Assembly (NCBI GenBank): GCA_010094025.1
Contig: ML991779.1
Coordinates: 434,001 to 498,000, forward strand
DNA from: Viridothelium virens
Lineage: Eukaryota; Ascomycota; Dothideomycetes; Trypetheliales; Trypetheliaceae
DNA: 64,000 nt
Reading direction: 5' to 3'
In this document: piece by piece, positions 1-64,000 of the stretch
Layout of the letters: the number at the start of each line of letters is the position of its first letter
Position numbering within the stretch: position 1 is the first letter of the stretch
Made by a program: the position numbers and the translations under genes
The notes under the pieces: model-generated
Databases searched by the model: none
What the model was told of the DNA's origin: nothing
What the model saw: only the letters and a program-made list of their open reading frames with translations

Positions 1-2015
1 TGGGCAAAGCCTAAAGCTTCACTCTTCAAGTGCATCCGCGACGTATCCAGGCCCGATTTTAATTTTTATCTGCCAATGCTTTGCCCCGCAAAGACGATAG
101 GTGTATCGATTGTTGATAACGAGGCAGCCACGGCACAGTCCTGGCGTGGGCCTCGCGACCCAACTAAAGCGCCTTCTCGAAGGCTGATGCAACAATTCCA
201 TGGTCGGGCTCGTATCGATTGGTCCATCACGCGGCTCAATTTATCGATCCGGCTCGTCCGCGGTCTCACGGTCCCCACCTACGAGAGTCTTCCCCGTTTG
301 CTCGTTTTTGCGACGGCTGGATCTACAGACTATCGCAATAACGGCTTGACGGATCACGATTTGCTCTGGCTCACGGCCCCTTTGGTACACCCTGATACCG
401 GCAAACTGACATGTGTGACGTCCTCTTCCGTGCGCCAGATCCAATGTCTCCAGAAAAGTTAGTTTGCCGGGTTCAGGACGAAAAGTTGCCACGCCAGAAC
501 TTTGTCCTGATCTCGCCAGGAAATTTTTTTCGAAGGCGCACAGGCTACACGAATAACGCCTCCATTTTACTGGAGCTGAGACCCTGGACGGCTGGTGTAG
601 TGCATGTCCACCAATGCTGAGGCCTGCAAGTTGTCTACGGTTGGTCTGGCTCGCCGCTCCAATGAAATGGGAAACCTGCCCTAGTCTCGCAATTGCTGCA
701 CCTTAACTCATTCTCCCTCGAAGGGCTGGCAGAAACGACGAGAAGGCGACAAGTAGTCAACGGTGGCCTGCGATGCGACCTACCACATGCTTTGCAGAGA
801 GTTTAGAGATCTCGTTGGTTGTCGCTGGCGCGTAAGGCATGCGGTAAAAGTCTCACGCTGGCACGCTGCCTGGCCGGTCTGCTGCAAGTGCCCAGCAAAT
901 GATGCAACACCAAGGGAAATCTTCCGAATACGGACGCATACGCTAACAAGCAGTGGCCCGGCCGGCCACAAGGGCTGTGCCTTTCACACATGGGAGGCCG
1001 TAGAGGCCTGCTCCAGTGCTTATGCAGTTTTTGTGCCGCCGGCGTCGCCGCTCTAAGCCGTCACCTTCCAAGCGAATGCGTCGAGCGAGTCAAGGACCCG
1101 GGCTGAAGATGCACGAAGGATCGACCTTGATCCAACCGGTCCCTTTGGTCCCACAATTCCCAATCCCGGACTGGCGGCACTGAGGCAGTGGCTTTGCACA
1201 CTCTGCAGCGACTAGCCCGCCAAGATGCTGTGCTAGATGTACACCATGCTTGGGCCGCCGGGGGTTGCATTGAATGCCCTGGAGCGTGCAGGCCTGGCTC
1301 TCCAGGGCTCGCGCTTCCCGACTTTAACCCCCCTCCATGCCATCGCTCCAATGACTGCAATAGCGTGAAGCCGCGCGCCCCCAAGTTTCTTTTAGCTCGA
1401 TGCTTCCTTTTGTGCCTGACAGCCGGCATTCTGCACCGCTACTCTTTCTTTCTGCCACTATTCGACGCTGTTGTTTCGACTGTCGTTCGTTGCTGATCTG
1501 TACTTTATCCGCTCACTTCCCCCGTCACTCGTTCCCGTTATCCTTCAGGGTTCATTAATCCAACCTTCCGCACGTTTCAGTGTCTTCTCTATCGTTGATT
1601 TCTTCTTTCGTCATCTACACTCATTAACGAGATTCTCATCCATTTTTTTGTTTGCTCGGCCATCTCACTCAAAGATCGGCCTGTCCTTCCTTTGGAACTC
1701 TCCTTGTATCCCTGTGTGTGTAATTCAACTCGGATACGTTCCGCTTAGTACCCTTAGTAGACGTCAGATGGAATAATTGTCTGTCGTTGATCTGTCATTC
1801 CTTACGGATTTCCCATATCAAAATACTCTCGAACCTGGACTCTTGTTCCAAGGTCCAAAAGTGTAATACCATATATCGACACAGTCACAACGACATCAAA
1901 AACTAACCTATCAAACCGGGAGTGTAAATATATTGGTGAGCTCCTTGGATTGTCTGCAACTGAAGCGAAGTCTGACAAGAACTAGTACTGCCCGAAACAA
2001 ATCTCGACATCCACA
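1..2015. other. Intergenic: upstream region and long leader of the stress regulator
   Basis: No coding gene can be supported here. Open frames on both strands are short and mutually overlapping. From about 1440 to 1930 the + strand is rich in C and T, as is usual for promoters and 5' leaders of highly regulated filamentous-fungal genes, so this is most likely the long promoter and leader of the C2H2 regulator that starts at 2016. A minimal upstream frame, ATG-GAA-TAA, lies at 1768-1776; no other ATG was seen between it and 2016. Whether it is transcribed is unknown. Confidence 0.5.
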
Positions 2016-3863
2016 ATGGAAATGCCTTACTCAGGACAAACCCCGCAGATCATGGGCCCATCTGCTTTCTACTACTACAACCCAGCATCAAGCCCAGAGG
2101 CTAAGCAACATGGTCACTTCTCTCCTCAGCCCTACGCCGTTATGAACAGTAATGGAAGCCGACAAGGCTACACGCCCCAAACTCCTGGCAACTATCCCAT
2201 GCAGTTGTACCCACGACCTCCAACCTCTGATTGCTCGGGAACGCCCTTTTACACCCCCCAAGGAATGATGACCCCTCAAGCATCGCCACGTGCCGAGTGT
2301 CAGAAGCCAACCATTGTTGTGCAGCACGACTCGCCATTGCTCATGCCCTTGGATACTTCGTGCGCGAATGAGCTTTACATGCCTGGAACACCCACTCTTT
2401 CAACTTCAGGAAGCGCCATCAGTAGCCCACCTTCACTCTGCGAGTTTCTACCAACGCCGACCAGCGGTGTTTTCTTTGATGGTGAGAGCTTCAACGGTGT
2501 GAAGGAGGGTTGTGAGGAAGAAGTCTTTTCCGAAGTCCTGGCGGCCGGTGATTGGACCCGCCCTGGATCTCCACCTCTGTCACCTGGTAAGCCCACTACC
2601 CAGTACCTATCTTATCTACAGGAACGGCGCAGCAGTCGAAGCTGTTGCCTTTTCCAATATTTGAAATGATCAGCTGCATGATTTGTGGATTTGTGGGTTT
2701 GAGCTAACCCGATTCTGGCGGCAGTTTTCATCAACCCCCCCTCGGCTATTCCCGCTTCGCAGAACGCGCACCTTCTTTCAGCGAGCTCATGTCCATCCCT
2801 CTCGCCATCGCCTTCACCCGCGCCTCAAGCCGTCGTATTTGAAGAATCGGCCAACGTTTGCGACCCCCGTACACTTCTCGTCACTTCCCAAGCCTCCGTG
2901 TCGACGCTTCCCTGCTTGCCTACTCTAGCCGGTGATGACGAAGAACACAAGATTGTCTTCAAAGGCGATCACATAGTCTCCCAGCCTGAGGTCGCGGAAA
3001 TTTCTGCCGTCGACGTCACTTGCGGTCTTCCGTCCTTCGAACCTTTGTTCGAGCTCGATCTCGAGGACGACTCTGGTGTTCAGCTCCCAGCCACCGATAA
3101 CGCTCACTTTTCGGGTGCCAAGCGTCAGCGCATTGATCAGTCGTTCTCACTTGCCACAGAAGAAGAACCTTTCTCAGAGACGCAAAGCGACTTCGGCGAC
3201 GATTCGATACTTTCTTTTAACTACGAATCTTCGAATATGATGTCTGAACTTAACGTACGCAGCCGCCGTTCTACTCGATCTTCCGAAAGCGATGCCAAAT
3301 TTGATCCCCACGATGGAGATGATGAGGCTCATGAGAGTCATCAGGCTACGCCTGGTCAACAATCCTCAGCCACCCCAGGTGCCACTTCACCAACGGATAA
3401 CTCGGATAGCTCTAGTTCGAATGATGTTGCACCATCAAGTGGTCCAGTGAGTCGTCGTGGTCGCAAGCAATCATTGACCGAGGATCCTTCGAAGACCTTT
3501 GTGTGCACACTCTGCTCACGACGATTCCGCCGACAGGAACATCTCAAGCGACATTATCGATCCCTTCATACCCATGAGAAACCCTTTGAGTGCAATGACT
3601 GCGGAAAGAAGTTCTCCCGAAGCGACAACCTTTCGCAGCATCAACGGACACACGGCAGTGGGGCAGTCGTCATGGGTGTTTTGGACGAGGCTGATGCTCG
3701 TCAGAAGAGGGACGGATACACCAGCTCGGACACTGAAGCCCTGGCCACCAGACTCTTTGATGCTGCGTTGGCTGCTCATGATGCACCAACCTCGTCCAGT
3801 TCTTCTGATGACTCTTCATCGGAGAGGAGTCAAAAGAAGCGTAAGAGGGAAGAGAGCTCATAA
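2016..3863 (+). CDS. seb1: C2H2 zinc-finger stress-response transcription factor (Seb1/Msn2/Msn4 type)
   Basis: Nuclear activator of the Msn2/4 family, which binds STRE (AGGGG) sites during osmotic, heat and oxidative stress. Two exons fit: 2016-2586 and 2725-3863, joined by a 138-bp intron (GTAAGC donor, GCTAAC branch, GGCAG acceptor). They give 569 residues. The N-terminal two thirds is Ser/Pro/Thr-rich and low in complexity, with no fold visible. Two adjacent C2H2 fingers sit near the C-terminus at about residues 449-505 (nt 3490-3660); the second is the standard EKPFEC...[11 protein letters not shown] type. A Ser-rich, Lys/Arg-rich tail follows. The intron is needed because the upstream frame closes at 2669, while the acidic middle region continues in another frame from 2725. 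The family assignment is firm; the name Seb1 follows filamentous-fungal usage. Confidence 0.9.
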
Positions 3864-4914
3864 ATCCTTTGGGTACGAATCTTCTATTTGCCATCCATTT
3901 CTCAACCGGGATTTCTTTTGTCCGACTCAACTCTTCAACGGGGCAGCGATGGCGTTTGCGGAGACCATAGATCACGATGAATGGGGATATGAAAGGATTC
4001 TAGCTGGCTCCAGCAGTGGCGCGATCTGGCCGGTAGAGAATCCTTTCTTCATGACGACCAACATAATTGCTTGTCCGGTGACTTCAGTCTCTGGCTTTCA
4101 ATGAACAAATCAATCGGCCACACACAGCACTCTCTCTGCACTGGACGGCAGAAAAGGGGAGCATCGGAATTATCGGGAAGGGAAACTGCTAGGCATATTG
4201 GTTGATGTGTTAATGCCATTTTTCCAAGCTAATCGTTTTAATATTCTGGAGCCGTTCGAGTGATATGTCTCTGGATACTTTTCGTTTCCTTCTCTTGTAC
4301 TCTATTGTCTTGTCTCAGCGGTCGGCGGAGAGGAAATTGTATTTACATGTGCCGGTCACAACTACCAAACTGTACAATTCAATTGAATGCGTTAAATTGT
4401 TCGACTGTCTTATACAGAAATTGGTACTTCAAGATTCGCAGACTTATTTAAGACCAGCTTGGCCCAAGCCAAGTTCCTGGCTTAAGAGATAGTGTGCACC
4501 TCTCACAGCTGAATCCGTACATGTAACCTAATTTGGGTATGCATTGCCGAATTGAGGTTACTTGACTGGTGTCGCTCCGTTTGAGTTTCGAACTGCTAAG
4601 CTGCCCTCAACGTGCGATGGCCGATGACTATTGTTACGATATGATGATATGCTTGATCCTCACCCCACGGCACTTCCTTCACCTGCATCCACCCATCAAT
4701 AAGACCGTAATTCCTTGTTACCTTACCAACCCCGTTCAATTCAATACAATAGGTCCCGCCACAGATAAAGGTTAAGTCTTCTTGTACCTCGGACGCTATG
4801 CTGAACCAGTTAGTGCTTTTCTTCAAGACTACCCATCTTTTCGTTACATAAATAGTTCGATGGAAGCTTCTCCCTAGATTCCATCTCTTGTGCCATACCT
4901 TCGACATTGTGACA
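3864..4914. other. Intergenic between stress regulator and DPH6
   Basis: About 1 kb with no supportable gene. It should hold the 3' untranslated region of the regulator and the promoter of the diphthine-ammonia ligase gene. The open frames here are short and show no recognisable domain. Confidence 0.5.
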
Positions 4915-7287
4915 ATGCCGACGATTTTAAATGTTGTCGCACTCATCTCCGGAGGCAAAGATTCGGTTTTCTCTATCTACCATTGTCGAGCAAAGGGACA
5001 TAAAATCGTTGCACTTGCGAATCTATTTCCACCCGGTGACGATCGAGATAGCGAGGACATGAATAGCTTCATGTATCAAACCATTGGACACAGTGTCATT
5101 CCACTGTATGAGAAGGCCTTTCAAATACCGCTGTTTCGCATGCGCATCCAGGGATTGGCAACCAATATCGACAAATATTACTCCCCGCCAGCGAATTCTA
5201 GGAGCGTAGACGGACCCTTTCCACAAGACGAGACGGAGTCGTTGTACCATCTGCTCAGTGTAGTCAAGACAGCACACCCGGAAGCCGATGCAGTCTGTAC
5301 GGGAGCCATCCTTTCGGACTATCAGCGAAGTCGCGTTGAATCTGTTGCGCTTCGACTTGGACTACAGTCTCTGGCATACCTATGGCAGTATCCGTATCTT
5401 CCCCCTCATACACAAACGTCGCTCTTGGAAGACATGGAATCGATACGACACAGAGCGATCATCATTAAGGTGGCGTCTGGCGGCCTAGATGAGTCGTTCC
5501 TTGGCCAGAACGTCGCGGACTCACGGATAATCGTAAAGCTTAGACGTGCGATGGGTAAATTCGGTCCCATTCAGGGCGGCTCTGTTCTGGGGGAAGGTGG
5601 CGAGTACGAAACATTATCTGTAAATGGACCAGGTGACCTCTGGAGTGAATCCGTGGCTATTGACACTGAGCAGATGCAGATCATTCTAGGAGAAGGAGGC
5701 ACAGCAGCCCTGAACATCAGGAATGCGAAACTCTCTAGGAAAGAAGACCTAGATATGACCCAATCGGAGTCACTGCGAACTCCAGAGGGACTCGATCCCG
5801 AATTCGAATGTTTGAGAAGAGAATTGGAAACCACTCAAGTCAAGCAAAAAGCTTATCGAAACCGAGGAGATTACGCTCCCTTCACAGTAGGAGCTAGTAA
5901 TCGATTTTCAATGCACGTTGCAAGGAGTCTTCTATACATCAACAATCTAGGCGCTTCCACAAACACTCAGGGAAGTGGGAGCGTCGATGAACAGATGAGT
6001 GTTATAATCAGCCGGCTGGCATCTTTGCTAAAAGGGAATAATCTACAAGATTCAGACGTAATATTTTCGACTCTAATCCTCCGCTCCATGTCTGACTTCA
6101 GAGCCGTTAATACGGTCTATGGAGCCTTCTTCTCTAGACCACAGCCTCCCGCTCGAGTGACCGTTGCCTGTGGCTCGAACCTGCCAGGAGGCGTGGACGT
6201 CACACTCTCAGTGGTTGTCAATCGGCTGAATGCCAGTCTGCGCCGTGGCCTCCACGTGCAGTCGATCTCATACTGGGCGCCAGCGAACATCGGGCCCTAT
6301 TCCCAAGCCGTTGGCATTGCATCAGGTTCGGGAGGCGAGGACGGGAAGAGGGCACAAGTAGTGTATATGGCCGGTCAGATCCCGCTCGTGCCCGCAACGA
6401 TGGAGTTGGTGAACTATGGGGAGACTATAGCCGAGTTCAAGGAGCAGACGGTACTGTCACTGCAGCATCTGTGGAGGGTGGGCCGCGCAATGGCGGTTGA
6501 GAATTGGCTTGTGGGAATTGCATTCGTCGCAACTCCATCTCAGTACCTGCAGACACCGGTGGAAGAGCTGGCTGATGTAGCTCTAGACGCGTGGTCGAGC
6601 CTTTACGATTTAGTACGCAGTCTTGATCATCAGGATGAGGATAGTGAAGCAGAAGGAGTAGACGTATGGGATCGAAAGTACGGACTCAACCGTCAGGACG
6701 ACGCGGACTCGTCGAGCACTATTGATACTCGACATCTTCTTCCGGATTTAGCACGTCTGAAATCGAAGGCGAGGCCGGAAGGGAATGCGCTGGTTGAGGA
6801 AGACCCATCGACGATAGCGCACTGTTTTGTGCTTGAAGTCGATGAGCTACCACGAGGGGCACAAATCGAATGGACGGGACTCGGTCTTGTGAATAGTGAC
6901 CTGGAACTTAGCTCGCAGCTAGGATCAAGAACGGTGCCTGATGCTGCTGATCCAGCAGCGCGCCAATTCGGTCCGTTGAGAGATTTAAAAAATGTAGATT
7001 ATCGGTCGTGTAGGATTGAGCAGACTGGAGAAACCTATGTCTGGTTAGGTATCGAGGATGTCAAGGAGACGAGTATAGGGGCAATCTTTCGCGAGATCCT
7101 TCCTAATCGTGAGATGCTACCGAATTGTATCGTGTATGCTGGCGAGGATCTACCAGTGTCTTTTGTGGGTGACTTGGCCGCGCAGATCATACCCTGTAAG
7201 TCAGTCTGGGGCTCAGGGGCTGGGTCTTTGGCTGCTGTCGTATTCTTCACAATTGAAGGGGGAGAAAGGAGGTATGAGGATGTATGA
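4915..7287 (+). CDS. DPH6: Diphthine-ammonia ligase (DPH6) with two RidA/YjgF-like domains
   Basis: Cytosolic enzyme for the last step of diphthamide synthesis on elongation factor 2: ATP-dependent amidation of diphthine. It is a single exon of 790 residues. The N-terminal ATP-pyrophosphatase domain (about residues 1-240) carries the PP-loop SGGKDS at residues 12-17 and a GEGGEYETL motif near residue 232. Two YjgF/RidA-like domains follow (about 330-440 and 460-600), as in fungal and plant Dph6. The C-terminal 190 residues are more divergent. The ATG at 4915 was chosen because the open frame upstream has no other ATG and homologues begin a few residues before the PP-loop (VVALISGGKDS). No intron is needed. 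Confidence 0.93.
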   Translation: MPTILNVVALISGGKDSVFSIYHCRAKGHKIVALANLFPPGDDRDSEDMNSFMYQTIGHSVIPLYEKAFQIPLFRMRIQGLATNIDKYYSPPANSRSVDGPFPQDETESLYHLLSVVKTAHPEADAVCTGAILSDYQRSRVESVALRLGLQSLAYLWQYPYLPPHTQTSLLEDMESIRHRAIIIKVASGGLDESFLGQNVADSRIIVKLRRAMGKFGPIQGGSVLGEGGEYETLSVNGPGDLWSESVAIDTEQMQIILGEGGTAALNIRNAKLSRKEDLDMTQSESLRTPEGLDPEFECLRRELETTQVKQKAYRNRGDYAPFTVGASNRFSMHVARSLLYINNLGASTNTQGSGSVDEQMSVIISRLASLLKGNNLQDSDVIFSTLILRSMSDFRAVNTVYGAFFSRPQPPARVTVACGSNLPGGVDVTLSVVVNRLNASLRRGLHVQSISYWAPANIGPYSQAVGIASGSGGEDGKRAQVVYMAGQIPLVPATMELVNYGETIAEFKEQTVLSLQHLWRVGRAMAVENWLVGIAFVATPSQYLQTPVEELADVALDAWSSLYDLVRSLDHQDEDSEAEGVDVWDRKYGLNRQDDADSSSTIDTRHLLPDLARLKSKARPEGNALVEEDPSTIAHCFVLEVDELPRGAQIEWTGLGLVNSDLELSSQLGSRTVPDAADPAARQFGPLRDLKNVDYRSCRIEQTGETYVWLGIEDVKETSIGAIFREILPNREMLPNCIVYAGEDLPVSFVGDLAAQIIPCKSVWGSGAGSLAAVVFFTIEGGERRYEDV

Positions 7288-7537
7288 GTATGTTGGGAAC
7301 GCTGCCGGATCCGTCAGATCTTGACAATCAGACCTGGATGAGCTCCCAAGCAGAAATTATCTTGATAGAATGAGCTTGGTTGAGGTATGTTTTCCTGGCC
7401 ATACCTAATATGTAGGATCCAGGTTCCGTGATAGAATACATTCAACCTCAGGTACAAGGTCCCTCGCATTGATGGAGTCCCGTAAGCCACAGTGCTCCTC
7501 TTAATCCTACAAGATATGCCCAGATTAGACACAGACC

Positions 7538-8290
7538 TTATCTCGCATCCTTCCTCTCCTGCGACCTCCTCTTTGCCCTCACCTCCGCCTTCCTCCTCTC
7601 TCCTCCATCCACCTTGTGCCCCCTCTTCTGCTCCCACAACCCTTCCTTCACTGCCACTCTCGCCACGTTCCCCTCCGTCCCCTTCACCAACTCCACATGC
7701 GGCCCGCTTATCGTATGGCCCCCCATCATCTGAATCATACTCGGTGCCACAGTCTCCTTGAACTCCTCCGCGCTCTCAATCTCCGCCCCCGGCTTCACAT
7801 TCACCACCACCTTCCGCATGCCAGGACTCCGATTCGCCGTCGCCACTGCCCTCACACCGCCCTCTTCCTCTACCGCATTCGAACCCGCCGCCGCGTCCGG
7901 CACTTCTACTATGCGCAGCTCCCCAACCCCATCCTGCACATGCTGGAAGTCGCCCCCGACCCCGAACTCGCCGTTCCGAAACTTCTCGCGCCACCGCAGC
8001 AGGTAGCGGCGCGAGCGGGCGGGCTCGACGCCCAGTTCGCGCAACTGAGGCGACGAGAGCGAGAACAGCGCTTCCCACGTGGGGATCTTGGAGGCGTGTT
8101 GCGAGAGTTGGCGGCCGATGAGGGTGAGGAAGGTGGAGGGGTCAGGGCAGAAGGGAGTGGGTTCGGGGATGGAGCGTCGAGGCGTGCCGGAGTGGAGGCA
8201 GCGGGTGCAGAGGAATGGGACGAAATGTCGTTTTAATGGTAGGGTGGTGGGTATATTAGATATAGGGAAGGGAGGTCGAAGGGGTTGCAT
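7538..8290 (-). CDS. FYV4: Mitochondrial small ribosomal subunit protein mS41 (FYV4, IGR motif)
   Basis: A 250-residue protein. Residues 1-40 are basic and Ser/Thr-rich with few acids, fitting a mitochondrial presequence. The IGR-motif (SAM-like) domain follows at about residues 50-105, including FLTLIGRQL (IGR at 58-60) and a conserved LRELGV...RYLLRWREKF stretch. The family is the yeast Fyv4/mS41 subunit of the mitoribosome. The C-terminal half is Gly/Glu/Arg-rich and less conserved. The ATG at 8290 is the first ATG of the frame; anything further upstream would need a non-ATG start. The gene converges with DPH6 (about 250 bp between stops). Confidence 0.82.
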   Translation of the reverse strand: MQPLRPPFPISNIPTTLPLKRHFVPFLCTRCLHSGTPRRSIPEPTPFCPDPSTFLTLIGRQLSQHASKIPTWEALFSLSSPQLRELGVEPARSRRYLLRWREKFRNGEFGVGGDFQHVQDGVGELRIVEVPDAAAGSNAVEEEGGVRAVATANRSPGMRKVVVNVKPGAEIESAEEFKETVAPSMIQMMGGHTISGPHVELVKGTEGNVARVAVKEGLWEQKRGHKVDGGERRKAEVRAKRRSQERKDAR

Positions 8291-9097
8291 GCTTCGAGAG
8301 GGTTGATGCGTTCTTGGTGGAATGTTCGTCAATTACGGCCTGGAAAGTGGAGTAAAGACTTTCGTTTGGACGAATATGATTTACGAGAATCCAGTATTCG
8401 GATGCTAAAACGGAGGGGAATTGAAAGGAAGATGTGGTGAGAGACTTCCTGGTTGCCCGATAGTAGGAGATTTTGAGGTGTATGGAACCTGCGCTCGTGC
8501 ATAAATTTGTGCGCGAATTGCTCAAAAATAGTGAATCGATGATTTTCGGTCATCCAGCCGCAACTCTGGCACACTCGATCCACCGTCTCTCGATGGATGA
8601 AAGAGCATTGCAAGAGCCTAGGCTCGCTCGCTCGCTATAGGCTCACAAGTGACGATCTCAGCCTTCAACATTGAGCTAGAAAATTATGGGTGTCGTCGTC
8701 TACCTATCCACTAACTGGTGACCTTCTTGGGTTGTGTTTTCTTGTCAGTATGCAAAGTCTCATCTCATCCTGCGCGCAAAATGAGGATGTGAGCTCTTAC
8801 TTTTTATGGGAGGAGTAAGATCAAGTCACAGAGGAAAAATTACTGTTGTACCCGGGAAGTTGTGTCCTGATGGTGCTCATGCCAAAATGTAAATGGAAAG
8901 AATTTCATTTGTCTTTCTCTTCTTCCCCTGGAATTAAAGCATGACTGCCTTTCGTCTGAAGATTTTTAGCTTCCAACTATAGCAGTTGACATGATACTGG
9001 GAAATAGCATATTCTCAACAAGTTCCTGATTGGCGTGGCAAGCCTTGACTTCTTTTCAGAAATATGGACACAGACGTGCCTTCCCTTCATTATCTAC
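8291..9097. other. Intergenic, divergent promoter region
   Basis: About 800 bp between the divergent starts of mS41 (minus) and the unknown membrane protein (plus). No RNA gene or repeat is apparent beyond a short run of GCTC repeats near 8630. The 5' end of the plus-strand gene is uncertain, so a small upstream exon could lie in the last 100 bp. Confidence 0.4.
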
Positions 9098-9962
9098 ATG
9101 TCTCAACATGGCTTCTCTAAGTGGGATTGCCCCCTGGGAAATGACTCCTGCTCTCCGATCTCAAGGTACTACGAAGCGTTGCTCCAACCACCGTCTTTCC
9201 ATTAAGTGTCAGACCTACTTCGATTGCGTACTTAAGGATGCAGCGGTTATTTCCGAAAGGTGCGCACCGGGTTAGCTTTTATGGCATCTTACCTCCCTTT
9301 GCGTGGCAACATTTCAACAATAGTGAGTCTGAGTGGCCGATAATCACGGTCTCGTCGTTCCTGACATACCGAAGACAAGATTTCTTCGATGACCGGTTCC
9401 AATACTCATTTGTCTGCGATCGTGACAGACCGGCTTGCTTCGCAGGCAAGAAATATGTCTACCCTCGGTAAGACTCGGTGGCAAATAGTGTTGAGTACTG
9501 CCTGGATTGACCTCCGATATCAAGCTAAGCGCGCAAAACGTCCAACGAGTGAGAATCTCCACTGGTCGCCTGAGACGGTCAAATTCCGCGGCGAGACCCC
9601 CAGCAGGATTTTCAGAGATATTGCGATCGCGAGGGAGGAAATCGTGAAGGCCAACCTGAAGCTCCACAGTCCTTCGAGGAATATCCAGAACGTCATTGAT
9701 CACGACCTTCATACGATTCAACGTCTAGCTATAGTGCTGCTTAACCTGCGAAGCATGAATGCACAGATTCATGCCGTGCGTGAAGGAAGAACGATCAAGT
9801 TTCGCAGATGGTACGAAGACAATTCCGTCTTTGCGTTATATGGAATTCTTTATCTTGGACTCATAGTTGTACGTCTCGTTTTCGTTCCCCCGTGCTTTCT
9901 ATGATAACGGACCGATACAGTTATTCCTCTGTGTGGTGATAAAGCCCCGGAAGAGCCTGTAG
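9098..9962 (+). CDS. Hypothetical protein with a single C-terminal membrane segment
   Basis: I do not recognise the family. Four exons fit with consistent phases: 9098-9165, 9213-9322, 9375-9868 and 9921-9962, giving 237 residues. The introns are 47, 52 and 52 bp; the second has GTGAGT and CTGAC signals. The last junction matters: read through, the frame ends in an odd tail, but with the 52-bp intron (GTACGT...ACAG) removed the C-terminus becomes a clean hydrophobic helix (FALYGILYLGLIV-LFLCVVI) followed by KPRKSL. The middle is charged and helical. The layout suggests a tail-anchored or single-pass membrane protein with its N-terminal part in the cytosol. The start is the weakest part: the frame stays open upstream to about 9060. 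The gene converges with the phosphatase gene. Confidence 0.5.
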
Positions 9963-10142
9963 AGGCGCTATAGTATGGACAGTGGGACCAATGTGGAACT
10001 TGGGTGCTTCCGTGTCAATGATGTTCGCGATGCTCGGCATCTAGATCCTACAAAACCTTTCCTGGGTTCAATGTGGCCAACCCCACCGAGGTTCACGTAG
10101 TGTAGTATTACATATGCTCGTTCTGTATCGACTACTATCATT

Positions 10143-11115
10143 TCATGACCCAAAATTCAGCTTGACTCTGCTCTGCAAATCCTCAGTTACACCTATAGAC
10201 AGTAGGTACTGCTCAACGGACCCAAATTTCTCAGTAATATGTCCGGAAACCGTGGTTACGAAATCAGGCGGACATCCAGCAAAGTCATCCGTCAGCCCAA
10301 TTGCGTGAATTTCTTCAAGCTTCGATTCCCTTTCCGGCAACAACTCAGGCTCTGATAGCAGGTAATCATATTCAATTGCTTCCAACGGCACACCAAGCAA
10401 CAAGAGAACAAGTAAGATGGAGATACCGGTTCGGTCCTTGCCTTGAGTGCAGTGGATCATCACCGGTAAATTAGTCTCATCAGCAAGGATCCTAAAAATT
10501 TGGTGAAATTCGGCACCGCTCGCATGTAGAGTATCAATGGCAAGGCCGTGAAGACCTCGTTCACGCATCACATTCGTCCCAAGGATACTGATGGCTTCGA
10601 GACGATACCCTGTTGCCATGAGACCGATCAACTTCGTAGTGTTCCACCATGATAGTTTTGAAATGAGACTGCGAGAGTAGCCAGAGCCATTGAGGCTAAT
10701 GTCGTGATAGGTGATGCCAGGAATCTTCAAAGGCCCTGTGACGGCATCATCGGATTTGGGGACGGCCGCAGATGCTTTTACTCGAGCATCACGCTTTCGC
10801 GCTTGCTCAATATGCTCAGACCTGCGGATATTAGTGAATGCTGACAACAGCGCGGAGTTGCGTCGTAGCTACTTCGTACGGAGGTCAATGATGGATCTCA
10901 CTCCATACCGGTCGACTAATTGCTTTCGTTCTCCGACTGAAGCCTCATCGGGCCTAGCTGAGCGGTAGAGTCTTCCCGTCTTTAGTGTTCTGAAGCATCA
11001 GACAGTTGTTAGCAAAAGTAGATGATCCATTTTGGCTGGCATGTAGGCGAGCTCACTTTTGCCCGAGGTGGCTGTTAACAGTCTCTGCTACATCTCTGAA
11101 GTTCAGAATTGCCAT
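10143..11115 (-). CDS. Tyrosine/serine protein phosphatase, Y_phosphatase3 family
   Basis: Cys-based phosphatase of the fungal-bacterial Y_phosphatase3 group (LipA/Siw14-related fold). Exons at 11057-11115, 10873-10989 and 10821-10143 give 284 residues. The introns are 67 bp (GTGAGC, CTAAC branch) and 51 bp (GTAGCT, CTAAT branch). The first exons supply the family's N-terminal signature, FRDVAETVN... then GRLYRSARPDEAS and IIDLRTK (residues 25-59). The P-loop HCTQGKDRTG is at residues 182-191, with catalytic Cys183 and Arg189. Its substrate cannot be told from sequence. The promoter and the first three codons lie in a block that is repeated 2 kb upstream, in front of the next gene. Confidence 0.88.
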
Positions 11116-11334
11116 TGGTGGATTACTGAATGATACCTATGACCAAGGGTGCAAGCGTGCTGTTCCCAAAACAGCAGCCTTGAGAGGCACGCGGGAAAGA
11201 ACCGGATGGTAGGTACGTCAAAATATGGTATGTAGTGGGTACTGTACGTATGATCAAGGTCCCGCAATGCATCCCTGCGTCAATCTATGAGGTGTTTCGC
11301 ATTGATCTCGGCGGTCGGCATGACGACGCTTGAC
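11107..11334 (-). repeat. Direct repeat copy A: promoter and start codon of the phosphatase gene
   Basis: About 228 bp that aligns with 13089-13313 over its whole length, with small gaps and scattered substitutions. Shared blocks include AATTGCCATTGGTGG at the gene end, ACAGCAGCCTT, GTCAAAATATG, GTAGTGGGTACTG, CCCGCAATG and TTTCGCATTGAT. At one end it covers the phosphatase ATG and its first three codons. No terminal inverted repeats or target-site duplications were seen. Confidence 0.85.
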
Positions 11335-11978
11335 GTGTATCCACCGAGGAAAGAGAGTTTCTAGCGAAGGGCGATCGGGCAGAGGACACTATAACAGAAA
11401 GGGCTCTGCAGACAACCTCGTCCTTAAGACGGCCATCCTCTTCAGAACCGTTGCTTTCACGAACGCCATATTTTCAAGAGCCGCCATTCTTCAGAACCTC
11501 CTATCCTTCGGAACTACCCTTTACAATCGTCATTCTCATGAATGCCACATTCTTACCTAGTTCTGCACAACGTCGATGCTTGCTAGCTATGTTCTCAAGA
11601 TCTTACTTTCCTCAGATCTCACGGACATTATTTACCCAATAAAGTCGAGTGAGAAAGGTGACCACTTTTGGATCTGCATATATAAACTTGTTGGTGATAT
11701 TCGTTCACTTTCCAGTCTCAATTCCAAATAGTACGTACTTGCAACTATAGAAATACGTGCGACCTGGCCATCTCCTCGCTCGGTTTGCTCCTCGCACGGA
11801 GAGGTCCTCTCCTACTGCACCGCCGAGCGCAGAAGCTCTTCCAGTTTCGAGACTATCTATGGAAAAGTACGAATCGAAGCTATCGCAATAGGCTTCGTAA
11901 ATCTTGGGACCTTAGTAGCGCGTGTCGAAAATATGAACCTACTGTCTCGACACATCTGCAGCCGCAACTCATTATCAC
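11335..11978. other. Intergenic between the two minus-strand genes
   Basis: About 640 bp with no supportable gene. At 11420-11570 there is a loose series of short similar segments (CTTCAGAAC-like words about every 25-30 bp), too degenerate to call a minisatellite. It may be leftover sequence from the duplication that made the two promoter copies flanking this interval. Confidence 0.35.
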
Positions 11979-13097
11979 TCATTCCAAATATGGTGGTGAA
12001 CCTGAGCCCCGTATCAAGGGTATACGGTAGGTAAGAAACTTTGGGAGGGCCTCCACGACTACAGGATTGTAGGGTCCAATTTTGCCTTCGTCCAGCTGAA
12101 AGGCATCCAAAAGCGTCCCTAGCGTAACGGCGATCTGGACTGCCTCCGGATTGACCTGACTGCGAACATTTTCAGGAATCTCGTCCCAAATCTCCTGCCA
12201 AAATCCTCTCTCGGCGTCCTCAAACTCGGGCGGCATGTGAAACTTCTTCTCAGAAAACTCGCCAGCAAGTGTGTGAACACGGCAAAACCCCATACCAAAG
12301 GGAAGAGGGGTCGATAATTCCCAGTCAACAATACCAGAGACTTTACAGTCACTGTCAACCATAATATTAACATCATTTAGGTCGAAGTGAGCGATAAAAA
12401 GTGGTAGGTGTTTGAGCTGGTCTAATTGGCCACGTAAATCTCTCGCTATACCATGGAATTGACTAATTTGGGTATCCTCAGAGGCCAGGAGTAGCTCCAA
12501 GTGCGGGTAAAGCTTGTGATTGACAACCAACTCACTATTGTCGTTGATATAGCCTCTCGATAGGATCCGGCCCAAAGATCGGACGGTGGTAATCCTTGTT
12601 TGTGAGACTTTCCCTCTTGCGCCATCAAGCCATGTTTTCCCTGGTATACACGTCATCCAGTAAACCCATATGCCCTCACATTCCAGCTCTGTATTCTGGA
12701 TTACTTCAACATCAGGGACTACCGCGCCAAGCACTCTCCGGGCAACCTGAAAGGGCTCAAGATCTAGGGGTTCGGGTCGGAACTGTATAACAACGTCTTC
12801 GCCATTCTGCAGTGTTACAATGGCCGTCCTACTGAAAAACCCTTGTGGTCGGGGTCCTCGAGCCTTCTTGGCGGCAATGCCTGAGTGCAAGTGGGCCAGT
12901 CGCCGCGCTTGTGTGGTCTGCTTCGAGGGCGTATTCAAGCACTTTGGAAGGTCGGCATCAGAGGTAATCTCAATAGTCATAATGTCTTCGACATGTGACT
13001 TAAGTAAAGTGATAAGATAGATGATGGGTGAAGATTGAATGGAAGAGCGCCGTCGTGGTGAAGGCAGCGGTATCGATTGTTGACAATTAATTGCCAT
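11979..13097 (-). CDS. Aminoglycoside-phosphotransferase/choline-kinase-fold protein
   Basis: Protein of the APH (protein-kinase-like) superfamily, a large group in filamentous fungi with mostly unknown small-molecule or protein substrates. The catalytic loop HFDLNDVNIM (Asp as base, Asn for metal) and the metal-binding GIVDWE motif are present, followed by the usual helical C-terminus. No intron is needed. There are two candidate starts. ATG 13097 gives 372 residues but lies inside a duplicated promoter block, and its first 39 residues look like translated leader. ATG 12980 gives 333 residues and starts closer to the conserved part. I favour 12980 but list the longer frame. No drug-resistance function should be read into the family name. 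Confidence 0.72.
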   Translation of the reverse strand: MAINCQQSIPLPSPRRRSSIQSSPIIYLITLLKSHVEDIMTIEITSDADLPKCLNTPSKQTTQARRLAHLHSGIAAKKARGPRPQGFFSRTAIVTLQNGEDVVIQFRPEPLDLEPFQVARRVLGAVVPDVEVIQNTELECEGIWVYWMTCIPGKTWLDGARGKVSQTRITTVRSLGRILSRGYINDNSELVVNHKLYPHLELLLASEDTQISQFHGIARDLRGQLDQLKHLPLFIAHFDLNDVNIMVDSDCKVSGIVDWELSTPLPFGMGFCRVHTLAGEFSEKKFHMPPEFEDAERGFWQEIWDEIPENVRSQVNPEAVQIAVTLGTLLDAFQLDEGKIGPYNPVVVEALPKFLTYRIPLIRGSGSPPYLE

Positions 13098-13313
13098 TGG
13101 TGGACTATTAAATAATGCCTATTACTAAGCATTTTATTTCCAGAACAGCAGCCTTAACAGGCACGCGAGGTGCGAGGAAGAACCCGGTGGTATGTATGTC
13201 AAAATATGGTAGTGGGTACTGAGTATATATGATCGACGTCCCGCAATGAATCCCTGTGTCAATCTATGGGGCGTTTCGCATTGATCACGGTTGTCGGCAT
13301 GACGGCGCTTGAC
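13089..13313 (-). repeat. Direct repeat copy B: promoter block upstream of the APH-family gene
   Basis: About 225 bp, same orientation as copy A (11107-11334) and 1,982 bp away at the ATG end. Copy B carries the same ATG-GCA-ATT start at 13097-13089. Many differences from copy A are C/T or G/A transitions, with copy B the more A/T-rich side at several of them. Confidence 0.85.
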
Positions 13314-13765
13314 CTTTGCGAGTGATTCCATGCCTCAAAAATGATAGTCCTGGGGCGATTAGCCTTGGTAATTAGAGTGCTACGGCTTCCGAAATGGACT
13401 GGCTTGGTCCCCAAAGTGTCATCCGGCAAGGCGGTTAGTGGTTAGCTGCAGCCACAGTTGAGGCGATTGGCCGTTGCCGTGGCTTGAGCTCCCGAAGGAC
13501 GTACGTCATAGTCAAGTCTAGAGGTAGGGAGGCAGCCTTTACCATTCCTCCGTGCACAAGGTGACGGTCTGTCTCCGCTCCATTTTGCCTAATGCTTTAC
13601 ATCTCTACTGCCTGCGTCGGCCATGCCTTTGGGCACTTTCTAAGTCTACTACTTCCCTTTCGTTTGTGACTGTGCTCGTGATTTGACCACGACCCCCGAG
13701 TCAAAGTCGCTTCCACCCCCAAACAACGAGGCGCATTCTCCAGACCGCTGTGCTGCTTTACTACA
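13314..13765. other. Intergenic, divergent promoter of APH-family and eisosome genes
   Basis: About 450 bp between copy B of the duplicated block and the eisosome gene start. The last 200 bp before 13766 are C/T-rich, as expected for a promoter and leader. No other feature was seen. Confidence 0.4.
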
Positions 13766-16700
13766 ATGAACCCAATCAGCTCTTTTTGGGCTGGCTCGAA
13801 AGCCGACCGGCCCTCTGATGCCTCAGCGACAGCCACAGAATCGCAGACTGTGCCAGCGACAGGCGATTTAGTCGAGCAGAATACTGGTCAGGCTCCTGTA
13901 GACGACGCACCGCAATCGAGATCAAATGGCTCCGGTACAATGCTCTGCCCTGATCCATCGGCACATCATTCCTCGCCAAATTCCAAGCTTTCAGCGTCGG
14001 GTGCGAGTGCCGGACTCTACAAGACGGATCCTAACAAAAATACTGCAACATCCCCCACTTACCCGCTGGACAAAGACGGAAAGCTTTCATCTGCAGGTGA
14101 GATCTCACAGCTTAATCCCGAGAATGTCTACGTGTGCGCTGTCTAACCGTCTCGAAAATAGGCGCGGCAACTTCCTTGAAGCACGCGAGAGCTTCGGATT
14201 TACCAAGTTATCCTGTATTAGGTATCGACCGACAATCGGCGGCGGGCGCAGCTGCAAGCCTTGGATTTGCGAATCAGAAATCGTTCGAGCATTGGAAGCC
14301 CGATCCCTCATCACATGCAGGCAAGGCAGCGCTTTTGGCACACGATTATAAGATGAAGCCCGTATGGCAGCCGGAGTTAAGTGCTGCTGGGTCTAAAGCT
14401 GCCATTCTTGCCCATAAAGGTGGTCCAAATCTAAATCTATGGGAACCAGAAGCTAGTAAGGAAGGCAATTCTGCAGCTGGCATTGCCCTGCGTAATCGAG
14501 AATTAAGCCCAACGCTGGACTATGGGTACACAGCTGATGGTCGCAAAAATGCCCTGGTAGCAGCGACAGGCGCTGTGGGTAGAAGTAGATCTGGATCAAC
14601 ACCTACCCCCGTGAAACAATCATATCCGGATGCTCACAATGCTCCTTACAATGCACTCAATGCCGCAACAATAGCTCATAAGCCGAGTACCAAGTCCACC
14701 CCGGAAGATGCCAATTTGATTGACTCCAATGCCATGCAATCTGCGCGTATCACGCATTATGGAGCAAACGTATCAAGAGAAATGTTTACGGAGCACCCGC
14801 CAGTCGAGCCCGAGGTGGAGGAAAAGAAGAAGAATGACGCGCTACGTGGAGCCTCATTGTCCATGGCGAAGCAAATGTATGCTATGCAACAACAAGCGAT
14901 CGAAGAAGCAGCAGCTGGAGATGATGGCTATGATGCAGGTCAAGCGGCAGCATCACTGGCTGGAAATCGACAATCTATGGCCAGCACACACACCCTTGAC
15001 ATCAAGCAACAAGCAATGCAGTACATTCATCTCCAAGAAACTGCGCAGAAGCTTGCAGCTGATCGACTGGCGAAACTTGATGCTGAAGACCATGGTGCGT
15101 ACCGTCGACATTTCGGTTTTCATGTCGAGCCTCAACGATCACGATTGTCCATACGTAATCGTAACAGTGCGCGCCGCGCCTCCAGTGAGGGAAAGCGGCC
15201 TTCTACTGCATCTGATGACGATGAACTAAGATCGCGGAGGATACGACATCAAATGTCGGAATTTCAAGACCAGGTTAAGCAAGTCGACGCCAAAAAGCGC
15301 CAAAAAGACCGCGAAAACCTCCTCGCAGCCGCTGAACGAAGCGTACAGTCTCGTTTGCATGCTATGGATGAGCGTGTCTTTGCCGAAACCGGGAAAGTCT
15401 CGCCTGCTATGCTAGAAGAATGGGAAGCCAAAGCTCGCGCAAAGGCAGCAAAGGAAAGCGAATCGCGGATGCAGAATCGTGGCTTGATCGATGTGGGTGG
15501 AGGTAAGCTCTTGGAGCAGAGCGAGATTGACCGAATCGCAGCGGAAAGAGTGCAGCCTACACTGGATGAGGTCAATCATGAAGCTGAGCAACACAGGGCA
15601 AGAGATGAAGAGATGAGATTGGATGCTGAAGAGAAGAAGCGCCATGCTCAAGTAGAGAAGGACAGGGATAGAGAAACGAAAGCTGAGCAGAAGAGAGCGA
15701 AGGGTAAGATGATTACCGCCTGTTTGATACAATATGCGCATTCTTACCGTTGACAATGTAGATGAAGAGAAGCGGGCTTCCAAAGCCAAGAAAGAAGAAG
15801 AAAAGCAGGCTGCCAAGGCAGAAAAGCAAGCCAAGAAGGACGAGAAGCGAAAGTCCAAGGAAATCAAGAGAGGTACCGATCCCGCTACTGCAACAGCTGT
15901 TGAAGTTGAGCAAGTTGCCGCCGGTACAGGTACCGACCAGCCACACACGGCACAAGGCGAAGAGGGCGACGAGGCTGAGGAAGACGAGGACGCGGAACCA
16001 CCAACACAAGCAAGTCAGTAAAGCCACACTGATGTCAATGATAATGCACATGATTTTGCGAATCATGTAACTTCAACCCTCATTGCTGACAATGATAAAG
16101 CTAACGTAGCACCTACTCTCGCGCCTGCCCCCGAGACTCAGCAGTCAACCACAGCCAACGACATGTCGACATCCGAGCCCGTTGACGAGCCAGCCACACA
16201 AAAAGCCGAAAAAGCACCCATCCCCCCAGTCACCGTCCCCGCCAGAAGCGAAAAGCCCGCCGAGACATCCCCAACATCCCCAACATCACCTACTAAATCC
16301 AGTGGGCTGAAATCCCTCTTCTCTAAACTCCACCGCAAATCCAAAAGCACCTCCGAACCAGGTAGAATCACCATCACCCACCCTCACACCTACGGCGGTA
16401 CCTCCGCCGCCGCCGACACCGCCGTCACGGAAGAGGGCTCGGCGCCCCGCACGTCTTCCTCGCTCGCCCCGCGCTCCTCCATCACAACGACGACCAATGA
16501 GCCCAAGACCTCGTACGAGAGCAGCGCGGCGCATGCGCCACCGTCCGTCAGCGCGCGGGATTCGGTATCGGAGGTTGCTGCAGGCGGAGAGAATCCTCGA
16601 CACAGCACGGCTGAAGAGAGCAGCGCTGTCAGCGATCTGAGTGCGGAGTTCGAAGAGGCGAGGGATGGGTTCAATGAGGCGGCGGCGCCGGTGCTGCATT

Positions 16701-16774
16701 TTGCTAGTGCGGGGAAGAAGTCGGGCGAGGGTGCGAGTGTGGGGAGGGAGACGAGGTTTCGGGAGGAGGTGTGA
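13766..16774 (+). CDS. EIS1: Eisosome protein (Eis1/Eisosome1 family)
   Basis: Component of eisosomes, the plasma-membrane furrow complexes with Pil1/Lsp1. Four exons fit with phase: 13766-14096, 14162-15703, 15762-16013 and 16101-16774, giving 932 residues. The second exon opens with the Eisosome1 signature: alternating GAATSLKHA, ASLGFANQKSFEHW and AALLAHDYKMKPVW-type repeats. A long Lys/Glu/Arg-rich region at about residues 460-700 should form coiled coil. The C-terminal 250 residues are Ser/Thr/Pro-rich and probably disordered. Intron 1 has a strong GTGAGA/AATAG pair. Intron 3 uses a weaker GTCAGT donor, chosen because the stronger nearby GTAAAG would run into a stop. Length and composition match filamentous-fungal Eis1. 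Confidence 0.85.
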
Positions 16775-17147
16775 GCGCGTCTTGATAGGCGTTCTTGGGT
16801 TCCGGATGGGAAAGGGATGCGTGCTTGTGGGATTGTAGGGATATGCTGGCGGCGCGGTATGGGTCCTTGCCTTGGGTTGAGCAGTAGTGGATTTCGGGGT
16901 CGCCATCTGGGCTATATGTGGTGGTTTATACCTCGTTCGTTAGGCTTGGACGGCTGTTGAGTTTTGTTTTCCTCTTTGCCTTTGCCTTCGGGGCGGATGT
17001 TACGGCTGTGATGCGTCTCCCAAGCATATATGTGATACCCGTAGTAATGATGACCATCAATCAACTCGTGACGGTCTGACGAATGCTTTCAGAGCAAATT
17101 TCCCGACTGCCTTTGACATGTAATGGCGATCTTCATTGAAAACCTGG
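16775..17147. other. Convergent 3' region
   Basis: About 370 bp between the stops of the eisosome gene (plus) and the kinase gene (minus). It holds only 3' untranslated sequence as far as can be seen. Confidence 0.5.
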
Positions 17148-18416
17148 TCATCGCTTCATTGATGAAAAATCCAGCTTCCTCGCAACCTTGTCACTCCTGC
17201 CCTCCGGTAGCTCTCCTCCTCTCCTCTTTAGCTCCTCCGCCATTTTCTTTTCACCACCACCCTTCTTGGGTAGATTCTCTTTTTTGGTCGGCTTCGGCTC
17301 GGCAGACCACCATTCATGCTGAAGGATTTGCTTCGCAGTCACCCTCTTCCTCGGATCTAACACGAGCATCTTCATCAATAGGTCCACACCCATTGGTCCC
17401 GCCGTTCCGAAGAGCCCCAGAAAGTAGTTTCGGTCTCTTACCGGGACGATGTTTTTCTTCTCCACCGGGACATAATCCGGCAGCTTCGAAACGCCGGGCC
17501 AATTCTCCTCCGTCGGCGTCCCCAACGCCTGCCCAATCAAATGAACCTGATCCAGCTCCGTCTGGCCCGCCATAAACGGTGTCCTCAGTATCAGCTCGGC
17601 AAACACCGTTCCCATACTCCACACATCGACCGCGCCCCCATAATGCCGTGCGCCGTAGAACAGCTCGGGGGGGCGATACCAGCGCGTGATGACCTGATGC
17701 GACATCGGCATCGCGGGATCAGCAAAACCCCTCGCCAACCCAAAATCAGCAAGCTTGACCTCCCCGTCGGCGGCGATTAGCAGGTTGTTGGGCTTGATGT
17801 CGCGGTGGAGCACGAAGTTCGTGTGGCAGAACCAGACGGCGCGGCCTAGCATGCCCATCCAGGCCTTGATGTCCGCGACGCCGTAGGCGATGCGGGCGGT
17901 GTCCTTGATGAGCTGCTCGAGGTCGCCCAGGGGCAGGTATTCGAGGACGAGGTTGAGGTTCTGGTTCTTGGAGGAGAAGACGGTCTGGAGGGCGATGATG
18001 TTTGGATGGGAGAGCTCCTGCAGGAACTTGACTTCGCGGATGGCGTCCATGCTGAGGCCGTCTTTGAATTCGGTTTGGACTTTGATCTTCTTGATGGCGA
18101 CGAGGGTGCTGGGGGAGGTGCGGTGGTGGCCGAGATAAACGATGGCGTAGGTGCCTTCGCCGAGTTTCTTGTCTGATAAGATGGTCAGTTGAAGAGCAGT
18201 TGAGAGATCGTAGGCTGAACGACCTTTGACGTATTTGCGCTTCTCATTCTCATTAAGTTGTTCTGCCATTTCGCTCGTTGAGTCCATCGTTTGCGGACTA
18301 GGCGGTGGTTTTGACTTGGGAGTTCCCTGAAGGATTGGAAGAGCTTTTGCTTTCGCCGCTTTCACCTCCGAGTTCGCTGCAGCCGCAGGTGGGCCTACAA
18401 GCGGTGATACAGCCAT
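17148..18416 (-). CDS. KIN28: Cyclin-dependent kinase 7 / Kin28 (TFIIH kinase)
   Basis: Catalytic subunit of the TFIIH kinase that phosphorylates the RNA polymerase II C-terminal domain. Exons 18224-18416 and 17148-18172 give 405 residues. The kinase domain starts at about residue 65 with KKLGEGTYAIVYLG, then VAIKKIKV, the PSTAIRE-position helix DAIREVKFLQEL, HRDIKPNNLL, DFGLARGF and TRWYRPPELF. The 51-bp intron (18173-18223; CTGAC branch, ATCAG acceptor) has no stop and is a multiple of three, so the unspliced frame also reads through, adding 17 residues just before the Gly-rich loop; the family has none there. The N-terminal 60 residues are Ala/Pro-rich and unconserved, and an inner ATG could be used. 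The activation-loop Thr of animal CDK7 is a Ser here (MSHQVITRW). The gene diverges from the sphingolipid methyltransferase gene. Confidence 0.9.
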   Translation of the reverse strand: MAVSPLVGPPAAAANSEVKAAKAKALPILQGTPKSKPPPSPQTMDSTSEMAEQLNENEKRKYVKGRSAYDLSTALQLTILSDKKLGEGTYAIVYLGHHRTSPSTLVAIKKIKVQTEFKDGLSMDAIREVKFLQELSHPNIIALQTVFSSKNQNLNLVLEYLPLGDLEQLIKDTARIAYGVADIKAWMGMLGRAVWFCHTNFVLHRDIKPNNLLIAADGEVKLADFGLARGFADPAMPMSHQVITRWYRPPELFYGARHYGGAVDVWSMGTVFAELILRTPFMAGQTELDQVHLIGQALGTPTEENWPGVSKLPDYVPVEKKNIVPVRDRNYFLGLFGTAGPMGVDLLMKMLVLDPRKRVTAKQILQHEWWSAEPKPTKKENLPKKGGGEKKMAEELKRRGGELPEGRSDKVARKLDFSSMKR

Positions 18417-18851
18417 GTTTGATACTGTTGGGGGGTCGAATATCACAGGTAATGTCGAAGCAATGATGAGCAGAGCGCAGGCATTCCGCGTATTCTTCAA
18501 GGCAACAAGAAAGAGAGCACAGTCATCCTGACGCACTCCGTTGATCACGATATGCTTCGCTTGAGCTCGGCGATCATTGTGTACGAATTCAAGTCAATGT
18601 CTAATATTCAGAGGGTGAGGTCCTATAAAGGTACCAGGGGATCCTTGCTCGCGTGTGCGGCATGCTTCCCCCGTCCGCACCGCCAAAAAATCCTAAGTAC
18701 CACGAGTACCTTAGTACCTCGGAAGACCACCTGTTGCAACAAAAGAACACCATTGCCATTCCCCCAATTGTAAATATATACCTCTTGGTGGCATATCTGT
18801 AGCTCAATTGAGCTTCGTCGATCTTTACCCAGCCACTCAAACAAAGTTAAC
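18417..18851. other. Divergent promoter of kinase and sphingolipid methyltransferase
   Basis: 435 bp shared by two divergent genes. A CCAATTG-type box followed by TAAATATATA lies at about 18765-18780, some 75 bp before the methyltransferase start, a plausible TATA-like element. Nothing else stands out. Confidence 0.4.
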
Positions 18852-20581
18852 ATGTCGAAAGTTGAAGAAAATCCATCCGAAGACTCTTTCGAATTCATTG
18901 AAACTCCTCCCGCACCAGACCAGAAGCCCTACGCGAAGGATTATGGCGTTCGTACCACAAACGTATGTTTTTGGAGCAGATACTATAGAGCGAATCTTCC
19001 TTCCTTAGCCTCAATGCTGATCACTTGCTAGTATCCTGCTATTAAAAACGCGCCTTTGCCAGCAGATGCCGCGGGCAGCGAGAGCTTCTCCAACGTAGTG
19101 TTGATTTCTCTTCTTGCCGTCATTCCATGGTACATTTCTCGACAAGTCGGCGGTGGCTTGATAACATGGATCTTCTTTGCCATCCTCACCGCCATTCCCA
19201 TTCTTATGGCCTTTTGGACCTTCGCTTCTAGCATGTCCCCACGTAAGAACGAGAAGGCCAAATACCCAGGAGCACCAATCGAGCACTATCTGACCTTCCA
19301 TAATCCTGCTGACAGAGCTAAGTATCATGGGAAAAACAAGATACCTATGCACACATTGTCCGAAATGTATTTCGATGGTAAGGTAAGCTTCAATGGTGAC
19401 GCCCTAGAAGTTCTGGAGTATAGGCACGATTGGGCCAGCTTCCGCTTTACCCTTGGCCTCTACTGGTTCTTCTTGACGGGCACCATTCCCGAAGCCCTCA
19501 TGCATACTAGGTCACAAGGTACGAATCCTCAAAGTTTCATCGCTACATGACAATGAGTTGACCGTCGCTTAGACGAAGAACAAGTCCGCGACCACTATGA
19601 CCGCGGTGATGACTTCTACGGCTGGTTTCTTGGCCCTCGCATGGTGTACACTTCCGGCATTATCTCAGACCCCAACCGGGAAGAATCCCTCGAAGAACTC
19701 CAAGACAACAAGCTCGGCATCGTTTGCGAGAAGGTCGGCCTCAAAGCCGGAGAGAAAATGCTTGATATTGGCTGTGGTTGGGGCACGCTAGCCAAGTATG
19801 CATCTGTCTTTTATGGAGCACATGTCACGGGAGTGACCTTGGGGAGGAACCAAACAGCGTGGGGCAACAGCGGATTGAGGAAGGCGGGAATCAGCGAGGA
19901 ACAAAGTCGGATCGAGTGTATGGATTACCGCGATATTTCAGTGCCCCAGGGAGGTTATAATAAAATCACTTGTCTGGAGATGGCAGAGCATGTTGGCGTT
20001 CGACATTTCTCTACTTTCTTGAAGCAAGTATATGACATGTTGGATGATGACGGCGTTTTCTTTCTGCAGATTGCCGGTCTTAGGAAAAGCTGGCAGTATG
20101 AGGATCTTATCTGGGGACTTTTCATGAACAAGTACGTCTTCCCCGGTGCGGATGCCAGCACCCCACTAGGCTGGTTCATAGACAAACTCGAAGGTGCTGG
20201 ATTCGAAGTCAAGGGTGTTGACACCGTGGGTCTGCACTACAGTGCTACGATTTGGAGATGGTACAGGAATTGGATTGCAAACCGGGAGAAGGTTGAGGCG
20301 AAGTATGGGAAACGCTGGTTCAGAGTGAGCTTTCCGATTGCAGTACCGCAGACTCGAACGAGCATGCTAATTCTTATTCCCAGATATGGGAGTACTTCCT
20401 TGCCTATTCCACTATCATCTCTCGTCAAGGCAGCGCCACTTGCTACCAGATTACGCTTGTCAAGAACCTCAACTCCACTCATCGTATTGAAGGCGTTCCT
20501 AACCAATTTGGTCTCAAAGGCGCTTTGGAAGCTGCAAAGGCGAAACGCTCGGCATACAATTCTCCAGTAGTCCCTTCTTAG
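18852..20581 (+). CDS. Sphingolipid C9-methyltransferase
   Basis: Membrane-bound S-adenosylmethionine-dependent enzyme that methylates C9 of the sphingoid base in fungal glucosylceramides. Four exons with matching phases (18852-18962, 19032-19518, 19573-20324, 20384-20581) give 515 residues, the usual length. Two hydrophobic segments at about residues 54-97 (VVLISLLAVIPWYIS and LITWIFFAILTAIPILMAFW) anchor it in the endoplasmic reticulum. The cyclopropane-synthase-like catalytic part has HYDRGDDFYGWFLGPRMVYTSG, the cofactor motif LDIGCGWG, and later ITCLEMAEHVG. All introns are GT-AG, 54-69 bp. Loss of the enzyme in other fungi impairs hyphal growth and sensitivity to plant defensins. Confidence 0.93.
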
Positions 20582-22296
20582 ATCGAAGCTCGTTCCGCTT
20601 TGGAAGAGTAACTTTTGACACCACCTCTACAGTGAGAATTAGATAATATCAAGAGGCCAATATTCCGTTTCTCTATAGCCTGAATAGCTGCTTTTCTTCT
20701 GAGACCCTTCAAATCGTGAAGACTCGGTCGACGCGTAAAAGTGACGACATCCGTTCCCAGGCGTTGGCTACAAATCCACAAATTTTCTGGAAGAGCCGCT
20801 GACAGAGCTCGGAGAAGGAGTAACTGCAAGAGTGTGCGCGGGCTAAGCTCAAGAGCCAGTACCTTTATCCAGGCTTGCTTAACATCGCTACGAAAGCTTA
20901 CAACCCACCACTGTTTGAGTCCAGGTATTACTAGAAGTCACCAGACTATATCAGATCGGTGACTACGGCGTTCTTGGGAGCCTTGACTCAAACATGGCCG
21001 CACAACTTGCGAATACTCGAGATATTACTGAGGTGAACTTGCAGGAAAGAGCAGTAAGTACTGAGCCGAAGCCGAACGGCAAAACAAAATCGAAGTGAAA
21101 ATGTACGATGACACCATGGCAGTCACGTCCAATGTCCTCGTCAGATCGTCCTTCGTAAAGACACCTTAACCTTGCCACGCTATTAGGACTCAAGTGCGCA
21201 AGACCGAGGATTCTGGGCCGATGATCGGACAATGCCTACAGCTGTCGGTCATGGCGTGGCTCAGTGCCGGTGGGTGAAGTCTTCATTCGGTAGTGTACAG
21301 AATACTTTATCGCTGTTATGGAGCAGGGTGGAATTGCTCGCGAATCATCGTGCGCCATCTTCTGCAGGGCCCCGAGGCGCAGCTATAGCGCGTTAGGTCT
21401 CCGGATGAACTTGCCTAATGCGGGAGGGCGGCTAAGCGCACGGTGGGCACCATGGCAGTGGATCTTGTGGAGGAAATGTCAGAGGCTGCCGTTCCAGGTA
21501 TTTACATACTCCATGTACTCCGTAATATAAAAACAGTGACAATTCTCTCTAACAAGACGTCTGCTCGCGTACAACGAGCATTACCCACCCTACGAAAGGT
21601 TCTATTGCACTTCTTGATTGGATTTGTGTCGAGACACTCTCGCAAGCCAAGAATTTTGTTTTCTGTCCTACTATGACCCTAACGCTACTAGAGCCTTATG
21701 CGTGTTCTTCATGAGATCCTACACAAACGTTGTACTCATTTCCTCCAATGGCAGTGGCCTAAAGCGGCGTCGAACCACAAAGGTTTTCATCGATGATAGA
21801 AATTCAAGGACACTCAACACCAGAGGTCTACATTGCATCTCAACTACCTCATCTAAGAGAGCCAAGTGGGTACCTGATCCAACCTATCGGCCCGACCCAA
21901 AGCTCACCCAGCACATTAAATAGGGTGCTCAATACAGTTGACAAATCAGGTACACTGGTTATATCGCCGAATCCCTTTTATTGCATACATGATATTTGGA
22001 ACAAATCGTGCCGCCGTTTTCTTGTTTCACATCCAAGGACCACTTCGTCGCCGATATTGGAGATGCGCATTTTGGCCGTCTCGCCTGCAAAGCGAAACTT
22101 ACCATTACAGAATTCTTCAGGTCAGCTAAAAGCTGGGCGCAGTCAGCCCACCATATACCGGGCTACCTTTTCGTGTTTGAGCTTACCGGAATCGTGTAAG
22201 TTAAGAGAGACATCTTCATGGTCTCGCCACCATACCTGGAGGCCCCTACCCTCTCGTATACACTCGCACCATTTCGCACACTCGCGGCTGGTGCTG
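20582..22296. other. Long intergenic region with no supported gene
   Basis: About 1.7 kb. There are several short open frames on both strands and none has a recognisable domain. A frame of 168 codons (21793-22296) runs without a stop straight into the phosphorylase-domain gene but shows no family resemblance upstream of 22297. A 67-codon frame at 21996-22199 overlaps it in another phase. A relic gene or a non-coding transcript cannot be excluded. Confidence 0.4.
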
Positions 22297-23238
22297 ATGA
22301 ATCACAAGCGGAATGGCATAGGTGTCCAGCCCCAGGCATATACCATTGGTTTAATCTGCACCCTTCCGGTTGAGCTTGCAGCCATGAGGCTACTGCTGGA
22401 CGTGGAGTACCAAGAACCGTGTTGGAGCCTCGACGGTACAAACATTTATACATTCGGCTCTATGGCAGGTCATGATGTGGTCCTGGCCTGTCTGCCTGCT
22501 GGGCAGTACGGCAACAGCTCGGCAGCGATAGCCGCAGCGCAAATGCGCCTCAACTTCGGATCCATTCGATTCGCTCTTTTAGTAGGCATCGGAGGCGGCG
22601 TTCCAAGTCCAGGAAGCGATGTCCGCCTGGGAGATGTCGTGGTCAGCCAGCCAAGAGCACAGCACGGCGGTGTGGTCCAATATGACATGGGAAAGGCGCA
22701 TGGCCCGGGAAATTTTGAAAGGACAGGATATCTTCAACCTCCGTCCACAGTCCCTCTGAATGCAATCTCAAAGCTGCAGTCGACTCATTTCATGGGTCTG
22801 CAGCAGTATCGTGGTTTTCTGTCGACCATATGCCAAAATCAATACTTTGCAAGGCCTAAGCCTGAATCAGACATTCTTTTCGAGGCAGATACCAAGCACA
22901 CCGGACCTAAAGACTGCAGCCAATGTCTTCAAAGATACGGAGCGATTCTGCGACGGCACCGGCCGGCAAACCATCCTCTTGTCCATTACGGCACCATAGC
23001 GTCCGGAAATCGCGTCATAAGAGATGGCATTATTCGCGACAAAATCAGTACCGATCTGGGAGGCGTACTCTGTTTTGAGATGGAAGCTGCCGGCTTGATG
23101 AATATTTTCCCTTGTCTCGTCATTAGAGGCATCAGTGACTATGCTGACTCCCATAAAAATGACAAATGGCAGCCTCACGCTGCTGCTACGGCTGCAGCGT
23201 ATGCAAAAGAAATACTAACCGTAATCCCACCGGCGTAG
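22297..23238 (+). CDS. Nucleoside phosphorylase (PNP/UDP) domain protein
   Basis: A 313-residue protein that is essentially one phosphorylase-superfamily domain of the kind found alone or as the N-terminal domain of fungal NACHT/NLR-like proteins. Seen: YTIGLICTLPVELAAMRLLLD at the start, LLVGIGGGVP with the following DVRLGDVVVSQP, HYGTIASGN, FEMEAAGLMN (ribose-binding Glu-Met-Glu) and RGISDYADSH (catalytic Asp), ending AYAKEIL. In multidomain relatives a signalling or repeat region follows. Here a TAG stops the frame, but the same frame then stays open for 47 more codons. The gene may be a true stand-alone form, a truncated NLR-like gene, or may carry an intron starting at the GTAGGC that contains the TAG. 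Whether it cleaves nucleosides or acts in allorecognition cannot be decided. Confidence 0.75.
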   Translation: MNHKRNGIGVQPQAYTIGLICTLPVELAAMRLLLDVEYQEPCWSLDGTNIYTFGSMAGHDVVLACLPAGQYGNSSAAIAAAQMRLNFGSIRFALLVGIGGGVPSPGSDVRLGDVVVSQPRAQHGGVVQYDMGKAHGPGNFERTGYLQPPSTVPLNAISKLQSTHFMGLQQYRGFLSTICQNQYFARPKPESDILFEADTKHTGPKDCSQCLQRYGAILRRHRPANHPLVHYGTIASGNRVIRDGIIRDKISTDLGGVLCFEMEAAGLMNIFPCLVIRGISDYADSHKNDKWQPHAAATAAAYAKEILTVIPPA

Positions 23239-23710
23239 GCGGACACGACAGAAACCGTACTTCAAGAGGTTCGGCATAGGCGGTTGAAGAGACAAAAAAC
23301 ACAACTTATGCAAATTGACGGTACCGCCCCTGATCCGTACGGCGGATTAAGTCGTGACCGCCCTGAATGGCGATACCACTGACGATGCGTACCCACAGAT
23401 GCTTCCCGATTTAGGCAGCTCTGAAGTGGAGAAGCTTAGACTTTTGAGGCACCTTGGAATCTTTCGTGTGCATAGTGAAACCATCAGTCGCCCGGATGGT
23501 CTTCGAGCAGGACTGAGCCCTCCAATCCTATCTATTTCCCTTTCTTTCTTTCTTAGGTGGCGCTGGAAATCGGCATGCTGGAGGTATATACAGGCTAGAT
23601 ACATTTATGTATCTTGTATCTCTGTACGTGTATTGGCTGGATTTGGGCTGTTGTTTTGAGGCACACATGAGGGTTTCTTGAATGCTTTCCGTGTACATTT
23701 GATTTTGTCA
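23239..23710. other. Region after the phosphorylase-domain gene
   Basis: About 470 bp between the phosphorylase-domain stop and the RSA4 stop. Its first 141 bp (23239-23379) continue the phosphorylase frame without a stop; the rest shows nothing. Confidence 0.4.
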
Positions 23711-25376
23711 TCAATGAGACCACAGTTTCACGGTCTTATCAGCGCCGCCACTTGCAACTCTTCCTCCATCCGCACTCCAGTCAAGCGCAAAGACTTCACC
23801 TTGGTGGCCAGGCAGATCTTCTGCTAGCTTCCCGCTCTCGACTCCCCATACCTTCACAGTCGTGTCCTTGCTACTCGACACCAATAATCTGCTGTCTGCC
23901 GAGAAACAACACTGGTAGACAGCGCCTACGTGGCCCCTGAGTGTTCTGACAAATCTGCCATCCGTAGCACTCCATAGTTTAACATGATTGTCAAATCCCG
24001 CAGAAGCGATATAGAGGCCATCAGGGGAAAAGGTGACATGGTTAACGACCTTCTGATGCCCGATCATCCGTCCCAGAGGCTGAGTGGTTGTGAGTGGCTC
24101 CCAAAGGTACATGGTGCAATCGTCGCTCGCAGAAGCCAGCCGCTCTACCAGCTTCTTTCCGATCCTTGCCGCATCCTCAAAGTTCCGCTTCGCTGCTATT
24201 CTTCTGTCGCTTTCGTACTTAGGTCCGCCGAACTTTGGATCCCGGAAAGCATTACGGAGAGCGAAGTCGGTTGACAGCGCGAGATGGTTCACCCAGTGTG
24301 CATGCGACTGGAGAGTATTGATCAATGTGCCTTTAGCCGCATCCCACACCTTGATCGTTTTGTCTTGTGATGCAGTATAGATCTGACCTAGGCCGCCCCA
24401 TTTCACACACGTCACCGAAGCGGAGTGTCCGCTTAGAACCATGTCAATGCGGCAGCCTCTTGCATCCCAGATCCGGACTGTCCCATCTTGGGAACATGAA
24501 GCTAGACGAGGTCTACCGGGTTGTTGAGCATGGTAGGGCTCCCATGAGAGATTTCTGACCGCCTTTGTGTGCCCTGTCAGGGGTCCGCCGAAAGGTTTGC
24601 CCTGAGGATCCCAGAGTCGCACAGTTTTGTCTTTACTGCCAGTTGCGATCATTGAATTGTCGGGAGACCAGCTTACTGTAAAAATCCAGTCTGTGTGCCC
24701 TTTCAAAGTAGTCACTGGCGTCCCTGTATCGCAATCCCATATTCTTGCCGTTGCGTCTCCGCTGCCCGTTAATAGTCTGGATGAGCTTTCCGGAGAGAAT
24801 TGCATGCAGAGAATGGTTGACCCGTGGCCCGATATTGAGCTCGAGCATCTCGTGACCGCTTTGACTCGGAAGATAGCCTGTGGAGCTCTTTTAATCGTTA
24901 TTTCAGTTTCAGTGGAAGAGGCGAGGGACTGTCGATCAGAGTGTAGCATCGATTGGTAAAGGCCATCTCTGATGAGTATCTGGGGGACCGCTAAAAAGGG
25001 GGAAGCAGTCAGCGGCGATTGAATGTTCTAAGGTCAAGAAAATTGGCTGGAATAAGCATGGACGGTGGAAGCGTGTCTTACCCTGCTCGTTTTCTGTCAG
25101 CAGAGGTTGATAAAAGAGTTTGTAGGGTATTCGCTTCAAGGCGAATTCGCGACCGTCTATACTGTCGGACAGTGTTTCTAAATTTTGTAATGTCGCATCC
25201 TTGAGCTCAATGTAGACAGGAGGTCCTGTTGCTTCCCCAGAGGCATGATCGTGAAAGCGCAGGCGGACCGGTCCTACGCTGTCTGGAATGTGGTTGCGCT
25301 CCTCCTCCTCTTCTCTTGCCCTGCTTTCTGCCGCAAGCCTCTGGCGCTTACTTGGAGGAGGAAGGACCGTAGCCAT
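23711..25376 (-). CDS. RSA4: Ribosome assembly protein 4 (RSA4/NLE1), NLE domain plus WD40 propeller
   Basis: Nucleolar/nuclear 60S assembly factor whose NLE domain is pulled by the AAA ATPase Rea1 (MDN1) to remodel pre-60S particles. Exons 25082-25376 and 23711-24990 give 524 residues, the family's length. The N-terminal NLE domain (about residues 35-100) includes VRLRFHDHASGEATGPPVYI. Eight WD40 repeats fill the rest, many ending in WD or WS dipeptides, starting at SGHGSTILCMQFSPE and ending VKLWSH. The 91-bp intron has a GTAAGA donor and TTTTTAG acceptor. The gene diverges from MSH4 across 360 bp. Confidence 0.93.
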
Positions 25377-25736
25377 GGTAAAGGTCGTCTGTCCCTTTTA
25401 GAACGCTATGTGCATTCCGTAGATTGGTCCAGAAAAAAAAAAGAAAAAAAAGAAAATTGATGTGGGGCGAAGAGTTCGCGGAACATCCACCAGTGCACCC
25501 ATCCACGCCATCCCATCGGAGCATCGGTGGCTAACCGCGCTAACCTGGGATCGGGACGCTAGCAGCCTTACCCGACGGATCTTTCCTTGACTTCAGCCTT
25601 GTCTTCCTCTCTTCGTCTTGAACCATCGACAAAGATCAAGCTAAAATCTAGACTCGGTGATTAGCTTGAATGTGTCGAATCCACAGAGAGACTCGTTCCG
25701 AGCACACTAAGAGTTCAGAACGGCAAGATAGGTACA
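25377..25736. other. Divergent promoter of RSA4 and MSH4
   Basis: 360 bp with a conspicuous A-rich tract at 25431-25457 (runs of A broken by single G), the poly(dA) type that excludes nucleosomes in fungal promoters. It lies close to the RSA4 start and may serve both genes. Confidence 0.5.
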
Positions 25737-28672
25737 ATGAGCCGGCCGACTACCTCGCGGTCTGTGAGCAGCTCTTATCCCACCTACCCATACTATGAAT
25801 ACACAACCACCGCCTCCCGTAATCGCGCTGGCCAAGCAAGTAAAGGACGGTCGAATACGGCTCGTCCTAGGACTGGTGTATCGACGCTTGCCGTGACTGA
25901 CCAGCAGATCATCTGCGCTGTGAGTGAGTCTCGTGGAGTTGCTCCGACTGTTGGACTGGCCTTTGTGAACCTGGATACAGGAGAGGCGGCTCTCTCTCAA
26001 ATCTGCGACAACCAGACGTATGTGAGAACATTGGCCAAGCTTGCAGTCTACTGCCCCTCCCAAGTTTTGATTATGTCTACTGCTGCCAATCCCAAGTCAA
26101 AGCTGTTTTGCACAATTGAGGATCACCTAGACGCTTTCAACGGCAGCATCATCTTGTTAGACCGCCGGTATTGGGCTGAAAATGCAGGCTTCGACTACAT
26201 ACAGCAATTGGCATTTGCAGAAGACATTGAAGCTATTAAGCTCGCCATTGGTACTAATTATTTTGCCGTCTGCTGCATTGCTGCTGTATGCTGCTCGCCA
26301 CGTTGGGTCAGTCCATGATTGACGCAATAATAGGCTCTCAAGTACATTGAGCTCGGAATGTCAACTACATTTCCATTTCAGTCGCTGAGGATTAAGTACG
26401 AGCCATCGGAAGGGTCGATGATGATAGACATCTCCACAATCCGCTCTTTAGAGCTCATCCAAAATCTGGAAAATCCCAAGTCGGAGGCTTGCTTGTTTGG
26501 GCTGCTGAATGATACTCTGACACCAATGGGTTCTAGACTCCTGAGAAGTAACATATTGCAGCCTTTGACAGATCCGAACACCCTTAGTCTTCGTTACGAT
26601 GCCCTGGAGGAACTGACAACCATGGAGGAGATGTTCTTCGCGACCAGAGCAGGCTCGTATACTAAGGAACTCCGAAGTAAACGCGCTGACGTTGTGCCTT
26701 GTAGCGCTCAAGAATTCGCTCGATAGCGACCGCGTACTATCTGCCGTATAGTTCAACTCAACTTTTCTGTTTATCACAGGGACACTGACAGGAAGATAGT
26801 TGATTGTGATACCAGCGAAAATTTCGGTACAGTATTGTGAGCAATCTATCAACAATGTCATCATGCTGAAACACTTTCTCAACATGGTGAATCCGATCTT
26901 CAATGCAGTATCTGGAGCCAGAAGTGAACTTCTCCATGAAATTCGCGATGTGCGTGTCTCGCTCGACATGGTCATTTGCAGAACTAGAGCTGATATCTCT
27001 AGCTTTGCCGTCCGGAGAATCTTGAGGCGGTGGAAGCTCTTATCTATGGTGCGCTCAATGAAGATACGGCTTATGCGAAGCAGCCTCTCGAACTCCGTAA
27101 TCAACGAACTTATGCTATGAAGGTATGACTTCCTGACACGCTCAACCAGCAGTTTTTTGACATCAGAACACAAGTCTGGAGTCAATGGATTGCTTGACGT
27201 TGCCAGGCAGACATACAAGGAGGCTGTACAAGATGCTGATGAACATGTCCAGCAGCTTGGAGGTATTCGTACTGATCGAGACTTGCTGTCAAACTGCTAA
27301 ATGTATTCATAGAGACCCATCGGCTTCCTCTTGAGATGAAGTTCGATAACATGCGAGGATTTTACATCCGAGTGCCTGTCTCAGAGCTCGAAGATCGTGC
27401 GCTACCAGCCACCTTCACCAACGTCTTCCGTAAAAAGAATAAGGTCGAATGTCAGACGCTCGATTTGATGAAGATGAATCAAAAGGTATGCCTTTTCCCT
27501 CCACAGGTAATGATGCCGAGGCTCACATCGACAAGATCACAGATTCCCATGCGGAAGTCGTCATGTTGTGCGACCGAACAGTTCAAGATCTGGTTGTTGA
27601 GCTCCGCAGTCATTTGTCCATTTTATTCAAAATCAGCGAAGCAATCTCGATGCTCGACATGATGGCGGCCTTTGCTAGCGTGGTCACTGCATGTGACTAT
27701 GTCCGGCCACAAATCGGAAGAGCCCTTGCGCTGAAAGCTGCTCGGCACCCTGTTAAGGAGAATGACAGCAACGTGAAATTTGTTCCAAACGATGTCTACG
27801 CAACGCAGCAGACTCGCTTCCAGATAATTACCGGTTGCAACATGAGTGGCAAGAGCACCTATATTCGGTCTGTTGCTCTGATGTCCGTTATGGCTCAAAT
27901 CGGTAGCTTTGTGCCTGCGGAATACGCTGCCTTCCCAATCATGTATCAACTCTTCGCCCGAGTGTCCGCTGACGACAGCATCGAAGCCAACGTATCCACC
28001 TTCGCTGCGGAAATGCGCGAGATGGCCTTCATTTTGCACAACATCGACCGACGCAGTCTGGCAATCGTCGACGAACTAGGCAGGGGTACCAGCAGCCAGG
28101 ATGGCCTGGCCATTGCCTTAGCCATCGCTGAGGCACTGATCAGCAGTCGGGCCATGGTGTGGTTCGCGACGCATTTTCGGGATCTCGCCAGATTCTTGGA
28201 AGAGCGGGCAGGAGTAATCAATTTGCACCTGCAGGCAGAGATGACGCAAGAGAATGAAATGAGCATGCTTTACAAGCTCGCTCAGGGTGCCGTACAAGAG
28301 CAGCATTACGGTATCAAAATGGCTAAACTAATGCCCCTCCCCCCCGACGTTATCGAATACGCAGAGGTTGTTGCGACGCGCTTGCAGGAGCAGATCAACA
28401 AGCGGAAGAGAACTTCTTTTCCAGTGTTGAGAGAGAGGAGACGGAAGTTGATCTTGAATTTGAAAGAACATCTGTTGCAGGCGCAAAGTGGACAGATGGA
28501 AGGAGAGGTGCTTACTAGTTGGCTTAGAGAGTTGCAGCGAGAGTTCGTCGTAAGGATGATGCAGATTGAGAAGGAGGCAGAAGAGGCGAGGATAGAAGAG
28601 GAAATAATGTCCGATACGATGACGGGTGATTCACAAGATATGTTGACGGATGCAGGTCAGAGTACGACGTAA
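25737..28672 (+). CDS. MSH4: Meiotic MutS homologue 4 (MSH4)
   Basis: Meiosis-specific MutS family ATPase that pairs with Msh5 to stabilise crossover intermediates. Eight exons fit: 25737-26285, 26334-26652, 26705-26745, 26800-26949, 27003-27122, 27175-27262, 27313-27485 and 27536-28672, giving 858 residues. Like other MSH4 it lacks the mismatch-binding N-terminal domain. Core and clamp regions (QSINNVIMLKHF, LNEDTAYAKQPLELRNQRTY) are followed by the ATPase with Walker A GCNMSGKST and Walker B LAIVDELGRGTS, and a helical C-terminus. Six introns are GT-AG, 48-54 bp. The second (26653-26704) keeps frame only with a GC donor (CAG/GCTCGT), although its CTGAC branch and TGTAG acceptor are standard. 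That site is either a GC-AG intron or a frame error. Confidence 0.88.
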
Positions 28673-28949
28673 GCGAGTGTCTGATCAGGCGAGATGGTGG
28701 CTTCCCCGAATGTGTTGCTGTCAAAATAGTGAAACTCGCAATCTTTGGCTTCATATCTCTGCGTAAGACATCTCTGCAAGGGAAGCACTGGAAGATAGCT
28801 GGGTCAAGATAGCTCAGTAATGTTCATCGTAAGAACTCAGGATCTAGGTATCAATTTTCTCGCTTGTCTGGCTCTCGCAAAATATGCTTATCACTTTAAT
28901 ATATATTATCGTGATTAAGTGCCAAATCTGCTTGCTAATTGGCGTTCAT

Positions 28950-29449
28950 TCAACCAAGCTTCGTCTCTTTGTCCTTAATTGGGAAGTCTGTTCCAGTCGT
29001 ACTCTTGTATTGGCCCCGAATGTAGTCGGAGATCTGCTCATCCTTGGCTTGCTCGATCTGATTCATTATGACATCAGCTGGGGATACTCAACATCGAAAA
29101 TATAGAAAGCTCCGAATACATCATGGCTTTCGAGCTCGAATGAAGATCTGAACGTACCGCGCTCTCATTATCCTGAGGACCCTGGCCGAGGACTTTCTCC
29201 TGCACCATATCGACTCCTACGAAGGCCAACATTAGCGAATGTACGATCTGGAAACAAAAGAGGATCAAAAAGCTTGCCTTTATCAAGGAAATCCTCATTC
29301 TTCTCGCTCTCCTTGCCTCCTCCCGCAGCACTGTTGATCTTGTCACCAATACCACCCAGGAAGCCCCCACCACCTTGCTTCTGCTCTCCAGATGAAGACG
29401 ACTGCTCCTTATTCTCGCCGCTACCACCGAGGTTCTTGACAAAATCCAT
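28950..29449 (-). CDS. Small Gly/Ser-rich conserved fungal protein, DDR48-labelled family
   Basis: A 112-residue hydrophilic protein from three exons: 29278-29449, 29158-29216 and 28950-29057. It starts MDFVKNLGG, has a Gly/Ser/Gln-rich stretch, then GGGKESEKNEDFLDKG, VDMVQEK and a C-terminal YIRGQYKS...DFPIKDK. This layout is common in Pezizomycotina, where it is often labelled DNA-damage-responsive protein 48; I know of no proven activity. The first intron (29217-29277) begins GCAAGC after AAAG and ends GTAG, a good GC-AG intron. The second (29058-29157) is GT-AG, with its acceptor at AATCAG because an earlier AG would lead into a stop. A full CRE palindrome lies upstream in the shared promoter. 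Confidence 0.8.
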
Positions 29450-30048
29450 AGTCCGTAGTTTGAGGTCGGTGTCGGGACAGACTGATATGATTAGAAGCAG
29501 AGAGTTTAAGGGAAGAGAATATTCTCGGAGTTCGAAGCCTGGGGTATCGGTAACTTTCTTATGCCTTGATTGAAAATGCCAAGCCTCACATGTCGGGCGT
29601 TTCCAGGTTTCAGGATTGTGGAATGATTCTGCCAAGTAATTGGCACTTGGAGGCTTGGCAATTTCTTGGAGGCCCAACCGTTGCAATCTGTAGGCGCGCT
29701 GTTTACAGCTCCAGACCGAGCGACTGGCGCCCCACCATCCCTCTTGGTGGGGCTGACATGGGTCTCTCCGGGGTGACGTCAAAAATCCATCTCACTGCGC
29801 GTCGGAGCGCGAAATTAAGATGATTTTGTTGCTTCGTTATTTCTATGCTCAACCTTGAGTCGTTTAGAAAACAGATGCATTAGACTTCCTACTTTTCTAG
29901 CATCATAGCGCGTTTCCTTGTCTCTGTGAGATTCTAGAGTTTTTGCGGTACCGACGTACCTTACACACTTCCAACGTTTCGATTTCCGTAATCCATTGAG
30001 GCTTTCCCCTACATTGAGACTATCCAGTCTAGAAAGGCCTCTCACAAG
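29450..30048. other. Divergent promoter of the small protein and the CobW GTPase
   Basis: About 600 bp without a gene. The notable element is the CRE palindrome at 29774-29781. A palindrome-flavoured GC-rich stretch surrounds it at 29740-29815. Confidence 0.45.
29774..29781. promoter_or_regulatory. CRE/ATF palindrome TGACGTCA
   Basis: A perfect 8-bp ATF/CREB-type site about 325 bp upstream of the small stress-type gene and 270 bp upstream of the CobW gene. In fungi such sites bind Atf1-type bZIP factors downstream of the stress MAP kinase. The match is exact; function is inferred from position only. Confidence 0.5.
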
Positions 30049-31237
30049 ATGGCATTGAAGCCACCAATACTCATAACCATTGTCACCGGCTTCCTCGGTT
30101 CTGGCAAGACAACCATGATTCTTAGCCTCATCCCCCAAATGAAAGACACCCGCTTCGCAGTCCTGAAGAACGAATTCGGCGATGTCGCCGTAGATAGCCA
30201 ACTTGCCTCCGCCTCCGCCATCAGTGGTGTACGCGAGATGCTCAACGGCTGCATATGCTGGTACTTCCTCCCCTTCCACCTTTCCCTACCAAACTCACCC
30301 TTTCGTCTCATCCTCTCTTCCATCTCACTAACCACACTCGATCACAACCAGCAACCAAGTCGGCCAACTCTCCGACGCCCTCTCCGCCCTCGACACCACC
30401 GCCTCCCCCGACCGCATCCTCATCGAAACGTCTGGCTCCGCCTTCCCCGCCACACTTGCTCTCGAAATCAACCGGCTCGCATCCCTGACCGGGCGCTACG
30501 CCCTCGACGGTGTGGTCTCCGTCATCGACGTCGAGAACTGGAAGGGGTACGACGACACCTCGTACACCGCGAAGATCCAGGCGCGCTACACCGATCTCAT
30601 CGTGTATAATAAGTGGGAGGGGGTGAGCGAGCGGGCGTTCGACGTGGTGAAGGATCGGGTGGCGGATTTGGAGGTGCCGGTGGGGACGGAGCGGAGCGAT
30701 CGCGGCTGGGTGGATGCGCGCGTGGTGTTTGGGGTTGATGCGAAAGGGGTGAGGAGGTGGGAGAAGGAGATGGAGGTGGAGGGGAGGGAGGGAGAGGATG
30801 GGCATCGGCATGATCATCAAAGTGAGATTGAGGTGTTGTCGGTGACGGTGAAGGGAGCTACCAACCGGGCAGGTGTGGATGTGGTGCGTCTGCAGCAGTT
30901 GCTGGAGCAGTCGCCTAAGGATGAGGTATATCGCATAAAAGCGTTGCTGTTCACGAGCCAGAGCCCGAGATCTTCAGATGGACAGGAGACGGAAGTCGAT
31001 GGAGAAGCAGCCTCGCAGAATAGTGTGCAGCGCTATGTTCTGAACTGGGCCTTTGGGCGGTGGAAGTACACACGTCTCAACGAGCAAGAAACATCCGATG
31101 AAGATTCGTCAATTTTACGAATGACAATTATGACAGCTCGAGGCGAGTCGAATATGTGGAAGAAGCGTATCGAAAGCAAGGAACTGATCCGTGCAGAAGA
31201 CGGGCACAGTACCGTTGAAATTAAAAAAGTTACGTGA
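30049..31237 (+). CDS. CobW/P47K (COG0523) GTPase, putative metal chaperone
   Basis: G3E-family GTPase related to zinc chaperones of the ZNG1 group. Exons 30049-30260 and 30352-31237 give 365 residues. Walker A GFLGSGKTT is near residue 15. The metal-binding GCICC motif is formed exactly across the splice junction (GCIC from exon 1, the last Cys completed by exon 2). Then follow ILIETSGSAFP (switch region), SVIDVENW, and NKWEGVSE in place of the usual NKxD. The CobW C-terminal domain ends near NWAFGRWKYTRL. The 91-bp intron has a CTAAC branch. The second exon is strongly GC-rich for its first 450 bp. The metal is not decidable from sequence. Confidence 0.85.
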
Positions 31238-31495
31238 AGTTTTGGTAATGCGGATCTATAAGATGTCGACCAGCCTATCCGATAATATACAAGCATCTCT
31301 GGTATGCCGACGGGATAGTAACGAATCTGAACGAATCTGCTGCAGCAGAGCATCTAAGGCAGGGCATAGAAGGCCGTAAGGAAAGTCTTCGTATTTTCAA
31401 ATGAATATTGCGAAAACCGAGCGGTACTGGAATTGACGGATCCTTCCAACTGAGGGAATGGGATAAAGATAAGATGGAAATTGGGATCCTAGAAT

Positions 31496-32887
31496 TTATC
31501 CCTTATCCCTCTGGAAATGCGGCAACTGCGCAGGAACAAATCCCGTGCTGGATGTTTCGCCTTCACCCTGCTCGGACGCATTCTCCCCACGGCTCGTCGG
31601 GTTCGAAACATCGGCTAGCTCCTGAGATGCTGTCCCGTCGTCCATCATTGATGGCGCATTCGAGCCTGGTGTTGGTGGCACCGTGGAGCCCGGAGAGAAG
31701 ATTTGACTCCCGGTGGATTCCATAGCTGGAGAAGTTAGGGCGCTGGTCACTGCCGGTGATTTCAGGTCGGCTTCCTCGGGAGTAGCAAGGCCACGCTGTA
31801 AAGCAAGTCTCTCGGCGACTTCTCTCCGCCTTTCAACGTCTTCCTCTTCTTCCTGCCGCACTATTTCCTCCTCTTGTTTGAGTTCCGCTAGAGATGGCAC
31901 GACACTGGCATCAGATTCCGCGTGCTTGGTGTTTGCGATTTGATGAAGCTTCTTTTTGCTGCTTGTATGCGTACTCCTAGACGAAGTAGTTCTTGTGGAT
32001 ATCCGTGAATTTGAGGGTCTGCCAGACTTTTTTGTCTTGCCGCTGCTGCTTTCATCGTGATTGCTTTGACTAGTTGTCCGGCGTTCTAGCACCATCGCAA
32101 ATTCATCGTCCAGCGGAACGGCGTCATCCTCTTCATCGCTTGGAAATATATCGCCACGAGAGCTATATGAGTCGGTCGTATGGCCCGAACCGGCCGTCGC
32201 GCTTCTTTTTCGCCTTTTCTTCCGACTCGCTACTTCTCCCTCTTCAGACTCTTCTATCAAAGGTTCGGCTTCAGCGTCATTTCTTTTCAATTGACCAGGA
32301 TTTTCTTGAAGATCCGCAGCGGATGGTTTGTATCTCAGGCCTTTACTGCCTACTTTCCAGGGCCATCGTCCTAAGAACCCTAGGAATGACGTGTTTGGGA
32401 TGATTGTTGGATCCGGTCCACCATCGTGCAGGTGGACTGCACTCTTTCTTCTTCCTGCTGGATAGAGTCCCCCATCCCTCCGTGATCCATAGCTCATTGC
32501 CCTTTGCCTTCCAGGTTGTCCTGTGTGACTGCTTCCAGTTCCCGCCAATAGCCGATCCAATTCGTCACTACCCCATCCTAGCAATCCATCATTCTCATCT
32601 TCCTCCCAGTCATCGTAAAAGTCAAAGCTTGCCTCTGCTCTTCCTCTCGGTCTGTGCCGTCGCCTTTGCCGAAGGCGCTCATCTCGATTCAGGATGGGAA
32701 TGCATGGGCAGGCAGACTCAGCGCAGTAGGTCAGGCTAGAAGCGATGGAAGAAAGGCAAGGGCTGATGTAGGTTTGGGTCACATTGTAGAGATTAGCCTG
32801 GGCGGATTCATTTGCGGACTCGAGGTTCTGGGATAGCTGATTCAAGGTTCGTCTTACACGGGGGTCGCTTGGGCGATACATCTTCAT
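31496..32887 (-). CDS. Conserved hypothetical protein, mostly disordered
   Basis: A single-exon frame of 463 residues. I do not recognise a named family. The first 65 residues (MKMYRPSDPRVRRTLNQL...) are helical and end in a Cys-containing stretch, SSLTYCAESACPCIP. An Arg-rich patch follows, then an acidic aromatic segment (FDFYDDWEEDENDGLLGWG) and a short ordered-looking FLGFLGRWPWKVGSKGLRYKPS. The remainder is Ser/Glu/Lys-rich with one predicted coiled coil (ELKQEEEIVRQEEEEDVERR). The start at 32887 has a second ATG two codons later. Length, composition and absence of stops support a real gene; function is unknown. Confidence 0.7.
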   Translation of the reverse strand: MKMYRPSDPRVRRTLNQLSQNLESANESAQANLYNVTQTYISPCLSSIASSLTYCAESACPCIPILNRDERLRQRRRHRPRGRAEASFDFYDDWEEDENDGLLGWGSDELDRLLAGTGSSHTGQPGRQRAMSYGSRRDGGLYPAGRRKSAVHLHDGGPDPTIIPNTSFLGFLGRWPWKVGSKGLRYKPSAADLQENPGQLKRNDAEAEPLIEESEEGEVASRKKRRKRSATAGSGHTTDSYSSRGDIFPSDEEDDAVPLDDEFAMVLERRTTSQSNHDESSSGKTKKSGRPSNSRISTRTTSSRSTHTSSKKKLHQIANTKHAESDASVVPSLAELKQEEEIVRQEEEEDVERRREVAERLALQRGLATPEEADLKSPAVTSALTSPAMESTGSQIFSPGSTVPPTPGSNAPSMMDDGTASQELADVSNPTSRGENASEQGEGETSSTGFVPAQLPHFQRDKG

Positions 32888-33539
32888 TCGTCGATGAGAA
32901 GGAGAAGAGATTGATGGTCATTGATCAAGCAAGAGTGTTGAGTCTGCTCATGACCATGGGCAATGGCGTTCCAGAAATGTGATATAAGCAGTGGTATTCC
33001 GTATCAGGCCCGCATGCGAAACATCGATGAGGCGGGCTGGGATGCTGGGGTTGGTGCTGGGATGTCGGGGGACATTTGGCGGAGTATCCCCGGCTCGGAT
33101 GTTTCTCCGTCCCCGCCCCCGACTGCGGAGCCACAAAGCTGAGAAGGACGAAGAAGATGCCAAGATGCTAAGTTAGATGACCTCACTCACCCTGCGTCGT
33201 CCCGCTTTTCAGGGTCTGTGGAGACCCTGACGCTAGGAATGCACGCCTAAGAGTCGGGCCAACGATTTCTGAACGTTCCCATCAGCTTGGCGTGGCACAA
33301 CGAACGACCTGCGAGGGGCATCCCGTACCCACACGCTCATTCTAGTAATTCGGTTGCCCCGGACCGTAATGATCAGCATTTGCGATCTTAAGGCACCTCC
33401 TTCAGAGAAGCGCGTTGCTAGGGATCGTAGGCACATACATCATGGGTGATGGTAAGATCTTTGCTTTCCTCTGGGTTTGCCAGTCTTTACACTTTGCTCG
33501 GTCCAATCTTCGATCGAGAAAAATGAGATTTATCTTGCA
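32888..33539. other. Divergent promoter region
   Basis: About 650 bp between the disordered protein (minus) and the first methyltransferase (plus). A short ATG-containing segment followed by GTAAGA at about 33439-33453 could be a leader exon of the methyltransferase, but no matching acceptor is convincing. Confidence 0.35.
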
Positions 33540-34693
33540 ATGCATTACGTCCGCTTTCTGAAACCACCCTATTTGGACTCAGAAGGCGATAGAAACCTTG
33601 TCAAATGTCTGATAACCATCACAACCGACCTTGGTGAATCTTTCTATCCTCAAGATGTTCCTCTTGCGGCCACCCTACGATCGCACGACCCTGATGGTGA
33701 TATTTTCCTGCGCAGAACCCTTCCATGGTCACAGGGAATGCGGTCTATACCCCTTGCTTTTGACATAACCAACTCTGATGTCGATTGGCCCCTACGTGTT
33801 CATATCGGCCCTAAGAACAGTCCCTTTTCCGATCACTTCGAAAGCCAGCACCCCGGTGCTCCTCCGGCTGTGATTTCAGCATGGAGTGGTGATATACAGA
33901 AGGCAGGAGCCGACTCAGAGTCCCCAAGAATGGTGGAGCGACGGTTCACTCCCTTCAGTGACCGCATCATCAGCATTTGGGAGGAAACGGGTGAGAGTAT
34001 TGCCCGTCATCTCTGGTATGATACTGCAATCCTGCGCTTGCGACAAAGAACTTATATCTCAATAGGGATGCTGGTGTTGTTCTTGCAGGTTTTCTCGATC
34101 GCGTGGTATCGTTACAAGAGAAGGATCTCCCCATACTAGAGCGTACTTTAGTATCTGCCACCTACAAACGCCTAAATGTCCTAGAATTGGGTTGCGGATG
34201 CGGCATAGTTGGAATTGCCATGGCGCAAACCATACCCGATTGCTCGGTAATACTGACCGACACGCCTGAGGTGGAAGAGATCGTCACGCGAAACATATCC
34301 AACATGAACCCAGCAATATCTTCTGCCGTCCACTTCCAACCTTTGAACTGGGAAGCTGAACTTCCTCTCAGAGTCCGCGAAAGAACCTTGGACATGATTG
34401 TCGCCGCGGACTGCACGTATAATCCAGATTCAGCGCAAGACCTTGTGAGGACAATAGCAGCTCTTGTCTCAAGATCACCGAGAGCTATTGTGATAATATC
34501 AATGAAGACTCGACATCCTAGCGAGGCCATCTTCTTCGAGCTGCTCTCTGCAGCCAATCTGACGCAGGCCAGCCATTCTTCAGTTGCTTTGCCTGATGAT
34601 GACACCCCTGTTGACATTTTTGTGTACCATAGCCACGACCGACCTATGACACGCGAGAAGGGTGACAGTTCCGTATTGGGCAAGGTCCAGTGA
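33540..34693 (+). CDS. Methyltransferase-16 family protein (Rrg1/EFM-like)
   Basis: Class I S-adenosylmethionine methyltransferase of the lysine-methyltransferase group (METTL21/EFM/Rrg1). Exons 33540-34015 and 34066-34693 give 367 residues; the 50-bp intron interrupts the conserved HLWDAGVVLAGFL. The N-terminal 160 residues (MHYVRFLKPP then CLITITTDLGESFYP) match the fungal subfamily sometimes labelled nicotinamide N-methyltransferase-like. The cofactor motif LELGCGCGIVGIAMA and the post-motif DMIVAADCTYNPDS are present. The target is probably a protein lysine, by family. The ATG at 33540 was chosen by similarity; the frame is open to 33477. Confidence 0.85.
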
Positions 34694-35771
34694 TAGTCCT
34701 ACTCTTTTCGTCTTCAACTTCAATCCCTATGATAAGAATATCTTTTGTGAAGAAATGTCAAATCACAACCAGACTTACAGAAAGGAGGCAGGCTCCTGTA
34801 GAACCAGCTCCAAACACTAATGTCACTCTGAGATAGTTGCGGGCTTAGCACATTAAATTGGATGAACCGTAGAGCTGGAGTTTTTAATGACCTATACACC
34901 AGGATCGACACAGCTCACGAAACAACTCTCCAAAGTCGACCAGGCTGGATAATCTTCAAGTCTCTGGACTACCATGGTGGAGACGCCTTCGCTTCTTAGA
35001 GTGTACAGTAAGAAGAAGATCGCTACTATCAGCCGATCTCCTTTATAACCCATATCTAGCCTTTGACTGTAAAGATGCTATCGTACTCGTGTTGGATGAT
35101 CTGTGTAGCGATAGATATATGAGGACAAAGTAACTTCGCAGAAAGTCCATTTCTACTTTCAGGCCTGAGTCACGTAGCTTACCTGTATGGTACAACGCGA
35201 GCACTTGATTAGCGGCATTAGCCGTGGCTGAGCGTAGATCAAGCGAGCCTGAGCGTGCTCCTTTTCGGTCATCCTACTTACTTCTGCAGTCTATCGACTC
35301 GACCGTTGTCTTGGACACAAGGACCAATTCAACGAAGCCGAAGCTAAACGTCTATTTGCATACTTGCTGAAGCCTACTAAAGAGTGCTTTTAGACTGGGG
35401 GATGCGAGTATGCTGAACATTACAGCGTGATTGGCATTGTTATGCCACAAGAGGTCGGAAGGGCTGGCTGAGAAAGTGCTTGAAACTCAAAAGTAAGGGA
35501 GGTATGTACGGAGTACTTGTACAGATCAATTGTGTGGTGTCGGCTGAAACACCAGGTATTTGACTTATCGATAAAAGCATTACCAAGGGGCTATCATACA
35601 CTGTTCAAGACTCAATTGTGATATAATTGTGGGATAAACTTCTCCTGAAATATATGAAGCTGTACAAAGTGGAGGTGTTGATGCCACGGACCGATTCGAC
35701 CTGGTAGCCTTTGACAGTTGCAACATTCGAGTGATATATACCATAACTAACTTCGTTCTGGACTAAATCAT
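34694..35771. other. Intergenic, upstream of the tRNA gene
   Basis: About 1.1 kb with no supportable protein gene or repeat. It separates the first methyltransferase gene from the tRNA gene. Confidence 0.4.
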
Positions 35772-35894
35772 GGCGGGCTGGCGCAATGTAAGCGTCATAA
35801 GTCAAATCTGATCTATGTAAAACTAAAATCCCCTCCAGGGTAGCGCGTTCCCCTCCTAAGGGAAAGGTTTTGGGTTCGAGTCCCAAGCTCGTCG
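35772..35894 (+). tRNA. tRNA-Arg(CCU), D-loop interrupted by a 51-nt GT-AG segment
   Basis: Without 35788-35838 the sequence is a complete 72-nt tRNA. Acceptor 35772-35778 pairs 7/7 with 35887-35893 (two G-U pairs). T8-G9 is followed by D-stem GCGC 35781-35784 paired to GCGC 35843-35846, with D-loop AAT|GGTA. Anticodon stem TTCCC/GGGAA (35848-35852/35860-35864) carries loop CTCCTAA with anticodon CCT at 35855-35857. The variable loop is AGGTT, T-stem TTGGG/CCAA-type 5 of 5, T-loop TTCGAGT and discriminator G. Every segment length equals that of the yeast tRNA-Arg(CCU), with which it also shares the loops. A 12-T terminator follows. The A box (TGGCGCAATGG when joined) is split by the insert, which still supplies TGGCGCAATGT. 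Identity is firm; whether the gene works depends on removal of the insert. Confidence 0.92.
35788..35838 (+). other. Spliceosomal-intron-like insert in the tRNA D-loop
   Basis: 51 nt beginning GTAAGC and ending CTCCAG, with AACTAAAA (branch-like CTAAA) about 12 nt before the 3' end. Length and signals match the mRNA introns of this window (47-60 bp). Canonical nuclear tRNA introns lie between nucleotides 37 and 38; this one lies before G18-G19. An equivalent cut one base later (TA...GG ends) gives the same tRNA, so the GT-AG register is a choice. Its first bases (GTAAGCGTC) resemble the D-arm 3' side that follows it (GGTAGCGCG). Confidence 0.7.
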
Positions 35895-35903
35895 AGCACG
35901 ACG

Positions 35904-35915
35904 TTTTTTTTTTTT
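35904..35915 (+). terminator. RNA polymerase III terminator
   Basis: A run of 12 T starting 10 nt after the tRNA 3' end on the sense strand, typical of Pol III termination. Confidence 0.85.
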
Positions 35916-35947
35916 GGCTAGTTCTATCCTTTTAACGTTTGCTCATC

Positions 35948-36328
35948 TCAACATCTCATTGCCGGGTGTATGGTATTGCCTTTGATTCGAAGACCGGATT
36001 CTCGCTCGCGGAGTACTTTACCTCGAGGACACTGACGCGCCAACTGTAAAAAGGGTAATAGTTCGAGCCTTATTGGGCCTGACTTAACAGTTTCAACTCG
36101 GAGATCTGAGGCTTCTATTCTCCCATCTTCTCCGCGAACGACTGCATACTCTTCCTCGGATGTATCCAAGGAGAAGAGTTGTTTAATCTCATGCAACACC
36201 ATTTGGTCGACAGAGACACAGTTCGGATCAAAGTAGAGGTTCAGGACAATAGCAGAGACGAGAAGCTTGGCATATTTTGGGGGTTCATGCGAACAAGTCG
36301 ATGCAGAGTTGTGGGTATGCTGGTACAT
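35948..36328 (-). CDS. Doubtful small hypothetical protein
   Basis: A 126-codon frame with a genuine ATG and no recognised family. The middle (KYAKLLVSAIVLNLYFDPNCVSVDQMVLHEIKQLFSLDT) reads like protein, with hydrophobic and charged residues alternating as in helices, and the end is basic. An upstream minus-strand frame at 36285-36470 could be a 5' exon, but no clean splice join was found. It ends about 50 bp from the tRNA gene. It may be a chance frame. Confidence 0.3.
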   Translation of the reverse strand: MYQHTHNSASTCSHEPPKYAKLLVSAIVLNLYFDPNCVSVDQMVLHEIKQLFSLDTSEEEYAVVRGEDGRIEASDLRVETVKSGPIRLELLPFLQLARQCPRGKVLRERESGLRIKGNTIHPAMRC

Positions 36329-37182
36329 GCATACATATCGTTGGGGTTACGAACCACAAAAGTAGGGTAGTTACCAAAGTGCAGGACCTCCGATTTTTAG
36401 GAAATGTGTTCCATTGGCTACCGTAGGTGCAGCTTGTCAGCCTCGTAATAACGCTATGATGGGGTGGCATGCGCCAAGATCCTATTCACATCGTGCTCTG
36501 CACTGCCCATCTGACGACGAAAAAGAACATCTTCGCAGAGTAGACTTAGACTTGGAAGCCGATGTAGTAGAAAGCATTGTCAAACACCAAGGATTAATGG
36601 GTAGTGTGATGACGTCCGCATGTACTAGCAGGTCTCATCTTATTACCGAGAAGTAGCTCAGCAACAGAGTAGTAATGTTTGTGAAGAAAGAAGCTCGAAC
36701 CAACCTGAATCTCGAGTTCTCCAAAGCACGGGAAGATGGCGACTACGCACAGACCCCATCTCACCCGTCCGCGCCGCCATCCCCTTGTTCAAGCCGATTG
36801 CATTTTGTCATTTTTCAACACCTGCGTCACCTGTAGCTGTGCCGTTACAATCGTACGATTCTCATTTTGAGCCAAGGTACGTCGAAGCTCAGAACCATGA
36901 TTATCGGACATGCTCATTTTTTGGCAATAGCGAGGATTTTTTGTGGACGCAACTTTTGACTTCCTCACCGCCGTGTCTTTTGACATCCTTCATTTTGTCA
37001 TGAACACTATGAAGTATTGAATCAAACGCCTATCGACCCCTAGGCTCTATTAACGCTTGTTCGACAAATTTCGTTCGTAGGGACAAAGCTTGATCTGGAT
37101 TGGTGATATGCTGATCCCAAGGCCAATAGGAGGCATTGGAAAGCGCGAAAGGGTGGTCCTTTGTATTTCGTAGATACGACCA

Positions 37183-37989
37183 ATGCGCAGAATTCCCCGC
37201 ACGTTTCCAATACCATCTTCGAATGGTACGATAGTTTTGAAACTCGAAGCACCAGCTGTCAGAGCTCAGAATCTTGTCCTGGAAGCATGGAGCTCTTCTT
37301 ATGTCCTTACCCAACATCTCCACGAAATCACGTCTGACTTTGAGCCTGCGCTAATGAGTCTCCGCAAAATTCGTAGCGAGAGGCTTCCAACGCCCAATGG
37401 AGATGACGATATCAGCAACATCGGCGCTCCTCTGTTTCCATCTTCTAGTCTCGGTGTTCTTGAACTAGGCGCGGGGATCGGTCTTGTTGGCCTTGCCGCC
37501 TCATCGCTCTGGAGTGTACCTCTAATCCTCACAGATCTTGTACCAATTGTCGAGCCAATCATCTCAAATATTAAGCTGAACGCAGACACACTGGCGGCAA
37601 ATGGAGGCAGCGCTTGTGCAGGAGCTCTTGACTGGGATGAGCCCGACACGCTGTCTCTGTACAACGGCACGACTCCGCTGTCTCTTCAAGCCTCGAAATT
37701 AGATGCAGGAGACAAAGCGAAGATCATACTTGCCGCAGACGTTGTATACTGCGAGGATCACCCGCGCATATTGACCAAAGCCATCTTTGCATGGTTGAGT
37801 CCCGGGGAGGAGGCTCGCGTTGTAATTGCCTATCCGCTGCGAATTGCATATCTAGATCAGATTCGGGAATTATGGGAACGCTTGGATAATGGAGGCTTGA
37901 CATCGATACGAGAAGGAAGAGCGCGAGCGGATGATACTTGGGATGACGAGGAAGAGATAGAGTGGTGTGTCTGGAAATGGAAAGCATAG
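37183..37989 (+). CDS. Methyltransferase-16 family protein (EFM/METTL21-like)
   Basis: A single-exon, 268-residue class I methyltransferase. The N-terminal beta segment (TIVLKLEAPAVRAQNLVLEAWSS) is followed by motif I VLELGAGIGLVGLAASSLW, acidic motif ILTDLVPIVEPI, and the family's IILAADVVYCEDHP. It ends EEEIEWCVWKWKA, near the usual end of these enzymes. The family methylates lysines on elongation factors or chaperones; the exact target is not readable. It is a distant paralogue of the methyltransferase gene 2.5 kb upstream, not a recent copy: the two share only family motifs and differ in intron content and N-terminus. Confidence 0.85.
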   Translation: MRRIPRTFPIPSSNGTIVLKLEAPAVRAQNLVLEAWSSSYVLTQHLHEITSDFEPALMSLRKIRSERLPTPNGDDDISNIGAPLFPSSSLGVLELGAGIGLVGLAASSLWSVPLILTDLVPIVEPIISNIKLNADTLAANGGSACAGALDWDEPDTLSLYNGTTPLSLQASKLDAGDKAKIILAADVVYCEDHPRILTKAIFAWLSPGEEARVVIAYPLRIAYLDQIRELWERLDNGGLTSIREGRARADDTWDDEEEIEWCVWKWKA

Positions 37990-38593
37990 TGAAACTTTTG
38001 AGATGCCCGCATTTACGGCTGCAAGAAGTGAGAGCTGGTAATAGAACTAGAGGCATAGAATAGACGATAGAGAGGAGTCGAAGACTAGCCAGCTTGTCAA
38101 CTGCATCATCTTCTCGATGGTGTTCAGCAAAATACTCAAAATACCAACTATTTTCATGATGCCCAAAAAAAGTGCAAAGCTATCTCTAGCCATGTGTTGC
38201 TTCGTAATGCATAGCAAAGGATTTCCAGACGGTACATCAGCTCATGACTCCATGTATTTATTTCCATATGGACTGACATGTTGATGAGATGAGTCAGGAG
38301 TATTTAAAGAACTTCGCAGAGAACAAGGAGTGAGACTCAAAAGATTCGATGAACGAATCATGCAGACCAAGCGTGACCTAAATCAGTCTCAGTGATCTGG
38401 CGTGACTGGGTAAGAACTGAAGCCGATGGGCTCGGCAGCTTCATGAGACATCCCCCTGACGGGCCTCGGTCCCCCGCAAAGAGACCCTGGCGGCGATCTT
38501 CTAATTTACGCTTTTTCATCGCAAACCAATCTCCACGACTCGACCTTTCTACCGTTTCTCTCCCACTCTCGCCCACAACCTCCAATCCCAACA
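37990..38593. other. Intergenic between methyltransferase and nitronate monooxygenase
   Basis: About 600 bp. The last 150 bp are C/T-rich, as expected of a leader for the downstream gene. No other feature was seen. Confidence 0.45.
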
Positions 38594-39697
38594 ATGGCCG
38601 CCTCCTCGCCCCCAATCCAAACCCCACTGACCTCCCTCCTCCGCATCCAGCACCCCATCATCCTCGCCGGCATGGCGCGCACCTCCGGCGGGCCTCTCGC
38701 CGCCGCCGTCTCCAACGCAGGCGGCCTGGGCGTCATCGGCGGCCTCGGCTACTCGCCATCACAGCTGCGCGAAATCATCACGGAGCTCAAATCGAACCTG
38801 CGCGTGGGTGCCTCGTCAACGAGTCTGATCAACCGCGGGAGGCAAGCCGGCGCGAACGAGAGCTTCCCGTTTGGCGTCGACCTCGCCCTGCCGCAGGTGG
38901 GGGGCTCGGCGCGAAAGACAAATCACGATTATACGCATGGGCAGCTGGAGGAGCTGGTCGAGGTGACGATTCAGGAGGGGGCGAGGCTGTTCGTGTCGGC
39001 GGTTGGGGTGCCCCCGCCGGCGGTGATTCGGAGGTTGCATGAGGCGGGGATACTGGTGATGAATATGGTGGGGGCGCCAAAGCATGCGGCCAAGGCGTTG
39101 GAGGCGGGGGTGGATATTGTGTGTGCGCAAGGAGGAGAGGGAGGCGGTCATACGGGCGAGATACCGAACAGCATACTGATACCGGCGGTGGTGGATGTGG
39201 CGAGGAAGTATAAGAGCCCATTGACGGGCGAGACGGCGATGGTAGTAGCGGCTGGAGGGATCTACAACGGGCGCAGTCTGGCTTCGAGCTTGATGCAAGG
39301 GGCACAGGGTGTCTGGGTAGGTACGCGGTTTGTTGCTTCAACGGAAGCAGGGTGTAGTAAGTTGCACAAGGAGGCGGTTGTCTCGGCGGATTTCACAGAT
39401 ACGCTGCGGACGCTGGTCGTCAGTGGCAGACCTCTCAGAGTTAAGCTGAATGAATATGTCAAGCAATGGGAGGATAGACCGGAAGAAGTGAAAGCGCTAA
39501 CGGAGAAGGGCGTGATACCGTTGCAGAAGGACATGGAAGACGGCAAGGATTTCGATATACCATTCCTGATGGGCCAGGTGAGTGGAGTAATTGGAGACAT
39601 CAAGCCGGCGAAGCAGATTGTGGATGAGATGGTTCAAGAAGCTGTGGAAATGCTTAGGTTAGGTCAAACTTACATTGGAAAATCGAGTAAATTATAG
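38594..39697 (+). CDS. Nitronate monooxygenase (2-nitropropane dioxygenase family)
   Basis: FMN-dependent TIM-barrel enzyme oxidising alkyl nitronates such as propionate 3-nitronate. The open frame of 367 residues has PIILAGMARTSGGPLAAAVSNAGGLG at the start, FGVDLALP, AVGVPPPAV, CAQGGEGGGHTG (flavin phosphate and catalytic His region), AAGGIYNGRSLA and GVWVGTRFVAS. The gene is GC-rich and strongly codon-biased. About 19 residues at positions 78-96 (from VGASSTS to ANE) have no counterpart in the family, where the strand before FGVDL follows directly. They may be a short stop-free intron starting at GTGGGT or GTGCCT, or a lineage insert. The stop-free frame is given. Confidence 0.88.
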   Translation: MAASSPPIQTPLTSLLRIQHPIILAGMARTSGGPLAAAVSNAGGLGVIGGLGYSPSQLREIITELKSNLRVGASSTSLINRGRQAGANESFPFGVDLALPQVGGSARKTNHDYTHGQLEELVEVTIQEGARLFVSAVGVPPPAVIRRLHEAGILVMNMVGAPKHAAKALEAGVDIVCAQGGEGGGHTGEIPNSILIPAVVDVARKYKSPLTGETAMVVAAGGIYNGRSLASSLMQGAQGVWVGTRFVASTEAGCSKLHKEAVVSADFTDTLRTLVVSGRPLRVKLNEYVKQWEDRPEEVKALTEKGVIPLQKDMEDGKDFDIPFLMGQVSGVIGDIKPAKQIVDEMVQEAVEMLRLGQTYIGKSSKL

Positions 39698-39866
39698 TAG
39701 TGAAACAGCACTTCTTGCTGGATGCCTTGTGTGTGACATATGCTGAGATCTCCCAGAATGACTATGTCAAAGTTATTTGGATGAATTAGATTTTTGCATT
39801 CGGAGATGGGATTTTATTGAATGTGAGCTATCCTGTTGAGCCTGGCGAGAATCATTGAAGAGCCCT

Positions 39867-41102
39867 TCATGCGATTATGGGGCCTTTTTCTGGTGACCCA
39901 TTGATCAAGCCCAAGCGTACGGCCCAGTCGTCTCTTTTCATCTCCTCAATGAGCTCACGCGCCATCTCAAGCCTTCGCCCATATTTCTTAGGCGACTGTC
40001 CATCTTCCTTTATCACACAGCCGTGCATTTGTAGGTGATCAGTCTTCTCGTTCGATATTGCCAATAGCCCAGCAGATAGTATCAGAAGCACTATCAACAT
40101 GACTTTGCCAGCTTGTGCCATGTTGCTCGCAAGTGCAGCGTCCAAGTATACCAACACGGTCGAGCAGGCGGTGACTGATCTTTCTACGAAGGTCATATCA
40201 CGGAGCCATTGCCCAGAAGTGACTGCTTTCAGATCATCAACCGCCCCTCGAATCCTGACCCACCGATCCTGTGAGAGCAACACCAAAAGATCGCCGTCAA
40301 CTCCTGGTTCTCTTGCGCCTTTCCACCCAACGTCTGTCCGTCTTCGAAGAACGATGACATTGCAAAGCCTCGCAAACATCAAAGCAGATATCACGAATAC
40401 ACCCCACCAGTCCCCTGATACAATGAGGAGAGTCAACACAATGATTGTGAGACACGGGATAATAAGATAGCTAGCTGTCTGGAGTGGAACAGCATTTTGA
40501 TGAGTGAAAAATCTTGCAAGCACATGGCTAGTCCAATGGGGCAACTCCTGGCGTTTAACATGTAACGTCGTCAAATGTCCAGTGATCCCGACCTTTTGAA
40601 GATAGAGGACGGTGGCCGGATTTTCCACTCGGAAAACATAGCCTATGCGAAGAATTAGCAACTTGGCCGAGATCTATCTAAGCGAAAAGGTAGCCCCCAA
40701 GGTCGTGTCTGGCAGGATCAAGCTGCAAGCTCTTCCAAGCCAAACAAGTAATTACTCTTCCTAGGTAACAAGAGCTCAACACATACCGCTTGTCATCGCA
40801 GCCACTGCCGGATATTCTCCGCCATTGAGATCAGGGGCTGCTTGTTGACGATGCAATCCAGGACAAAGCACGAACGTATCCAAAAGTGCCGAGGTGCCTG
40901 TGTAAGCTGTACGCTGAGCAATGACCTGGAGATCTGCTAGAGCGACAAGACCGGCAGCGTCCAGAGATATTTTTGGGGTACCCTCAGCCGTCCAGGACTG
41001 TAGTACCGAAGAATATCGCTGAAAGAGCATTAGTAAGATGTCTTGGAATTTCGACTGTGTTGACACGATATCCTGACAGTCAATATTGTGACTGAACAGC
41101 AT
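39867..41102 (-). CDS. Hypothetical fungal membrane protein
   Basis: Exons 40787-41102 and 39867-40642 give 363 residues and join in phase across a 144-bp intron (GTATGT donor, CATAG acceptor). I do not recognise a named family. The second exon holds two adjacent hydrophobic segments (SYLIIPCLTIIVLTLLIV and WWGVFVISALMFARL) and later AQAGKVMLIVLLILSAGLLAI. The region between them is soluble-looking, with DLLVLLSQDRWVRIRG. The C-terminus is charged (RLEMARELIEEMKRDDW). The start at 41102 may be internal: a stop-free upstream segment with a signal-anchor-like stretch (about 41170-41270) could be an earlier exon. Confidence 0.6.
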
Positions 41103-42535
41103 CAGTGAGACTCCTCATCATGCAGAGAGGTGAAGCTAGAAAACACCACACAAGCTTGTGTTGCGGTTTCACACGGAGAGAGCCAAGACAATTGAGTACA
41201 TGCCAAGAACATCGAAGGAAAGAAGTAGGACACCCTTGTTCACCATTTTACTTCTATAGCCAACCAATGAAGGGTCAATGACCCTAGGGAGCGTACCTTT
41301 GTGGGAATAAACATCTCGCACAGCCCTCGCAGCGACATGCTGACGACCTGGACCCACGGTCCGACTCTTAAGCACCCTTCTTCTCCACGGCTCCGACGAG
41401 GAACGATGTGTTGACGTCGACTTAAGGTGCGGGCTGCACCTCAACCATTTGACTTCCTGTGAGTGGGCAGTGCAGCAAGGTAAGCAGCCGGAAGCTCATG
41501 GTGCATGCATTAGACCCGCCGACTAGGGTATTCTGTGCGACACCGCTCTTTCATCGTTTACTACTCTAAGGTAATTTCTAGATTCATTGACGAGCCGGAA
41601 GTCGTGGATAGGAAGAGTCAGGTCTTCCAAGCCTCGGACGAAATCGCAATACACCATATGCAAGAGGTTTGTGGGTAGAGAAAGGGCAAAGGTAATCCAA
41701 TGTTGGTGGACAGGTACGCGAGGGTTCAAGTATACCTACATAAGGTACAGAGTGGAATCTTTAAGCAATGAAGGGGTTCATCTATAGGTAGCTTCCAACT
41801 CCCAGCTACACTATAATCTTCGAGAGCCAGTCCAGACTTCGTACGAGCTACTCCGTAGGTACGGTAGTTGCCATGTTCGTGGCGAAGCTCAGAAGAAGCG
41901 CAGGAGCAAGGCTGAACTCCATACTCTAACACTTAACGCCGGCCAAACCGGTCAAAGTCTTGGCAGATGGAACAATCGCCGATCCAAGCTGCTGCGCACC
42001 GAACCACGAATCGCACCGAACGGGCGGAACGTGTGCAGTTCCAGTCCCAACTCGGTCGGCTTATGAATCGGTGTTGCCAAGGGTCGACCCAACGTGCCAA
42101 GGCTCAGCCTCCGCCTCAGCCTCCGCCTCCTTTTAGATCTTCCCCTGAAAACCTGATGCACCTGATGGACTCCCTACCGCCACGCTATACGGTGAGCGGC
42201 TACCTTCCGTTATGAGACGGACGTTTGCACCTTTCCAGGCTCAATTGATAGTGCAGGAAACTGCCCACGTCAATACATCAACCAATCGCCTCCCCTGTTA
42301 AAGCCCAGCCCCCAAGCACTCCGGTCATTGCATTCGGCGGGTGTCAGCTACTTGAGCCTCATGAATGACGATTTACCACCCCAAACTCCGTAGAACACGC
42401 GCAACTGTCCATAGCTCCACGACAGTTCCCAATTGTGCCCTTGACTTCGTTGTGCGGATAGGATCATTCTCGACTTTCTCTTTACGCTTTTTAATCTTTG
42501 TGTGAAAATCTTATCTTATTCTATTCTGGTCCACC
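41103..42535. other. Intergenic upstream of the HET gene
   Basis: About 1.4 kb. It may contain a 5' exon of the minus-strand membrane protein (41169-41270) and, next to 42536, the HET promoter. A short (CCTCAG/CCTCCG)n stretch lies near 42107-42133. Nothing else is supportable. Confidence 0.4.
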
Positions 42536-44959
42536 ATGCAGGCGTATAATTTTCGCGAGTTATCTCCGCTAGATGATGGCGACGTCCGACTACTAAAGCT
42601 CCATTGCGGTCCTCGAGATGCTGAACTAGAGGGGAACCTAGTTCAGCGCTGTTTACTACCACAAAAGAAGGTTAAGACAAAGCGTCTCGGTAGTCAAATT
42701 GTGGCAATCCCCAGCCCAGAGTCTTACGACGCTTTGTCATACACTTGGGGCGATGATTGGCCGAAAGGACAAGAGAAACACATTAAAATCCTAGTCCAAA
42801 GCGAAGTGTACATAATCCGCATCCGTAAGAATCTCTTCCACGCTTTACAACAGTTGCGAGATGAGTCAAAATCAATTTACCTATGGGTTGATGCTCTATG
42901 TATCAACCAAGAGAATGGCGACGAGAAAAGCCAGCAAATTCAGCGAATGTATCTCATCTACAACAAAGCAGACCAAGTACGAGTTTGGCTTGGAGAAGAG
43001 GACAATAAAAGCAGTGAAGCTATCAAGTTCGTTACCAAGTGTCTCAATCTGGACGATTTCGACCGTCTTGTTCAAGCTACTCCAACATCCGGTAGCTGGG
43101 ATGCACTGTCAACACTTATGCGAAGGCCATGGTTCAACCGGCGCTGGATAATACAAGAAATCTCACTTGCAAGGGATGCTACTTTACATTGCGGGAAAGA
43201 GACACTCCCCTGGAGGGATTTTGCCGACTGCGTGTCCCTTCTCTATCACAAGCGACAGGACCTAAAGCGTTTATTTAGAGAATCTCCCACTTTTTCTAAT
43301 CATCCAGACTATCTCGGAGAATTAACAGAGTTGGGAGCAATCCGTCTAGTCTACGCGTCCGACAACCTCTTCCGCAAGTCAGAGCACGGCGAGATTACCG
43401 ATCGCCTCCTGTCGCTGGAAGCTCTGATGTCATCACTGACAGCCTTCGATGCCTCTGATCCTCACGACATTGTATATGCAATACTATGGCTCGCAAAGGA
43501 TGCGAAGCCGTATACCACGCGTGAAAGATCCCCAATATCGTTCGGTCCTCGGCAGTCCTATGAATCTCCTACAGATGAGATAAGAAGTCCAATAACTCCC
43601 CTGTTAAAACGAGTAACGTGGGAGGAGAACGCAACCCCGTTGACGATGGATGGTCCATCGAGGATCGACTATAATTTCTTCCAATTGCCTGATATGAGAA
43701 AGACCCAATCACCGCCGAGCTCTCCCAAATCCAGGGATGAAGTGCAGCCTGCGGTCAAGGATACTGAGGTTACAAGGAGAAAACCTCGAAACATGAGGAA
43801 ATTGTTGCTCGAAGCAGCACGGGCAGCGAAAATGGAAACAATGGAAACGGGCAGTGCAGTCCGCAAACCCGGACCAACGCGTGCACCCACCTCTCAAAGT
43901 TTGGAGGGCCCCTCCTATGACCAGAAAGGAAAAGAACGCCTCGCCAAAACTCAAGTCGTCTCCAGCCGCATAATCGTGGATTACAATGCAGACATCTTTG
44001 AAGTTTGCAGCGAATTCCTGAAATTCGTCTTCGACCGATCCCATTCCCTCGACATCCTGTGCAGACCGTGGGCACCGAACGAGCCGAAGCTTCCATCCTG
44101 GATCCCGCAGCTCGCGAACAAACCCTTCGGCATCAGTCAACATGGAGTACACCGGCGCGTGAACGCCGACCCACTCGTCGGCACACCCGGCTACAGCGTA
44201 GTGACATACAAAGCCTCGAACGCGACGCTGGCGCGGGAGCTGCGCATGCGAGACAAGAAGCTATTCGTCAAGGGCTTCGTGCTGGACCGGATCAAGGAGA
44301 AGTCGGCGACAGCAACCGGCGGCATCATCCCATGCGAGTGGACCGACATCGGCGGCTGGAAAACGCTCGACGACTACCCGCCCGAGCGCTTCTGGCGCAC
44401 CCTCGTCGGCAACCGCGATCTGCACAGTCAGCGGCCGCCGTCGCACTGGAAGCGCGTGTGTCGTGAGGCCTTCCAGCGCCGGCCGCATCGCGGCGATCTG
44501 AATACCACGGAGGCGGTCATGTATGATTGTCCGTCGGCGGTGCGGGAGTATCTGGAGCGCGTGCAGTGTGTTGTCTGGTCGAGGCGGCTGATCCTGCTAG
44601 GTGAACAGGAGGACTCGCTGGGCCTCGCGCCGAGAACGGCGAAAAAGGGGGATGAGATCTGCATTCTGTTTGGGTGTAGCGTTCCAGTGGTGTTGAGAAA
44701 ATATATCGATGGCGTGCCGGCGAGGAAATATCGAAAGTGTAACTGTTGGCAGAATGGATGTCGGTGCGACGCCTGCTCTACTTCTGCGAAAAGAAATGAC
44801 AGTAATAGAGGGAAGAATGAGTCGAGGGTTGATAGAAACGAACCAGAAGTGTATTATGAGTTCATTGGGGAATGTTATGTGCATGGGATGATGGATGGGG
44901 AGGCGTTTGAGGTGAGGAAGGTGGATAAGAGCCGTCACCAAGAATTTGAGCTACGTTGA
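42536..44959 (+). CDS. Heterokaryon incompatibility (HET) domain protein
   Basis: A single-exon, 807-residue protein with an ideal start context (CCACCATGC). The HET domain covers about residues 63-225 with its standard blocks: YDALSYTWGD, LWVDALCINQEN...EKSQQIQRMYLIYNKADQVRVWLGE, and RRPWFNRRWIIQEISLARDATLHCG. The family triggers non-self-induced cell death in fungi. A variable low-complexity region (about 330-480) is followed by a C-terminal part with IIVDYNADIFEVCSEFLKFV and PSWIPQL, common in long HET proteins. Near residues 734-746 lies a Cys cluster of form CxCx4CxCx2C that I do not know as a standard HET feature. No partner gene was recognised next to it. Confidence 0.92.
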   Translation: MQAYNFRELSPLDDGDVRLLKLHCGPRDAELEGNLVQRCLLPQKKVKTKRLGSQIVAIPSPESYDALSYTWGDDWPKGQEKHIKILVQSEVYIIRIRKNLFHALQQLRDESKSIYLWVDALCINQENGDEKSQQIQRMYLIYNKADQVRVWLGEEDNKSSEAIKFVTKCLNLDDFDRLVQATPTSGSWDALSTLMRRPWFNRRWIIQEISLARDATLHCGKETLPWRDFADCVSLLYHKRQDLKRLFRESPTFSNHPDYLGELTELGAIRLVYASDNLFRKSEHGEITDRLLSLEALMSSLTAFDASDPHDIVYAILWLAKDAKPYTTRERSPISFGPRQSYESPTDEIRSPITPLLKRVTWEENATPLTMDGPSRIDYNFFQLPDMRKTQSPPSSPKSRDEVQPAVKDTEVTRRKPRNMRKLLLEAARAAKMETMETGSAVRKPGPTRAPTSQSLEGPSYDQKGKERLAKTQVVSSRIIVDYNADIFEVCSEFLKFVFDRSHSLDILCRPWAPNEPKLPSWIPQLANKPFGISQHGVHRRVNADPLVGTPGYSVVTYKASNATLARELRMRDKKLFVKGFVLDRIKEKSATATGGIIPCEWTDIGGWKTLDDYPPERFWRTLVGNRDLHSQRPPSHWKRVCREAFQRRPHRGDLNTTEAVMYDCPSAVREYLERVQCVVWSRRLILLGEQEDSLGLAPRTAKKGDEICILFGCSVPVVLRKYIDGVPARKYRKCNCWQNGCRCDACSTSAKRNDSNRGKNESRVDRNEPEVYYEFIGECYVHGMMDGEAFEVRKVDKSRHQEFELR

Positions 44960-45065
44960 GAAAGGGCGTTTGGCAGGGGGGATGCTTCGATATCTAGACT
45001 ATTCTTGAGTTGGCTGTATCTCGAAGCGGGAGCTTCTGATGTACCATAATTGGCGTTGTGTTGTA

Positions 45066-46082
45066 TTATACCTCGTGTTCGATATCCGCGACTCTTGGTA
45101 CTTTGTGTAAGCTGACCTCAGCGAACTTAGCTATTAATTCAATCTGAGATTCAGTTAGTAAGAGCGTGATACACGGAAATAACCAATATCATCTGTAGCC
45201 TGTTGACATACACATTGCTGTATTGTCTCTACGTCCTGCTCGCTGACTCCAACCCGCCGTGTTCCACGGAGATGCCAAGCAGTCTCGTTCTTCAGATTCT
45301 GAATCATAATTGCAGATAGAACAACCATTTGAGTATCAGTATCGTCCAGTATCTGACGATCGGAAAGGTACAGCCCGTAGGTGATCTCTTTACTTATCCA
45401 TTCTTACGTAGATATTAGCCAGGCACTCCAGAAATTCGTTTTGTACGTACCGAAATCCTTGTGGGCTTCCATTCTTTTCATTGGGAGAGACAGATTTTGC
45501 TTGTAAAGCTTCCCAAGCCAATCCATGCCCCGCTGATGATTCATCTCGTCACATTGCCAGTCTTTCCGAGTGAATGTGTAGTCCTTGTCTTCGGGTCTTT
45601 CAATTGCTCCGATACTGAAGATGGCCTCCAAGGGTCTACACACGCCGACGATTGAGACACATTTGACCAATGCCTCTCTCAGTCTACGAACCAACGCTTT
45701 GCGTGCTTCGGAGGTTGAGAATTCAGGTTTGGCAATGATGTATTTGTAGAGTTCAGCAGCAAACTCGGGGACGCCACCTCCGGTCAGAGCCGAAATCTAG
45801 AAATAAATGAGTGTCGATTTCTTGGGCTACGATGGTATATGGTCTGACCGTTGACAAATACCATTTGTCTCCTCCTATACTTGCCGAAGGGAACTTCTCT
45901 TCAATTGCCTGAAATAACTTGATAGCATCCTCGGCGGTTGGCTCCTTCAGGCTCATTTTAAACTCATGTGTGTTGCGCACCGATACAAAACGGAAGTGGC
46001 TTTCTTTGGCTCGGAACTCACGGATAGACGCAAATACCAAAGACCGCTGTAGCTGGAGACGCCGTGCAGCCAGCGCTAGCAT
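45066..46082 (-). CDS. Carboxymuconolactone-decarboxylase-like (AhpD-fold) protein
   Basis: Four exons (45849-46082, 45451-45796, 45212-45387, 45066-45143) give 277 residues; all three introns (52, 63 and 68 bp) keep phase, and the last has an ACTAAC branch. Seen in order: TAEDAIKLFQAIEEKFP, KWYLSTISALTGGGVPEFAAELYKYI, an AhpD-like helix pair with ALVKCVSIVGVCRPLEAIFSIG, DEMNHQRGMDWLGKLY, and the end LHKVPRVADIEHEV. The first 42 residues are basic and may target mitochondria; a second ATG at 45956 would remove them. No CxxC redox pair was seen, so peroxidase activity is unlikely. It shares a 300-bp divergent promoter with a Zn2Cys6 regulator. Confidence 0.85.
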
Positions 46083-46384
46083 TATACACCGCGCAGCGAG
46101 TCACGTCACATTTGCGAGTGGTGCGAGCTGGAGAGCACCAAAAGCTCGTGGCCCGAGCGTTCACGGTTGTGGCTGAGCTAATTATAACACTAAAGTTGGA
46201 CTTCGACGCTAGTGAACTCGCAAGACTATTCTACTTCCTAACGTTGACCATGCTATGACTCCAAATAGACGTTGAACGCGAACGTTTAAAAGATGTGGAA
46301 ACTCCACGCTTGTCAATTCGCAAGCCTGCGTATTCAGATCCACGAAATCCGGAATCTAGCACTCACTAACAAGAGCCCTGCTTA
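46083..46384. promoter_or_regulatory. Divergent promoter of the CMD-like gene and the Zn2Cys6 regulator
   Basis: About 300 bp between two divergent ATGs. Such pairs of an enzyme and a zinc-cluster regulator often share control. The start regions are the only evidence; no operator is claimed. Confidence 0.4.
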
Positions 46385-48053
46385 ATGGTGAACCCTGGGC
46401 ATCGAAGCGGCGCTTGTGGCACCTGCAGAGCAAGACGGATCAAATGCGACGAGACCCATCCGAAATGCTCGCAATGCAAAAAAGCCAGGAGGACCTGTCT
46501 AGGGTATGGCCCAAGAACCTCCGGCAAGATGGAACTTCGGAAAGGGCCAGCTTCCACAAACGTGCAGCTGGCCCCGCGAGTAGGCTTTGACCGTCCTTTG
46601 GGAGGGCTCACGCATCATGCACGCCCGTTGTGGAAGCAGTACTCACTATCACTCTTCATGAAGAATTTCGTTATCCAGCCAGAGAGCTTGGCGAGTCCAC
46701 CGACCTACCTCCATCGCCTGGAAATGGCCCTTACTGAGAGTGAGGCTAAATACTCCTTTGTCGCCGTGCTGGACGTGGTGAGCGCAGCGTTCATGTTCCT
46801 CCGGGAGCTTTCCTTGCCAAATGAGATTCGATTGTTGCTTCACGGTAAATACTGCGATACACTCAGTCACCTGAACAAGACACTTGCGTATTTTCCCGGC
46901 TGCGGACTTCTTCCGACTTCGGTGTTTCTTCTTGCTATATATCAGGTCCGTAACGCCCGTTCAGCTCACATAAAGATACTTATTCTTTTTTAGATGACGA
47001 CGAGTACTTCTCCTGAAGAGAGAGGATGGAAAATGCATTTAGACGGTATCTTGGCACTGCTGAAACAAGAATCTCAATTAAGAAGCCCTTACATTAACAA
47101 AGACTTCGGTGCTTTCGTCAAGAACTGTATCCTTGCGGACAACCTGGATTGGAATGGACATCTAGAGGTCTCCTCAGACTGCCTTACCCAGTCTCACCTG
47201 TTCTTGAGCCTTCTAGTCTTCCAGCTCAGAAAACTAACGCCTGAAATGGACGACGTCTTCAGAGGACCGAAAACGCCTCGAAAACTAGAGGTCCTCAAGC
47301 TTCACAATATTGTCAAACGCATCTACAAAGACCTTACTCTGCTCCCAAACATCATGCCGGCTGGAACAAAGCGGACTGTTTTAGTTCAGGTCTCGCCTGC
47401 TTATCAAGACCAAAGTTTCCAACCTGGTCCCTCGAACGAATACGAAATCTATACTAACAGTAAGTTTAAAATCGGAAAGCTTGTGTTTTGAGTGCTGCTA
47501 AATGTATTCCATCACAAGTTCACGTTGCTTACATGTGGAACATTTTTCGAACGATGGTGATCATTTGTGGCTCGTTTCTGCTGCAAAGTGGGCGATTCCT
47601 TGAGTCTAAAGACTCCGATGATGCCAAGAAGTTCAAAGACGTGGCTCAGGCTGTCTTAGGTGCAGTTGACAGCACCTGCGCTTCTGTTCCATTTTTTCTC
47701 TTTGACGGTAATTTGAGTAGATTGCAAGATTCCCAGCATCTGAGCGACTACTCAATCAAAGCACTGCATGGCCTATTGCTAATATGGCCTCTATATACTT
47801 CGTCGCAAGTACCGAGTATACCTGACGTGCAGCGGGAGTGGATCAAGGGTGTGCTCAGTGATATTGGCATCCGAGGGTGCATTCCCAAAGCATCAGCCTT
47901 GGTAGGTGTGCCTCGTTCCACTGCTATATCAGTTATATATTCTTACGTGATGTACAGGCAATCTCAACACCAGAAGAATTCTCCTATTCTGATGCAGTCG
48001 CTGGCTCGTTGCTACTAAATCTTGGATTCTTCATAATGTCGGGACCGAGCTGA
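46385..48053 (+). CDS. Zn2Cys6 fungal transcription factor
   Basis: Binuclear zinc-cluster regulator. Four exons (46385-46945, 46994-47459, 47519-47901, 47958-48053) give 501 residues with consistent phases; introns are 48-59 bp. The zinc cluster is at residues 11-38, with cysteines 11, 14, 21, 28, 31 and 38 in GACGTCRARRIKCDETHPKC and the following CKKARRTC. The rest matches the fungal-specific factor 2 layout: RPLWKQYSLSLFM, an internal region with MHLDGILALLKQ, HVAYMWNIFRTMVII, and a C-terminal GSLLLNLGFFIMSGPS. No Asp/Glu-rich activation tail is obvious. The adjacent divergent CMD-like gene is its most likely local target, an inference from position. Confidence 0.87.
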
Positions 48054-48805
48054 TGATTTGATAGGGGATAGAAACCCCTTTGTCTAAATCATTATCAAGA
48101 TTTCCACTGAACATTCCCTGTATCATGAATACCTCATAGTGCCGGTGCTTAATTTCCTTTTGTTCACAAAGATTTTGTCAATGTCGATTTGTCGAGAGAA
48201 ACGACTCAATGGACCTTTTATATTCACATTTCGTCCGGGTCATGTTTTCGTTGCATACCTTACCACTACTGCACCGTGTAATACTAATGCTGTGTTCCAG
48301 AGTACCCGAGTCCACTGTTCGAGGCTTCCTTTGCTGATGTTCAACCGTGCTCGGTTTAAGAAATGACTGGTGCAAATGTTTAAGACGATGATTCATTCTT
48401 TGGCTCCAGCCTTGTCTCCAGTTACATTTCAGCTAGGGGCCATTGAGCTACTCTGTGGTAGCTTTGACAAGACTTATCATCTGAATAAAAACTTACCCAA
48501 CGCGTCGAATAATCTAGCCATTGAGCCTGAACTTGAGTCTCATAGGTAATCTGCAATGTGCCGTGTGCTCCATAGGAATCGCTAGTGTTTGTGCACATCC
48601 CCACCATCCCATATGCACTTTCGAATTGGCCACAGCGGGCTTGCTACGTCAAATCAGTTTCTGCTAACCGTATCCAGGAAAGTAAGCCTCTTAGCCACTA
48701 AGGAAAATGATTTGATTGCATATGTTCTAGCTAAGGCTGTTGCAAGAGTCCGTTCTCACACCGTGGTCTCGGACAAGACAACTCTATCATGACTGGAGCG
48801 ATCGA
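48054..48805. other. Convergent intergenic region
   Basis: About 750 bp between the stops of the Zn2Cys6 factor (plus) and the glutathione transferase (minus). No supportable gene or repeat. Confidence 0.45.
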
Positions 48806-49657
48806 CTAATTACTGAGACCCTGAGCAAGTCGTGCCTCTCTGATGCTGTCAAGACTATATCTTACAGACTCCCTAGAGCTCATCTTTTCAATCCATTTCT
48901 CGTGGTTTGGGAATTTCTTGAGCTCATCTTCCTTCCCAAGTTCCTTGAAGAGACGACGAGCAACCATCGCCCAATTTACAAAGGACAAGTCAACAAAGGT
49001 GCATCTGTCTCCTACCAACCATCCCGTGTACGATACGGCTTTATCAAGAACAGCCGTAACCCGCTCTATCTCCTTCACGTATCGGTCAATGGCCGAGGGC
49101 AGCTTTTCTGAATGGAATTTGGCGAACCACGCCAACTGTCCAAAATATGGACCTTGCCCTAGATATATCAGTCAGTCATCAGCCGTGTCTAGAATAAGCC
49201 GTCAGAGTCGGTGATCTCATACCGGAAGCTTGGAATATTATCCACTGGAGAGACAGGTGCTTCTCAGTCCCATCCTTGTACGAGATCTTTCCAGTCCTAT
49301 CGTATTGGTCGACTAGATACAGGATGATAGCATCGGACTGTTGGAGCATCAACCTAAGTCACACTATCCAGAGAAGGATTTCATGATTTTACCTCCCAGA
49401 GAGTCAGGCCTGTATTTGGATCTCTAATAGCTGGCAAGCGGCCGTTGGGACAAATCTTCAGATAAGATTCACTCTTGGCTTCGGGGAAATCCACATCATG
49501 GACGGTGTAAGGAAGGCTGAGCTCATCGAGTATGATACGGACTTTCCTGTTGATCTATCATTGAGTAATTGCAGTACAATCCGAGCCTACTATGGAGAAC
49601 TCACCATGGATTTGGAGCAGAGTTATGACTCCAAATTTCAATCGGTTGAACAGACAT
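48806..49657 (-). CDS. Glutathione S-transferase (Ure2-like/GTT class)
   Basis: Cytosolic detoxification enzyme conjugating glutathione to electrophiles. Four exons (49605-49657, 49393-49546, 49223-49337, 48806-49158) give 224 residues with consistent phases; introns are 55-64 bp. The thioredoxin-fold half begins IEIWSHNSAPNPWKVRIIL, has KICPNGRLPAIRDP (cis-Pro loop) and WESDAIILYLVDQYD (gamma-glutamate site Glu-Ser). The helical half has GQGPYFGQLAWFAKFH, VTAVLDKAV...WLVGDRCTFVDLSFVNW and ends ARLAQGLSN. This is the class of filamentous-fungal Ure2-like transferases; the active residue is likely the Asn/Ser near residue 12-13. Substrate unknown. Confidence 0.9.
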
Positions 49658-50796
49658 TATGATCTGCAAGAAGGTATGCTAGAGCAGAAAGCCCTGGTGT
49701 GATTCGTTCTTCTGAGGTAGGAACTGCTTTCTCGGCTTGATGTGAAGGACGAGCTTGACAGGCTCACAGTGCAGGAGGCCATCAGTGACTTATATATCCG
49801 TACAAAGGCATGGAATTCAATTGAAGATGACTCGGACTTCATTATTATCATTTTTTACTTCTGCGTACATGCCAACATTAACCATTTCAGGACAATATCT
49901 GCTCGTGCAACTCGGGCTGTCTAATCAATGTCTGGGTATTCTTGCGAATCTACTAGCGTCCATCACTGACTGCCTAAATCGCGTGCCTAAGTTTAGATCT
50001 CTGTACTGAGACAGACAAGGGCCCGCAAAATCAAGGTGGTCCGAATAGGTGGGAGAAAGCAGAAAAAGTGGCCCTGGACTGGTGAACACTATATGGTGTT
50101 GCGAATCTACTAGCGGGACAAGGGTATTGTAAGTCTCCTCACGGATAGAGCGTGATTAAGTTCGGCCGGTCGCAAGCATGCAGCAAGAGTCATAACGGTC
50201 AAGTTAGCTATGGTACGATGCACTACAAATCTTACCGGGCTTGACTGAGGACCTACTTTCCTATAATGCTTCGAGCAAAGGCTACCGCGATTGGTCCGCA
50301 ATCCGAGAAGCACTGGGAGCTGATAAGAATCCGCCGCAAACCTTTCCGGGCGCACCCTTGCAGTTCATCGTCTCGGAGACGTTCATACGAGTCTATCCCT
50401 CAAAAAGCAGAGACCTGTTGGGGAGTCACTCTTCAACATCAACACTGGGTGATGTAGATATGACACAATTCAAACGGGCATACATTCTGAGCGGGTTCCA
50501 TGGATCGTTGTGTACAAAAGTTCGTTTAGAGCGATAAAGCCAAAAAGCATCCCCCTCCTTCACTCAAGGCTGACCTCTGGATGCTACGTCGTCTCGAGAA
50601 GAGACTCTTGAAAAAGGTTATACATTTACGTGTAAAGTCAAAGGAAAACTTGAAACACATTCTAATGCATTCTAATGCAATCCTATGCTATGCAAAACGC
50701 TAAAACGCTCCAAGATACTTTGAATTAGGGCGAACAGATACTCTCCGATGTTGTAAGAGTCGACGTGAGAACAAGAGTTTTGGAACAGGGGGCATA
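49658..50796. other. Intergenic region without a supported gene
   Basis: About 1.1 kb. The only structure seen is a 17-nt word (TTGCGAATCTACTAGCG) present at 49942-49958 and again at 50099-50115. The open frames at 49742-50009 and 50241-50537 have no recognisable content. The last 250 bp are the 3' side of the transporter gene. Confidence 0.4.
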
Positions 50797-53236
50797 TCAG
50801 CGATCATCGCAATATCCAGGTTCTTTACCACCTTTACCACCGACCCAGCTCGCGATTGTGAGGCCCGTCGTGTATGCCATGAGGATGGCGCCAAAGATGC
50901 AGAGCGCGATATCCATGGAACGGCGAAGAGTGGTGCGAGAGACGGCTTTGTAGTGGAGCATTGGCTGTTCGATCGATGTTAGCTCCTTTGGCGAACGAAC
51001 AACGTTGGAGGGAAAAAGGAGAGAGAGGTTGAAAATGCGGTCAACGTACCGGGTAGATATACACGAGTGGAATGCACGCAAAGCTCCCCACCAAGCTCAC
51101 AAACTTGTCTAAATCACCCGCGCCGACCCATGCGATTAGGGCACATGCGGCTACAACAAAGAAACGAAAGAAATTCTTCTGCCATTTGATCCAGGGGTTG
51201 TACTTTCCAGATTTACTGAAACACTGCTGAGCACTGATCTCGATAGCAGGGAAGATCTGCAGTGGTGTCGACAATAGAATCGCCATTGAGTACAGGAATT
51301 GGACTGTTTGGACGAAGGGATTATCCTGAGGCATGTTGAGGAGAATGACTGTCTTGGTGTGGGAGCCGAAGGCAGCGTAAGAGAAGGCGCCGGAGCTGAG
51401 GAAGATGATAGTGATGCCGATCATGACGAGACCAAGGACACGCGGAAACTGAGCGGGTTCCTTCATAGAGGATTGAATGGGGATGATGAGACCAATGCCT
51501 TCGAACGTAAAGATAGCAGTACCGATGAAGAGCGTCCAGGTTTCGCGGTTGAACTGGATGATGTCGGTAGTCCAATGATGTATGGCGAGCGTTGAAAAGT
51601 CGTAGTAGAAGAGATAGACAAGTCCGAGGACGATGAGTGCATCTGCGACAAGCACAAACTTTTCGAGATTGTGAATCTGGCGAATGAGCGAAATGGGCAT
51701 GAAGATGAGCATTTGACCAAAGATGAACCAGCGAATGTCAATGTCCCACTGGCATTTAGAGACAGCAAGGAAAAAGGCCTGGAGGTTTTCCGAGACGAAG
51801 ACAATATAGGCTGAGACAAAACCAACCTGGCTCAAGACAAGGGAGAAATTAATGAGGAACTTGAGCCAGCCACCATAAAGCTTATCTCCCATGTCGCCGA
51901 ATGATTGTCCGAGGACCAAACGGGTTCGGGTCAAGAGGCAGAAGCAGTAATAGCTGAGACCGGCTACGGCAAGTAGAACGACATTGCTGAACACCATGCC
52001 ACCGTTGTAGAATGCCCGTGGGAGGAAAAGAACGCCAGTGCCAACGAAGGACTTCAATAACATCATCGCTGCCCCTCCTGGACTCACGTTGCCCACAGGT
52101 CTTTCTTTTCTCCTGCGCTTTCTCTTGCCAGGAGTTAAGAGTGCGCTGTCCTCGCCGTATTCCCTCTCACCGCCGTCACCGGCGCCGTCCGTCTCCGTAT
52201 CATCGTAAGCATCCGACGAAAAATATTCATCGGGTCTCAAGGCCTCATCATCTTCGGTAAGCTCTTCTCCAGCAAAATGGCCATAGAGACTGAGGAATTC
52301 AAGAAAATTATTCGCGACGAACTGCGGTCTCGTACGGACTTCTGATGCCATAGCTGTCTGTTGGATAGAACCTTGTTGTGATATGTTAGATTCATTCGCT
52401 GCTCTTCGGAGGTAATTCCTGCGAAAACCCTGTGGTTGCTTGATGCTTCCGACATCGAATTCCTCATCTTCTGGGGGTAGCCGGCCAAGATCCAAGCTTT
52501 TACTTCTCTTCGCTGGCCCAGGCTTTGAGCCTATTCCTTCCGCTTCTGCCTGCTCTGTCCATCTATAAATGCCCCTATGAGTGTCTCCGCCTTGTAGTTG
52601 CAAGCTGGAAAACTCTTCGTCCTTGTCTTGATCCTCCGAACCAGTTGTTTGGCCGCTATGACCCCGACTATGTTTTCCTAAGCCCCGACTAGGTATGCCC
52701 TGCTCTTGACTTGCTCTCTTCAAGGAGCCGATCGACGCCGGTTGGAAAAGATGCTTTTTGATGATTTCGGGTTTTGGACTGCGGCCCGTAGGTTCTTGAA
52801 ATCCGGATGATGGGTCGAAAGAGCCATAATTGCTTCTGACTGGCCGCCGTTCATCAGTACCATCTAAAGGTGCTGGAGAGTACCGGCCCAAAGGCGGTGT
52901 TCCGAATCGTGGCGGACTCTGCCCCAAAGATCCTCTCAGCGCCTGAGCGAGCGCAGAGTCTCCGGGTCCGACTAATGATGAATGCCCACTTCCAAGCCCT
53001 GGTAACGGTGTCTGAGATTGTGAAGGCTCTTCAGTGCCGGGTTGGCTTGATCGAGGTACTCGCAGTGGAGATCGCGACGTGTGGGTTTGTGATGGTACTG
53101 GGGAAGCTAGTCTCGCAGTGTAAGAGGCTCGAGTCGGAGATGCGTCGCCCAAATCCTCTTCATGACTGACAGAACTTGTTTTTGGTACTGGTCTTGCTAT
53201 AGAGGCCTCCGGGACTTGTTTACCAGTCGTTGACAT
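50797..53236 (-). CDS. AVT3: Vacuolar amino-acid transporter, AVT3/AVT4 type
   Basis: Amino-acid/auxin permease family carrier exporting neutral amino acids from the vacuole. Exons 51050-53236 and 50797-50964 give 784 residues, joined by an 85-bp intron in the LVYIYP-PMLHY stretch. About 390 N-terminal residues are hydrophilic, Ser/Pro/Arg-rich and probably cytosolic and regulated by phosphorylation. The carrier part then has about 11 membrane segments, opening GGAAMMLLKSFVGTGVLFLPRAFYNGG and including SYYCFCLLTRTR, IRWFIFGQMLIF, FEGIGLIIPIQSSM and SSGAFSYAAFG. Length and the long N-terminus match yeast Avt3/Avt4 (Avt4 is longer). It diverges from the cation-chloride cotransporter gene, another vacuolar carrier. 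Confidence 0.9.
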
Positions 53237-54086
53237 TGTCCTCTTTGCGTGAATGCTTAAATCGCTACCGTATCAAGAACAAATTTGCTGCTGCTGCCCA
53301 AACACAAGATCGTAGCTTAAATATAGACATTAAAGAGCCCAGGATGAATCCGGCCTGTTCCAGCGTTCGTCACCGGTCAATTGAGACGGGATGCAGAATT
53401 GCTGAGGCTGAGGTAGTCGTCTGAACAGCGGGACCGGTTACTAATACCTGTGTACCGAATGGACTATTGCCGATTTGCGAATGCTCTCTTACCCTGCACA
53501 CGGAGCTGTTGCCGGTGGTTGCACCAAGAAAACGGTCCGGGGGCTTGGGCTTTGCAAGACGGAAGCGGGGAGGGGAACACAGTCCTCTGCACTGGCACTT
53601 TACAGTCCCAAAGCCAGATTTTTGAATGCCACATAGACGGAGGCTAAGAGGACGAACCTGTCATCAGCGGAGATACGAGAGAAGCATGCTCGGTCGAAGA
53701 GCGAATCCGGGCCTTTGTTCACTGTCGCGTGCGGCGGGTCTCGTTCCTTGGCCCTCGACCCGTGCACGCCGTGTTGACATTGTGACCTCGGACATCATCT
53801 GGCTCCGGAAAACGCCACGCTCTGCTCCAAAATTCCTTCTAACAACTCTATTCTAATCCTGATAAGGCCCACTCACATGCTGACTACGTGAGAACGCGAC
53901 GGCACCTGTTGCATTCGACACTTGGTAACTCCTGGTGACAGGGAATGAGCACCGCATCTCTCAAGCATGTCCAACTGCCATGCACAACTGAGTTTGACCG
54001 ATAGCACGTTGAGAGCATCATGATATGACCAATGGGCATATTTCGAGAATCATCCGCCTGAGTTGTGAGGAGAGGATTTCTTCGGC
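53237..54086. other. Divergent promoter of two vacuolar-type transporters
   Basis: 850 bp shared by AVT3/4-type and VHC1-type genes. No repeat or RNA gene; a short GC-rich stretch at 53520-53600. Shared control of two vacuolar carriers is possible from position. Confidence 0.45.
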
Positions 54087-57000
54087 ATGGCTTCTCTCAC
54101 ACCCACAGTTCCTAAAAAACCTCCGTTCCGAAGCAGAGCGAGTTTTCAGACTCGGGCTGCAGAAGATACAGCTGCACAATTGGACAGGCGAGCATCGGCA
54201 TACCCTAGTTCTGAAGAACCTCAATCTGCTCGTTCTTTCCAACCACTACATTTAAAATCCACTCAGCGAAGTCCAGGACGATTCGATGGAGTCCAGGAGA
54301 GTAGGAATATTTTCGGATGGAGTTCCTTCAAGAGAATCTTCTCAGGCAGCCATGGTAAAATCAGGCTAGAAGATGATGGACCCAGAAGTACAAAGAGGCA
54401 GTCCAAATCGCCTGGACGAATGGCAGAGTATAAACCACCACGCCCCAGTAAAGGAACGCCTAAACTCGGTACATTTGCCGGTGCTTTTGTCCCCGTAAGC
54501 TTGAACGTACTTAGCATTCTGATGTTCCTCCGCTTCGGCTTCATACTTGGCCAAAGTGGGTTTCTAGGCATGATAGGTAGGTCAATGTCGCGTACATTAA
54601 TAGTGGACCTCTAATTTCTTTTCCCCGGGAAATGCAATCTGACGATTTTGCACAGGTATGCTTGCTGGTTGCTATCTGCTTAATCTCCTCACAACTCTGT
54701 CTATATCGGCAATAGCTACCAATGGCACGGTGCGTGGTGGAGGTGCGTACTATCTTATTTCACGCTCCCTTGGACCGGAGTTTGGAGGTGCCATTGGCAT
54801 TGTCTTCTACCTTGGCCTCGTTCTGAACACCGGCATGAATGCCATTGGTCTGGTCGATTGCTTGCTTGAGGACTTCGGATCAAAGAATGGCAACTGGTCC
54901 AAGTGGCTGCCAGAAAGCTTTTGGTGGCAGTTCTGTTGGGGCACGATGGTCCTGGTAGTTTGCACTTGCATTTGCTTGGCCGGCAGCGGGCTGTTCGCTC
55001 GCTGTAGCAATGGACTTTTGGCAATTCTCTTATTCGCCGTCTTCAGTATTCCTATATCGGCCCTTTTCGTCCAACCCTTCCGTAGCCCGGAGCTCGGTAT
55101 AGATTATCGAGGTATTAGTCTCCACACTTTCCTTGAGAACTTGTGGCCACATTTTACCAAAGGAGCGGACGGAAGTCAAATCAAAGGAAGAGAGAACATT
55201 CAAGACCTTTTCTCCATCCTATACCCCGCTACAGCAGGCATTTTTGCTGGTGCTAGTATGTCAGGCGATTTGAAACATCCAAGTAAGGCGATTCCGAAAG
55301 GTACTTTATTCGGTTTGCTTCTTACATTTGTGGCGTATGCTTTGGTCATACTTTCTCTTGCATTCACCGTGACCAGGGCATCGCTTTACCGTAATACTAA
55401 TGTGATCCAAGAAGTTAACGGCTCAGGTGTCGTCATCTTGCTTGGAGAATTTGCCGCTTCCTTTTTCTCGGCCTTGATGGGAGTGATAGGAGCTGCGAAA
55501 CTCCTTCAAGCTCTTGCGCGAGACGAAATCGTACCAGGCTTGTCAGTGTTCGGTCAAGGAACAAAGGGTGCTGATGAGCCAGTATACGCTATTCTGATAA
55601 CCTATGTCCTGGCCCAGCTGACAATGCTATCCGATATTAACCAAATCGCCTCGTTCGTTACCATGGCCTATCTCATGACATTTCTGGTTACAAACCTGGC
55701 GTGTTTCCTCCTAAAGATTAGTTCGGCACCAAACTTTAGGCCATCCTTCCACTATTTCAACTGGGTAACTGCTTTACTAGGAACTCTACTGAGCGCAGCA
55801 ACTATGTTTTTCGTCGATGGAGTCTATGCCTCAGCGTCTGCCATTGTGGTCATAATCATCTTCCTTCTCATTCATTACACCAGCCCGCCAAAGAGCTGGG
55901 GCGATGTGTCTCAAAGTCTCATCTACCACCAGGTACGAAAGTATCTGCTTCGCCTAAGACAGGAGCATGTCAAGTTTTGGCGTCCACAGATCTTGTTGCT
56001 TGTCAATGATCCAAGACGCTCGTATAAGCTGATACAATTTTGCAATTCTCTTAAAAAGGGATCTCTATACGTTCTTGGCCATGTTATTGTCACAGATGAT
56101 TTCGGGGGCGCTGTTCCGGAATCTAGACGACAGCACAACACGTGGACACAATATATTGACTTTTCGAAAATCAAGGCCTTCGTCAACATTGCCATATCTC
56201 CTGCAATTGAATGGGGTGTAAGGAATATAGTCTTAAGCGCAGGTCTTGGGGGCATGCGTCCGAACATCGTCGTTATGGGATTCTACAATCTTGACGAGCT
56301 TCGGAAAAGCAAACCTCTCATCAATGTGCCCACCCCACAGCCATCACGTCCTGCAACTCCGAGGACGCCGACGTACTCGAATCTGCAAAAGGCTAAGCGC
56401 CATCAACGCACACAAAGCACAGAGGTTACACTTCGAGGCCTTCTTCCCACGGATGATGATAGACCTGAAAGTGATGTTGGTGCTCAGAGTTACCTAACAG
56501 TACTCGAAGATCTGCTGTTGAGGCTTCGAGTCAACGTCGCTATCGCTAAAGGCTTCCAAGAGTTAGAGATACCATTGCCAAGACCAACGCGACTCGAGCG
56601 GGCTCGGGCTATGTTGGGCCTCATGCAAAACGAAGACCAGACTAACCTCAAGAAATATATCGATCTTTGGCCAATTCAAATGTCGGCTGAGATTGCTACG
56701 GAAGGGGACGACACGCGCAATGTGCTTACTACGAACTTTGACACTTACACCTTGATCCTACAACTCGGCTGCATACTAAATACTGTACCATCATGGAAAA
56801 GGGCTTATCACCTCCGAGTCAATGTATTTGTCGAGTACGAATCTGACATTGAGGAAGAGCGGGGTCGAGTGAAATCTCTACTCACCAAACTGCGAATTGC
56901 AGGCGAAGTTCTGGTTTTTGCACTGGCTTCAGGCGAACTCCCAACCTACGAGGTCATTGTGAATGGCGCAGCGCCAGATAGCGACGCAGAAAGCTATGTG

Positions 57001-57954
57001 AATGACGCTTTGGAGAATGACGAATGGTGGCAGGAGATACAGCGCTCCAGGGGTCAACGAGGTGCCTCTCCAGCAGCAAGACGGATGTCTGAACCGGAAA
57101 ACTTGGTTCTCCAGAAAGTACCGAGCGCTTCCAGCCAAAGCGCTAGACGGGTGTCAAGTAAGTTTGGACAGGTTATTCATCTCCAAGATATGATTCAGAA
57201 GTCGAGGAAACATCGCGCAAAGAGCCATGTCAGTGAATTAGGGGTGACCTTGGGCATGCACGCTCATCGGCTTGAACCCAACCTCACGAAAAACCACCAC
57301 ATAGACGACTCCTCCAGCGATGACTCTACTTCCGATTCCGATACGAGCGTTTTTGAAAGCACTTCGGAAGAGCCAAGTAATCGTACAAGTAGAGAAACCT
57401 CCGCTAAGCCCCAGCAACGGAAGATGTTCAACTTTGACACGCTACTCACGCCTGCTTTCAACGACCCCTCCGGAACGTCGCGGAAAACACATCGTGATAG
57501 TTCGGTACCGAAGCTTTCGTCAAACCCTATACCGAGAACCAAAGTCACCCAAGACGAAAATAGCAAGCGCTCCATCATGTTCTCTGCGGAGCTCTCGCCC
57601 TCGCCCAAAGATGGAAATGCGCAGGTCGCTGACACTGACGAAACGCCGCCATTACCCAGCACAGGAGGCAGCCCAGTCTCTCAAGCCACCGGCTATCCAT
57701 TTCCGCAATCCGTGCCGTTATCGTTCAATGATCTGCCTTGTCGGGCCCAACATCTAATCCTAAACGAGCTCATGGTGCGAGAGAGCTCCGAAACGGCGGT
57801 GGTGTTCACGACGCTGCCGAGTCCCGTGGAGGGGACGAGCAAGAGTGTAGAAGAAAGCGTACGGTATCTAAGCGACTTGGAGGTTTTGTGCTTGGGCCTA
57901 CCGCCGGTGCTGCTGGTGCACAGCAACAGCATGACGGTAACGATGAGTCTATAA
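54087..57954 (+). CDS. VHC1: Cation-chloride cotransporter (VHC1 type)
   Basis: Vacuolar K+-Cl- cotransporter of the SLC12 family. Exons 54087-54576 and 54656-57954 give 1,262 residues; the 79-bp intron has a CTGAC branch. A hydrophilic N-terminus of about 130 residues precedes roughly 12 membrane segments, starting GTFAGAFVPVSLNVLSILMFLRFGFILGQSGF and TNGTVRGGGAYYLISRSLGPEFGGAIG (family signature), then FSILYPATAGIFAGASMSGDLKHPSKAIPKGT. The SLC12 C-terminal domain follows (KFWRPQILLLVND, about residue 630 on). A Ser-rich stretch at about 1080-1160 looks disordered, and the end (LGLPPVLLVHSNSMTVTMSL) is the conserved SLC12 C-terminus. Start context is ordinary. Confidence 0.92.
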
Positions 57955-58049
57955 GTGAAACATAAGTTTGAGCGAGGCGAGGTGCATTTTTTGGCGTGAA
58001 TAAGGGTATCTAGATTGAAAAATCACTTTCATTCCGAAGAGGAGCCTTC

Positions 58050-59705
58050 TCATTCTTCCTCATCGTCCTCTTCATCGTCATCGCTACTACTCGATTCTGC
58101 TCCTTCCCATGCTTCCTTTTCGCGGGTCGAGTCTTCAGGGACGGAAGCAGGAGCGGACATGATGAAGGCTTCCAAGCAAGTGATTCGATGTCCGGTCTCA
58201 TAAGTGCCTAAAAGTTTCCCGATCTGCCTTTCAGATGTCGTGTTGCCATTCACCTTTGCACTTATTGCACCATTCTCCAGAGTCTTTTCGACTTCTTTCT
58301 CTCCATTCTCTAGCTCTGCCCCTGCAACTTCCAGCTCTTGGTGACTTGCACTCCATACGCGTACTGCTCCATCACTGCTTGCTGTTATGATCAAAAGGCG
58401 CTTGTTCTGGGGATGCGTAGTTGCGTCTGGTGTCACTAGGACTTTGAAATCTTTGATCCGTCCGGAGACTCCCACTGTTCGTCCTCCGAGCTGCCCTAGA
58501 AATGTGGCAGTCTTCTCCACGTCTGTACCACTATCTTTGCCATCCTGAGGTTGCGCAGCATTATCTTTCAAGATTGCTGCGGCCGTGGTGTCATAAAATA
58601 ATACTCTTCCGTCTTCTGTGCTCAGAGCCAATACTTTACGCTCCCCACTTTTTTGATCCTCTCCCTCTCCATTTGTTTCCACATGCTTGTTTTCCAGAGG
58701 CAGATATCGCAGTCTCCCAACCTTCGTCCTCGGACTCGGTATAATCGTAGATCTCGGCCGTGCATCCAACTCATACACCACCACCCCTCTCTCAAACCCC
58801 ACCGCAAACTCTTCCCCTTCATCGTCCCAGACGACACTCAGTCCTTCTCCCCTCCCAAACTTACCCTCCCCTGCACGCGCCAACAACTCCCGACTAAAAT
58901 TCAACACCCCAGCCTTCTTCCCCGTCACCAAGTTCCACAACCGCATGCACCGCTCGCCCCTCCCCACACTCACACACAGCTTCATACTCGGATGCACCGC
59001 AAACGCATTCACTCCGGCCGGCACCTCCCCCTGCGCCGCCGTATCTCCACTCGGCCGCCCCACCGCCTTCGGCACCGGTGCCTTAATACTCGACAGCAGC
59101 GTCCAGTCTCTCGCGCGCGTGACGCCAATCGTGTTGTCGAGGCTCGCGCTAAGCAGCTTGCCATGCGTCGGGAAAGCGAGGTGAGTAACGGTGGAGGCGT
59201 GGTGTTGGAGGGTTCCGAGCTCGCGGTTCTGCGGGTTCTCGTGGATCGGTGTGGGTGTGAGGGTGGGCTTGGAGACGGAGGAGGGAGCGGGCGGGGAGGT
59301 GGAGAGGGAGTAGAGCTGGATCTGGGCGTCGGTGGAGCCAGTTGCGAGGGTGATTTTGGAGGTGGTGGGGGAGAGGGGGGAGAGGGCGAGGGTGGTGAGG
59401 GAGGAGCGGTGGGCGTTGAAGAGGAATGTGTCGGAGAAAGAGACTCGGGTGGAGCTGTCCTCTGGCGTTGATGCCTGCTCTTTTTGTGAAGTATCCGTGA
59501 GAGTAGCTTGAGGCTCTTCTTGAATTGAATTCAGCGTCGCCCGTGGTATGGTGGCAGTAAAGCCATGCAGCGCCCGTTCGTAGGAACCAGTGATAATTTG
59601 GATAGTAATGGGTGAAAGTGGGTCATTGTTGGGGGTTGCACCGGTAGCCCGTTTTTTCGCTTCACCATTCACCGGCTCAGCACCCCTCTTGCGCTTGCCG
59701 GCCAT
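58050..59705 (-). CDS. MAK11: 60S ribosome biogenesis WD40 protein MAK11 (PAK1IP1)
   Basis: Nucleolar WD40 protein needed for pre-60S assembly; yeast Mak11 works with Rlp24. A single exon gives 551 residues starting MAGKRKRGAEP, a basic nuclear-signal-like start. The propeller repeats are partly degenerate: FLFNAHRSSLTTLALSP, LQHHASTVTHLAFPTHGKLLSASLDNTIGV, AVHPSMKLCVSVGRGERCMRLWNLVTGKKAGVLNF, then DGAVRVWSAS. The C-terminus is acidic and Ser-rich (SSSSDDDEEDDEEE). It is longer than the yeast protein because of inserts with Ser/Pro and Glu/Lys. The region 58800-59420 is GC-rich on one strand and makes large false frames on the other. It diverges from VID21 with 305 bp between starts. Confidence 0.85.
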   Translation of the reverse strand: MAGKRKRGAEPVNGEAKKRATGATPNNDPLSPITIQIITGSYERALHGFTATIPRATLNSIQEEPQATLTDTSQKEQASTPEDSSTRVSFSDTFLFNAHRSSLTTLALSPLSPTTSKITLATGSTDAQIQLYSLSTSPPAPSSVSKPTLTPTPIHENPQNRELGTLQHHASTVTHLAFPTHGKLLSASLDNTIGVTRARDWTLLSSIKAPVPKAVGRPSGDTAAQGEVPAGVNAFAVHPSMKLCVSVGRGERCMRLWNLVTGKKAGVLNFSRELLARAGEGKFGRGEGLSVVWDDEGEEFAVGFERGVVVYELDARPRSTIIPSPRTKVGRLRYLPLENKHVETNGEGEDQKSGERKVLALSTEDGRVLFYDTTAAAILKDNAAQPQDGKDSGTDVEKTATFLGQLGGRTVGVSGRIKDFKVLVTPDATTHPQNKRLLIITASSDGAVRVWSASHQELEVAGAELENGEKEVEKTLENGAISAKVNGNTTSERQIGKLLGTYETGHRITCLEAFIMSAPASVPEDSTREKEAWEGAESSSSDDDEEDDEEE

Positions 59706-60010
59706 GTTGACGTCTGTCACAGCATGAAAATTGGGCGTGGAATGTTGGCTGTGGGGAGGATAAATTTTTCGAATGTTGATTTCGGATGTTGCGATGATGA
59801 CAGCGGGCCTAAGCGAGGGAAGCCGCGTTCAGACCTTTTGGTCCGTGACACTCCTCCCCCAGCTCCCCCGACGGTATCACTCTACCAAGCACCTTACAGG
59901 ACCCCCCATCAACCTCATCTTCCTCCCAACGCCTGATATCCAATTTCTCCATCCTTTTCCACTCGCTACAGGCGAATGACACATGGTGTTCTCTAAAGTG
60001 ACTTTCTCTT
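59706..60010. other. Divergent promoter of MAK11 and VID21
   Basis: 305 bp between two divergent housekeeping genes; no other feature was seen. Confidence 0.5.
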
Positions 60011-63000
60011 ATGTCCGTCGACGCATTACGTGACCGACTCCTGCGGATCAAGAAAAATGAACTTACGTAAGTCACGTCTTTTTACGGTCGGACTTGGGCT
60101 CAAACGCTTCTTTGAGCCGATGCGAAAGCAAAAAATCGCTTAGATTGTTTTATTTCGCATGTTGTGTTGCTGATTTACCTTGTATCTGCAGAACCTGTGA
60201 GAGCTCGCGGAAGCGCAAACTGCGGGAGCTGTACGCCGTCTCCACCGACTTAGGCCCCGATCAGTGGATTTCCTTCCAATTCGACGCGCCTTGCCCTCCC
60301 GAAGAACTTCGCTTCCTGAACGATAATGACATTACGAAGTAAGTACTTTTGCTGCCTTGAATCTCAAGGAAATATCTTTGCGACGAGACCTAATCTCTCG
60401 TCATGACTTAAGAGGGCAATACTTTCAAGAATCAACATTGCCAGTCCCTACGAAATGGGCCAAAGTCTCAATTCGCAAATCACCTGCAGCAAGCACAAGA
60501 TTCTCAAGATCGCCTGATCCTCGCTCTGCCCAACCTCGTCCAGCAACTCTCCAAGATGCTGTTCCGACACCAGCAACTTTACCACCTGGGGATATCGTAG
60601 CGGACCAGACGCCAACGCAGCAGCTATCGAGGCACGAAGTCGACGCAGATCAAAATGCAGAGCAGACCTCCTCGCAAGATTCTCTCGAGTCACTTGTGTC
60701 GACTGTACAGAAGCAAGCCGATGCACCGACAGCGACGCAATCTGCAGCAAGTCCTGGAGTCCATCCACGAAGTGCTGTGCCCCCCGCTTCCGAGGATGTT
60801 GCGGTCCTTCCTGATACCGTAGACGTTCGGCCTCCCTCTAACGATACTCCACCACGACCAAAGATCATTCATTTACCTCCAAAGGAAGCTCAGGAACGAC
60901 ACCTGCGAGAGATCGAGCAGGGTCAAGAGAACGCGAGAGTACGGGAAAGGAAGGAAGATGGCAAGCTCCTCGCGGCAAGTAACAGCGCCACAATGGACGA
61001 CATGCCCTCATCTCCATCGTCCACCGCTGGTCCCTTTTCAGTCAATACGCCTATGCCGAACCAGCATTCGCCTGACACAAGTCCGGAAGGAGATAATCCT
61101 ACAGATGCCGTCTCTTTACGAACCCCCGTGAGCATGGGAGCCACCAAGCAGGAGCAAAGTGAGAAGGAGGAGCACGATCGTGTCCAGGAACTGCAGCAAG
61201 AGATCGCGCGTCAAGAAGCTCGTGGGGAGTCGGCGACTACTGCGGATGCCCAATTGCGACTAGAAGAACAGCAGGCATTGCGACAAGCTCGGGACGGGAC
61301 AGATTTTGCGGCCTCTGGGATTCAATCAGGCCCTGGTAACGGTAAATTAACCGATAAGGCCTCCAACTTTGTGAAAGATGTGATTGCTGCAGATAGAGAG
61401 GACAAAGACACTGTTGCAGACGCCGAGTTCACAGAGACCCAACCGTCACCCATACGGGATAACAGCGGCCGCAATGCTGAGGAGCAGGACGATAACAAGA
61501 AGCGTGACAACACCCCACGCGCAGACGCCTCAACGACTGACATCCGGGCTCACCAAGAATCCACGCAGGAGATTACCGCGCCTTCCCGACCATCACCGAT
61601 TGATACCTCTTTGACAGATACTCCAATGCCCAATGTCACTTGCTCCCCTACCTTTGGTAATGAGGGAGGTGCGGCTCAAAAGAGACCTATTGCAACTCCT
61701 ACCCAAGCCGCGCCTGAACGTAGCACCACACGCTTATCATCTGGCGCAATACGACATAAATCGGTATCGGAAATTCTTGGCGAGACTCCGAAGCTTTCAT
61801 CGCCGTCGATCGACAAAACACCGACTGTGCCAAACTTCTCTGAGCAGCCTCTCACATCATCTCCGACGACTACAGTACCGTTGACGCCGAGTATATTAGC
61901 AACTTTATCAAACAACCAGATGAGATCAGGAGACCGAAAACACAAGGGACGATCGAAACCGTCAGCCGTTGTTTTCAAGAAACCTGAAAATGTCGCATCC
62001 GTTGCAATCCATGGAGATTACTCCGAACTCGCTGGAGTTTCCAAGGATGATCGCAAAGATTATTATCAGACGATGTTTGTGTCCCAGGCCTTCTCACCGC
62101 CTCGAGCACAGCATTTATCAGAGGTCCTTGCTTCTGCTAGTAAGGTCCTTACTACATCGAATCGCTACACAGAAGTTCGTGAGCATCTTGACAATCGCAT
62201 CCTGAAGCGAGTATACCAATTGCAAAATGCAAACAAATGGTCATTACGACAGCTGGAACGAGCTTCGGAGCCTCCCCGCTCATCAACCCATCTTGACCAC
62301 CTACTCCGAGAAATGAAATGGATGCGCACCGATTTCAAGGAGGAGCGCAAATGGAAGATTACTACTGCAAGAAACCTAGCGCATTGGTGCGCTGAATGGG
62401 TCGCAGCGGACAAGGACCAGCGAGTTGATCTGCAAGTCAAAGTCAAGACTCTACCCCAAAAGAGCGAGTCAGGGGAACACGCCTCATCACTAGCGTCGGG
62501 AACCGGCAGCGAACCCAATAAGACGCACAACAGTCCCCTCGAAAGCAGTGTTGCCACTGATGGAGAGTATGATACGGAAGATGTACAGCGGGAATCTTCG
62601 ACTCCGTCCACGGTTGCACCAGCTGCCGTGTTCTCGTTAGGGTTAGAAGACTGCGTCTTCTCCGCGCCTGAAACAGAAATGGGCAGCAAGTTAATTTCAG
62701 AACTTCCAACTTTTCAAAAGTTGCTCGATGCGCCCTTTGCAAAGTCCTTCGATCTCAGCCCTCAAAGGTCCATATTGCCAGTATCGAAATATGTACATGG
62801 CAGGGTCATCGCAATGTCGACTGCTTTCCCTAAGAAGCGCAGTAGGTATGAATACGAGCCGGAAGACGAGATCGCACTTGAAGGTTCAAAGCGTCGAAAA
62901 CTCAGGGATGCCACGGGTGAATCGATTGCTTCGACTGGTCTGCTACCAGAAAAAACCGACGTCGCCCTCTTCTGCTCCGAGAACAAAGGACTGCGCGATC

Positions 63001-64000
63001 GTCTCCACGCTGGTCATGCATTCAGGCCACCCTCTCAAATTACAATGCCGGCAACGAGTTTCTACGAGAACCGAGCATCGTCGCAATGGCTTTGGGACGA
63101 GGACCAGAAGCTGCGCGCTCTGGTTAAGGACTACACTTATAATTGGTCGCTAATTTCCGAGGCTTTGTCGATGTCCAATCTATATACAGCAAGCCCTGAG
63201 CGAAGAACTCCTTGGGAGTGTTTCGAGCGGTGGGTACAGCTGGAAGGGTTGCCTGCGGAGATGTCGAAAATGCAATACTTTAGGACATATCAATCTCGGC
63301 TGGACGCTGCTCAGAGGACTGTCACCGCACATCAGCAAGCTCAGCAACAATTGCTAGCACAACAAGGTAATGCTGCTGGTGTTCAGACTCCTCTTCGCCG
63401 AAGGACTACCGTACCCATTCGAGTTGAACGTCGTCGGGGCGGCAAGTATCTCAGTATCATGGAGGCCATGCGCAAACTTGCTCGCAAGAGAGAGGGTCTG
63501 GCACACAAACAACAAGAAGGTAATATATTTGCTTCACGATGGTGACTCTTGTTGTACTAACGCATTGTGTTCAGCTGCCAAAGCTGCCGCTCTCCGAAAA
63601 CATCACGAAGCTCCACCGCCGAAAGCCGGTGTCCACACACCGCAAGAATTTAGCAACCTTAAGCACGAACAAGAGGTAAAGCTTCAGAAACGGCAGGAAC
63701 TTTACCGCCAGCAAATCCTCGCGACGCAAAGGGTAAGACACCACCAACCACAGATCATTACAAATTATCGTCCATTAATGATCCTCAGCAAGCCGCACTA
63801 CAACAGCGTGCCGCCCAACAAGGTAATGCCCAACAAGGTTTACCTAATGGCGCTGGTCCGCAACAACGTACAAATAGCAACCCAAACGGTTCCGCGACGA
63901 ATCTTGCGCCTCCTCCGAATCCGCACACACAGCAAGCAATAAACATGCAACGACAGCAGATGATCCAGCAGGGCATGCAGAACAGTATGCCAAACGGTAA
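60011..64000 (+). CDS. EAF1: Chromatin modification-related protein VID21/EAF1 (NuA4 scaffold), partial
   Basis: Scaffold subunit of the NuA4 histone acetyltransferase. Exons seen: 60011-60066, 60192-60338, 60413-63519, 63575-63732 and 63789 onward; the frame is open at the window's end, so the C-terminus is missing. Introns are 125, 74, 55 and 56 bp (one with TACTAAC). The start MSVDALRDRLLRIKKNELT and CESSRKRKLRELYAVS match filamentous-fungal Vid21. A long Gln/Thr/Pro-rich acidic region follows. The HSA domain is at about residues 620-737 (QAFSPPRAQHLSEVL, MKWMRTDFKEERKWKITTA), which binds actin-related proteins. The SANT/Myb domain is at about 957-1017 (WLWDEDQKLRALVKDYTYNW). The visible C-terminus is Gln-rich with QQG repeats. 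Confidence 0.9.

What the first reader, a model, noticed from the sequence alone, without database searches (positions are those of the whole stretch)
35772..35894. tRNA-Arg(CCU) gene with a spliceosomal-type intron in the D-loop
Seen: deleting 35788-35838 gives a faultless 72-nt tRNA-Arg(CCU) with all stems paired and a 12-T terminator. The deleted part is 51 nt, starts GTAAGC, ends CAG and has a CTAAA branch-like site 12 nt before its end, the same make-up and size as the mRNA introns around it. Known: eukaryotic nuclear tRNA introns sit at 37/38 and are cut by the tRNA endonuclease, while spliceosomal introns occur in Pol II transcripts and rarely in U6 or rRNA genes. Inference: a tRNA gene may depend on the spliceosome, or on an unusual endonuclease, to be functional. 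CCU-decoding tRNA-Arg is a single-copy gene in yeast, so if this is the only copy here, removal of the insert would matter. I know of no described D-loop spliceosomal intron in a nuclear tRNA.
Basis: partly seen in the sequence, partly recalled or inferred. Interest (0 to 1): 0.93.

Follow-up and report, generated by a model that had tools for sequence, protein, structure and literature searches.

The report
tRNA gene with mRNA-type intron
A fungal gene for an arginine transfer RNA is interrupted, in an unusual place, by a short piece that looks like the introns of messenger RNAs rather than the usual tRNA introns; if the cell really cuts it out, a transfer RNA depends on the messenger-RNA splicing machine, which would be unexpected, but no expression data or relatives could be checked here.

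Summary
Window 35772-35894(+) reads as a complete tRNA-Arg(CCU) once 35788-35838 (51 nt, GTAAGC...CAG) is skipped: 21 of 21 stem pairs (two G.U), 19 of 19 checked consensus positions, a strict B box, a 12-T run. Uncut, ARAGORN does not call it tRNA-Arg and Rfam's tRNA model stays under its cut-off (26.8 of 29 bits). A cloverleaf scan allowing D-loop inserts of 0-120 nt finds only this place, and none in 40 resampled windows.

With slack for the loosely fixed ends, random placements give GTAAG...YAG in 20 of 127,881 and GTRNG...YAG in 200. No bulge-helix-bulge in 12 registers; not position 37/38. So the insert looks like a U2-type spliceosomal intron, not a tRNA-endonuclease intron.

Splicing is not shown. 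No genome, reads or fungal relatives were to be had, so copy number and conservation are open and a young interrupted pseudogene remains possible. The host is probably a filamentous ascomycete. Ten searches of an open-access library listed no spliceosomal intron in a nuclear tRNA; the nearest precedent is the mRNA-type intron of fission-yeast U6.

The parts
35735..35740 (+). TATA-like hexamer TATATA, 37 to 32 bases before tRNA base 1; possible TFIIIB-site element
   Evidence: one of 16 TATATA/TATAAA hexamers on the + strand of 64 kb; suggestive only
35772..35787 (+). tRNA-Arg(CCU) 5' exon: acceptor 5' strand (1-7), 8-9, D-stem 5' strand (10-13), A14 A15 T16
35779..35788 (+). A-box-like TRGCNNARNG; its last base is the first base of the insert
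   Evidence: 1 of 13 such matches on the + strand; the longer TRGCNNARNGG is not met with the insert in place
35788..35838 (+). 51-nt insert, U2-type intron-like: 5' end GTAAGC, 3' end CAG, in the D-loop between tRNA positions 16 and 18
35808..35812 (+). branch-like CTGAT (A at 35811, 27 nt before the 3' end)
35823..35827 (+). branch-like CTAAA (A at 35826, 12 nt before the 3' end)
35839..35894 (+). tRNA-Arg(CCU) 3' exon: G18 G19 T20 A21, D-stem 3' strand, anticodon arm (CCT), variable loop, T arm, acceptor 3' strand, discriminator G73
   Evidence: Rfam RF00005 at 35841-35886 with 26.8 bits, cut-off 29
35873..35883 (+). B box GGTTCGAGTCC, the only strict match in the window, both strands
35904..35915 (+). 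run of 12 T, Pol III terminator-like
   Evidence: only T run of 8 or more on the + strand (the - strand has two)

Best explanation
A functional Pol III-type tRNA-Arg(CCU) gene of a filamentous ascomycete carries a 51-nt U2-type spliceosomal intron in its D-loop. Proposed mechanism: Pol III reads the gene from its internal boxes to the T12 terminator; the precursor keeps its acceptor and T stems; the spliceosome recognises GUAAGC, the CUAAA (or CUGAU) branch site and CAG, removes the insert and joins U16 to G18, after which the D arm can form and the tRNA matures normally. Shown: the two tRNA halves, the promoter-like and terminator-like elements, the splice-site match and the absence of a bulge-helix-bulge. 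Inferred: transcription, splicing by the spliceosome, and function in decoding AGG.
For: Joined exons are a complete tRNA-Arg(CCU), the unjoined form is not. Ends match splice sites: GTRNG..YAG in 200 of 127,881, GTAAG..YAG in 20 of 127,881, GTRNG..YAG plus CTRAH branch in 18 of 127,881 random placements, with three starts and three ends allowed at each. No bulge-helix-bulge in 12 registers. Insert is A+T-richer (37% GC) than exons (62.5%) and flanks (44%). Strict B box, A-box-like start, T12. In the predicted minimum-energy fold of the uncut precursor the acceptor stem and four of the five T-stem pairs form. No clear decay. AGG is 99 of 9,793 codons in stop-to-stop frames of 300 aa or more, so the tRNA has work. 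[quoted passage not shown]
Against: No expression, splicing or conservation data. The copy number of CCU tRNA is unknown. Spliceosomal splicing of a nuclear tRNA was not found in my literature searches. The nearer branch site, CTAAA, is not the CTRAY consensus (recalled); the CTGAT that fits it lies 27 nt from the end. The insert's splice-site score is above only 3 of 17 candidate introns. In the predicted precursor fold the 5' splice site lies in a hairpin. The insert breaks the end of the A box and stretches A-to-B spacing to 94 bases. Two G.U pairs in the acceptor stem. The motif classes of the chance test were set knowing the insert.
Confidence: 0.55

Rival explanations
1. An interrupted pseudogene: an intron-like piece landed in one of several CCU tRNA genes (for example by reverse splicing or template switching), the copy is dead or nearly so, and other copies supply the tRNA.
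For: A review says that D- or T-arm insertions in eukaryotic tRNAs are mostly in one of many synonymous genes and are taken as pseudogenes (PMC4090602, passages). Copy number here is unknown. Two G.U pairs in the acceptor stem could be early decay.
Against: 21 of 21 pairs and 19 of 19 checked consensus positions stand; with about 50 sensitive sites, none hit has a chance of 0.36 at 2% and 0.08 at 5% neutral divergence (simple model; the figure 50 is my estimate). B box and T12 intact. The insert carries splice signals at ends that restore the tRNA. No source of the insert elsewhere in this window (best other BLAST match 11 bases).
Confidence: 0.27
2. A tRNA intron at a non-canonical place, cut by the tRNA splicing endonuclease and joined by tRNA ligase, as in red algae and nucleomorphs.
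For: Ectopic D-arm and D-loop introns exist in Cyanidioschyzon merolae and in nucleomorphs; many of those of Guillardia theta lack a defined bulge-helix-bulge (PMC3978253, PMC4090602, passages), so lack of the motif is not decisive.
Against: No bulge-helix-bulge: at most 2 of 4 central pairs in any of 12 registers. The splice-site match would be chance under this reading (20 of 127,881). Most eukaryotic tRNA introns lie at the canonical place (PMC4090602), and Sen54 probably binds the D arm (PMC3978253), which this insert disrupts.
Confidence: 0.08
3. The splicing happens in a Pol II transcript that runs through the tRNA; the Pol III unit itself is unspliced and the tRNA, if any, is cut out of the spliced Pol II RNA.
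For: Methyltransferase-like open frames on the same strand lie at 34022-34693 and 37174-37989; an intron in a long 3' tail would be ordinary.
Against: The tRNA sits about 1.1 kb after one frame and about 1.3 kb before the next, with its own T12 run; no open frame of 180 aa or more covers it.
Confidence: 0.05
4. Chance likeness or assembly error: the 51 bases are a random or artefactual insert that happens to begin GTAAG and end CAG.
For: The register is one of several that the tRNA allows; the assembly is unverified.
Against: Corrected chance is about 1.6 in 10,000 for GTAAG..YAG and 1.6 in 1,000 for GTRNG..YAG; an assembly error would hardly respect the D-loop (inference).
Confidence: 0.05

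Closest known systems
mRNA-type intron in the U6 snRNA gene of Schizosaccharomyces pombe (Pol III transcript)
   Same: mRNA-type intron in a Pol III-transcribed non-coding RNA of a fungus (passages of PMC10484740)
   Different: U6 is part of the spliceosome and its intron is thought to come from reverse splicing near the catalytic nucleotides; a tRNA has no such link
Canonical nuclear tRNA introns at 37/38 cut by the TSEN complex
   Same: Intron in a nuclear tRNA gene; length in the known range (6-133 nt, PMC4090602)
   Different: Position is D-loop 16/18, no bulge-helix-bulge, spliceosomal-type ends
Ectopic tRNA introns of Cyanidioschyzon merolae and of nucleomorphs
   Same: Intron in the D arm or D-loop of a eukaryotic tRNA (PMC3978253, PMC4090602, passages)
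   Different: Those of C. merolae are described as bulge-helix-bulge introns; those of the Guillardia nucleomorph are 3-24 nt; the passages that I saw call none of them GT-AG
Spliceosomal introns of filamentous ascomycete mRNAs
   Same: GTRNG..CTRAY..YAG make-up and size like 17 motif-selected candidate introns of this window
   Different: Host gene is a tRNA with Pol III-like signals and a first exon that holds only 16 tRNA bases

Membership tests
U2-type spliceosomal intron | 5' splice site GTRNG(Y) | tested here: met
   GTAAGC
U2-type spliceosomal intron | 3' splice site YAG | tested here: met
   CAG
U2-type spliceosomal intron | Branch site near the 3' end | tested here: inconclusive
   CTAAA at 12 nt is near-consensus; CTGAT at 27 nt fits CTRAY but is further off
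U2-type spliceosomal intron | Length in the host's range | tested here: met
   51 nt; 17 candidate introns of 44-109 nt, selected by motif and reading frame, unverified
U2-type spliceosomal intron | Removed as a lariat by the spliceosome | not testable with these tools
   No RNA data
TSEN-type nuclear tRNA intron | Position 37/38 | tested here: not met
   Insert lies in the D-loop; the anticodon loop is uninterrupted
TSEN-type or ectopic bulge-helix-bulge intron | Bulge-helix-bulge at the junctions | tested here: not met
   12 registers, at most 2 of 4 central pairs
Nuclear tRNA gene | Cloverleaf and consensus bases | tested here: met
   21/21 pairs, 19/19 checked positions in the joined form
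Nuclear tRNA gene | Internal A and B boxes | tested here: inconclusive
   Strict B box met; A box met to its tenth base only, the last G is in the second exon
Nuclear tRNA gene | Pol III terminator | tested here: met
   T12 at 35904-35915
tRNA pseudogene | Decay of stems or consensus bases | tested here: not met
   None seen apart from two G.U pairs, which could be read either way
tRNA pseudogene | Intact synonymous copies elsewhere, no mature product | not testable with these tools
   No genome held

The most novel reading that the evidence does not exclude
A cytosolic tRNA that decodes AGG in a filamentous fungus can be made only if the spliceosome removes a U2-type intron from a Pol III precursor. 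That would be a nuclear tRNA whose maturation has passed from the tRNA endonuclease's field to the mRNA splicing machine, tying AGG decoding to spliceosome activity.
Probability: 0.4. Interest if true: 0.92.

Novelty: new variant of a known kind. Interest (0 to 1): 0.74.

Why it matters
tRNA splicing and mRNA splicing are treated as separate systems; a 2026 review still files tRNA splicing as spliceosome-independent and not guided by GT-AG motifs (PMC13149111, passages). A spliceosomal intron in a tRNA would show that the spliceosome can act on a short, structured Pol III transcript other than U6, would be a trace of intron gain in a non-coding gene, and would mean that tRNA finders can miss such genes: here ARAGORN without introns and Rfam's tRNA model at its cut-off both do (tRNAscan-SE was not run). 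'Missing' isoacceptors of fungal genomes could be looked for in this way.

Tried and rejected
Rejected: reading the unjoined gene as tRNA-Trp(cca), ARAGORN's answer with introns allowed: it has unpaired positions in the anticodon stem and no GG in its D-loop. Rejected: bulge-helix-bulge removal. Rejected: the other five insert registers, which are structurally allowed but do not begin GT and end AG. A coincidence noted and dropped: an ATG that begins two bases before the tRNA opens a 12-codon frame through the joined exons to TAA; too short to mean anything.

Led nowhere: own-genome search (none held); DNA patterns for the tRNA in viral contigs (none) and in genome contigs (none; two matches, L001 Neisseriales and L002 Phycisphaeraceae, neither with a tRNA by ARAGORN, or in the stretch that I looked at, so taken as chance). 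The two neighbouring methyltransferase-like proteins in viral contigs gave no relative. A general tRNA-Arg(CCU) 3'-half pattern gave 9 loci of viral contigs: 8 of 9 hold a plain uninterrupted tRNA-Arg(cct) by ARAGORN, and L010 has no tRNA call, only a 3' half; none is known to be fungal, so they say nothing on conservation in fungi. A hexamer-based intron finder (128 candidates, 26 without overlaps) gave poor sites and was not used; a motif-and-frame finder (18 candidates, 17 without overlap) was used for size and make-up only, and its score comparison is circular for the consensus bases. The two-register chance count (6 of 127,896) included the insert itself and was replaced. No structure prediction was run; the finding is an RNA gene.

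Full report
What is in the sequence. The window has 47-54% GC per 4-kb step and carries fungal genes: eisosome protein 1, a HET-domain gene, a Zn(2)-Cys(6) factor. I take that, from general knowledge, to point to a filamentous ascomycete; the species is unknown and no whole genome is held. Between two lysine-methyltransferase-like open frames on the same strand (34022-34693 and 37174-37989) lies a stretch with no open frame of 180 aa or more. In it, at 35772-35894, are two pieces that together make a 72-nt tRNA-Arg(CCU), parted by 51 nt.

Is the tRNA real? On the joined exons ARAGORN reports tRNA-Arg(cct). All 21 stem pairs form, two of them G.U, and 19 of 19 consensus positions that I checked fit; the discriminator is G73. 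A scan for full cloverleaves (all pairs, T8, A14, R15, GG, A21, T33 and T-loop bases required) with a D-loop insert of 0-120 nt finds this place alone, in six registers, and nothing in 40 resampled windows on both strands. The only strict B box of the window is here. The only run of 8 or more T on the + strand is at 35904-35915, with nine bases between it and the tRNA. In Aspergillus niger the stretch from tRNA end to the T run is 7-42 nt among the genes tested there, and two tRNA-Arg(ACG) genes are 72 nt long (PMC6108506, passages). So this is, or recently was, a nuclear tRNA gene.

What is the insert? The tRNA alone does not fix its ends, since D-loops vary in size: the scan accepts inserts of 48, 49, 50 and 51 nt. 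Of the six registers only 35788-35838 starts GT and ends AG. To allow for that freedom I slid a frame over both strands of the window (the locus left out), accepting three starts and three ends at each of 127,881 places: GT..AG came up in 4,104, GTRNG..YAG in 200, GTAAG..YAG in 20, and GTRNG..YAG with a CTRAH site near the end in 18. The motif classes were set knowing the insert, so these are guides rather than clean probabilities, yet they favour a real U2-type intron. Insert GC is 37%, exons 62.5%, flanks 44%. Candidate mRNA introns of the window (17, chosen by motif and frame, 44-109 nt) have the same make-up; on a splice-site score trained on them the insert is above only 3 of the 17. No tRNA-endonuclease motif is present: in 12 registers at most 2 of 4 central pairs of a bulge-helix-bulge form. 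Introns at D-loop or D-arm positions do exist in red-algal and nucleomorph tRNAs, those of C. merolae with bulge-helix-bulge motifs, many of those of Guillardia without a defined one (PMC3978253 and PMC4090602, passages).

How it would work. The A box is complete up to the first base of the insert (TRGCNNARNG at 35779, one of 13 such matches on the + strand) and the B box lies 94 bases on; a TATATA sits 37-32 bases before the tRNA. The predicted minimum-energy fold of the uncut precursor keeps the acceptor stem and four T-stem pairs and pairs the 5' D strand with bases 5-9 of the insert, a stand-in D arm; 9 of 200 shuffles fold at least as well as the precursor, so this is a weak result. I read it as compatible with RNase P action before splicing, an inference. 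In the same fold the 5' splice site is part of that hairpin, which could slow recognition. The insert by itself has a small hairpin (z -3.0, 4 of 200 shuffles fold at least as well) that leaves CTAAA and the 3' end single-stranded. Removal by the spliceosome then joins T16 to G18 and lets the true D arm form. That an mRNA-type intron is spliced from a Pol III transcript is known from fission-yeast U6 (PMC10484740, passages).

Does it matter to the cell? AGG makes up 99 of 9,793 codons in open frames of 300 aa or more (stop-to-stop frames, so somewhat noisy). From memory, the CCU tRNA-Arg of baker's yeast is single-copy and not essential, as tRNA-Arg(UCU) can read AGG; copy number here is unknown.

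Pseudogene or gene? No clear decay is seen. If about 50 sites are sensitive (my estimate), an untouched set has a chance of 0.36 at 2% and 0.08 at 5% neutral divergence, so a dead copy would have to be young. Both G.U pairs of the acceptor stem could be reached by one C-to-T change each from a G-C pair, which could be early decay or ordinary variation.

Literature. Ten searches of the open-access library listed no paper on a spliceosomal intron in a nuclear tRNA, going by titles and starts of abstracts. Five lists were shorter than the number of papers found: 20 of 64, 20 of 25, 15 of 16, 15 of 27, 2 of 3. I read passages only, of nine papers. tRNAscan-SE 2.0 looks for non-canonical introns with its archaeal model, as far as its passages say (PMC8450103), so I expect this kind of gene to be missed in fungal annotation; I could not run that program. 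Subscription journals are mostly outside the library.

Verdict. Function, copy number and conservation are untested.

Noticed in passing
34022-34693 and 37174-37989: Two lysine-methyltransferase-family (Methyltransf_16) open frames on the same strand flank the tRNA on either side; they could serve as synteny marks in related species.
   Followed up: partly
35780-35796: The 5' end of the insert (bases 5-9) can pair with the tRNA's own D-stem 5' strand and makes a stand-in D arm in the predicted precursor fold.
   Followed up: partly
35829-35836 and 35849-35856: Insert positions 42-49 repeat eight bases of the anticodon arm (a BLAST row, E 39), within chance.
   Followed up: no
35770-35859: An ATG that begins two bases before the tRNA opens a 12-codon frame through the joined exons to a TAA in the anticodon loop; probably coincidence.
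   Followed up: no
4852-7287: A diphthamide synthase domain and an endoribonuclease L-PSP domain lie in one open frame, an arrangement I recall from other fungi.
   Followed up: no
L010, about 758-789 (-): A contig of the viral collection holds only the 3' half of a tRNA-Arg(CCU), perhaps a phage attachment site.
   Followed up: no
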